Shown here piece after piece: positions 1 to 34,422 of a stretch of 34,422 nt of DNA. The stretch's first letter is position 1; every line of letters starts with the position of its first letter. Under the pieces are notes generated by a model. That model was not told where the DNA came from and did not search any database. It was given only the letters and a program-made list of their open reading frames with translations. The stretch comes from Methanofollis sp. (GTDB lineage Archaea; Halobacteriota; Methanomicrobia; Methanomicrobiales; Methanofollaceae): NCBI RefSeq assembly GCF_028702905.1, contig NZ_JAQVNX010000015.1:1-34422 (forward strand). The letters are read 5' to 3'. Made by a program: the position numbers and the translations under genes.

Positions 1-365
1 CCGGCTTCCTTCGCCTCACGGGCGATGATCGGGGTGCTCGCAACACCCACGCCGCCGCCGATGACGACGACAGTGCCGTATTTTTTGATATCGCTCGGCG
101 TGCCGAGCGGCCCGACGACGTCCCTGAGGGCGTCGCCCTTCTTCAGAGTGGAGAGGTGCTCGGTGGTTTTGCCGATGGTCATAAAGATGACCCGTACCGA
201 GTCCCCCTTCACTGCCGAGATGGTGATGGGGATCCTCTCACCGGTTTCGTCGATCCTGAGGATCAGGAACTGCCCGGCCCGGGCATGCCGCGCCACCTGG
301 GGCGCGTGGATCCACATCTGAAACACTTTATCTGCGAGCTGCGTTGCCTCCTCAACCAGATACAA
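1..365 (-). CDS. PyrK/SudB-like FAD/NAD(P)-binding oxidoreductase subunit (3' end outside window)
   Basis: Partial gene; only the N-terminal ~121 codons are present and it runs off the left edge. The reading frame shows the FAD-binding barrel motif RAGQFLILRIDE, then ERIPITISAV, a DVVGPLG stretch and a Rossmann glycine motif GGGVGVAST. This order is typical of PyrK, the sulfide dehydrogenase beta subunit (SudB) and the NfnA ferredoxin-NADP reductase subunit, which pass electrons between NAD(P)H, FAD and a partner subunit. The partner would be expected just beyond the left edge. The chosen start is TTG at 365, with GGAG about 9 nt upstream, 17 nt after the arcS stop; no ATG suits. The position suggests it is the fourth gene of the AMMECR1-tgtA-arcS operon, although no link to tRNA modification is known. 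The partner subunit, and so the exact activity, cannot be decided here. Confidence 0.8.
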   Translation of the reverse strand, partial: MYLVEEATQLADKVFQMWIHAPQVARHARAGQFLILRIDETGERIPITISAVKGDSVRVIFMTIGKTTEHLSTLKKGDALRDVVGPLGTPSDIKKYGTVVVIGGGVGVASTPIIAREAKEA

Positions 366-382
366 ACTCTACCACTCCAATT

Positions 383-2041
383 TCAAATTGCTCTTGTGCT
401 ATCAGTTTGGCGCTCCGTGCACTTTACCTTACGCACTTTCACCGCTATGCCGCGGCGGGACCTGACCATTTCTCCTGCACTCATCATCGCCCGTCCTGTC
501 GCCAGGGCCGAGGGGCCGGCGACGAGCACCTCGTCGCCCGGCCTGATCGACGGGTCGGCACCGGTCACGCCCGGCGCCAGCACGTCCCCGTGCGGCACGA
601 AGTCGTCGATCTGGACCCGGTAATTGTTGAGATACTCCCAGCCCTCGAAGGTGGGCTTGTACAGGCCTGTCCCCGGATCGATGTTGTAGAGAAGGGTCTT
701 CCCCTTGAAGACCGCCTGTCGCCGGGGTTTCCCCTTGACCTGCATTCCTTTTGTCTCGACCTTTTCCCCGAACTGCCAGGAGAGGACGCCGGCGACCGGC
801 GTGGTCCTCATCTTCCTTTCGCCGGCAAGGGCTTCGTCGAGGGCGCGCAGAGACGCCGGGGATGTCGGGTGGCCGGTGCAGGTGCACTCGAGTTCGATGC
901 CGCAGACCGCGGCCGCCAGCTCCGCAACCTTCAGCGCCCCTCCTTCGAGGTGGGCGATCACCCTCCCGTAGGGGTGCGCCTGCAGGTAGCGGGTAAGGAT
1001 GTCGGAGAGGAACGCGCACTCCTCGTGGTCCCAGTACCCGGTCACCGGGACGTCATAGTGGCCTGCCGGGTAGACGGCCTCGACCTCGCGCGGCACGACG
1101 CCCAGGGGCGAGGTGATGATCACCTCATGGGCCCGGCCGGCGATGGCGGCGATATAGCGCTGGTGGCTCTGCGACGAGGAGTAGGGTTTGCGCACCGCAC
1201 AGGGGAGGAGGACGGCGACGTCGTTCCTCGGCGGGACATAGCGCCCGATCACCCGCTCGGCAAAACGCTTCACCTCGGGCCTGTACATGGACTCGGCCGA
1301 GTTCGCGCGCAGCCTGACGGCACGCGCCGCCGGCGCCGCCTCCTCGGTGATATGATACTCCTGGTCGAGGAGACGCAGGGTGGTGACCTGGTTCGGGTCC
1401 ATCCGGCAGCGCTGCTCCATCAGTTCCCTGAGTTGCCCGCCGGCGATGAACCGCCGCACCGTGGCGCACTCGGCACGGAGGGCGAGACGGTTGTGGAGGC
1501 CGAGGTTCCCTTTCGCGCACCCGGCGCAGGAGCATGAGCCTTCCTCGATCTCCGCGAACGGGAACTCCCCTTCGGGTGCGCAGAAGAGGCCGCGGGCGGT
1601 CATAAGGTCGACGGCAGTGAAGTCGAAGAGGTCGAAGCCCAGGTAGACAAGGAAGCACGCATTCGACGGCAGGGCCGCGGCCGGGGCATACCATGCCGCG
1701 TCTGGCGGGACCTTCTCCCTGAGGGCGGCCAGGTGGCCGACCATGTTCCGCGGGTTGGCAAGGGCGGTGTGCCAGTTGGCGACGACCGCGCACTGTCCCG
1801 ACTCGCCGCCGCCGAGTGCGGGGTGGACGATGACAGCCTCGCCGCCGGGCTGGACGAGATACTCCCGCGCAAACTCCGGGTCTGCAGAGAGGGGGACGTT
1901 CGCGTGGTGGAGAGCGGCGAGTTCGGGGTAGATCTCCTCCATGTCGAGGGGGAGGGGCGTCTGGTACGTCGTGTCGTTTGCCGAGAAGAGACCGGAACGG
2001 CCAAGGCCGTCCCGTCCCCTCACCTCAAACTGTGTCGGCAT
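383..2041 (-). CDS. arcS: Archaeosine synthase subunit ArcS
   Basis: 552-residue protein with the ArcS signature [14 protein letters not shown] at residues 280-293. In characterised ArcS this motif contains the lysine-transfer site: ArcS attaches lysine to the preQ0 base at position 15 of archaeal tRNA, and the radical SAM partner RaSEA then completes archaeosine. Residues 170-183 carry a TGT-like zinc motif (C170, C172, C175, H183), a relic of the TGT-derived N-terminal half. A PUA RNA-binding domain fills about residues 475-545. The gene lies directly behind tgtA, whose product inserts preQ0, and their coding regions overlap by 17 nt, implying translational coupling. RaSEA is not in this window. 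The call is firm because of the motif and the tgtA neighbour. Confidence 0.93.
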
Positions 2042-3482
2042 TCAACACCTCCACGCCGGGGAGTTCGCCCCGCACGAACGCAGCCCATTCGACCGGACAG
2101 AGAACGAATACCGTGCTCTCCGGGTGGGTCTCGATGAGGCGCGCGATGCCGCGGCACCCGGCCCGCATCATATCCTCGTCCCAGGACGGGATCTCGGACT
2201 GCCCGATCGGGAAGGTCTCGGAGAGGCCCTCAGGGTACGGCCCGAAGGGCGGTTTGAAGAAGAGGATGTCGTCGTAGTCGCCGGGCGCCTTACCGGCCAT
2301 GGCGACGAGGACGCGGGGGCCGAGGGTGAAGCGTTCGACCATCGCGTGGTAGCGCACGACCTCGGTTCGCATGCAACTCTCCGAGCCCTGGTAGAAGAAC
2401 CGTCTCTTCGAGACATTGTCCTGCTCTTCCAGGTCCTGTGCCTGGCGCAGGAACTCGCGGTAGCCTTCGAGGAGGCGCGGGTGGCTCCGGCACCGGAGGT
2501 CCAGGAGTTCCCAGAGGGTGCCGTCTGTGATCGCCTGCCTGATCCGTGCGATCTCGGCGAGGGTGACATAGAGGTTGTGGAGGGCGAGGAGACGCACTCT
2601 GTCGGGGCTCTTCTTCAGTTCCTCGGCCGTGTGGCTCCGGCAGACCTGACAGGGGCAGGGGAGTTCTGAGAGTTCGTCGATCTTCAGGCTCCCGTAGGTG
2701 GTGAGGTACCGGCCGTCCTTCGCAAAGAGGGCGTAGGCCGCGGAGTCGAAGATGTCGCAGCCCATCGCCGCACCCAGGGCGAGCATGGAGGGGTGGCCGG
2801 CGCCGAAGAGGTGGACGCAGGTCGAGGGCGAGAGGCCCTTCTTCGCACCGAGGACGACGTCGACAAGGTCCTTGTACCGGTAGTTTTCCATCAGGGGGAC
2901 GACGGCGCCAATAGGGCAGAAGTCGAAACCGATCTCCTGAACGGCCCTGGCCGACCTCTCCCGCAGGTCGGGGAAGAGGGCGCCCTGGACAGGTCCGGCC
3001 ATCTGGGCGTCAGGGCCGAGGTGCTCCCTGGCCTCGCGGATCCGGTCGAGGGTGATGGCGAGCTCCTTCTCCGCACGCTCGCGGTCGGCTTCGGGCGTCG
3101 TCGGGATGTCGAGGGGCACGATGATGTCAGACCCGATCGCCTTCTGGAAACTGACCGTCTCCAGGTTTGTGATCTCGACGCCGCCGTAGACCATCAACTG
3201 GAATGAGCCAGAGTCGGTCATGATGACACCGTCGAAGTCGAGAACCTTGTGCAGGCCCTCGGAGAGGGCTCTCTCCCGGTACTCGGCGCTCTTCGAGAAG
3301 ATGTAGGCATTGGTGATGATCGCCTCGACGCCCATCTCCTGCATCTCCCGCGGCGTGACGAGGGGGAGGTGCGGGTTGACGACAGGGAGGAGGGCCGGTG
3401 TCCTGATGGTCTTCTCCCCCACTTTCAGCCTGCCGGCGCGGGCGGCGATGTCCTTCTGGAGGATCTCAAAGGATATTCCCAT
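2025..3482 (-). CDS. tgtA: Archaeal tRNA-guanine(15) transglycosylase TgtA, short form without PUA
   Basis: Exchanges guanine-15 in the tRNA D-loop for preQ0, the first step of archaeosine synthesis. Visible catalytic features are DSGSFQ with Asp90 and FDSAAYA with Asp246, corresponding to the two catalytic aspartates of archaeal TGT, and a zinc site C276-x-C278-x2-C281 with H302. At 485 residues it is shorter than the roughly 580-residue archaeal enzymes, and no C-terminal PUA domain can be seen; the PUA in this operon sits on ArcS. The ATG directly follows the TAA stop of the AMMECR1 gene, and the 3' end overlaps arcS by 17 nt, so the three genes are surely co-transcribed. The residues after about 340 would be the C1-type domain. 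Confidence 0.95.
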
Positions 3483-4049
3483 TTACGCTCCCTCCTCATG
3501 GAAGACCTGCCCTTCGAAGGTGGCGGCCTCAACGTCGGCCCTCTTCCAGCACCCGGCAGGCATACCTGCCTTGATGCAGGTGTGGTCGAGGAACTCCTCC
3601 GCGTCCCAGCCGTATTCGGTCGCGACCTGCGGCAGGAGGAGCCCGCTCCTGTCATGGTCGGCAAGGATCAGTCCGTGCCGCCCGACCTCCACATGGCCGG
3701 CCCGCTCCTCGGGCAGGCAGGCGAGGGGTTCGGGGGCTGTGAGAACGGTGACCTCGACCCTGACCTGCGGGAGTTCGGTAGCCTGTACTGGCGGAAAGCG
3801 CGGGTCTTCGAGGGCGGCGGAGATTGCCGCGTGGACGATCCCCTCAGCCAGGGGCATGACCGGGTACGGAAGGCCGATGCACCCGCGTAAGGAGCTGTCC
3901 CGGGTAAGAGTAACGAATACGCCCCTTTTCTCAGAGAATATCCGGGGCAGTGGCGGCAGGGTGAACTCCTCACCCTGAAGGCTCTTTTCGAGGGCGTCGC
4001 GTGCGAGGCGCACCGCGGTCCCGCCCTCTTCACTGGTCAGCGCAAACAT
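3483..4049 (-). CDS. AMMECR1 domain protein
   Basis: 188-residue AMMECR1-family protein. The hallmark LRGCIG is present (SLRGCIGLPYP), and the length suits archaeal members. The family is nearly universal in archaea and eukaryotes, but its reaction is not established. The open frame extends upstream to 4208, but that extension would run antisense through the RNase P RNA, so the ATG at 4049 (MFALTSEEGG) was chosen. A TATA-like CTTAATAATATGG on the minus strand near 4070-4082 sits about 25 nt upstream of that ATG, consistent with a leaderless transcript. The TAA stop abuts the tgtA ATG, making this the first gene of the archaeosine operon. Whether it acts in tRNA modification is open. Confidence 0.93.
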   Translation of the reverse strand: MFALTSEEGGTAVRLARDALEKSLQGEEFTLPPLPRIFSEKRGVFVTLTRDSSLRGCIGLPYPVMPLAEGIVHAAISAALEDPRFPPVQATELPQVRVEVTVLTAPEPLACLPEERAGHVEVGRHGLILADHDRSGLLLPQVATEYGWDAEEFLDHTCIKAGMPAGCWKRADVEAATFEGQVFHEEGA

Positions 4050-4083
4050 TAGTAATATATTCAGGGGCCCCCATATTATTAAG
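4049..4083. promoter_or_regulatory. Overlapping divergent promoters of RNase P RNA and the AMMECR1 operon
   Basis: A plus-strand TATA-like AGTAATATATTC (about 4050-4061) is placed to start RNase P RNA near 4080-4085. A minus-strand TATA-like CTTAATAATATGG (about 4070-4082) is placed to start the AMMECR1 transcript at or next to its ATG (4049). Each start site would fall within or beside the other promoter. The assignment rests on motif and spacing only. Confidence 0.55.
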
Positions 4084-4420
4084 AGGAGAGGGAGAGTGCG
4101 GCCGACGGTGGCCTTCGGGCCGCTGAGGAAAGTCCCCCCACCGACCAGGCACGCAGCCGTACACAAGTACGGATGGCGAGAGTCATGGCAATGACACAGA
4201 AACGACACGCCCCGCCGTCAGTTATGAAACGGCCGAGCCTTCGGGCGAGAAGCACCATAGGGTGCGAGTTAACCCGTTGAACGTAGCGGCGGGAACCGAT
4301 GAAACGGTGAATCCCTGCGGGTGCAAGCCAGAACAGGGCATACAGGCGCCTGGGCCTGCCCGGGTTTGGCGCGGAGCTGAATGCCGCACAGAACATAAGG
4401 GGGCTTACTCCTCCGACTCC
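4080..4420 (+). ncRNA. rnpB: RNase P RNA (archaeal type A)
   Basis: Catalytic RNA that trims the 5' leader of precursor tRNAs. The conserved 5' half of the P4 core is visible as GAGGAAAGTCC (about 4117-4127). The matching 3' element ACAGAACATAAGGGGGCTTA is at about 4387-4406. A GC-rich, stem-forming middle section lies between, including GGTGGCCTTCGGGCCGCTG just before the core. The 5' purine-rich GAGGAGAGGGAGAG can pair with CTCCTCC/GACTCC after the 3' core as P1, which sets the approximate ends. The position and about 340-nt length are normal for euryarchaeal RNase P RNA. Ends are estimated to within about 10 nt. An open frame reaching in from the AMMECR1 gene on the other strand is not real. 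Confidence 0.93.
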
Positions 4421-4564
4421 ACCATTTTGTATCCTCATGCCTCCAGCAGGGGCGATCGATGAAATCCGATCGCCAGGATATTTTTGCACCCGGACTCTCC
4501 ATGGCCAGAAAACAAAATCAAAAATTTTTTATTTGCACATGTATTTTAATATCTGGCGATTATT

Positions 4565-5218
4565 ATGACACTATCAAAGAAAATAACCTGTATTCTGGTC
4601 ATATTTGCATTGCTGGGCCTTGTCATGGTCTCGGGTTGCTTCACGATGAATGTCCACGCGACGGCAAACCCCGACGGATCGGTCAGCGACTATCGCGTCG
4701 AACTCACGACAACCTCGTTTGTCTATAATATCCTGAAACAGAATGCCAGAGACGAGGGATACGCGGGCGTCAGGGACTATGTCCTGGCGAGATCGGATGA
4801 CGGGGCCATGTCCTATGACGAAGTCTGGGACGGCGATTCGGTGACCATGAAGATCGCGGGCACCGAAAAGGTCGTACCTGACGGGACCAACTGGACACTT
4901 GCAAAAGACAGCGGGTTCCTGATCTACACGGACAGGAGATTTGCAGGCGCCGAGGGGATGGGCGAGTCAGACAAGATCACCGATGCGATGCTTGGCAGTT
5001 GCTCCATCCACTATTACCTGGAGATGCCCGGGAAGATCGTCGACTCCAATGCCAACACGGTCAATGAGAAAACAGCCGAATGGCATCTCACCGGGTCCGA
5101 CGTCTTCAAAACGACAATCTATGCAAAGAGCGAACTGCCCGCCTCCCCTCTCCCCGGGTTCGGTGCCGTTCTTGCGGTCCTCGCCCTCGGGCTTCAGGTG
5201 TGGAGAAGACACCCGTAA
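4565..5218 (+). CDS. Surface lipoprotein with a PGF-CTERM sorting tail
   Basis: 217-residue exported protein. The N-terminus has Lys-Lys then a hydrophobic stretch ending in a lipobox (VSGC, Cys at about residue 24), so a diacylglycerol-linked cysteine is predicted. The mature part begins with a beta-rich section (MNVHATANPDGSVSDYRVEL) reminiscent of LppM-type lipoproteins; this resemblance is weak. The C-terminus is PASPLPGFGAVLAVLAL followed by Arg-Arg, the PGF-CTERM signal processed by archaeosortase A in other Euryarchaeota. Both signals together would tether both ends to the membrane. The ATG at 4565 has no clear Shine-Dalgarno sequence; a TATA-like TATTTTAATATC lies just upstream, so little or no leader is likely. 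Function of the mature domain is unknown. Confidence 0.8.
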   Translation: MTLSKKITCILVIFALLGLVMVSGCFTMNVHATANPDGSVSDYRVELTTTSFVYNILKQNARDEGYAGVRDYVLARSDDGAMSYDEVWDGDSVTMKIAGTEKVVPDGTNWTLAKDSGFLIYTDRRFAGAEGMGESDKITDAMLGSCSIHYYLEMPGKIVDSNANTVNEKTAEWHLTGSDVFKTTIYAKSELPASPLPGFGAVLAVLALGLQVWRRHP

Positions 5219-5224
5219 CGTCCC

Positions 5225-5248
5225 TTTTTTGCTCTGGAGAATTTTTTT
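5225..5248 (+). terminator. T-rich terminator after the lipoprotein gene
   Basis: Two T tracts (5225-5230 and 5242-5248) follow the stop codon within 30 nt, the usual form of intrinsic termination in Euryarchaeota. No strong hairpin precedes them. Confidence 0.5.
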
Positions 5249-5340
5249 GTCTTGAGTGCTTGTGGAGGATGGCAGTCTCCTTCTGAACGATTTTTGCGGG
5301 TAGTCTCTGGAAGGGATTGTCGATCCACCGCCTTCCCAGA

Positions 5341-5390
5341 ATCTGGACCGGGGGTTCACCCCCGGACCCCCTGGGATAGGACCGGGGAAG
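5341..5390 (-). repeat. Dispersed GC-rich element, copy A
   Basis: Read on the minus strand it begins CTTCCCCGGTCCTATCC and continues into a perfect 7-bp hairpin (CCGGGGG, 4-nt loop, CCCCCGG; 5348-5365). The header and hairpin recur at the other copies in this window. It lies in the spacer between the lipoprotein and the CBS regulator. Confidence 0.6.
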
Positions 5391-5652
5391 AAAGACAGAG
5401 ACCCTGAGAACGGAGACAGTCATGCACCTCCGATTCGAGGTGGAAGTCGGGAGATGCGATCGGAGGGAGTCGAGAAGACGAAGTCTTCGCTGTCCGAATG
5501 AAGTGAGGTCAAGAAGGTCGAAGACCTTCACTGTAGTCCCCCGGCACAGACACACCAGAATAGGAATTCTCCTGAGCATTTTATCGTCCCTCCAGCCGCG
5601 AGGAGAGAGCATCCAGCACTGTCGACCATCCTGAATTGGGCGGGTCAAGCAA

Positions 5653-5665
5653 TGCATATTTTTAT
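5653..5665 (+). promoter_or_regulatory. TATA box of the XRE-CBS gene
   Basis: An AT-rich box (TGCATATTTTTATT region) is centred about 20-25 nt upstream of the ATG at 5680, with no Shine-Dalgarno sequence between, which suggests a leaderless mRNA. Confidence 0.45.
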
Positions 5666-5679
5666 TGGTTGAAATCACT

Positions 5680-6246
5680 ATGAGTAATACCATGTATATT
5701 CCCACCCCCGCGGAACTGAGGGCCAAGAGGATCATGCTCGGCCTCCGCCAGGCCGATGTCGCACGAAAAGCCGGTATATCCCAGTCCATGGTGGCCAGGA
5801 TCGAGTCGGGCACCGTCGACCCGAGGGTGAGCACACTCAGGAAGATCGTCCAGGTGCTGAAAGTGGCAGAAAACCCCTCGATCACTGCGGGAACGGTGAT
5901 GCACGCCCCTGTCCATGCCGTCACCCCTGACGACGCGATCACGACCGCCGTCGCGATCATGGAGGAGGAAGACGTCTCCCAGCTGCCGGTGATCGAGAAC
6001 GGCTTTCCCATCGGGTGCGTCTCGGAGTCGGCGATCGTCAATACCATCGAGCAGATCGGGATCGCTCGGGCGCATACACGAAAAGTGAAGGACTTTATGG
6101 AGTCCAGTTTCCCGACAGTCCCCCCGGACGCCGATGTCGAGACGGTGGTCCACCTGCTCCAGCAGCACCATGCCGTCCTTGTCCTTGGCGGGGGAAAGGT
6201 TCAGGGCGTGATCACAAAGCACGACCTGATCACTCTTATTGGTTAG
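5680..6246 (+). CDS. XRE-type HTH regulator with tandem CBS domains
   Basis: 188-residue cytoplasmic protein. Residues about 10-65 form a Cro/CI helix-turn-helix ([20 protein letters not shown], then [11 protein letters not shown]). Residues about 70-188 form two CBS domains ([19 protein letters not shown] with [17 protein letters not shown]; then [19 protein letters not shown] with [15 protein letters not shown]). CBS pairs usually bind adenosyl nucleotides or SAM, so this is probably a ligand-sensing DNA-binding protein; such proteins occur widely in methanogens, with targets unknown. An upstream TTG at 5665 is in frame, but the TATA position favours ATG 5680; ATG 5692 is also possible. Its last 4 bp overlap the end of the convergent tpiA gene. 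Confidence 0.9.
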
Positions 6247-6911
6247 ATCAGGGAGACAAGGTTTCTGAGGACGGCGGCAGGGTCCTTTGCCTTCACGACC
6301 GAGGAGGCGAGAAGGACACCGTCGGTCCCGAGTTCCAGTGCAATCTTCACGCACTCGCCCGTGCTGATCCCGGCGCCGGTGAGCACCTTCACCTGCGGGT
6401 TGACCGCCCGCACCGCCGCCACCGAACGCTCGATGATGCCCGGGTCGGCCCTGGAGACAGAGACCCCCGTCCCGATCAGTTCGGGCGGCTCGATGGCGAC
6501 ATAATCCGGGGCAAGGGCCGCTGCTGCAGCGGTCGTCGTCTCATTGTTCGTGCAGATCACGGTCTTGAGCCCTGCGCCCCGTGCTGCAGAGAGGCTGGCA
6601 TCGATATCGGCGAGCGTGAGACGCCTCTCCGAGTGGTTGATGAGCGTACCCGTCGCCCCGACCGCCTTCACCTGTGCGGCGGTTACATGGCCGGTATAAG
6701 CCCCGGGAGAGACGCCGTCGATATGCTGGGCATAGACGGGGATGCTGAACCCGGACGCGACCGCCGCAAGATCGGTGAAGGCCGGGGCGACACCGATCAC
6801 GATGCCGCTCTCCTCGCTGACCATCGCGGCGGCTGCGGCAATGGCGGCGGCCCTCTCGCCCATGCCCTCCGTATATGCCTTCAGGTTGACGAGGATCAGG
6901 GGTGTCGCCAT
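6243..6911 (-). CDS. tpiA: Triosephosphate isomerase, short archaeal type
   Basis: Interconverts dihydroxyacetone phosphate and glyceraldehyde 3-phosphate in gluconeogenesis/glycolysis. The 222-residue length matches the compact archaeal enzyme (about 220-230; bacterial about 250). Visible catalytic residues are Asn and Lys of LVNLKAY near the N-terminus, His of INHSERR and Glu of [10 protein letters not shown]. The phosphate-binding loops GAGIST and [10 protein letters not shown] are also present. The ATG directly follows the TAG stop of the upstream mbf1 gene, so the two are probably co-transcribed. The 3' end overlaps the convergent CBS gene by 4 bp. Confidence 0.96.
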
Positions 6912-7394
6912 CTACTCCCTCTTGATCTTGATGATGTCGCCGAGAGTCGTCGCAAGCCTGCCCCCCTTCTGTCTCCTCACCTCCTCGTCCGAGACATCGA
7001 GGAGAGAGATGCCGAGCACCTTTTCGAGCTTGACCCGCACCTCGTCCTCAGGGATCAGGTCGCCCTTCTCGATCTTCCTGATCAGGATCTCACGTTCCTT
7101 GATCTCGTTGGCAAGATCCTTCTGGGTCCAGTTCTTCTCCAGACGGGCACTCCTGATCCGTTCGCCAAAGTCCTCGACGACCTCCCCGACCATCAGGTCG
7201 AAGACGTCACGGCCCCGGCGTTGAGGGGCGCCCGGTGTAGCAGCGACGGCTTTCCGTTTCGATTCGACAGGCCGTGGCTGTGCCACCTCCACTCCGAGGG
7301 TCGCACACTTCGGGCATACCTGAAGTACCGCACCCTCGATCCGCACTCTTTTCGGGGCGCCCTTTATTATAGCCCCACATAATTCGCACTGCAT
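6912..7394 (-). CDS. Multiprotein bridging factor MBF1-type protein (zinc ribbon + HTH)
   Basis: 160-residue archaeal MBF1. An N-terminal zinc ribbon (MQCELCG and QVCPKCA) is joined by a basic, low-complexity linker to a Cro/CI-type HTH (about residues 70-130; [20 protein letters not shown]). Archaeal aMBF1 has been reported to bind the small ribosomal subunit, and it is a homologue of the eukaryotic coactivator that also acts in collided-ribosome surveillance. The ATG at 7394 was preferred to the one at 7409. A minus-strand TATAAA lies at about 7422-7430, and the start near 7401 would fall inside the longer version. The tpiA gene follows with no gap. Confidence 0.92.
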
Positions 7395-7408
7395 ACTACT
7401 CGCAAACA

Positions 7409-7447
7409 CATTTAAGTCACTTTATACTATATACCTATTCGAGGAGG
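7409..7447. promoter_or_regulatory. Divergent promoter region of mbf1 and PAN1, with the PAN1 ribosome-binding site
   Basis: AT-rich stretch with a minus-strand AGTATAAAG (about 7422-7430) for mbf1 and a plus-strand TTTAAGT (about 7410-7416) that could serve PAN1. GAGGAGG at about 7440-7446 is a strong Shine-Dalgarno sequence just before the PAN1 ATG. Box assignment is by spacing only. Confidence 0.45.
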
Positions 7448-7450
7448 ACG

Positions 7451-8689
7451 ATGGGGGACAGCGGCTGTGATTCACCCGACCCGCAGAACAGCGAAGAACT
7501 CTGCAAGTACCTGCTCGAACGGATCTCCAACCTGGAAAACCGCAACCTGGAACTCAGGGAGCGGATGCGCCAGATGGAGTCTGAAAAGCGGTATGTGGAG
7601 ACGCAGAAGATCCGCTACGAGCGGGAAATGCGGAAATTACGGAGCGAGATCGAACAACTCAGAAGTCCTCCCCTCATTGTCGGTGAGATACTCGACATCA
7701 TCGACAACAACCGCGTCGTGGTCAGGAGCAGTGCAGGCCCGCGTTTCCTTGTCCGGGTATCCCAGTTCATCGAACCGAAGGACCTGAAGGCAGGGAGCAG
7801 GTGCACCCTCAACCAGCAGTCCCTTGCCCTGATCGAGGTGCTCCCGAACACCTACGACCCGCAGGTCTACGGGATGGAACTGGAAGACCGGCCTGAAGAG
7901 CGTTACTCCGATATCGGCGGGCTGGAACCGCAGATCCTGGAGGTGAAGGAGGCTGTCGAACTCCCGCTCACAAAGCCCGAACTCTTCGAGACGGTGGGGA
8001 TCACCCCGCCGAAGGGTGTCCTGCTGTACGGGCCGCCAGGGACAGGCAAGACCCTGCTCGCCCGTGCCGTCGCCCACGAGACGAACGCTCACTTCCTCCA
8101 TGTCGTCGGCTCCGAACTCGTGCAGAAGTACATCGGCGAAGGGGCACGCCTTGTGCGGGAACTCTTCGACCTCGCCCGCGAGAAGGCGCCGACGATCCTC
8201 TTTATCGACGAGATCGACGCCGTCGGGACGCACCGGACGGAGTCCGTCACCTCCGGGGACCGGGAGGTTCAGCGGACCCTGATGCAACTCCTGGCAGGGA
8301 TGGACGGCTTCGAGACACGCGGCGACGTAAAGATCATCGGGGCGACGAACAGGATCGATATCCTCGACCCCGCCCTCCTCAGGCCGGGCCGTTTCGACCG
8401 GATCATCGAGATCCCGCTCCCGGACATCGAGGGGCGCCTCTCGATCCTGAAGATCCACACGAAGGGCATGAACCTGGCAAAGGACGTCGACCTCACCGGG
8501 ATCGCCTGCCAGACCAATGGGCGGAACGGCGCTGACCTCCGTGCGGTCTGCATGGAGGCCGGGATGTTCGCGATCCGGGAGGAGCGGACGACCGTCACCA
8601 ACGAAGACTTCGGGCGGGCGCTCCAGAAGTTCATGGCCGACTTCGAACGTCAACCCCTGAGAAATACAGTCGGCGAGATGTTCGCCTGA
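7451..8689 (+). CDS. pan: Proteasome-activating nucleotidase, paralogue 1 (PAN-A-like)
   Basis: 412-residue AAA+ unfoldase of the PAN/Rpt family, which uses ATP to unfold substrates and feed them to the 20S proteasome. Order of parts: an N-terminal charged coiled coil (about 15-70), an OB domain (about 75-135), then the AAA+ module with Walker A GPPGTGKT (194-201), Walker B ILFIDEID (about 249-256), sensor-1 ATNR and the arginine-finger region LLRPGRFDR. The protein ends EMFA, so the last three residues Met-Phe-Ala lack the tyrosine of the HbYX gate-opening motif that the second paralogue here keeps. ATG 7451 has a strong Shine-Dalgarno sequence. It stands alone, followed by a T-tract terminator. 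Confidence 0.95.
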
Positions 8690-8696
8690 AACTCAA

Positions 8697-8709
8697 CCTT
8701 TTTTTTTCT
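8697..8709 (+). terminator. T-tract terminator after PAN1
   Basis: A run of nine T (about 8699-8707), continuing CTTTG, begins 10 nt past the PAN1 stop; typical archaeal termination signal. Confidence 0.6.
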
Positions 8710-9184
8710 TTGAGCATATCCCAGAAGTATCCTGTGCTGGATCAAGCATCTGGATCGAGACGCTTCTCGGCCATTTCTTTATCGTCCCCGCTTCAATCGT
8801 AATGCCGGAGGTTCAGGAGGCAGCGCCAACGGCGTGATTCATGGAGGAAGGCGGACCGATCAGATGTGCCGCCCCCATAGAGAATAAAGAGTGTTTTCTT
8901 GCTCTCTCTCGCCCGGGGGAGACCCCCGGACCCTCCCGAAGAAGATAGGGGAGGGGCGGCAGCAATCTCTCGAACGACACCGTACTTCAGAAATTTCTTC
9001 CGGTCACATATCAAGGCCGGAGAGTTCTGGGATGGCCTATTTCCCTGCCGCTTCTGGAATCTCTGGATTTGTCCGTCTGTTCTCTGCATGAGAGAAAGAC
9101 GTCCTCTTTCCGTGCCCGACCCCTTTCCAGAGCGTGAGGGGTCAGGGGGATGGCAATTGCTCTCGTCTCCGGATGTACGAGCAG
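8710..9184. other. Non-coding spacer between convergent genes
   Basis: About 475 bp between the 3' ends of PAN1 and of the small gene at 9185. It holds copy B of the dispersed element. GGATGGCAATTGC at about 9149 resembles the ATGGCAATCTCC that accompanies copy C. No frame here resembles a protein and no tRNA or known RNA was recognised. Confidence 0.5.
8911..8956 (-). repeat. Dispersed GC-rich element, copy B
   Basis: Perfect 7-bp hairpin CCGGGGG/CCCCCGG (8913-8919 and 8923-8929, 3-nt loop) followed on the plus strand by ACCCTCCC and AGATAGGGGAGGGG. On the minus strand this reads as the degenerate header CCCCTCCCCTATC followed by GGGTCCGGGGG, matching copies A and C. Confidence 0.55.
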
Positions 9185-9583
9185 TCACCTGACCCGGATC
9201 ACCTCGCCGGGAAGCGCCCACACTTCAAGGGTGCCGTCCGGTCCCTCCGTGATCACGGGTCGACCATCGGGAAAGCCGATGAAGAAACGGTGGTCCGGCG
9301 GTTGGTCCGGGTCGACCGCCCTCTGTTCAATCGCATGGGCGTAGGCGAGGGTGCAGGAATGGCCCGGTGCCATCTCGAAGAGGGTGAGGGCAACGTACCG
9401 TCTGAGGTACCACCTCAGTTCTGCGGCAAGGGAGAGGGCCGCGCCAAGGGATACGACCCTGATGGACATACCGTACGACCTTTTTTCGGGGCGGTAGAAC
9501 CTGAGAATCTCGCGGCTTGTCTCTGATGCAAAAAAGGTATTGTTGAGGTCGACCCCCTCATGCGGAATGAGGAGCAGGTGCAT
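9185..9583 (-). CDS. Uncharacterised 132-residue protein encoded behind PAN2
   Basis: I do not recognise this protein. It is soluble in appearance, with no signal peptide, transmembrane span or metal motif. It opens MHLLLIPHEGVDLNNTFFAS, has an Arg-rich centre (ELRWYLRRYVALTLFE) and ends in a short beta-type section (FFIGFPDGRPVITEGPDG, then VWALPGEVIRVR). The ATG at 9583 lies 7 nt past the PAN2 stop, so the two genes form an operon; the longer open frame to 9682 would run into PAN2. The linkage suggests a role near the proteasome (adaptor, substrate or chaperone), but this is inference. The chain is complete and has a normal base composition. Confidence 0.7.
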   Translation of the reverse strand: MHLLLIPHEGVDLNNTFFASETSREILRFYRPEKRSYGMSIRVVSLGAALSLAAELRWYLRRYVALTLFEMAPGHSCTLAYAHAIEQRAVDPDQPPDHRFFIGFPDGRPVITEGPDGTLEVWALPGEVIRVR

Positions 9584-9590
9584 GGTCGGT

Positions 9591-10748
9591 TCAGATGTAC
9601 ATCCGGAGATCGCCTGCAACCTCCTTGCGGCTGACCTTCCGGATAGCCTCAAGGAAGTCGTTGTGCTCCACGGCCACGGCATTCCTGCGGACCGCCCGCA
9701 TGCCGGCCTCGCGGCAGACCGCCTGGATCTCGGCGCCGGTCATACCCTCGGCGAGGGGGACGAGCGATTCCAGGTTGACATTGTCAAGGCTCATCTTCCC
9801 GGTGTGGATCTTGAAGATCTCCCGGAGCGAGTCGGCGTCAGGGACCGGGACCTCGATGATCCGGTCGAAACGTCCGGGCCGGAGAATCGCCGGGTCGAGC
9901 ATGTCGACGCGGTTCGTGGCCGCCATGATCCTGATATTGCCGCGGTTGTTGAAGCCGTCCATCTCGGCGAGGAGTTGCATCAGGGTCCGCTGGACCTCGG
10001 CGCTCCCCGAGGTGCCGTCGTTTGTACGCTGGCTCGCGATCGCGTCGATCTCGTCGATGAAGACGATTGCCGGGGCACGCTCCCGCGCGAAGTCGAAGAG
10101 TTCCCGCACCAGCTGCGCCCCTTCGCCGATAAACTTGTGGACGAGTTCCGAGCCCGACATCCTGATGAACTCAGCATGGGCATTGTGCGCCACGGCCTTT
10201 GCGATGAGGGTCTTGCCCGTTCCCGGAGGGCCGTACAGCAGGATGCCCTTCGGGGGCTCGACGCCGACTTTTTCGAAGATCTCGGGCCTGGTGAGCGGGT
10301 ACTCGACCGCCTCGCGGACCTCTTCGATCTCTTCTTTCAGCCCGCCGATCTGCTCGAAAGTGACGCTCGGCGCCTCTTCAAGCTCCATCACCCTGACACG
10401 GGAGTCGTAGGTGGTGCCGATGGGCTTCACAATGGAAAGAGCATTGTTCACAGCGACCTTCATGCCCACACCCAGCCCGTCATAGAGTTCGGGGTTGACC
10501 CGTGTGATGTATTCCTGGTTGTTTCCCTGCTGCCTGAGATAGACCTCGCCGTCACCGAGTTTGTCAACAACAGCTGCAACAAAGAGCGGGACCCGCTTGA
10601 GCTGGTTGTTTTCCCGCCGCAGCTGGTTGACCTCTTTCTGGAGCAACTCGTTCTGCATCTTCAGGTCCAGGACCTTCGCCTTCATTTCCTGGACCTGGAG
10701 TTTATACAGATTATTGTCATTGTTGACGCCAATCACAGAGTCTTCCAT
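9591..10748 (-). CDS. pan: Proteasome-activating nucleotidase, paralogue 2
   Basis: 385-residue PAN/Rpt ATPase. It has an N-terminal coiled coil (about 12-52), an OB domain (about 53-112), and an AAA+ domain with Walker A GPPGTGKT (173-180), Walker B IVFIDEID (about 228-235), sensor-1 ATNR and LRPGRFDR. The C-terminus is RMYI; Met-Tyr-Ile is a good HbYX motif, which docks in the 20S alpha-ring pockets and opens the gate. It diverges from paralogue 1 mainly in the N-terminal coiled coil and the C-terminal tail. The ATG at 10748 is about 24 nt from a minus-strand TATA box (GTATAAAG), so the mRNA is likely leaderless. A small uncharacterised gene follows after 7 nt. Confidence 0.95.
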   Translation of the reverse strand: MEDSVIGVNNDNNLYKLQVQEMKAKVLDLKMQNELLQKEVNQLRRENNQLKRVPLFVAAVVDKLGDGEVYLRQQGNNQEYITRVNPELYDGLGVGMKVAVNNALSIVKPIGTTYDSRVRVMELEEAPSVTFEQIGGLKEEIEEVREAVEYPLTRPEIFEKVGVEPPKGILLYGPPGTGKTLIAKAVAHNAHAEFIRMSGSELVHKFIGEGAQLVRELFDFARERAPAIVFIDEIDAIASQRTNDGTSGSAEVQRTLMQLLAEMDGFNNRGNIRIMAATNRVDMLDPAILRPGRFDRIIEVPVPDADSLREIFKIHTGKMSLDNVNLESLVPLAEGMTGAEIQAVCREAGMRAVRRNAVAVEHNDFLEAIRKVSRKEVAGDLRMYI

Positions 10749-10750
10749 GT

Positions 10751-10777
10751 CACTAATATAGTGGATTCTTTATACAT
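10751..10777. promoter_or_regulatory. Overlapping divergent promoters of PAN2 and DUF126
   Basis: The minus-strand TATA box TGTATAAAG (about 10768-10776) is set to start PAN2 at its ATG. The plus-strand box CTAATATAG (about 10752-10761) is set to start the DUF126 transcript just before its GTG at 10787. The boxes lie within 25 bp of each other, so factor binding at one may interfere with the other. Confidence 0.5.
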
Positions 10778-10786
10778 TTATTAGGT

Positions 10787-11191
10787 GTGTCTGTGATAAT
10801 CAATGGAAGAGGCATTGCTCGGGGAACTGCGACCGGGAGGTTGCTCGTTTCCCCGGCACCACTGTCATTTCTCTCGGGGGTCGACCCTGAGAGCGGCGTG
10901 ATCATCGAAGAAGGCCATCCCCTCAAGGGCGAATCGATTGCGGGGACAATCTTTGCGTTTCCCTTCGGGAAGGGTTCGACTGTCGGGTCCTATGTGATGT
11001 ACGCCCTCGCACGGAACGGGAAGGCGCCGGCCGCCATCATCAACGAGGAGGCCGAACCGATCATCGTCACCGGCGCGATAATCGCCCATATCCCGATGGT
11101 CGACCGCCTCGAAACCGGGCTCTCAGGCCTGCCTGCAGGAGCGACCGTGACGGTGGACGGGGAGGCGGGGACGGTCTCATGGGAGGCATGA
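10787..11191 (+). CDS. DUF126: phosphomevalonate dehydratase small subunit (aconitase-X type)
   Basis: 134-residue swivel-domain protein of the aconitase X family. In archaea the small and large AcnX subunits form phosphomevalonate dehydratase. It dehydrates 5-phosphomevalonate to trans-anhydromevalonate 5-phosphate in the archaeal mevalonate pathway leading to isoprenoid lipids. Visible features are the N-terminal GRGIARGTATGRLLVS, the conserved FPFGKGSTVGSY loop with its serine, and INEEAEPIIVTGAI, all typical of the small subunit. The start is a GTG overlapping an AGGTG sequence. The large subunit is not in this window. A radical SAM gene follows after 13 nt, so they share a transcript; no shared pathway is known. 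Confidence 0.9.
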   Translation: MSVIINGRGIARGTATGRLLVSPAPLSFLSGVDPESGVIIEEGHPLKGESIAGTIFAFPFGKGSTVGSYVMYALARNGKAPAAIINEEAEPIIVTGAIIAHIPMVDRLETGLSGLPAGATVTVDGEAGTVSWEA

Positions 11192-11204
11192 GAGGGCAGA
11201 CAGG

Positions 11205-12314
11205 ATGCAGGTGAACTGGCGGGAGATCACCGCAGCCAAAAATTCCTTTGCCGCCCTCTATGCGGCCTGCGAGACAGAGGGGATCATCCTGCGGCCGTCG
11301 GGCGGGCCCGAAGGCGACGTGACCTGCTACAGTCTCAACTCCATCAATGCCCCGCACTTCCAGGACGAGATCGCATCGGCGTCCTGCGTCACCATCGTCG
11401 GCGGCCCCCATGCGGCGGCGTGCCCTGCGGAGGTAGCGGCGTACGCCGACTATGTCGTCACCGGCGAGGGTGAGCACACCCTCCCACGGCTCCTCCGCGC
11501 GATCGAGGCCGGAGAGGGCGGGCCGGTGCCGGGCGTGGCCACAAAGGACGGCATCTGCCCGCCCGACCATACGGTTTTTCTCCCCGCGTATCCCCCCTTC
11601 TCGCAGTTCAAAGGATACATTGAGATCTCCCGCGGCTGTCCCTTCGGGTGCGCGTACTGCCAGACCCCCCGGATCTTCGGGAGGCGGATGCGCCATCGGC
11701 CCGTGGAGGAGATCGCCCGGTATGCGGCACGGTTCAGGGACGCCCGTTTCGTCACCCCGAACGCCCTTGCCTACGGATCTGACGACGGCATCCACCCGCG
11801 CCTCGACCGCGTTGAAAGCCTGTTTCGTGCGCTCCACAAAAACCAGATCTATTTCGGGACCTTTCCCTCGGAGGTGCGCCCCGAGTTCGTCACCGACGAG
11901 TCACTCGACCTGATCTCGGCTCACTGTGCAAACCGCCGCCTCCACTTCGGGGCCCAGTCAGGAAGCGACAGGGTGCTTGGCCTCCTGCGCCGGGGACATA
12001 CCGTCGCCGACGTCGAGCATGCCCTCGACCTCTGTCGGGACCATGGCTTCATGCCCGTGGTCGACTTCATCGTCGGCCTCCCGTGCGAGGAGGACGAAGA
12101 CGAACTGGCGACCCTCGCTCTCATCCGCGAGGTCACGCGCCGTGGGCAGGCCCATGTCCATCTCTTTATACCGCTGCCCGGGACGCCGATGGCAAACCTG
12201 AGGCCAAGAGAGCTTCTTTCGGAGACGCAACGCGATCTTGGACGTCTTGCACTGAACGGGAAAATTTCCGGTTCCTGGGACGATCCTGAGAGAAGATTTT
12301 ATAGGAACCGTTAG
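11205..12314 (+). CDS. B12-binding-domain-type radical SAM protein (MJ_1487-like)
   Basis: 369-residue protein. The N-terminal about 130 residues resemble a cobalamin-binding Rossmann domain (SCVTIVGGPHAAACP, VTGEGEHTLPRLL). The radical SAM core follows with the [4Fe-4S] motif C-x3-C-x2-C in ISRGCPFGCAYCQTP, then FGAQSGSDRVL and VDFIVGLPCE, both standard for the B12-binding subclass. The best family match by memory is the small archaeal group named after MJ_1487, whose substrate is unknown. The classic DxHxxG base-off histidine is not evident, so cobalamin binding is unproven. It is second in an operon with DUF126. Confidence 0.85.
   Translation: MQVNWREITAAKNSFAALYAACETEGIILRPSGGPEGDVTCYSLNSINAPHFQDEIASASCVTIVGGPHAAACPAEVAAYADYVVTGEGEHTLPRLLRAIEAGEGGPVPGVATKDGICPPDHTVFLPAYPPFSQFKGYIEISRGCPFGCAYCQTPRIFGRRMRHRPVEEIARYAARFRDARFVTPNALAYGSDDGIHPRLDRVESLFRALHKNQIYFGTFPSEVRPEFVTDESLDLISAHCANRRLHFGAQSGSDRVLGLLRRGHTVADVEHALDLCRDHGFMPVVDFIVGLPCEEDEDELATLALIREVTRRGQAHVHLFIPLPGTPMANLRPRELLSETQRDLGRLALNGKISGSWDDPERRFYRNR
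12293..12304 (+). promoter_or_regulatory. TATA box of the phosphoesterase gene
   Basis: GATTTTATAGG is centred about 27 nt upstream of ATG 12327, although the box lies inside the end of the preceding gene. It suggests an independent, leaderless transcript. Confidence 0.5.
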
Positions 12315-12326
12315 AGAAGTTCTACC

Positions 12327-12968
12327 ATGATGGATGTGCTTTTGCTGGCAGACCTTCATGGCCAGTTGGGCAAGCTGGAGTCCTTCATGGCCCTCCAGCC
12401 CGACTTTGTCATCATTGCTGGCGATCTCACACAGTTCGGACCATGTGATATGGTCAACAAGATGACTTCGCTCATCGACGTACCGTGCTTTGCGGTGCCG
12501 GGGAACTGTGATCCATGCGATATCTGCGATGCTCTCGAACACTCGGACTGTGTCAATCTCCACGGTGCTACATTCTCGCTCGGGAAGATTTCGATGGCCG
12601 GCGTCGGCGGGTCCAACCCGACGCCCTTCGGGACGCCCTTCGAGCTGAAAGAAGAGGAGATTGAACGTCTGATCAAACAGGCTACGGCTCACATGGACAG
12701 GAATGTCCACAATGTGCTCGTCAGCCATGTCCCGCCCCACGGCGTCTTTGACCTGGCCGGCGAGGACCATGTGGGCAGCACAAGTGTCAGGAACCACATC
12801 AAGGAGTTCGACCTTGTCTGCTGCGCCCACATGCACGAAAACAAGGGGGTCACCGAGGTGGACGGCGTCAAGATCGTCAACCCGGGCCCGGCCTCGGAGG
12901 GCAACTGCGCCCTGATCCACTTCGGTGACGAACCGAAAGCAATCGAGATCGAACTGCTCACTGTCTGA
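12327..12968 (+). CDS. Calcineurin-like metallophosphoesterase
   Basis: 213-residue YfcE/MJ0936-type phosphodiesterase. The dimetal-site motifs appear in order: LLADLHG (Asp and His), IIAGDLTQ (Asp), VPGNCD (Asn), LVSHVPPHG (His) and CCAHMHE (His-x-His). It should hydrolyse phosphodiester or phosphomonoester bonds with Mn or Ni; the natural substrate is unknown. It starts ATG-ATG; the first is used. A TATA box about 27 nt upstream implies its own leaderless promoter, although it follows the radical SAM gene by only 12 nt. The 3' end overlaps the convergent CYTH gene by 11 bp. Confidence 0.92.
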   Translation: MMDVLLLADLHGQLGKLESFMALQPDFVIIAGDLTQFGPCDMVNKMTSLIDVPCFAVPGNCDPCDICDALEHSDCVNLHGATFSLGKISMAGVGGSNPTPFGTPFELKEEEIERLIKQATAHMDRNVHNVLVSHVPPHGVFDLAGEDHVGSTSVRNHIKEFDLVCCAHMHENKGVTEVDGVKIVNPGPASEGNCALIHFGDEPKAIEIELLTV

Positions 12969-13479
12969 GCAGTTCAAGATAGGACTGCGGGATGTGAGAA
13001 CCCTCTATCCCCAGTTCTCCTTTGATCCGTTCGATCTCTTTTTCCGCTTCCGCCCCTGCTTCGTGCGCCATCACCTCGATCTCGACGAAACTCCCGAGGC
13101 CGTCCACTTCATCGAGGGCGACGGACGCGGTCCCGAGGGCAAACTCCTCCCTGTGCTTCCTGACCTCTGCGCTCCTGACAAAACCGAGGCGGCGCAGGAT
13201 CTCTTCCAGGTTCTCCCCGGACTCCACGGTCAGGTTGAACTCTTCCCTGGTCTTTGCACCCTTTGTGGCGAGTTTCGGCCCTTTATATGTAAGGGTGCAC
13301 CTCTCGCCCTCGTACCTGACCCTGAGGGCCTCGTCGGTCCGGCCGAAGTCCCGCACAGGGTGGTTGTAGTAGACGTCCTGCTGGTCGGCGACAGACGGTG
13401 TTCCGGCGCCAATCCTGACAAGACGGGAGCGGATCTCCGGGAGATCAGGGACACGTATTTTTGTTTCCACTTCAAACAT
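12958..13479 (-). CDS. cyaB: CYTH-domain protein, class IV adenylyl cyclase (CyaB)-like
   Basis: 173-residue CYTH fold. It begins with the ExExK signature (FEVETKIRV), which with further acidic and basic strands lines a tunnel that binds triphosphate groups. Other family traits are YYNHPVRDFGRTDEALRVR, TYKGPKL and VALDEVDGLGSFVEIE. CyaB homologues make cAMP in some bacteria, but archaeal members may act on other polyphosphates such as thiamine triphosphate, so cyclase activity is not assured. The start ATG 13479 lies close to a divergent promoter shared with the FKBP gene. It is a single-gene unit and its end overlaps the phosphoesterase end. Confidence 0.88.
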   Translation of the reverse strand: MFEVETKIRVPDLPEIRSRLVRIGAGTPSVADQQDVYYNHPVRDFGRTDEALRVRYEGERCTLTYKGPKLATKGAKTREEFNLTVESGENLEEILRRLGFVRSAEVRKHREEFALGTASVALDEVDGLGSFVEIEVMAHEAGAEAEKEIERIKGELGIEGSHIPQSYLELLRQ

Positions 13480-13489
13480 CTATGGCACC

Positions 13490-13530
13490 ATTTTAAGTAT
13501 TTTCGTCGAGACTTGATATAGACAAGGTGT
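13490..13530. promoter_or_regulatory. Divergent promoter of cyaB-like and FKBP genes
   Basis: TTTTAAGTATTTT (about 13490-13502) is a plus-strand TATA candidate placing the FKBP start near 13522, with AAGGTG (13524-13529) as ribosome-binding site. TATATCAAG on the minus strand (about 13511-13519) can serve the cyaB-like gene. Based on spacing only. Confidence 0.4.
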
Positions 13531-13535
13531 ATATT

Positions 13536-14243
13536 ATGGCAATTCAGGAAGGAGACATCGTTAGACTCAACTATACCGCCCGTGTGGAGGGCGAGATCTT
13601 CGACACCACCGTCGCCGCTGATGCAGAAGAAGCAGGCATCAAGAGCCAGAAGGACTATGCGCCGATCGTTATTCGCGTCGGGAGCAACCATGTCATCCCG
13701 GGCCTTGACGAGGCTCTCGTCGGCAAGGAGATCGGCCAGCAGTACGAGGTCGAGGTCGAGGCCGAGAAGGGCTTTGGTCCCCATGACATGAAGCTTGTCG
13801 AGTCCGTGAACGCCAACCAGTTCCGGGAGAAGCCCAAGTTCGGCATGCGTATCCAGTCGGGCGACCGCGAGGGCGTCGTCGTCAATGTGGTCGGGAAGCG
13901 GGCCGTCGTCGACTTCAACCACCCGCTCGCCGGCAAGGCGCTCTCCTACACCTTCACCATCGAGGGCATGGTCGAGACCGTCGAGGAGAAGGCCAGGGGC
14001 TTCATCAAGCTCTTCGCAGGCCGCGAGATGGACATCACCTTTGCCGAAGGCACCCTCACCCTGAACCTCCCGGCAGGGATCAACTACGACCGCCGCTGGG
14101 TCATGGCCCGCGGGATCGTCGTCCACCAGATCTTCGAGTTCATCCCCGAGGTGCAGGACATCGTCTTTGTCGAGACCTTCAAGCGCCCGGAGATGCCTGC
14201 CGAAGAACCGGCAGAAGCCGAAGCTGAAGCGAAGGAAGAATAA
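13536..14243 (+). CDS. FKBP-type peptidyl-prolyl isomerase, SlyD-like long archaeal form
   Basis: 235-residue cytoplasmic folding helper that speeds cis-trans isomerisation of proline bonds. It has the FKBP start VRLNYTARVEGEIFDTT, the central IRVGSNHVIPGLDEALVGKE (FKBP core), then the inserted-in-flap domain (KPKFGMRIQSGD to VVDFNHPLAGKAL) typical of SlyD. About 90 further residues and an acidic Glu/Ala tail (EEPAEAEAEAKEE) follow. This long form occurs in methanogens. ATG 13536 was chosen because AAGGTG lies 6 nt upstream; the in-frame GTG at 13527 overlaps that site. Confidence 0.93.
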   Translation: MAIQEGDIVRLNYTARVEGEIFDTTVAADAEEAGIKSQKDYAPIVIRVGSNHVIPGLDEALVGKEIGQQYEVEVEAEKGFGPHDMKLVESVNANQFREKPKFGMRIQSGDREGVVVNVVGKRAVVDFNHPLAGKALSYTFTIEGMVETVEEKARGFIKLFAGREMDITFAEGTLTLNLPAGINYDRRWVMARGIVVHQIFEFIPEVQDIVFVETFKRPEMPAEEPAEAEAEAKEE

Positions 14244-14264
14244 ATACAATCCCCTTTTTCCCTT

Positions 14265-15518
14265 TCAGTCGGCCCCGCATTTTAGAATGTGCAGGGCGCC
14301 GAGCAGATCGTGGCCGCTCTCCCCGATGACGGCGAAAGATGCGGCACGTCCGTTCATGCTCTTCTCGACGATCCCGTCCCTCTGGAGCCTGTCCATGTGG
14401 CGGGAGACGGCAGGGCCGGAGATGCCGAGGTGCACCGCGATTTCCTGCCGCGAGAGGCCGGGCGTCTGGAGGAGGACCGTGAGGATCTCTCGCCTGGTGC
14501 TGTTCCAGAGAGCGGCAAGGACTGTTCGTTCACGCTCTGAATATCTCCCATTGTTCTCATAGTAGCGGCAGCAACCTCCCGTCTGTTCGACTGCGATCTT
14601 CCCTGCCTGCCTGAGGACCGCGAGGTGATAGCGGAGGGTGCCGGGATGTGTCCGGGTGATCAGGGCGATCTTCTCCCTGTGTATTCCAGGGTTATCCAGG
14701 ATGGCCTGGTAGACCCGGCACCGTGTCGCATTATCAAGGATGTTTTTCTGCGTGACTCGCCGGTAGCCAAGGCTCAACCAGATGCGAAGCGCGAGGAATG
14801 ACTCGATGGGGATGATGACCAGGTTTGCAAGGAGAAAGGCGAGGTTCATGAGAAAATCGGATGTTGTGGGAGGGACCCGCTCCCACACACCTTTCGGCTT
14901 CCCGAAGGCGAAGGTGTCTTCAGGGAGGCCGGCATTTACCCTGAGGTTCCGGTACTCCGCCGACCGCACGAGGGCCCCCGTGCAGTCGTAGCCCTCGACA
15001 CACAGGACCAGCATCGTTTCCCGGTCGATCGAGATGGAGAGACGTGCGGTGTCAGGGGGGAAGGGGTCGACGGCACCAACGGGTACGACATCGACGACAG
15101 GGACGGTCCTGCCGTCCAGGACGGCCTCGTGCATGCTCGTGACCCTGCCGGTTGAGAGGGCGGCGATCCCCGCCGCCATATAGTCGCCGTCCAGGGGTTT
15201 TTCCACCCCTGTCGATCCCATCGAACACTGCGGAGGCACATGCCACCATGCAGACCCCTCCGACAGGACCGCAAGGGCGGCGCCGTGATGGAGCGACGGG
15301 TCGTCGTATTCGGCCCTGAAACTGCCTGGCGGCATGGCCGCCACCCTGACGACCTCGTCCCTGTCCGGGCCGTGAACGGTGACGGTGGCCGTATAATCGG
15401 CGACCTGATGGTACGCCGCGACCGCACCGGCGGCGACCTCTTCGGCAGGCGCCGCCGCACATACTCCTGCGAGGGAGCACGCGAGGACCAGGACGAACCA
15501 TGCACAGAGTGTTCTCAT
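14265..15518 (-). CDS. Membrane-anchored regulator: exported LolA-like domain, TM segment, two winged HTH domains
   Basis: 417 residues. Counting from the alternative GTG start at 15527 (add 3), the order is as follows. A signal peptide (about 1-26, ending GVCAAAP). A LolA/MucB-like beta domain (about 30-215; YHQVADYTATVTVHG, PGSFRAEYDDPS, SISIDRETMLVLCVEGYD). One transmembrane span (about 227-254; MNLAFLLANLVIIPIES). Then two cytoplasmic ArsR-like winged helices (about 262-330 and 335-402; PGTLRYHLAVLRQAGK and SGPAVSRHMDRLQRDGIVEK). The first winged helix ends CCRYYENNG, common in archaeal tandem-HTH regulators. The topology suggests a one-component sensor reading envelope lipid or lipoprotein state. 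ATG 15518 lies just after the start predicted from a TATAAA-like box at 15546-15553. It diverges from a membrane protein gene across a palindromic site. Ligand and targets are unknown. Confidence 0.85.
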   Translation of the reverse strand: MRTLCAWFVLVLACSLAGVCAAAPAEEVAAGAVAAYHQVADYTATVTVHGPDRDEVVRVAAMPPGSFRAEYDDPSLHHGAALAVLSEGSAWWHVPPQCSMGSTGVEKPLDGDYMAAGIAALSTGRVTSMHEAVLDGRTVPVVDVVPVGAVDPFPPDTARLSISIDRETMLVLCVEGYDCTGALVRSAEYRNLRVNAGLPEDTFAFGKPKGVWERVPPTTSDFLMNLAFLLANLVIIPIESFLALRIWLSLGYRRVTQKNILDNATRCRVYQAILDNPGIHREKIALITRTHPGTLRYHLAVLRQAGKIAVEQTGGCCRYYENNGRYSERERTVLAALWNSTRREILTVLLQTPGLSRQEIAVHLGISGPAVSRHMDRLQRDGIVEKSMNGRAASFAVIGESGHDLLGALHILKCGAD

Positions 15519-15545
15519 CGTCGACACAGGTAGGTCGGGCCGGGT

Positions 15546-15629
15546 CTATTTATTCATTCTGTACCGATCGGTTACAGGTCAGGCCTTCGGAAACAGGACG
15601 TGTAACCGATCCTGCGATAAAGTCTTTAT
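15546..15629. promoter_or_regulatory. Divergent promoters with an 11-bp inverted-repeat operator candidate
   Basis: GATCGGTTACA at 15566-15576 and its exact reverse complement TGTAACCGATC at 15601-15611 are separated by 24 bp. The left arm also contains the palindrome CCGATCGG (15564-15571). The minus-strand TATA box of the regulator (GAATAAATAG, about 15546-15555) lies on one side. The plus-strand box of the membrane protein gene (GATAAAG, about 15616-15622) lies on the other. Each arm thus sits next to one promoter's BRE. The site probably binds the winged-helix regulator; the binding itself is inferred. Confidence 0.6.
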
Positions 15630-15653
15630 GCGTCTGGAATGGATAGTTGCCCT

Positions 15654-16664
15654 ATGTCCACGGGTGTAACAGGTCCCACCGTTTCCGAGGTCGAGATCAC
15701 GTCGGTCTCTCTCCGGTCGTGTGTCCTGATGGCGGCGACGCTCTCCCTGGTGGTCGGCGTCGTACAGGGCTTCATGGTGCTGCCGACGGCGATCAACGAG
15801 ACTATCCCCGTGACAACAGCACAGGGAGAGGTGCTCAGGGCTCTCGGTTACCAGGTGCTCTATGTCGTGCCCCTTCTCAACGTCGTACACGCGATCATCT
15901 TTGCAGCGCTCGCGGCGACCCTGTACAACCTCGCCGCCAGCAGATTCGGCGGGGCCGTCGTGAGGGCGCAACCGGGAACCATGGCAGAAGGGACATGGGC
16001 TATCCGCGAGATCGGTGTTTTTCCGGCGCTGAAGATCGGCGTCTGCCTCTCCCTCGCACTCATGGCCCTCCAGACCCTCATATACGAGTGTGTCGGCTGG
16101 ATCGGATCTATTATGTGGCCTCTCTCATGGACACCCATCCTGTACGGCGCTACGCCCGAATTTATTCTGGTCATGCTCATCACCTGGATATTCGTCGCTG
16201 TACTAAGCGGCATCTTCATCGGCGGTGTGTGTGTCGTCCTGTACGACCTCGCCGCCGTCATCATCGGCGGGGTGAGGGTGACGGCCCGCACCCACGGGAA
16301 CGGAGATCCGGACAGGGAGAACACCTCTGAAAACAGTGTGGAGATGGCGGCGGTCGTGCCCAGGTCAGTCGCCCGTACGATGAGCATTGTGGGTCTCGGG
16401 GCGGGCTTCATGGCCGGAGTCTCCACAATCCTCCAGAAAAGCGGGATCTTTCCTCTCCTCGGCGCGGAGGCGGGCGGGTTCGCGGGGAGTACGCCTGCGG
16501 TCGTCGCCGGTGCTCTCCTGTTCGGCATCGTGCTCTATGGCATTGCAGGTGGTGTCGGGGGTTACGTCATCGCCGTGCTGTACAACTCCATCGCCCGCTT
16601 TGCCGGGGGAACGACCTTCGTACTGGAAAAAAAGGATAGCGGGGCCCCTCACCCGAGGGGATAG
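15654..16664 (+). CDS. Polytopic membrane protein with three DUF3566-like repeats
   Basis: 336-residue integral membrane protein without a known function. Three units of similar plan are visible. Each has a hydrophobic helix near its start and ends in a second hydrophobic helix followed by a Tyr-Asn/Asp-x-x-Ala-x-x-Gly-Gly motif: LYNLAASRFGGAVV (about residue 90), LYDLAAVIIGGVRV (about 200) and LYNSIARFAGGTTF (about 315). This motif recalls DUF3566/transmembrane-anchor repeats; the family name is tentative. A polar loop (TARTHGNGDPDRENTSEN) links units two and three. ATG 15654 was chosen over 15639 from TATA spacing. It faces the membrane-anchored regulator and is probably controlled by it. 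Its end overlaps pelota by 16 bp. Confidence 0.75.
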   Translation: MSTGVTGPTVSEVEITSVSLRSCVLMAATLSLVVGVVQGFMVLPTAINETIPVTTAQGEVLRALGYQVLYVVPLLNVVHAIIFAALAATLYNLAASRFGGAVVRAQPGTMAEGTWAIREIGVFPALKIGVCLSLALMALQTLIYECVGWIGSIMWPLSWTPILYGATPEFILVMLITWIFVAVLSGIFIGGVCVVLYDLAAVIIGGVRVTARTHGNGDPDRENTSENSVEMAAVVPRSVARTMSIVGLGAGFMAGVSTILQKSGIFPLLGAEAGGFAGSTPAVVAGALLFGIVLYGIAGGVGGYVIAVLYNSIARFAGGTTFVLEKKDSGAPHPRG

Positions 16665-17674
16665 CGGAGCAGGGCGGCGATCCCGCCGAGGGCGTTGAGT
16701 TGTCCGCCGGGGTCGAACTCGGAACTGAAGACGACGACCCGCGCGTTGATCCTCTCCGCCTCTTCGAGGAGACGGGCGATGCCGGCATCCCTGATCAGGG
16801 TGTCGGTGACGAGCACCTCCTCGGCGGCGCCATATTCCACCGCCTTCCTGACCTCGGCCTTCCCGTACGCCACCGCCCCGCCGGTACCGATACGTTTGAG
16901 CACCTCGTCCATCCTGGTCACCTCGCGGGCGAGCTGGAGGTCGCCGGCGAGCCTTTCAAGGACACCCTGGCCGATCGCGTCCTGGACGGCGCCGCGGCCG
17001 ATCCGCCGCGTCTCGACGGTGACGACCCGCTCGCCGAGGTCGGGGTCTTTCGCCTTCAGGAACCTGACAAAGTCTTCCTTGACAAAACCCGGCCCCGCGA
17101 CGACGACCGGGCCGGTGACGTCCTTCAGGGAGGAGAGGGCGTCGGCAAAGAAGGCGGTCCTGCCGTCGATCTCAGCACCCTTCCCGCTGCCTGCGGTGAT
17201 GGTCGTGACCCTCTCCGGACCGTACTGCCTGATCCTGAAGAGTTCAGCCTCCCCTTCCTCGATGGTGAGCACATGAACGACATTGTGGAGGGAGGCCCCG
17301 ACCGCCCTCTCGACCCTTTCGAGGTCGATCCCCCGCCACCGCCTGATCACCGAGATCTCGTAGCCCGGCTCCACGTTGAGTGTATGGTACGAGGCGATGT
17401 CCATGCCCGACTCGATGATGCCGCCGACCCTGAGGCGGTTGGCGTACGGGTGGAACTCCACCTTCTCCACCCTGATGCCGAGGCGGACCGGTCTCTTCTC
17501 AGCCTTCTCAGGGCGGAGTTTGTCGGTCGCCGAGTCAACGGTCCGCAGGGTCGTCGCAAAGACGAGGTCGCGCGGATCGATGAGGTGTTCCAGGTGCCAG
17601 AGGTCGTCGAGAGACTCGGGGAACAGCCTGATCTCTCCGTACGACCCCTTGAGTTCGCCGTACTCAGCCTTCAT
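16649..17674 (-). CDS. pelA: mRNA surveillance protein pelota
   Basis: 341-residue archaeal pelota (Dom34), which enters the A site of stalled ribosomes with aEF1A and, with ABCE1, splits them. The N-terminal Sm-like domain starts MKAEYGELKGSYGEIRLFPE; the central eRF1-like domain has a PGF motif (VVAGPGFVKEDF) and no GGQ, as expected for pelota; the C-terminal domain includes GTGGAVAYGKAEVRKAVEYG and VFSSEFDPGGQLNALGGIAA. ATG 17674 overlaps the end of the Rqc2-like gene by 11 nt, so the two are translationally coupled. The longer frame to 17710 is inside that gene and was rejected. Confidence 0.96.
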   Translation of the reverse strand: MKAEYGELKGSYGEIRLFPESLDDLWHLEHLIDPRDLVFATTLRTVDSATDKLRPEKAEKRPVRLGIRVEKVEFHPYANRLRVGGIIESGMDIASYHTLNVEPGYEISVIRRWRGIDLERVERAVGASLHNVVHVLTIEEGEAELFRIRQYGPERVTTITAGSGKGAEIDGRTAFFADALSSLKDVTGPVVVAGPGFVKEDFVRFLKAKDPDLGERVVTVETRRIGRGAVQDAIGQGVLERLAGDLQLAREVTRMDEVLKRIGTGGAVAYGKAEVRKAVEYGAAEEVLVTDTLIRDAGIARLLEEAERINARVVVFSSEFDPGGQLNALGGIAALLRYPLG

Positions 17675-19571
17675 GCTCGCCCACGATATCGGACCCGCCC
17701 GGCGGGACAAAGGCGGCGATCGCCTCGGTGTTCAGCGCGGTCTTCAGTCGTTTCCAGTTATCCTCGCCGATCTTCTCCCTCAGGAGACGCTGGACCTTCT
17801 TTGCCACGTCGTTCGGTTCGAAGGTGCCGGGAGAAAGTTCGACGACATACTGTGTCCGTGTCCGCACCGCCGCCAGAGGGCCGCCGATGATCGCAACGCT
17901 TGGCTCTTTCTGCACCCCGATTGCCGCGCCGAGCTGGACGTCCTTCACATAGCGCCTCTCGCCCCGCACGATGAAACCGCCGCGGGCGACGAACTCGCCC
18001 GACTCGGCGGTCTTGCTCACCTGGTCGGGGCGTGCGAAGTAGACGTCTGCCGAGAAGTGCCCGGCCTTCCAGGCATTGGAATACGAGGCGGCGAACTGGG
18101 CGACCTCGTCGTCCATGTGCTCGGTCTCCCCCTTGACGATGACGACCGAACCGCCGTGCACGTCGGCGTGGACGAAGGTGTCCTTCCCCTCCATATACTT
18201 CTTGACCAGTTCTTCGTTCTGCGAGGCGTCCCGCCCGCCGAGGACAAGGGTGCCGTCGGTCGTATAGAACCACCTGAACCTGTGGAACCACTTCTTCTTC
18301 AGGAGGTGGAGGGTCTCTTTCGGTTTCTCCTTCGGTTTTGCGGCGCCGCGCTCTATCGCCGCAAGGGCACCCTCGGTCTTCTTTCTGAACTTCTTGACCT
18401 GGTCGTAGTAGTGGTCGAGGTTTGCCTCGACATTCTCGTGGACAAAGATCTTCACCCGCACCCCGAGGTCGAGGTCGACGGCCGCCTCGGCCGGGTGGAC
18501 GGCGACGACCGCCTTTGCTGCAGGGAGGTCGCTTTTTTTGAGGACTTCCTCGATCTCCTGCCAGGAGAGGCTCCGGCTTGCCCGTTCAAGGGTGGCGATG
18601 ACGTCCTGCACGAGGGGATAGTTGGTATAGACCGCTTCGACCGCCTTCTCGGCCTTTTTGATCTTCCCCGCAAACTTCTTCAGCGCCTCCTCCTGCTGGC
18701 GGAGGATCACCTCTTCCTTCGAGAGTTTCGGCCGTTTCGCTTCGGCCTTCACCGCGGCGGCTGCCTGTAGTGGATAATATGCTTCCAGGGCCTTGTTGAA
18801 TGTGGGAAATGCCTCTTTTTCCTCTCCCATGCCCCGGATCGGCCAGCACCCGCTGCCGGCGGTCACCGGTTCCCTCTGCCCCTCGACCATGCCGATGACC
18901 TGGTGGAGCGCTGCATACACCGCCCCGGCATCGGCTTCGGCAGCCGGAATGCTCTTGTCGACCCCGGCAAGGCTGCAGGCGAGTTCGGCATAGGCGCCGC
19001 CGAGGAGGCAGTTCACGGCAAGGGTCCGGACCAGATCGCGGTTTGAGGCCCGGAGCATCGCGGCGAAGGACTCGCTGTCGAAGCCGCTGCAGTCAGTCCC
19101 TTCGGGGAGGGCATAGACCTCTCCAGGCACGACGGAACGGTCCTTGAAGCGGTGGTGCCGCAGGGGCTTGGTGATCACCCCGACCTCGTCGAGGAGGATG
19201 GCATTCCCCTCATCGAAGAGTTCGATGACAAGCCTCAGTATCCCGGCCTTCTTCGCCACGTCGATGTAGAAGATACGCTGGAGGCCGTACTGCCTGATAG
19301 CGGTCACCCGTCCCCCTTCGAGGTGTTTGCGCAGGAACATCGCATACCCCAGGGGATTTTTCGGGGACTCGGGGAGGGCCCCGACCAGGTGGGCGCGCCT
19401 GCCTGTCTCGACGAGGAACTGGTACTTGGCCCCCTCGTTCCCGTTGAGACGGATCCCCAGGGTCTTCGCATCGTACTGATAGATCTTGCCGATCCAGAGC
19501 GGGAGCAGGGCCGACAGTTCCGCCGTCAGTGCCCTGACATCCATCCCGCTCATCCCCTGTTCGTTTGCCAT
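17664..19571 (-). CDS. Rqc2/NEMF/RqcH homologue (NFACT family, archaeal)
   Basis: 635-residue NFACT protein. Order of parts: NFACT-N (about 10-200; MSGMDVRALTAELSALLPLW), a helix-hairpin-helix/coiled-coil middle (about 280-430, rich in Lys/Glu/Ala), and NFACT-R (about 430-545; DGTLVLGGRDASQNEELVKK then HADVHGGSVVIVKG). Eukaryotic Rqc2 and bacterial RqcH bind split large subunits carrying a stalled peptidyl-tRNA and add C-terminal tails; archaeal members group with them, but tailing in archaea is less well studied. Older annotation calls this fibronectin-binding protein, which is misleading. The next gene, pelota, overlaps it. A minus-strand TATTAAAG near 19607-19616 is a likely promoter. Confidence 0.92.
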   Translation of the reverse strand: MANEQGMSGMDVRALTAELSALLPLWIGKIYQYDAKTLGIRLNGNEGAKYQFLVETGRRAHLVGALPESPKNPLGYAMFLRKHLEGGRVTAIRQYGLQRIFYIDVAKKAGILRLVIELFDEGNAILLDEVGVITKPLRHHRFKDRSVVPGEVYALPEGTDCSGFDSESFAAMLRASNRDLVRTLAVNCLLGGAYAELACSLAGVDKSIPAAEADAGAVYAALHQVIGMVEGQREPVTAGSGCWPIRGMGEEKEAFPTFNKALEAYYPLQAAAAVKAEAKRPKLSKEEVILRQQEEALKKFAGKIKKAEKAVEAVYTNYPLVQDVIATLERASRSLSWQEIEEVLKKSDLPAAKAVVAVHPAEAAVDLDLGVRVKIFVHENVEANLDHYYDQVKKFRKKTEGALAAIERGAAKPKEKPKETLHLLKKKWFHRFRWFYTTDGTLVLGGRDASQNEELVKKYMEGKDTFVHADVHGGSVVIVKGETEHMDDEVAQFAASYSNAWKAGHFSADVYFARPDQVSKTAESGEFVARGGFIVRGERRYVKDVQLGAAIGVQKEPSVAIIGGPLAAVRTRTQYVVELSPGTFEPNDVAKKVQRLLREKIGEDNWKRLKTALNTEAIAAFVPPGGSDIVGEHEG

Positions 19572-19771
19572 TATCCCACGCTCTTTGTACGTATGGGTCC
19601 AGAACGCTCTTTAATATGCCCCTGCTGCTATCGGCACCATCGCGTGCATGTCGGGGCCGACCTCGTGCCCGGGGGATTTCTGCCCGTGAGAGACCATCGT
19701 GCCGGTCCCGTCGCCCGGGCAACACGAAATTAAATATGGCTACAACGCACAAAATAGACCACTGATGCATC

Positions 19772-20146
19772 ATGGGCGAGGAGGAAAAACTGTCACAGGC
19801 ACCCGAGGCGCCGAAAAGCAAAGGCGCAAAGACGAAAGAGGAAAAACAGAGAGAGCATAAAAAGCGCATCAGGAGAACTCTTGTTGCGTGCTTCCTCGGT
19901 ATCGCGACCGGCCTGCTCTCCTTCTATATCTGCGGGACTCCCGACCCTGCGACAGGTCTGCAGCAAAACCAGATCATCGGCATCCTCCTCCTCATGGCCG
20001 GTGTGGTCTTCCAGAAACACATCTTCATGCTGATGAAGATCGACTACACCGAGTTGAACAACAAAGACTGGTTCTATCAGGCATTCATGACCTTCGCCTT
20101 CTGGTTCATCTCCTGGTCCACCATGCTCACCACTTCATCGATGTGA
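19772..20146 (+). CDS. Small archaeal EMC6-like membrane protein
   Basis: 124 residues: a Lys/Glu-rich cytoplasmic N-terminus (about 1-35; KTKEEKQREHKKRIRR), then three membrane spans (LVACFLGIATGLLSFYI; QIIGILLLMAGVVFQ; YQAFMTFAFWFISWSTML). The last span with FWFISW is characteristic of the archaeal EMC6 family, homologues of a subunit of the eukaryotic ER membrane insertion complex. A role in membrane protein insertion is thus plausible but unproven here. ATG 19772 follows a TATA-like AATTAAATATGG about 35-40 nt upstream. ABCE1 begins 6 nt after its stop, so they are one operon. Confidence 0.78.
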   Translation: MGEEEKLSQAPEAPKSKGAKTKEEKQREHKKRIRRTLVACFLGIATGLLSFYICGTPDPATGLQQNQIIGILLLMAGVVFQKHIFMLMKIDYTELNNKDWFYQAFMTFAFWFISWSTMLTTSSM

Positions 20147-20152
20147 TCATCC

Positions 20153-21922
20153 ATGCGAATCGCCGTCGTCCACAAAGATAACTGTCATTCAAAGAAGTGC
20201 GGACAGGAGTGTATCATCTACTGTCCACGGGTCAGAAGCGGGGACGAGACCGTCGTCCTCGATGAGGAAGGAAAGGCGGTCATCTCCGAGGAACTCTGTG
20301 CCGGGTGCGGCATCTGCGTCAAAAAGTGTCCGTTCGACGCGATCGATATCGTGAACCTCCCCGAGGAGCTGGAGCAACCCACCCACCGGTACGGGCCGAA
20401 CTCCTTCGTGCTGTACGGCCTCCCCATCCCGGTCGAGGGGAAGGTGACCGGCATCCTGGGCCCGAACGGCATCGGGAAGTCCACGTCCATCCAGATTCTT
20501 TCCGGCCAGATGCAGCCGAACCTGGGGATCTTTGACGCCACTGTCTCCTGGGACGAGATCATGAAGCGGTTCACCGGGACCGAACTCTTCGATTACCTGA
20601 AGCACATCTCGGGGAAGGAGATCAAGGTGGCGGTGAAGCCCCAGTACATCACCCTCATACCGAAGGCCTTCAAAGGGACGGTGCATGACCTCCTGGCAAA
20701 GACCGACGAGAGGGGAGTGCTCGGCCACCTCACCGCGGAACTCACCCTCGACTCCATCCTGGACCGCGACATCCAGAACCTCTCCGGCGGTGAACTCCAG
20801 AGGGTGGCGATCGCCGCCTGCCTGGCGCGGGACGCCGACTTCTATTTCCTCGACGAGATCACCCCCTATCTCGACATCTACCAGAGGATGGCGACGGCCA
20901 ACCTGATCAGGGAGGTCGCGGAGAAGAGGCCTGTCGTGATCGTCGAGCACGACCTCGCGATCCTGGACATGCTCGCCGACACGGTCCATGTCGCCTATGG
21001 CAAACCGGCGGTCTTCGGTGTGATCACCGGGCCGAAGGGCGTGCGTGTCGGGATCAACGAGTACCTCGAAGGGTACCTGCCCGAGGAGAACGTCCGCTTC
21101 AGGGACTCGGCCGTCGTCTTCGAGAAGCGGGCCCATGCCGACGAGACGAGGCGGGAACCCCTCTATACCTTCCCGCAGATGTCCAAGCACTATGACCGTT
21201 TCCACCTCGACGTGAAGGGCGGCGAGATCAGGAAGGGCGAGGTGCTCGGCCTTGTCGGTCCGAACGGCATCGGGAAGTCCACCTTCGCAAAACTCCTCGC
21301 AGGCGTGGAGGAACCGGACGGTGGTGCCCTCGACGAGAAGATTGCCATCTCGTACAAGCCCCAGTACGTGAAGGCAGACTCCACCGACACGGTGGAGTTC
21401 ACCCTGCGCCAGATCACCCGGCGTTTCGACACCTCGTATTATCAGCACGAGGTGCTCGACCCTCTCGGTCTCCAGCAGATCCTCCAGTCGCCCCTGGATA
21501 CCCTATCGGGCGGCGAACTCCAGAGGGTGGCCATTGCCGCCTGTCTCTCCCGGGAAGCCGCCCTCTACATCCTCGACGAACCGAGCGCCCACCTCGATGT
21601 GGAGCAGAGGATGAGCCTGGTGCGGGTGCTCAAGCACCATGCCGAGGGGAAGGAGTGCGGCGTCATCGTCATCGACCACGACATCTACCTCATCGACATG
21701 ATCTCCGAGCGCCTTGTCGTCTTCGACGGCGAGCCCGGTGTTGCCGGCGAGGCGAAGGGGCCGTTCTCGATGCGCGACGGGATGAACCTCTTCCTCTCGG
21801 CCCTCGGCGTCACCTTCAGGCGGGACAAGAGCGGCAGGCCCAGGATCAACAAGCCCGAGTCGTACCTGGACCGGGATCAGAGGTCGAAGGGCGAGTATTA
21901 CTACGCTCAGGCCGAGGAATAA
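20153..21922 (+). CDS. Ribosome recycling ATPase ABCE1 (RNase L inhibitor homologue)
   Basis: 589-residue soluble ABC protein that splits ribosomes after termination or rescue. Two ferredoxin-like [4Fe-4S] sites open the protein (CHSKKCGQECIIYC; CAGCGICVKKC). Nucleotide domain 1 has Walker A GPNGIGKST (103-111) and signature LSGGELQRVAIA (about 210); domain 2 has GPNGIGKST (about 369) and LSGGELQRVAIA (about 451). The Walker B/D-loop of domain 1 reads YFLDEITPYLDIYQRM, not the usual DEPSSYLD, and that of domain 2 is YILDEPSAHLD. The hinge and C-terminal RINKPESYLDRDQ are normal. Pelota and the Rqc2 homologue lie just across the divergent promoter. Confidence 0.97.
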   Translation: MRIAVVHKDNCHSKKCGQECIIYCPRVRSGDETVVLDEEGKAVISEELCAGCGICVKKCPFDAIDIVNLPEELEQPTHRYGPNSFVLYGLPIPVEGKVTGILGPNGIGKSTSIQILSGQMQPNLGIFDATVSWDEIMKRFTGTELFDYLKHISGKEIKVAVKPQYITLIPKAFKGTVHDLLAKTDERGVLGHLTAELTLDSILDRDIQNLSGGELQRVAIAACLARDADFYFLDEITPYLDIYQRMATANLIREVAEKRPVVIVEHDLAILDMLADTVHVAYGKPAVFGVITGPKGVRVGINEYLEGYLPEENVRFRDSAVVFEKRAHADETRREPLYTFPQMSKHYDRFHLDVKGGEIRKGEVLGLVGPNGIGKSTFAKLLAGVEEPDGGALDEKIAISYKPQYVKADSTDTVEFTLRQITRRFDTSYYQHEVLDPLGLQQILQSPLDTLSGGELQRVAIAACLSREAALYILDEPSAHLDVEQRMSLVRVLKHHAEGKECGVIVIDHDIYLIDMISERLVVFDGEPGVAGEAKGPFSMRDGMNLFLSALGVTFRRDKSGRPRINKPESYLDRDQRSKGEYYYAQAEE

Positions 21923-22044
21923 ACAAAAGAGTATCGGGGAGTTCGATGGACTCCTCTCGTTTTCAAATATGAAGGTTTTCCCGGGCCATTTTATTTTTAT
22001 TTACACATTCCTGGTGTCAATCATTGCTCATCTCTCCCAGAACA

Positions 22045-22995
22045 TCAGGACTTTTTTGCCCGCTCAAAAGTTTTCAGGAGCCATGCCATGTTCTTCCCCG
22101 CGTCTTTTGCCCGCATCAGGCCTTCCTCGTCTTCAAGGACCTCTCCGATCTCTTTTCCGACACCGACAACGGGGAATCCCGGGACTGTCATCCCGCCTAT
22201 GAGCAGGAAATGCAGAAGGGTGTCAAGGGTATGGAACGTCCCGCTCCGCCGCACCGCGACTGCGGCTTGCGCCACCTTGCGCCGGTAGAGTCCCCCGTTT
22301 GCCATGGACACCAGGCCCGCCCGGTCGATCAGGGCCTTCATCTCGGCTGTGACATCGGTGAAGTAGACCGGCGAACCGAGAATGATGCCGTCCGCTTCAA
22401 CCATCCTGTCGATGCATTCGTTGACAGAATCATCATCAAAGACGCAATGCCCGTCCTTCTTCTCAAAACATTTCATACAGGCAGTGCATCCCCGTGCAAC
22501 ACGTCCGCCGAGGTATATCTCCTCGGTCTCGATCCCCTCATCAATATTCCTCAGACTGACCTTTCCGATCTGGTCGAGGTTATGTAACTCAATGATCTTC
22601 GAATCAGAGACCCCTTTTGTCTTCAACGCATCGATCAGTTCGTCGCCGTGGACCTTCCTGATCACTTTCACTGATTCAGCAACCTCATCCGCATGCGGTG
22701 CGACGCCGACCATCAACACCATCGCGGGCTTCAAGAGCTCCGGATGCTTCCCCACAAACTTCCCGACGATGACCGCGACCTTCGCTCCGTCCCCGTAACC
22801 CGGGATCAATGCGGCGAGGTTGAGGCCCGTGCCGGTGAGGTCGCCCCGCGAGATCGTCGTTGCGATGTCCCGGACGTCGCCGAGGACGATGACACCGCTT
22901 GCGATCCAGCCGCCCAGATAGAAGATGTTGTCGTGGTCGTCGGCGCCCCACTCTCCGAGGACCGCACCGAGGAGGAACTCACGGCCCATTTCCAT
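22045..22995 (-). CDS. ORF within the chimera ending in an NADPH-dependent FMN reductase fragment
   Basis: Possible expressed part of the broken gene, taken from the Met at 22995. Residues about 1-150 (EFLLGAVLGEWGADDHDN; ASGVIVLGDVRDIATTIS; ALIPGYGDGAKVAVIVGKF) belong to an unidentified domain of large methanogen surface proteins. The last about 168 residues match iron-sulfur/flavin reductases: GCTACMKCFEKKDGHCVFDD, then EADGIILGSPVYFTDVTAEM and NMAWLLKTFE. The N-terminal flavin-phosphate motif (GSPRxxGNT) of that family is absent; the fusion joins near IDEGIETEEI. FMN binding would be impaired, so I doubt it is functional. Confidence 0.5.
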   Translation of the reverse strand: MEMGREFLLGAVLGEWGADDHDNIFYLGGWIASGVIVLGDVRDIATTISRGDLTGTGLNLAALIPGYGDGAKVAVIVGKFVGKHPELLKPAMVLMVGVAPHADEVAESVKVIRKVHGDELIDALKTKGVSDSKIIELHNLDQIGKVSLRNIDEGIETEEIYLGGRVARGCTACMKCFEKKDGHCVFDDDSVNECIDRMVEADGIILGSPVYFTDVTAEMKALIDRAGLVSMANGGLYRRKVAQAAVAVRRSGTFHTLDTLLHFLLIGGMTVPGFPVVGVGKEIGEVLEDEEGLMRAKDAGKNMAWLLKTFERAKKS

Positions 22996-23278
22996 CGAGC
23001 CGTAGCGCTCCTCGTAGACGAGGGGGGTCGTAGTCGGGATCGAAGTGCTCTTCGTAATCGGAGTGGCCGTCCCCGTCGGTGTCGGTGAGATCCGGGTCAC
23101 TGGTGTGCGGGTTGCCGAAGCCGTCGATATAGCCGTGCTCCTCGTAGTAGTCGAGCAGGCCGTCCTCTTCCCGGTCATCGTTGTTCAGGGTCGCGGTGAG
23201 GGAGGTCGTCCGGTCCTTCTCGATCGTCACGGTAGCAGTGAAGGGGGCATAGCCCGGAGATCCCCGGCAGAAAACCAA
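22045..23278 (-). pseudogene. Broken chimera: PEGA/TSP3-type secreted-protein remnant joined to an FMN reductase fragment
   Basis: Two frames read as one interrupted gene. The 5' part (22979-23278) shows the end of a PEGA-like unit (GYAPFTATVTIEKD) and calcium-binding thrombospondin type-3 repeats (DPDLTDTDGDGHSDYEEHFD). The sense then shifts frame at a run of six C (minus strand; 23022-23027): five C would give DYDPLVYEERYG. The second frame continues with GEWGADDHDN and a hydrophobic GDVRDIATT/IPGYGDGAK section. From about 22551 on it is the C-terminal two-thirds of an NADPH-dependent FMN reductase. The 5' end lacks a signal peptide and the start of PEGA, so the gene is also truncated upstream. 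A sequencing error at the C run is possible, but it would not explain the missing ends. Confidence 0.7.
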
Positions 23279-23355
23279 TGCTCTTCAGTCGTTGCCGGAG
23301 CACCTGAAGAAGAGTACCGATCTCTGAGAAGTGAAAAGGAAAAGATACAAAATGA

Positions 23356-23374
23356 GAGGGGCTCAGAGCCCCTC
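23356..23374 (-). terminator. Hairpin across the agmatinase stop codon
   Basis: GAGGGGCTC-A-GAGCCCCTC is a 9-bp perfect inverted repeat; the TGA stop of the agmatinase gene (23363-23365) lies at its centre. T-rich CATTTTGTATC follows on the minus strand. It may end or stabilise the transcript, or be a chance palindrome. Confidence 0.45.
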
Positions 23375-24229
23375 AATCCCGGCCTCATGCCAGGCGATGA
23401 ATTCCCTGATCAGTTTTGCCGCCACCGCCGCGGTCTGGCCCGCGTCGATCGGGCAGACCTCGACATAGTCGAAGCCCGACGCCCGCGCCGCAAAGGCCCG
23501 CACCACGCTCCGCAGGTCGCGGGGCGTGATCCCGAAGGGTTCGGGCGTCCCGAGACCGGGGGTGAGACAGCAGTCGACCGCGTCCGCGTCGATGGAGAGG
23601 TACAGGGTGCGCGCGCCGATGATCTCTTTGATATCCCTGATCACCGCCTCAATGCCACGGTCCGCGACCTCGTCGGCCGTATACATGTGGAGTCTCTCCG
23701 ACTCCTCGACGAGTTCGAACTCCTCCGCAGGCCCGCTCCGGGCCCCGATGATGAAGATATCCTCTACACCGAGGTCCATCACCCGCCGCGTCGCGCAGGC
23801 GTGGTTCCACTTCGTCCCGCCGAACTCGTCGCGCAGGTCCAGGTGGGCGTCGCAGACGACATAGCACGCGGGCTTCACCGCGGCGACCGCACCGGGCGTC
23901 ACCGTGTGCTCGCCGCCGATCATCACCGGCACCTTGCCGTCCTGCACGATCATGGCGGCCGTCTCCCTCACCTGGTCCACGACAAGGTCGGGGAGAGAGA
24001 GCACCTCAAGGTCGCCGAGGTCGCAGACGGAAACGTCTCCAAGGTCGATACCCGGGTCAGGGATATAGGTCTCGAAGTTGAACGAGACTGCCCTGATCGC
24101 GCCGGGTGCGTCGCGGGAACCTGCCCTGTACGAGGATGTCCCGTCATACGGCGCCCCGAAGATCACATAGCCGGCGTCGGCATACTCTGCTTCGGCGTCG
24201 GCAAAAAGAGTATTTAGGAAGACTTCCAT
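23363..24229 (-). CDS. speB: Agmatinase/ureohydrolase family protein
   Basis: 288-residue Mn-dependent ureohydrolase, probably converting agmatine to putrescine and urea. Metal-binding motifs are IGGEHT (His), DAHLDLRDEF (Asp, His, Asp) and LSIDADAVD (Asp-x-Asp); WNHACATRR and GLGTPEPFGIT are also typical. The DAVD motif is followed by CCLTPG rather than the usual DPxxxPG, a mild departure. The gene directly follows eIF5A by 45 nt on the same strand. Because hypusine on eIF5A is made from spermidine or agmatine-derived groups, this suggests joint expression of modifier substrate and target. Substrate specificity within the ureohydrolases cannot be fixed from sequence alone. Confidence 0.92.
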   Translation of the reverse strand: MEVFLNTLFADAEAEYADAGYVIFGAPYDGTSSYRAGSRDAPGAIRAVSFNFETYIPDPGIDLGDVSVCDLGDLEVLSLPDLVVDQVRETAAMIVQDGKVPVMIGGEHTVTPGAVAAVKPACYVVCDAHLDLRDEFGGTKWNHACATRRVMDLGVEDIFIIGARSGPAEEFELVEESERLHMYTADEVADRGIEAVIRDIKEIIGARTLYLSIDADAVDCCLTPGLGTPEPFGITPRDLRSVVRAFAARASGFDYVEVCPIDAGQTAAVAAKLIREFIAWHEAGIEGL

Positions 24230-24274
24230 GAATGCTCCTCCTGAGCACCGCTCCGGCCAGACGGCCGTGCAGGC

Positions 24275-24655
24275 TCAGAAGTCCAACTTCTTCTTCCCGA
24301 GTGCCTCGATGTACTGGACTTCCTTGCCAGCCTCCATCTCGGCGATCTTGTCCTCAGGGGCCTCAATCTCAAACATGGTGAAGTCCTTGACGTCCATCAT
24401 CTGGACGGTGGTGCCCGTGATCGAGATCACCTGTCCGACCTTCCGCTCGACGACAGGCACATAGACCTTCGTCGATACCGGCTGGACGATCGAGCGCTTC
24501 TGGCCGTCAAAGATACCGACGACATCGATACGGGCCTTGGCCGCACCGTGCTTGCCGGGCTTTGAAGTGGCAATTCCAAGGATTTTGCAGGGCTCATCGT
24601 CGACCACAACATAGCGGCCTTCCTTTAACTTACCAGTCTCAGTCTGTTCCTTCAT
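24275..24655 (-). CDS. eif5A: Translation initiation/elongation factor 5A
   Basis: 126-residue aIF5A with the hypusine loop SKPGKHGAAKARI; the lysine before His (residue 35 from this start) is the modification site. The C-terminal OB domain follows (SITGTTVQMMDVKDFTMFEI). eIF5A binds the ribosomal E site and helps stalled peptide-bond formation. The ATG at 24655 is preferred to the GTG at 24664: a minus-strand TATA-like ATAAATTAC lies at about 24676-24684, about 25 nt upstream, implying a leaderless transcript. The agmatinase gene lies downstream on the same strand. It diverges from the inositol-phosphatase family gene. Confidence 0.95.
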   Translation of the reverse strand: MKEQTETGKLKEGRYVVVDDEPCKILGIATSKPGKHGAAKARIDVVGIFDGQKRSIVQPVSTKVYVPVVERKVGQVISITGTTVQMMDVKDFTMFEIEAPEDKIAEMEAGKEVQYIEALGKKKLDF

Positions 24656-24674
24656 CGAGTTCACGCTCGCAGTA

Positions 24675-24704
24675 GTAATTTATCATGACGGCCATAGATA
24701 AATA
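24675..24704. promoter_or_regulatory. Divergent promoters of eIF5A and the inositol-phosphatase family gene
   Basis: The minus-strand ATAAATTAC (about 24676-24684) is placed about 25 nt upstream of the eIF5A ATG. The plus-strand GATAAATAC (about 24693-24701) is about 26 nt upstream of ATG 24723. Neither gene has a visible ribosome-binding site, consistent with leaderless starts in both directions. Confidence 0.5.
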
Positions 24705-24722
24705 CAACGCACGTGAGTTTGC

Positions 24723-25499
24723 ATGGACTTCATCAGGTGGTGCGAAAATCTGGCCGGGATCGTCGAGGATGCCACGCGGGATCTTGCCGGCAGTCCTGAG
24801 GGCGGAAAGTATATCCGGATGGGCGCAGACGGCACCCCGACCGAGCTGATAGATCAGGCCGCGGAGGAGTGCGTTATCGCTGCCCTCAAGGACGATCCCT
24901 TCTGCCGCCGCCTCATCTCCGAGGAAGCCGGGTGCGTCGATGTCGGCGGGGAGAAGGGGACGGTCTACCTCGACCCCATAGACGGCACCTACAATGCAGT
25001 CCACGGCATCCCGTTCTACACCATCTCCATCGCCTATGGCGAGGACGGCGTCCTGACAAAGGGATATATCCGGGACCTCTGCACTCACGAGACCTTCACG
25101 GCGGAGAAGGGGAAAGGAGCCTTCCTCGACGGGAAACCCATCCATGTCTCGAAGACGGCCCTGCTCGAAGACAGCGCACTCTCGGTCTATGGGAGGAAGT
25201 TCGACCCGGCCTCGGTGCTCAGGCTCGGGCAGAAGGTGCGTCGGTGGCGGCTGCTCGGGGCTTCGTCCCTTGAACTCGCCTATGTCGCCGCCGGCAGGCT
25301 TGACGGTTTCGTGGACGTCAGGAACACCCTCCGCATCACCGACGCCGCCGCGGGGATCGTCCTCTGCGAGGAAGCAGGGGGGACGGTGACAGGACTGGAA
25401 GGAAGCCCTGCCGCCTTCCCCGACGAGGTGAGCATCGGGCGGTGCCTGGTGGCCACGAACGGCGTCCTCCATAACAAGATCATCGAATACCTGAGGTAA
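24723..25499 (+). CDS. Inositol-phosphatase/fructose-bisphosphatase family phosphatase
   Basis: 258-residue Mg-dependent phosphatase. Metal ligands are in ISEEAGC (Glu) and the hallmark YLDPIDGTYN (Asp, Asp); the third site reads RITDAAAGIVL where the usual motif is WDxAAG. Archaeal members dephosphorylate inositol 1-phosphate, fructose 1,6-bisphosphate or NADP. The following gene is NAD kinase, 5 nt away; in Methanocaldococcus jannaschii MJ0917 the same two domains are fused as an NADP phosphatase/NAD kinase. That makes NADP a plausible substrate here, but the assignment is inference. A TATA box and no Shine-Dalgarno sequence suggest a leaderless mRNA from ATG 24723. Confidence 0.92.
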   Translation: MDFIRWCENLAGIVEDATRDLAGSPEGGKYIRMGADGTPTELIDQAAEECVIAALKDDPFCRRLISEEAGCVDVGGEKGTVYLDPIDGTYNAVHGIPFYTISIAYGEDGVLTKGYIRDLCTHETFTAEKGKGAFLDGKPIHVSKTALLEDSALSVYGRKFDPASVLRLGQKVRRWRLLGASSLELAYVAAGRLDGFVDVRNTLRITDAAAGIVLCEEAGGTVTGLEGSPAAFPDEVSIGRCLVATNGVLHNKIIEYLR

Positions 25500-25504
25500 C
25501 AGAC

Positions 25505-26323
25505 GTGAAGGCCATCCTGATATCCCGTATAGACATGCCCGAGGTGCTCGCCTATGCCGTCGAGATAGAGGAGCTCCTCCTCTCGTACGGCTACCATGTG
25601 GCCCTGGAAGGAAGCACCGCCATCGCCCTCGGGAGAGACGGGGAAGGGGAGTGGCTCGACGAGACCGATGCCGACATCGTCGTCGCCGTCGGCGGGGACG
25701 GCACGGTCCTCCTTGCCGTCAGGAGGATGAAGAGGCAGATCCCGATCATCGGGATCAACAAAGGGCATGTGGGCTTCCTCGCGGACCTCGAGTCCTCCGA
25801 GGCGCAGGCATTCTTCAGGAACCTTCAGAGGAAGATGAGACTCGAAATGCGGATGCGTATCGCCCTCAGTGCCGGGGGAGAACCCCTGGGCACGGCCCTC
25901 AACGAAGCGGTGATCGTCACTGAACGCCCCGCGAAGATGCTGCGGTTCACCGTCGTCATCGACGGCATCGAGGTCGAGGAGTTCAGGGCCGACGGTCTGG
26001 TCATCGCCACGCCGACCGGTTCGACGGCCTATGCGATGAGCGGCGGGGGACCCATCGTCGACCCGAAGTTCGACGGCTTTCTCCTCGTCCCTCTCGCACC
26101 CTACATGCTCTCTTCACGGCCCCATCTCATCGAGAGCAGCAGGGACCTGCGGATCAAGCTTGAAAGCGACAAACCGGCCCAGCTTGTCTTCGACGGCAGA
26201 GGGAGCACGACACTTATGGACGGCCTCGATATCTCGGTGAAAAGGGCCGATGCTCCGGCAATCTTCATCGACGCCGGGAAAAATTTCTTCCTGAAGGTGC
26301 GGGAGAAACTTCACAGTCTATAA
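25505..26323 (+). CDS. nadK: NAD kinase
   Basis: 272-residue ATP- or polyphosphate-dependent NAD kinase producing NADP. Signature motifs are VAVGGDGTVLLAV with the catalytic Asp, then INKGHVGFLAD, LNEAVIV, and TPTGSTAYAMSGGGP (the glycine-rich binding loop). The start is GTG at 25505, after a 5-nt gap, so it is translationally linked to the phosphatase upstream. Length is normal for archaeal enzymes. The pair can set NAD/NADP levels from both directions. Confidence 0.95.
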   Translation: MKAILISRIDMPEVLAYAVEIEELLLSYGYHVALEGSTAIALGRDGEGEWLDETDADIVVAVGGDGTVLLAVRRMKRQIPIIGINKGHVGFLADLESSEAQAFFRNLQRKMRLEMRMRIALSAGGEPLGTALNEAVIVTERPAKMLRFTVVIDGIEVEEFRADGLVIATPTGSTAYAMSGGGPIVDPKFDGFLLVPLAPYMLSSRPHLIESSRDLRIKLESDKPAQLVFDGRGSTTLMDGLDISVKRADAPAIFIDAGKNFFLKVREKLHSL

Positions 26324-26349
26324 TTTTCGTGATATATTTGCTGGCAGGC

Positions 26350-26394
26350 ACATTTTTATGGTGCATGGGGGAGAGGAGTAGACTACAGGAGGAA
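26350..26394 (+). promoter_or_regulatory. Promoter and ribosome-binding site of the DUF169 gene
   Basis: CACATTTTTATGG (26349-26361) is a TATA candidate placing the start near 26383. A perfect AGGAGG lies at about 26388-26393, 7 nt before the ATG. The short leader with a strong Shine-Dalgarno sequence contrasts with the leaderless genes upstream. Confidence 0.55.
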
Positions 26395-26399
26395 CAAAA

Positions 26400-27110
26400 A
26401 TGAGTGACATAAGGACGAAAATCGATTATGCGGCTGCTGCCGAGGCCCTGAAGAAATATCTCAATTTATCGCACTCGCCGGTGGCCGTCGGGTTCGTGCA
26501 GTCGAAGGAACAGATCCCCGCGGGGATGGAGGAACTTTCCGAGACCACCCGCCACTGCCAGATGGTCAACCTCGCCCGGAAGGAGGGGAAGGTCTTCTAT
26601 GCCACTGCAGAGAAGCACGCCTGTCAGGGCGGCGCCTGGGCCCTCGGCCTGAAGGCGATCACGCCGAGCCTGAAGAGCGGGGAGTTCTATTTCAAGCTCG
26701 GCAAGTTCGACACCTGGGCGGCCTGCAAGCGGACGATCGACCGGATCCCGCACGTGGAGTCAGGGCTGACCTATGCGACGATGTATGCTCCGCTCGAAAA
26801 GACGCCCTTCACCCCGACGGTCGTTCTCATCGTGGCCGAACCGCGGGTGATGCTCAAACTCGCCCAGAGCGTCCTCTACAAACTCGGCGGCAGGGTCGAG
26901 TCGAATTTTGCCGGCATCCAGTCGGTCTGCGCCGACACGACCGCCCAGACCTATCTCAACGGGAAGGTGAACTTCTCCCTGGGCTGCGACGGGTCGCGGA
27001 AGTTCTCCGGTATTGCCGACGGCGAGATGGTCATGGGCATCCCGGTCGAACTCCTCCCTGAGATCGCCGCAGCGCTCCCGGTCGTCACCGGCGCACCCGG
27101 GTCGATCTGA
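26400..27110 (+). CDS. DUF169 family protein
   Basis: 236-residue cytoplasmic protein of the DUF169 family, common in methanogens and anaerobes; function unknown. Family traits visible are an N-terminal SPVAVGFVQSKEQIP, two cysteine-bearing stretches (TRHCQMVNLA; EKHACQGGAWALGL), and CDGSRKFSGIADGEMVMGIP. The cysteines may bind a metal or cofactor, but they do not form a known motif. It has its own promoter and strong ribosome-binding site, and is followed by a T-rich terminator. No neighbour gives a clue to function. Confidence 0.85.
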   Translation: MSDIRTKIDYAAAAEALKKYLNLSHSPVAVGFVQSKEQIPAGMEELSETTRHCQMVNLARKEGKVFYATAEKHACQGGAWALGLKAITPSLKSGEFYFKLGKFDTWAACKRTIDRIPHVESGLTYATMYAPLEKTPFTPTVVLIVAEPRVMLKLAQSVLYKLGGRVESNFAGIQSVCADTTAQTYLNGKVNFSLGCDGSRKFSGIADGEMVMGIPVELLPEIAAALPVVTGAPGSI

Positions 27111-27127
27111 AACTTTTTTCTTTTTTC
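27111..27127 (+). terminator. T-tract terminator after DUF169
   Basis: Two T6 runs (27114-27119 and 27121-27126) directly follow the stop codon; typical archaeal terminator. Confidence 0.6.
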
Positions 27128-27435
27128 CGATCCTCCGGGATCGATGGTGCCAGGATAGGAGCGATAGGCATCGAATCCCTTCCCCCGCCACCGCAAAGCA
27201 GGATAGAGGGTTGGATTGAGGGTCGGGACACGTCAGGATAGAGAGAAATGGCAATCTCCCCGCAGGATATCCATTTCACTCTTCCCCGACCCAATCCTGA
27301 GCGGGGGGTCCGGGGGCGTAGTCCCCCGGCGAACTGTAAGGGGAAGGCAGGGGGATCTGCGCACCCCCAAGGTATTAGGGAGACACATAGACCAGAGTAT
27401 GTCTGTAGTAGACGGCAACCCCCTTCCTTAGATCG
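27128..27435. other. Non-coding spacer with repeated CAGGATAG motifs
   Basis: About 310 bp between convergent genes. It holds three CAGGATAG octamers (27151, 27199, 27234) and copy C of the dispersed element. No gene or known RNA was recognised in it. Confidence 0.5.
27248..27330 (+). repeat. Dispersed GC-rich element, copy C
   Basis: Most complete copy: ATGGCAATCTCC at 27248-27259, the header CTTCCCCGACCCAATCC at about 27281-27297, and a 7-bp perfect hairpin CCGGGGG/CCCCCGG (27310-27316 and 27323-27329, 6-nt loop). Confidence 0.6.
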
Positions 27436-27891
27436 TCACTCCCCGCCCGCGTCCCCTTCCTTCACCGCGCGGATCACCGCATCACATGCGGCCGGGACCG
27501 CGGCCTGCACCTCGGGGGTCATCTCGTCCGAGAATGCCTCGATCTCTCCCCCCTCGATCCCGACGATGACCACCTCGGCCGTGACCCCGACCTCTCGGGC
27601 GAGGGCGACCGCCTCCGCGATCCCGAGGTCGTGGAGGGACATCGGGAAGACCGACGACGGAGGCACCTCATGGAAGACCCGGACTTCGCCCGGTGTTCCC
27701 ATCCCTGTCATCGCGTCCACGATGACGACGCGGTCGCAGTCCTCCATCAGGGGTATGAGCCCGAAACCGCCGAGGCCGCCGTCGACAATATCGAGTTCCG
27801 GGTGTCTTGCCGAGAGACGCTCCATCACGGCGTGGCCGACACCGTCATTGCCCATATAGGGGTTGCCGCAGGCGATGACTCTGACCTTCAT
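27436..27891 (-). CDS. Hydrogenase maturation protease (M52 family)
   Basis: 151-residue endopeptidase that trims the C-terminus of a [NiFe]-hydrogenase large subunit once nickel is in place. The family start KVRVIACGNPYMGNDGVG is clear, with the conserved Asp of the nickel-recognition site, VIVDAMTG with a second acidic ligand, and FPMSLHDLG with the histidine. The start ATG 27891 is used; upstream in-frame codons overlap a T-rich stretch and the binding-protein gene. The substrate hydrogenase is not in the window; in methanogens it is often F420-reducing or energy-converting hydrogenase. It lies 25 nt downstream of the glycine-betaine operon with a T6 tract between them, so co-transcription is doubtful. 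Confidence 0.9.
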   Translation of the reverse strand: MKVRVIACGNPYMGNDGVGHAVMERLSARHPELDIVDGGLGGFGLIPLMEDCDRVVIVDAMTGMGTPGEVRVFHEVPPSSVFPMSLHDLGIAEAVALAREVGVTAEVVIVGIEGGEIEAFSDEMTPEVQAAVPAACDAVIRAVKEGDAGGE

Positions 27892-27916
27892 CAGAAAAAA
27901 GGGGGGTTCCGTAGTA

Positions 27917-28804
27917 TTATGCCTTCCCGAGCCAGGCATCGACCTGGTCGGGATGGGCATCGATCCACTTCTGCGCGGCGTCCTCGTGGGACATGCCGTC
28001 TTCGATGTCGAGCATCACCGACCCCATGTCTTCGGGAGTCCAGGAGAAACGCTTCAGGATTGCATATGCCTCGGGATCGTCCTCTGCAAGCCCCTTCCTG
28101 GCAAGAGTACCGATGTACTCCTCGCCGCCGTAGACTCCCTTCGGGTCTTCGAGGTACTTCAGGTCCCAGCGGGCGAACTTCCAGTGCGGAGTCCACCCGG
28201 TGACCACGACCCATTCTTCCCTGTCAACGGCCTTTTTCAGGGCCGAGGCCATGCCGGCGCTCGAACTGTAGACAATGTCATAGTCCAGGCCATATGCCTC
28301 GACTGCGTCCTCGGTCGTCTTCATGACCCCGGCACCCGCGTCGATGCCCACGATCTTCCCTTCGAACCTGTCCTTTACACTGTTCATCTCCTCAATGGAG
28401 TCGATGGTCACATAGGTCGGGACAACGAGACCGATCTTCGCGCCTTCGAGGTTCTTGCCGACCAGGTCGAGTTGGTCCCCGAACTTTTCCATGTAGGACT
28501 TCTGCGTCCTGGGAAGCCAGGCCGAGACGGTGCAGTCCACATCGCCGCTGGCGACGGCCTGGTAGAGGGGGGCGGCATCGACCGCTATGAGCCTGACGTC
28601 ATAGCCCGCCTTCTCGAAGACCTGCTTGATCACATTGGTGCTCGCGATCTCCGAGTCCCAGAGGACGTAGCCGATGGAGATTGACTTCTGTTCTGAGGAC
28701 GGTGCTCCTGCGTCCCCGGTGCCGGTGCACCCGGCGGTGAGGACGAGCGCGGCGGCCACGAGGCCGATCAGAATACATACGATTGTTTTTCTGTTTTTTA
28801 TCAT
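27917..28804 (-). CDS. Glycine betaine/proline-type ABC transporter substrate-binding lipoprotein
   Basis: 295-residue OpuAC-like binding protein. It has a lysine/arginine N-terminus, a hydrophobic core and lipobox LTAGC, so it is lipid-anchored outside the membrane. The mature domain fits OpuAC: IGYVLWDSEIAS, TVSAWLPRTQ and VVVTGWTPHWKFARWD, with tryptophans that in the family form a cage around the quaternary ammonium of betaine. Third gene of an ATPase-permease-binding protein operon. An in-frame ATG at 28831 overlaps the permease stop as ATGA and is an equal alternative start, giving a nine-residue longer n-region; 28804 gives the more usual signal peptide. Confidence 0.92.
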   Translation of the reverse strand: MIKNRKTIVCILIGLVAAALVLTAGCTGTGDAGAPSSEQKSISIGYVLWDSEIASTNVIKQVFEKAGYDVRLIAVDAAPLYQAVASGDVDCTVSAWLPRTQKSYMEKFGDQLDLVGKNLEGAKIGLVVPTYVTIDSIEEMNSVKDRFEGKIVGIDAGAGVMKTTEDAVEAYGLDYDIVYSSSAGMASALKKAVDREEWVVVTGWTPHWKFARWDLKYLEDPKGVYGGEEYIGTLARKGLAEDDPEAYAILKRFSWTPEDMGSVMLDIEDGMSHEDAAQKWIDAHPDQVDAWLGKA

Positions 28805-28827
28805 ACTATCAACTCGGGAAAATGGTT

Positions 28828-29679
28828 TCATCGTTCTGTACGCGCGGGTGCCAGGCTCTGGGTCACCCGGTCGAGGATGATCGCGATGATCACGATCGCG
28901 AGGCCGCCCTCGAAACCGAGGCCGATGTCGAGGCGCTGGATGCCTTCCAGCACCTTGTAGCCGAGACCCTGGGCCCCGATCATGGCGGCGATCACCACCA
29001 TCGAGAGGGCCATCATGATACACTGGTTGATGCCGGCCATGATCGTCGGCAGAGCGACAGGCAACTGGACCTTGATCAGTTTCTGCCTCTCCGTGGTCCC
29101 GAAGGCGTCGGCGAGTTCGGTCAGTTCCCTGGGCACCTGCTGGATCCCGAGAGTGGTGAGCCTGACCACAGGAGGCATTGCAAAGATGACGGTGGCGATC
29201 ATGCCGGGCACGTTGCCAAGGCCGAAGAAGACCACCGCGGGGATGAGGTAGACGAAGGCCGGCATCGTCTGCATGAAGTCGAGGCCAGGCTTGACGATCC
29301 TGTGCGCCGTCTCAGAACGCGCCGCAAAGATACCTGTCGGTATCCCGATAAGAAGCGCAAAGAGCGTGGCCACCAGGACCAGCGCAAGTGTTTCCATTGC
29401 CAGGGGCCAGAGGTGCAGGTCCCAGATCAGGAGGAGGCCGATCGCGGAACCGATGGCGAGTCTGGTATCGCGTTTTGTGACAAAACAGATGAGCGCCGCC
29501 GCCACGACGATGAAGACCGGCGGCGGCAGGACGAGGAGGAGGGACTTCATCCCGCCGATGATCGCGTCCAGCCCGTCGCTGATCCAGTCCAGGGCGACGG
29601 CGAAGGTGATCTCGATCCACTCGACGAGGGCCTCGACCGCATCGCCGAGCGGGAGCTTCGGGAGGTCGAAGGAAGTCAT
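28828..29679 (-). CDS. Glycine betaine/proline ABC transporter permease
   Basis: 283-residue ProW/OpuAB-type inner membrane permease with six or more hydrophobic spans, including [20 protein letters not shown] and [19 protein letters not shown]. The EAA loop is visible as [20 protein letters not shown], the contact point for the ATPase, followed by [20 protein letters not shown], a conserved permease stretch. Its ATG overlaps the stop of the ATPase gene (ATGA), and its stop overlaps a possible start of the binding protein gene, so the three are translationally coupled. It imports osmoprotectant, most likely glycine betaine. Confidence 0.94.
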
Positions 29680-30896
29680 ACAAGCTCCTCCTCACCGTTG
29701 CCGGAGACGGCCAGGGCGGCAAGGAGAGAACCCCTGACAATGACGCCCTTGAGCCGGTTGCAGGCGTCGACGACTGCAACAGGATACTGGCTTGTGGCCA
29801 CCAGCCCCATCAGGTCGCGGACAGGCGTCCCCGGGCTCGTGACCGGAGTGTCGGTGATCAGGATATCTTCGATGTTCGTCTTCTTCGCCCGTGCCGCTGT
29901 GACGGCATCGTCAACGGTCACCAGGCCCCTCAGGACCTTTCCTTTCCCGACGGCAAAGATGGTCGAGATCCCGTGCTCTTCCATCAGTTTCAGGGCAACC
30001 CTGGGACCTGAAATGATCGATACAACAGGTTCGGGAGGCTTCATGACGCCTTCCGCGGTGAGCACTCTGGTCCTGTCGACGCCGGCGACAAAGCTGGCCA
30101 CATAGTCGTCGGCCGGCGAGGTGAGGATCTCCTCGGGCGTGCCGACCTGCACAATGCATCCGTCCTTCATCAGGGCGATCCTGTTCCCGAGTTTGAGGGC
30201 CTCGTCGAGGTCGTGGGTGACAAAGATGATCGTCTTCGAGAGTTCGCCCTGAAGGTCGAGGAGTTCGTCCTGCATTCCTGTCCTGATAATGGGGTCGAGG
30301 GCGCTGAATGCTTCGTCCATCAGGAGGACGTCGGGGTCGCTGGCAAGGGCGCGGGCCAGGCCGACCCGTTGTTTCATGCCGCCGGAGAGTTCGTCGGGCA
30401 TGCTCTCCTCGTAGCCGGCAAGGCCCACCATCTCGATGGTCTTTCCTGCCTTTTCGATCCTTTCTTCCTCCGGCATCCCCTGCACCTCCAGTCCGAAGGC
30501 GACATTCTCGATGACGCTCCTGTGGGGGAGGAGGGCGAAGTTCTGGAAGACCATGCCCAGTTTCTTCCGTCTCACCTCCCTGAGGGCGTCCTCCTCAAGA
30601 GAGGCGATGTCGGTGCCGTCGATGAGGATCTCCCCATGGCTTGGTTCGATGAGGCGGTTGATGCACCGGAGAAGAGTGGACTTTCCCGAACCCGAGAGGC
30701 CCATGACCACAAAAATTTCACCTTCGTCGACAGAGAGGTTCACGTCCCTGAGGCCGACGGTCTGCCCGGTTTCCTCCAGGATTTCCTGTTTTGTCTTCCC
30801 TTTTCTGAGAAGGGAAACGACTTTTTCCGGATGTTTTCCAAAGATATTATATAACGATCTGATTGTAATTTTGGGTTTAACCATCTCCTTATTCAT
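29676..30896 (-). CDS. Glycine betaine/proline ABC transporter ATPase with CBS domains
   Basis: 406-residue ProV/OpuAA ATPase. The long family-specific N-terminus ([20 protein letters not shown]) precedes Walker [10 protein letters not shown], the Q-loop [10 protein letters not shown], signature [15 protein letters not shown] and Walker [14 protein letters not shown]. Residues about 280-406 form a CBS pair ([40 protein letters not shown]), which in OpuA senses internal ionic strength or cyclic di-AMP. The start ATG 30896 has GGAGG with 5-nt spacing; ATG 30884 is too close to its own AAGGAG. First gene of the operon. Confidence 0.95.
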
Positions 30897-31212
30897 GAAA
30901 GCCTCCGCTATGCGGTCTTCAAAACCCCCTTGAGGGCAGGGAATCTCTAATGCCCGGACAATACCGGCAGTCCTGCCAAACCCCGCATGAATCAACGTTG
31001 AACACCGGAATAAGGCGCCCAAAACAAGACGATACTTGCATTCACGCGGTAAGCAGGAGCTTATTGTACTGATCAGTCATACTTCTGCGGTCATATCATA
31101 AATATATTTTTGATTTGATATTCCGGAGGTGAAGGAAAGGGCCGGTTTGTCCGTGATCGATCGGAATAAAAGGCTTATCTTTTCGGCGCGAGAATACTAC
31201 ATCGGTGGTTTG
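30897..31212. other. Divergent promoter region of the glycine-betaine operon and ACT gene
   Basis: 316 bp without a gene. AT-rich ATAAATATATTTTTGATTTG at about 31098-31117 could be a promoter in either direction. GGAATAAAAGG at about 31160-31170 fits the ACT gene. If the first box serves the operon, its mRNA has a leader of about 180 nt, which contains a small hairpin (GGCAG/CTGCC near 30970). Assignments are uncertain. Confidence 0.4.
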
Positions 31213-31716
31213 GTGCAGGTATCCATGAAGATAGAGGTGAAGGACGCCCCCGGCCAGCTGGTGGCCGCCCTCAGGCCGATCTCCGATGCCGGCGGGAACA
31301 TCATGGCCGTGATCCACGAGTGGGACCCGACGCTGAGGCCAAAGACCAGGATCGTCCAGGTCGTTCTCGACCTGCCCGAGGAACGGCTCGACGGCCTGAT
31401 CACGACTCTCAAAGCGGCGGGGGTGACCATCCTCAGGCTGGGAGAGGAGCGTCTCCTCCTGAAGCGGAGCGTCATCATGATCGGTCACCTGATGCACACC
31501 GACCTCTCAGACACCGTCGGCCAGATCGACCGGACAGGCTATGCCGAGGTCGTCGAGATGCATATGACGATGCCTGGGATCGCCCAGAGGTCGTCGGCCC
31601 TCCTCACCATCTCCGCGACAAACCGGACGCATATGGACGAGGCGGTGAAGATCCTCCGCACGGTGGCGAAAAAGAAGGACCTCCTCCTCGTCGAACCCCT
31701 GGAGGAGGTGGCATGA
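31213..31716 (+). CDS. ACT-domain protein upstream of homoserine dehydrogenase
   Basis: 167-residue protein with an N-terminal ACT domain (VKDAPGQLVAALRPISDAGG NIM, split here by a space) and a second ACT-like half (MIGHLMHTDLSDTVGQIDRT; SALLTISATNRTHMDEAVKI). ACT domains bind amino acids and control enzymes. Its stop overlaps the start of homoserine dehydrogenase (ATGA), so it likely regulates that enzyme or senses its end product. The start GTG 31213 has GGTGG upstream; ATG 31225 (MKIEVKD) is a close alternative, while a GTG at 31129 would add 28 doubtful residues. Confidence 0.85.
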   Translation: MQVSMKIEVKDAPGQLVAALRPISDAGGNIMAVIHEWDPTLRPKTRIVQVVLDLPEERLDGLITTLKAAGVTILRLGEERLLLKRSVIMIGHLMHTDLSDTVGQIDRTGYAEVVEMHMTMPGIAQRSSALLTISATNRTHMDEAVKILRTVAKKKDLLLVEPLEEVA

Positions 31717-32702
31717 TGCGGGTCGCCATTCTCGGTCTCGGGTCTGTGGGACGGGGCGTCGCTTCGATGCTCGCCAGGAAGGGCCTCGGGATCACGGTCA
31801 CCGGCATCGCCGACTCGAAGAGCGGGGTCTGTGACCCTGCGGGCATCGACATCGCCGCGGTGCTTGAGAAGAAGGCGAAGACCGGCCTCTGCGGCGACCC
31901 GGCCGTGACGGCCCGGGCGATCGCGGAGGGCGGCGAGTACGATGTCCTCGTCGAGGTGACGCCCACCGACGTGGAGACCGGCGAACCGGCCCTCACCCAT
32001 ATCAGGGCGGCCCTCGCCATGGGAAAGCACGTCGTCACCTCGAACAAGGGGCCGATGGCCCTCTACTTCAGGGACCTGACGGCCCTGGCAGAGGAGCATG
32101 GCGTACAACTCAGGTACGAGGCGACGGTCTGCGGGGCGATCCCGATCATCCAGACCATCCAGCACGGCCTTGCCGGCAACACCGTCCACGCGGTCTATGG
32201 CGTCATGAACGGAACCTGCAACTATATCCTCACCAGGATGGCGGACGAGGGCCTCACCTACGACCAGGCCCTTGCCGAGGCGCGGGAACTCGGTTATGCC
32301 GAGGCCGACCCGACCTTCGACGTGAAGGGGATCGATACCGCCCTCAAACTGGTCATCCTCGCCAATACGATCTGGAATAACGGCGTCACCCTGAAGGACG
32401 TCGAGTGCACGGGCATCGACCTCCTGACTGCGGAGGCGCTGACCCTTGCCGGGAGCCAGAACTCTACCATCAGGCTCATCGGCGAGGTGGTGCCGGAGAT
32501 GGGGCTGCTGCGGGTCTCGCCGCGGATCCTCCCGAAGAAACATCCTCTTGTCGTCCGCGACACCCTGAACGCGGTGACTGTCGTCACCGATATGGCCGGG
32601 GCGATCACCGAGGTCGGGAAGGGGGCGGGGTCGGTGGAGACGGCGAGCGCCGTCATCGGCGACCTGCTCTTCATCAAGAACTGTCATGTCAAGGGTCATT
32701 GA
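31713..32702 (+). CDS. hom: Homoserine dehydrogenase, short form without ACT
   Basis: 329-residue enzyme reducing aspartate semialdehyde to homoserine for threonine and methionine synthesis. Features are the dinucleotide fold RVAILGLGSVGRGVA, VEVTPTDVETG, GKHVVTSNKGPMAL with the catalytic Lys, and the substrate-binding YGVMNGTCNYILTRM and GYAEADPTFDVKGIDTALKL. Many homologues carry a C-terminal ACT domain; this one ends without it. The ACT domain is in the coupled upstream gene. A strong GGAGG precedes ATG 31713. Its 3' end overlaps the next gene by 17 nt. Confidence 0.95.
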   Translation: MMRVAILGLGSVGRGVASMLARKGLGITVTGIADSKSGVCDPAGIDIAAVLEKKAKTGLCGDPAVTARAIAEGGEYDVLVEVTPTDVETGEPALTHIRAALAMGKHVVTSNKGPMALYFRDLTALAEEHGVQLRYEATVCGAIPIIQTIQHGLAGNTVHAVYGVMNGTCNYILTRMADEGLTYDQALAEARELGYAEADPTFDVKGIDTALKLVILANTIWNNGVTLKDVECTGIDLLTAEALTLAGSQNSTIRLIGEVVPEMGLLRVSPRILPKKHPLVVRDTLNAVTVVTDMAGAITEVGKGAGSVETASAVIGDLLFIKNCHVKGH

Positions 32703-33804
32703 GAAGAGGCGGGACATTCTCGCCCTGATGCGGAGATCGACTCTCGAAAACGGGCATTTCACGGTGCAGGAGATCGCGGAGGGGAGCGCCCTGCCGCGGA
32801 GCACGGTGCAGGACTGGGTGAACCGTCTCCTCGACGAGGGGTGCATCGTCCAGAAGGAGGAGAGGCGGGGGCGGCACCCGGCCGCGTATGCCGTCGCCTC
32901 GGCCCTTCCCGCGAGCGCGTGCCGGCGGATCTTCACGACCGTCGACGGCGACAGGGTGGAGTGCTACCATGAGTGCCTGAGCAGCGGGTGCGCCGCCTTC
33001 TGCGCATACCACCATGGCCGGGCAGGCGGGGCGCTCGTCCATGTGCAGAGGGACGGCACCCTCCTGCGGGAGTGCGGCACCCTCACCGAGCACGAGGTGG
33101 AGATCGGCCTCGCGCCCCGGCCTGCCGTGGGCGTGGTCGGGATCAGGCGGGAGGGGGACGAGATCGTGCAGAGGATCCGGTGCACCGGCGGCCCGGCCTA
33201 CTCCCTCACCGACCAGATGGCCGAGGCGGAGGGGGTCTGCTCGGTCGTGACCAGGAAGGTCGAGGGGGGGATCGTCGAGGGCGAGGTGCGGACGCGGGCC
33301 CTCGTCCTGGTCGGGATCGGCGTCGACGACACCGACAGTGCGGAAGGAGGGGCGACTTTTGCCCTGGCCCTCGCCCTCCTCCAGCACCTCAGCACCCTGG
33401 ACGGGGTGATCCCGATCGGCCACAGGGTGGCGATGCTCAAGCCCGACCTGCCGGAGAGGACGGCGGGCAACTCGTGCAGTTATATCGAACTCGCTGCCGA
33501 CCAGGCCGCCTGCCCCGGCATCGCGGAGAGGGCCCGCCGCTTCGTCGCCGCCGAGGCCCTCTCCCCTGAATGGGGGATTGCCCTGCGGCACGGCTTCTGC
33601 CCTCTCCCCGAATTGCGGGCCTTCGGCGCCCGTGCGAGGGCCGAGGTGGTCACCGTCGAGGAGGCGCGGGAGGTCGCCGCCCGGAACGGCGTTCAGGTCT
33701 GCGGAGGCCGCGGCGTCATCGGGGCCCTCGCCGCGGTGGCCCTGCGGGGTCTTCCGAACAGGATCCTCCTCGACCCGTTCGCGCCGGTGAATCGGGCGCC
33801 GTGA
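32686..33804 (+). CDS. HTH protein fused to a TiaS/Mmp11-like DTD domain
   Basis: 372 residues. The N-terminal about 70 form a winged helix (FTVQEIAEGSALPRSTVQDW). A cysteine-bearing middle (ECYHECLSSGCAAFCAYHHG) and a VGVVGIRREGDEI section follow. The last half (about 205-372) contains VGIGVDDTDSAEGGATFALA and AGNSCSYIEL. The GxDDTDS motif is shared with TiaS (tRNA-Ile2 agmatinylcytidine synthetase, where it binds ATP) and with the methanogenesis-marker 11 family. The protein lacks an obvious zinc ribbon of TiaS, so that enzyme is unlikely. It overlaps homoserine dehydrogenase by 17 nt and may link amino-acid state to transcription. Function is unresolved. Confidence 0.65.
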   Translation: MSRVIEKRRDILALMRRSTLENGHFTVQEIAEGSALPRSTVQDWVNRLLDEGCIVQKEERRGRHPAAYAVASALPASACRRIFTTVDGDRVECYHECLSSGCAAFCAYHHGRAGGALVHVQRDGTLLRECGTLTEHEVEIGLAPRPAVGVVGIRREGDEIVQRIRCTGGPAYSLTDQMAEAEGVCSVVTRKVEGGIVEGEVRTRALVLVGIGVDDTDSAEGGATFALALALLQHLSTLDGVIPIGHRVAMLKPDLPERTAGNSCSYIELAADQAACPGIAERARRFVAAEALSPEWGIALRHGFCPLPELRAFGARARAEVVTVEEAREVAARNGVQVCGGRGVIGALAAVALRGLPNRILLDPFAPVNRAP

Positions 33805-33822
33805 GGGGTTTCGGCCCTTACG

Positions 33823-33834
33823 GTTCTTTTTTTC
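33823..33834 (+). terminator. T-tract terminator after the HTH-DTD gene
   Basis: GGTTC followed by seven T (33827-33833), 22 nt after the stop codon; likely ends the ACT-hom-HTH operon. Confidence 0.5.
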
Positions 33835-33950
33835 TGTCCTCCAGGGGGGGCCGGATTCGCCGCCCTCCCCATTCTGCTCACCGGGACGAGTCCCTTGGGA
33901 TATCTATGATATCCTGCGTTCTCATACTCGCTGGCACTCGCAGCCCATTA

Positions 33951-34070
33951 CAGGATAGGGGCGAGATGGTAATCTCCACCTCTTGAAGCCTCTGTTCTTT
34001 CTTCCCCCGTCCAATCCCGCTCTTCACTGGGGGGCTGCCGCCCCCCAGACCCCCTGCCATCAGGATAGGC
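33951..34070 (+). repeat. Dispersed GC-rich element, copy D
   Basis: It opens with CAGGATAG and GATGGTAATCTCC (about 33965), then the header CTTCCCCCGTCCAATCC at about 34001-34017. An 8-bp perfect hairpin follows: CTGGGGGG/CCCCCCAG (34027-34034 and 34041-34048, 6-nt loop), with GACCCCCTG after it. Confidence 0.6.
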
Positions 34071-34110
34071 AGTAGGATGAGGATTTCCTATCCCAGGATG
34101 TCTTATTCGC

Positions 34111-34160
34111 TCTTCCCCGATCCTATCCTGAGCTGGGGGATGACCGGGGAGTCACGAACC
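34111..34160 (+). repeat. Dispersed GC-rich element, copy E (degenerate)
   Basis: The header TCTTCCCCGATCCTATCC and CTGAGCTGGGGG match copies C and D, but the hairpin arm has decayed to GACCGGGGAGTC. Close spacing to copy D suggests a local duplication. Confidence 0.45.
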
Positions 34161-34193
34161 GAAGACCTTCACATATTCCCTTCACCGCCTTCC

Positions 34194-34275
34194 CCCCATT
34201 TTCTATCTCCCCCCTTCATTCTCTTCTCTCTACGCCCCATTTTCTATCCCCCCCCTTCGTTCTCTTCTCTCTCCC
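34194..34275. repeat. Tandem duplication, two 41-bp units
   Basis: Units 34194-34234 and 34235-34275 both read CCCCATTTTCTATC, then a C run, TTC[A/G]TTCTCTTCTCTCT. They match at 37 of 41 positions by eye. The second unit lies inside the 3' end of the permease gene and supplies its stop codon. Confidence 0.7.
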
Positions 34276-34422
34276 CCCCGACCCCCCCCCCCTCGTCCCG
34301 CCTCTCCAGGACGGAGATGAGGAGGTCGACCGCGATGGCCAGCAGGACCGCCGGCAGGGCGCCGGCACAGAGGGTCATCATGTTGCTGCCGGCGAGGCCC
34401 TCGAAGACCAGTCCGCCGAGAC
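34244..34422 (-). CDS. OpuB-like osmoprotectant ABC transporter permease (C-terminus only)
   Basis: Partial; the 5' end lies beyond the right edge. The last 59 codons read GGLVFEGLAGSNMMTLCAGA, then LPAVLLAIAVDLLISVLERR, followed by a short Gly/Glu-rich tail ending at a TAG (34244-34246). The LVFEGL...AGALPA...LAIAVDLLI...LERR pattern is the standard C-terminal span of OpuBB/OpuCB and YehW/YehY type permeases for choline, betaine or related osmolytes. The tail is coded by the 41-bp tandem repeat and poly-G runs (11 and 7 G), so the natural C-terminus may have been altered; a frameshift in those runs cannot be excluded. This is a second osmoprotectant transporter besides the operon at 27917-30896. 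Confidence 0.72.
   Translation of the reverse strand, partial: LGGLVFEGLAGSNMMTLCAGALPAVLLAIAVDLLISVLERRDEGGGVGGEREENEGGG

Follow-up and report, generated by a model that had tools for sequence, protein, structure and literature searches.

Our analysis points to a membrane protein of Methanofollis that is probably a one-component transmembrane regulator, with an exported LolA-fold sensor and a tandem winged helix (wHTH) that would act on a predicted operator and control both its own gene and a divergent neighbour. The gene lies in a stretch of 34,422 nucleotides (the window), which makes up the whole of contig C15 in a draft genome of 2.4 Mb and 190 contigs. The minus strand is open here for 417 codons, while the plus strand of 14265–15518 contains several stops. 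The ATG at 15518 is common to the related genomes G039 and G051; an alternative in-frame GTG start is present at 15527. A preliminary description of this DNA had read an unbroken frame running from a signal peptide through a LolA-like domain and a transmembrane (TM) span to two winged helices, and this frame was confirmed on the minus strand. The features of the locus are as follows.

14268–15518, minus strand: gene of the LolA-TM-tandem-wHTH regulator, 417 aa, with the stop codon at 14265–14267
15453–15518, minus strand: predicted signal peptide, residues 1–22, MRTLCAWFVLVLACSLAGVCAA (hydropathy, alignment, inspection)
14877–15452, minus strand: predicted exported LolA-fold domain, residues 23–214 (AlphaFold2, Foldseek, profile against the PDB, homologues)
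14772–14864, minus strand: predicted transmembrane span, residues about 219–249, followed by a YRR juxtamembrane motif
14517–14729, minus strand: first winged helix, residues 264–334, HVO_0163 N-terminal HTH type (PF24266)
14331–14504, minus strand: second winged helix, residues 339–396, HTH_24/ArsR type (Pfam)
15547–15555, minus strand: TATA-like box for the regulator, preceding its ATG at 15518 by about 30 nt (inspection)
15566–15580, plus strand: candidate operator half-site GATCGGTTACAGGTC, beside the regulator's TATA-like box
15597–15611, minus strand: other half-site of the candidate operator (reverse complement GATCGGTTACACGTC), a short way upstream of the polytopic gene's TATA-like box
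15616–15629, plus strand: TATA-like box for the polytopic protein, preceding its ATG at 15654 by about 30 nt (inspection)
15654–16664, plus strand: divergent gene, encoding a polytopic membrane protein of 336 aa (in the ORF list it begins at 15639)

With a TM region and a DNA-binding domain predicted in one chain, the protein has the make-up of a transmembrane transcription regulator, and its first winged helix scored 51.2 bits against PF24266 (Pfam cut-off 31). We rejected a lipobox in the signal peptide, as its GVC is GVS in G051. A full-length AlphaFold2 model made with six orthologues was poor (pLDDT 51). Elsewhere in the window, two proteasome-activating-nucleotidase-like AAA ATPase genes were seen by eye within 3.5 kb (7451–8689, plus strand, and 9591–10748, minus strand), and the product of a plus-strand gene at 32686–33804 has an HTH-like segment at its N terminus and, after it, a region with a VGIGVDDTD motif.

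The LolA models in Pfam gave no match from the window protein alone, and the assignment of the exported domain is based instead on homologues, a profile and the predicted fold. Structure prediction, proposed in the preliminary description as a check on its LolA-like reading, bore that reading out: the AlphaFold2 model of the exported domain (pLDDT 87, pTM 0.84) retrieved with Foldseek, among the matches listed, almost exclusively LolA, RseB/MucB and LprG structures in the PDB, at TM-scores of about 0.5–0.64. A profile of 18 sequences matched 20 PDB sequences, which were LolA, lipoprotein-sorting, RseB or other LolA-superfamily proteins plus one that is uncharacterised and whose entry carries the name DUF1329. 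At the same time, 14 of the 18 alignment members matched Pfam LolA_like at E 0.1 or better, and a stand-alone homologue of the domain (36% identity, E 1e-18) scored above the cut-off of that family. By model and by sequence, then, the exported part is a predicted LolA-fold domain, with the half-barrel of the LolA/LolB type that defines the superfamily. It is not a soluble periplasmic shuttle such as LolA itself, being fused to a TM span and a predicted cytoplasmic wHTH. No PF03550 match, which would indicate the partner LolB, was found in the genome, the E. coli control being positive; the LolB receptor occurs in some Gram-negatives only. An enzyme, VioE, has the LolA fold as well.

The divergent gene encodes a polytopic membrane protein that matched no Pfam family over its cut-off, giving just a sub-threshold match to DUF3566. 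It contains three LY[N/D]-x5-7-GG segments, at residues 90, 196 and 309, and its sequence looks like a triplicated two-TM module. The gene was found in every one of the six Methanofollis genomes with the fused regulator and in no genome of the six without it, a joint presence and absence that represents few independent events in one genus; outside the genus there was one weak partial match. The pair is still together in G021, where the far flank has been rearranged. In G045 the flanking genes are 96–100% identical to those of the window and both genes of the pair are missing, with about 1.2 kb lacking a convincing gene where they would be, and in G027 and G057 the genes flanking this position nearly abut. 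Judged from these sequence comparisons, the two genes behave as a two-gene module, and loss of the pair in some species seems more likely than repeated gain, since it sits at the same place in two deep groups.

The region between the two genes contains an inverted repeat whose 15-nt arms are complementary at 14 of 15 positions. When this intergenic sequence was shuffled 20,000 times, perfect 11-bp repeat arms arose in 15 cases, and the core pattern of the repeat occurs once in the genome. Its arms are retained in G039 and mostly in G051; the repeat is strong in three closely related genomes only and weak in the remaining three. The blocks GTT[A/T]CAGGTC and GTG[A/T]A[A/G]C[C/T]GATC can still be aligned in G033 and G015, despite proteins that are only about 42% identical. 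The half-sites read GTTACA/GTTACA in the window group versus GTTTCA/GCTTCA in the distant group, the A of GTTACA having become T in both half-sites of G033 and G015, and such a concerted change is as expected if one protein reads both of them. Each half-site is located just upstream of a TATA-like box, which fits either an activator or an occluder of TFB. In G021 the half-sites are about 560 bases apart, each beside its own gene. The spacer there (L081, between about 9047 and 9719) consists of about 560 bp of GC-rich repeat-like DNA, and DNA resembling it occupies the place of the module in G045 (L137, 6959–8140).

The observations to be accounted for are thus the LolA fold, the single-chain fusion, purifying selection (see below), joint presence or absence with the neighbour, and conserved, co-varying half-sites, from which, as the best explanation, we infer the topology, the binding to the repeat, the sign of regulation and the signal. 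The LolA-fold domain would be exported and act as a sensor between the membrane and the S-layer, a single TM helix would pass the signal inward, and the cytoplasmic tandem winged helix would bind the repeat GATCGGTTACAGGTC/GACGTGTAACCGATC between the regulator and polytopic genes; the bound regulator would then control its own gene and the divergent polytopic gene. The signal may come from a lipidic or lipoprotein ligand bound in the cleft of the LolA domain, or from the polytopic partner by direct contact. Our first guess is a lipid or lipoprotein, because LolA and LprG are lipid carriers (PMC6363788) and MucB senses lipids (PMC7400510), although it is from the modelled fold only that we infer lipid sensing by this domain. 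A more specific version, which we put forward tentatively, is a one-chain archaeal envelope-lipid sensor, in which the LolA cleft would bind an isoprenoid lipid or lipoprotein anchor and directly switch a membrane-bound transcription factor, with a dedicated polytopic effector gained or lost as a two-gene module. If true, a one-chain sensor would do alone what RseB-RseA-sigmaE does in several proteins.

The main competing explanation, possible but not the one we expect, is that the LolA domain is a protein-contact module that docks the polytopic partner or a lipoprotein, the partner being the real receptor. Such docking would fit the strict pairing of the two genes, and it has parallels in ToxR/ToxS and RseB/RseA; RseB is reported to bind RseA through a LolA-type fold (literature quoted in PMC6363788). 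On the other hand, LolA-fold proteins of known function mostly hold a hydrophobic ligand, as do LolA and LprG, and MucB senses lipids (PMC7400510). Activation by proteolysis, with the LolA domain guarding a cleavage site and the wHTH part being released, much as RseB guards RseA, seems improbable to us: the LolA-like MucB does shield an anti-sigma factor from a protease (PMC7400510), but many transmembrane regulators work from the membrane without cleavage.

LolA, TM and tandem wHTH are found in one chain in 6 of 12 Methanofollis genomes, at 38–97% identity; identity to the window regulator is 97% in G039, 76% in G051 and about 42% in G033, G015 and G021, the last three being assemblies of one or two contigs. 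Compared with G051, the fusion is under purifying selection, the LolA part having a dN/dS of 0.27 and the wHTH part one of 0.23. We therefore doubt, even more than we doubt cleavage, that the fusion is recent and of little consequence, with the wHTH acting as in the short-stub paralogues and the LolA domain as a passenger; a short exported stub does suffice in most paralogues, but selection on the LolA part is about the same as on the wHTH part, and two deep groups, about 38% identical, both retain the LolA part. That an artefact of assembly or annotation joined two genes in a genome of 190 contigs is refuted, as nearly as such a thing can be, by the same single frame in the complete or near-complete genomes G033, G015, G021 and G039. 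Among the matches listed, a full-length profile found no fusion outside the Methanofollis orthologues in 232 genomes of the class and 393 of the phylum, in a search that scored the best few candidates per genome and may miss rare fusions. The preliminary description had named a search for homologues keeping LolA, TM and tandem HTH in one chain as a further check; because of these homologues and the predicted LolA fold, its reading as a membrane-bound one-component regulator is well supported, and what it missed were the TM-wHTH regulator family and the divergent partner gene.

The TM-wHTH half has homologues in 102 of 150 genomes of the order at E 1e-10. These belong to a Methanomicrobiales family (HVO_0163_N type) with signal peptide, stub, TM and tandem wHTH, whose TM and wHTH half is homologous to that of the Methanofollis regulator, and in most of the homologues read, an exported stub of about 20–40 residues stands where the Methanofollis protein has its LolA domain. 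Short-stub members match the window regulator at E 1e-25 to 1e-47. A P-x-[E/D] plus a basic residue in the TM span and a juxtamembrane LG-x-R are widely kept across the family, and the window regulator has the P-x-[E/D] TM, the LG-x-R and the two wHTHs. Other tandem-wHTH homologues, in L018, L027 and f5/f3 genomes like them, carry a signal peptide and a weak TM span and, in place of the stub or LolA, a long low-complexity stretch that is exported.

The LolA half occurs elsewhere as separate lipoproteins, several with a DUF4367 domain. The window genome also encodes a stand-alone LolA-like protein of its own, on contig C10. These archaeal LolA-DUF4367 lipoproteins (Pfam LolA_like) have a homologous LolA domain and are lipid-anchored, separate and without an HTH, whereas the fused regulator has no lipobox and, among the Pfam matches listed, no DUF4367. 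Of the 45 stand-alone LolA matches in the order, 19 have a TM-wHTH gene no more than 8 kb away, where 0.7 would be expected, in a count that ignores relatedness and covers at least three locus types (genera g4, g12 and g1); 18 of these 19 neighbour pairs are divergent. Since stand-alone LolA genes often adjoin TM-wHTH genes, the fusion unites parts that evolution keeps together elsewhere. No wHTH was fused to a stand-alone LolA in the approximately 60 frames examined. Genus g4 (L064-L066, L071, L072, L078) has a conserved divergent locus in which a TM-wHTH gene stands opposite several genes for exported or membrane proteins and which also holds a LolA-DUF4367 lipoprotein gene facing the TM-wHTH gene. 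In other archaeal families of the phylum (L114, L115, L120, L150, L152), we saw LolA-like genes arrayed in tandem, two to four at a time. We looked for a LolCDE analogue beside the separate LolA lipoproteins and rejected it: the neighbours scanned had no ABC-transporter domain and were CarboxypepD_reg-like, NEW3-like or of no Pfam family, the choice of frame being unsure in these GC-rich loci. G092 has an EamA-type transporter on the regulator's far side.

Transmembrane transcription regulators such as ToxR, CadC, TcpP and the archaeal ArnR/ArnR1 likewise combine a DNA-binding domain and TM in one chain, and a census found them enriched in Methanomicrobia, with no mention of LolA in its main text (PMC10269533). 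The Methanofollis regulator differs in having a tandem wHTH at its C-terminus as the DNA-binding part and a predicted sensor that is exported and LolA-fold, unlike ArnR, whose HTH is N-terminal and whose two TM spans are C-terminal (PMC6396743). RseB/MucB also uses a LolA-like fold in envelope-stress sensing, but it is a soluble two-domain periplasmic protein that works through a separate anti-sigma factor, whereas the regulator has a single LolA domain within its own chain, with no C-terminal small domain. The VtrA/VtrC co-component system similarly couples a membrane-anchored wHTH to an extracytoplasmic amphipath-binding beta-structure (PMC9214523), but does so with two proteins, a different fold and an inverted domain order. 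The class of regulator and both halves are thus already known; the LolA-TM-tandem-wHTH combination was not found described in the literature searched, of which coverage was partial.

LolA-fold proteins are widespread in archaea, where they have no known function (PMC6363788), and archaeal envelope-stress sensing is poorly understood. Taken together, the fusion and the side-by-side position of the separate genes in relatives link the LolA lipoproteins of archaea with membrane-bound regulators, and they yield a candidate operator, a partner gene and a signal class that are specific and testable.
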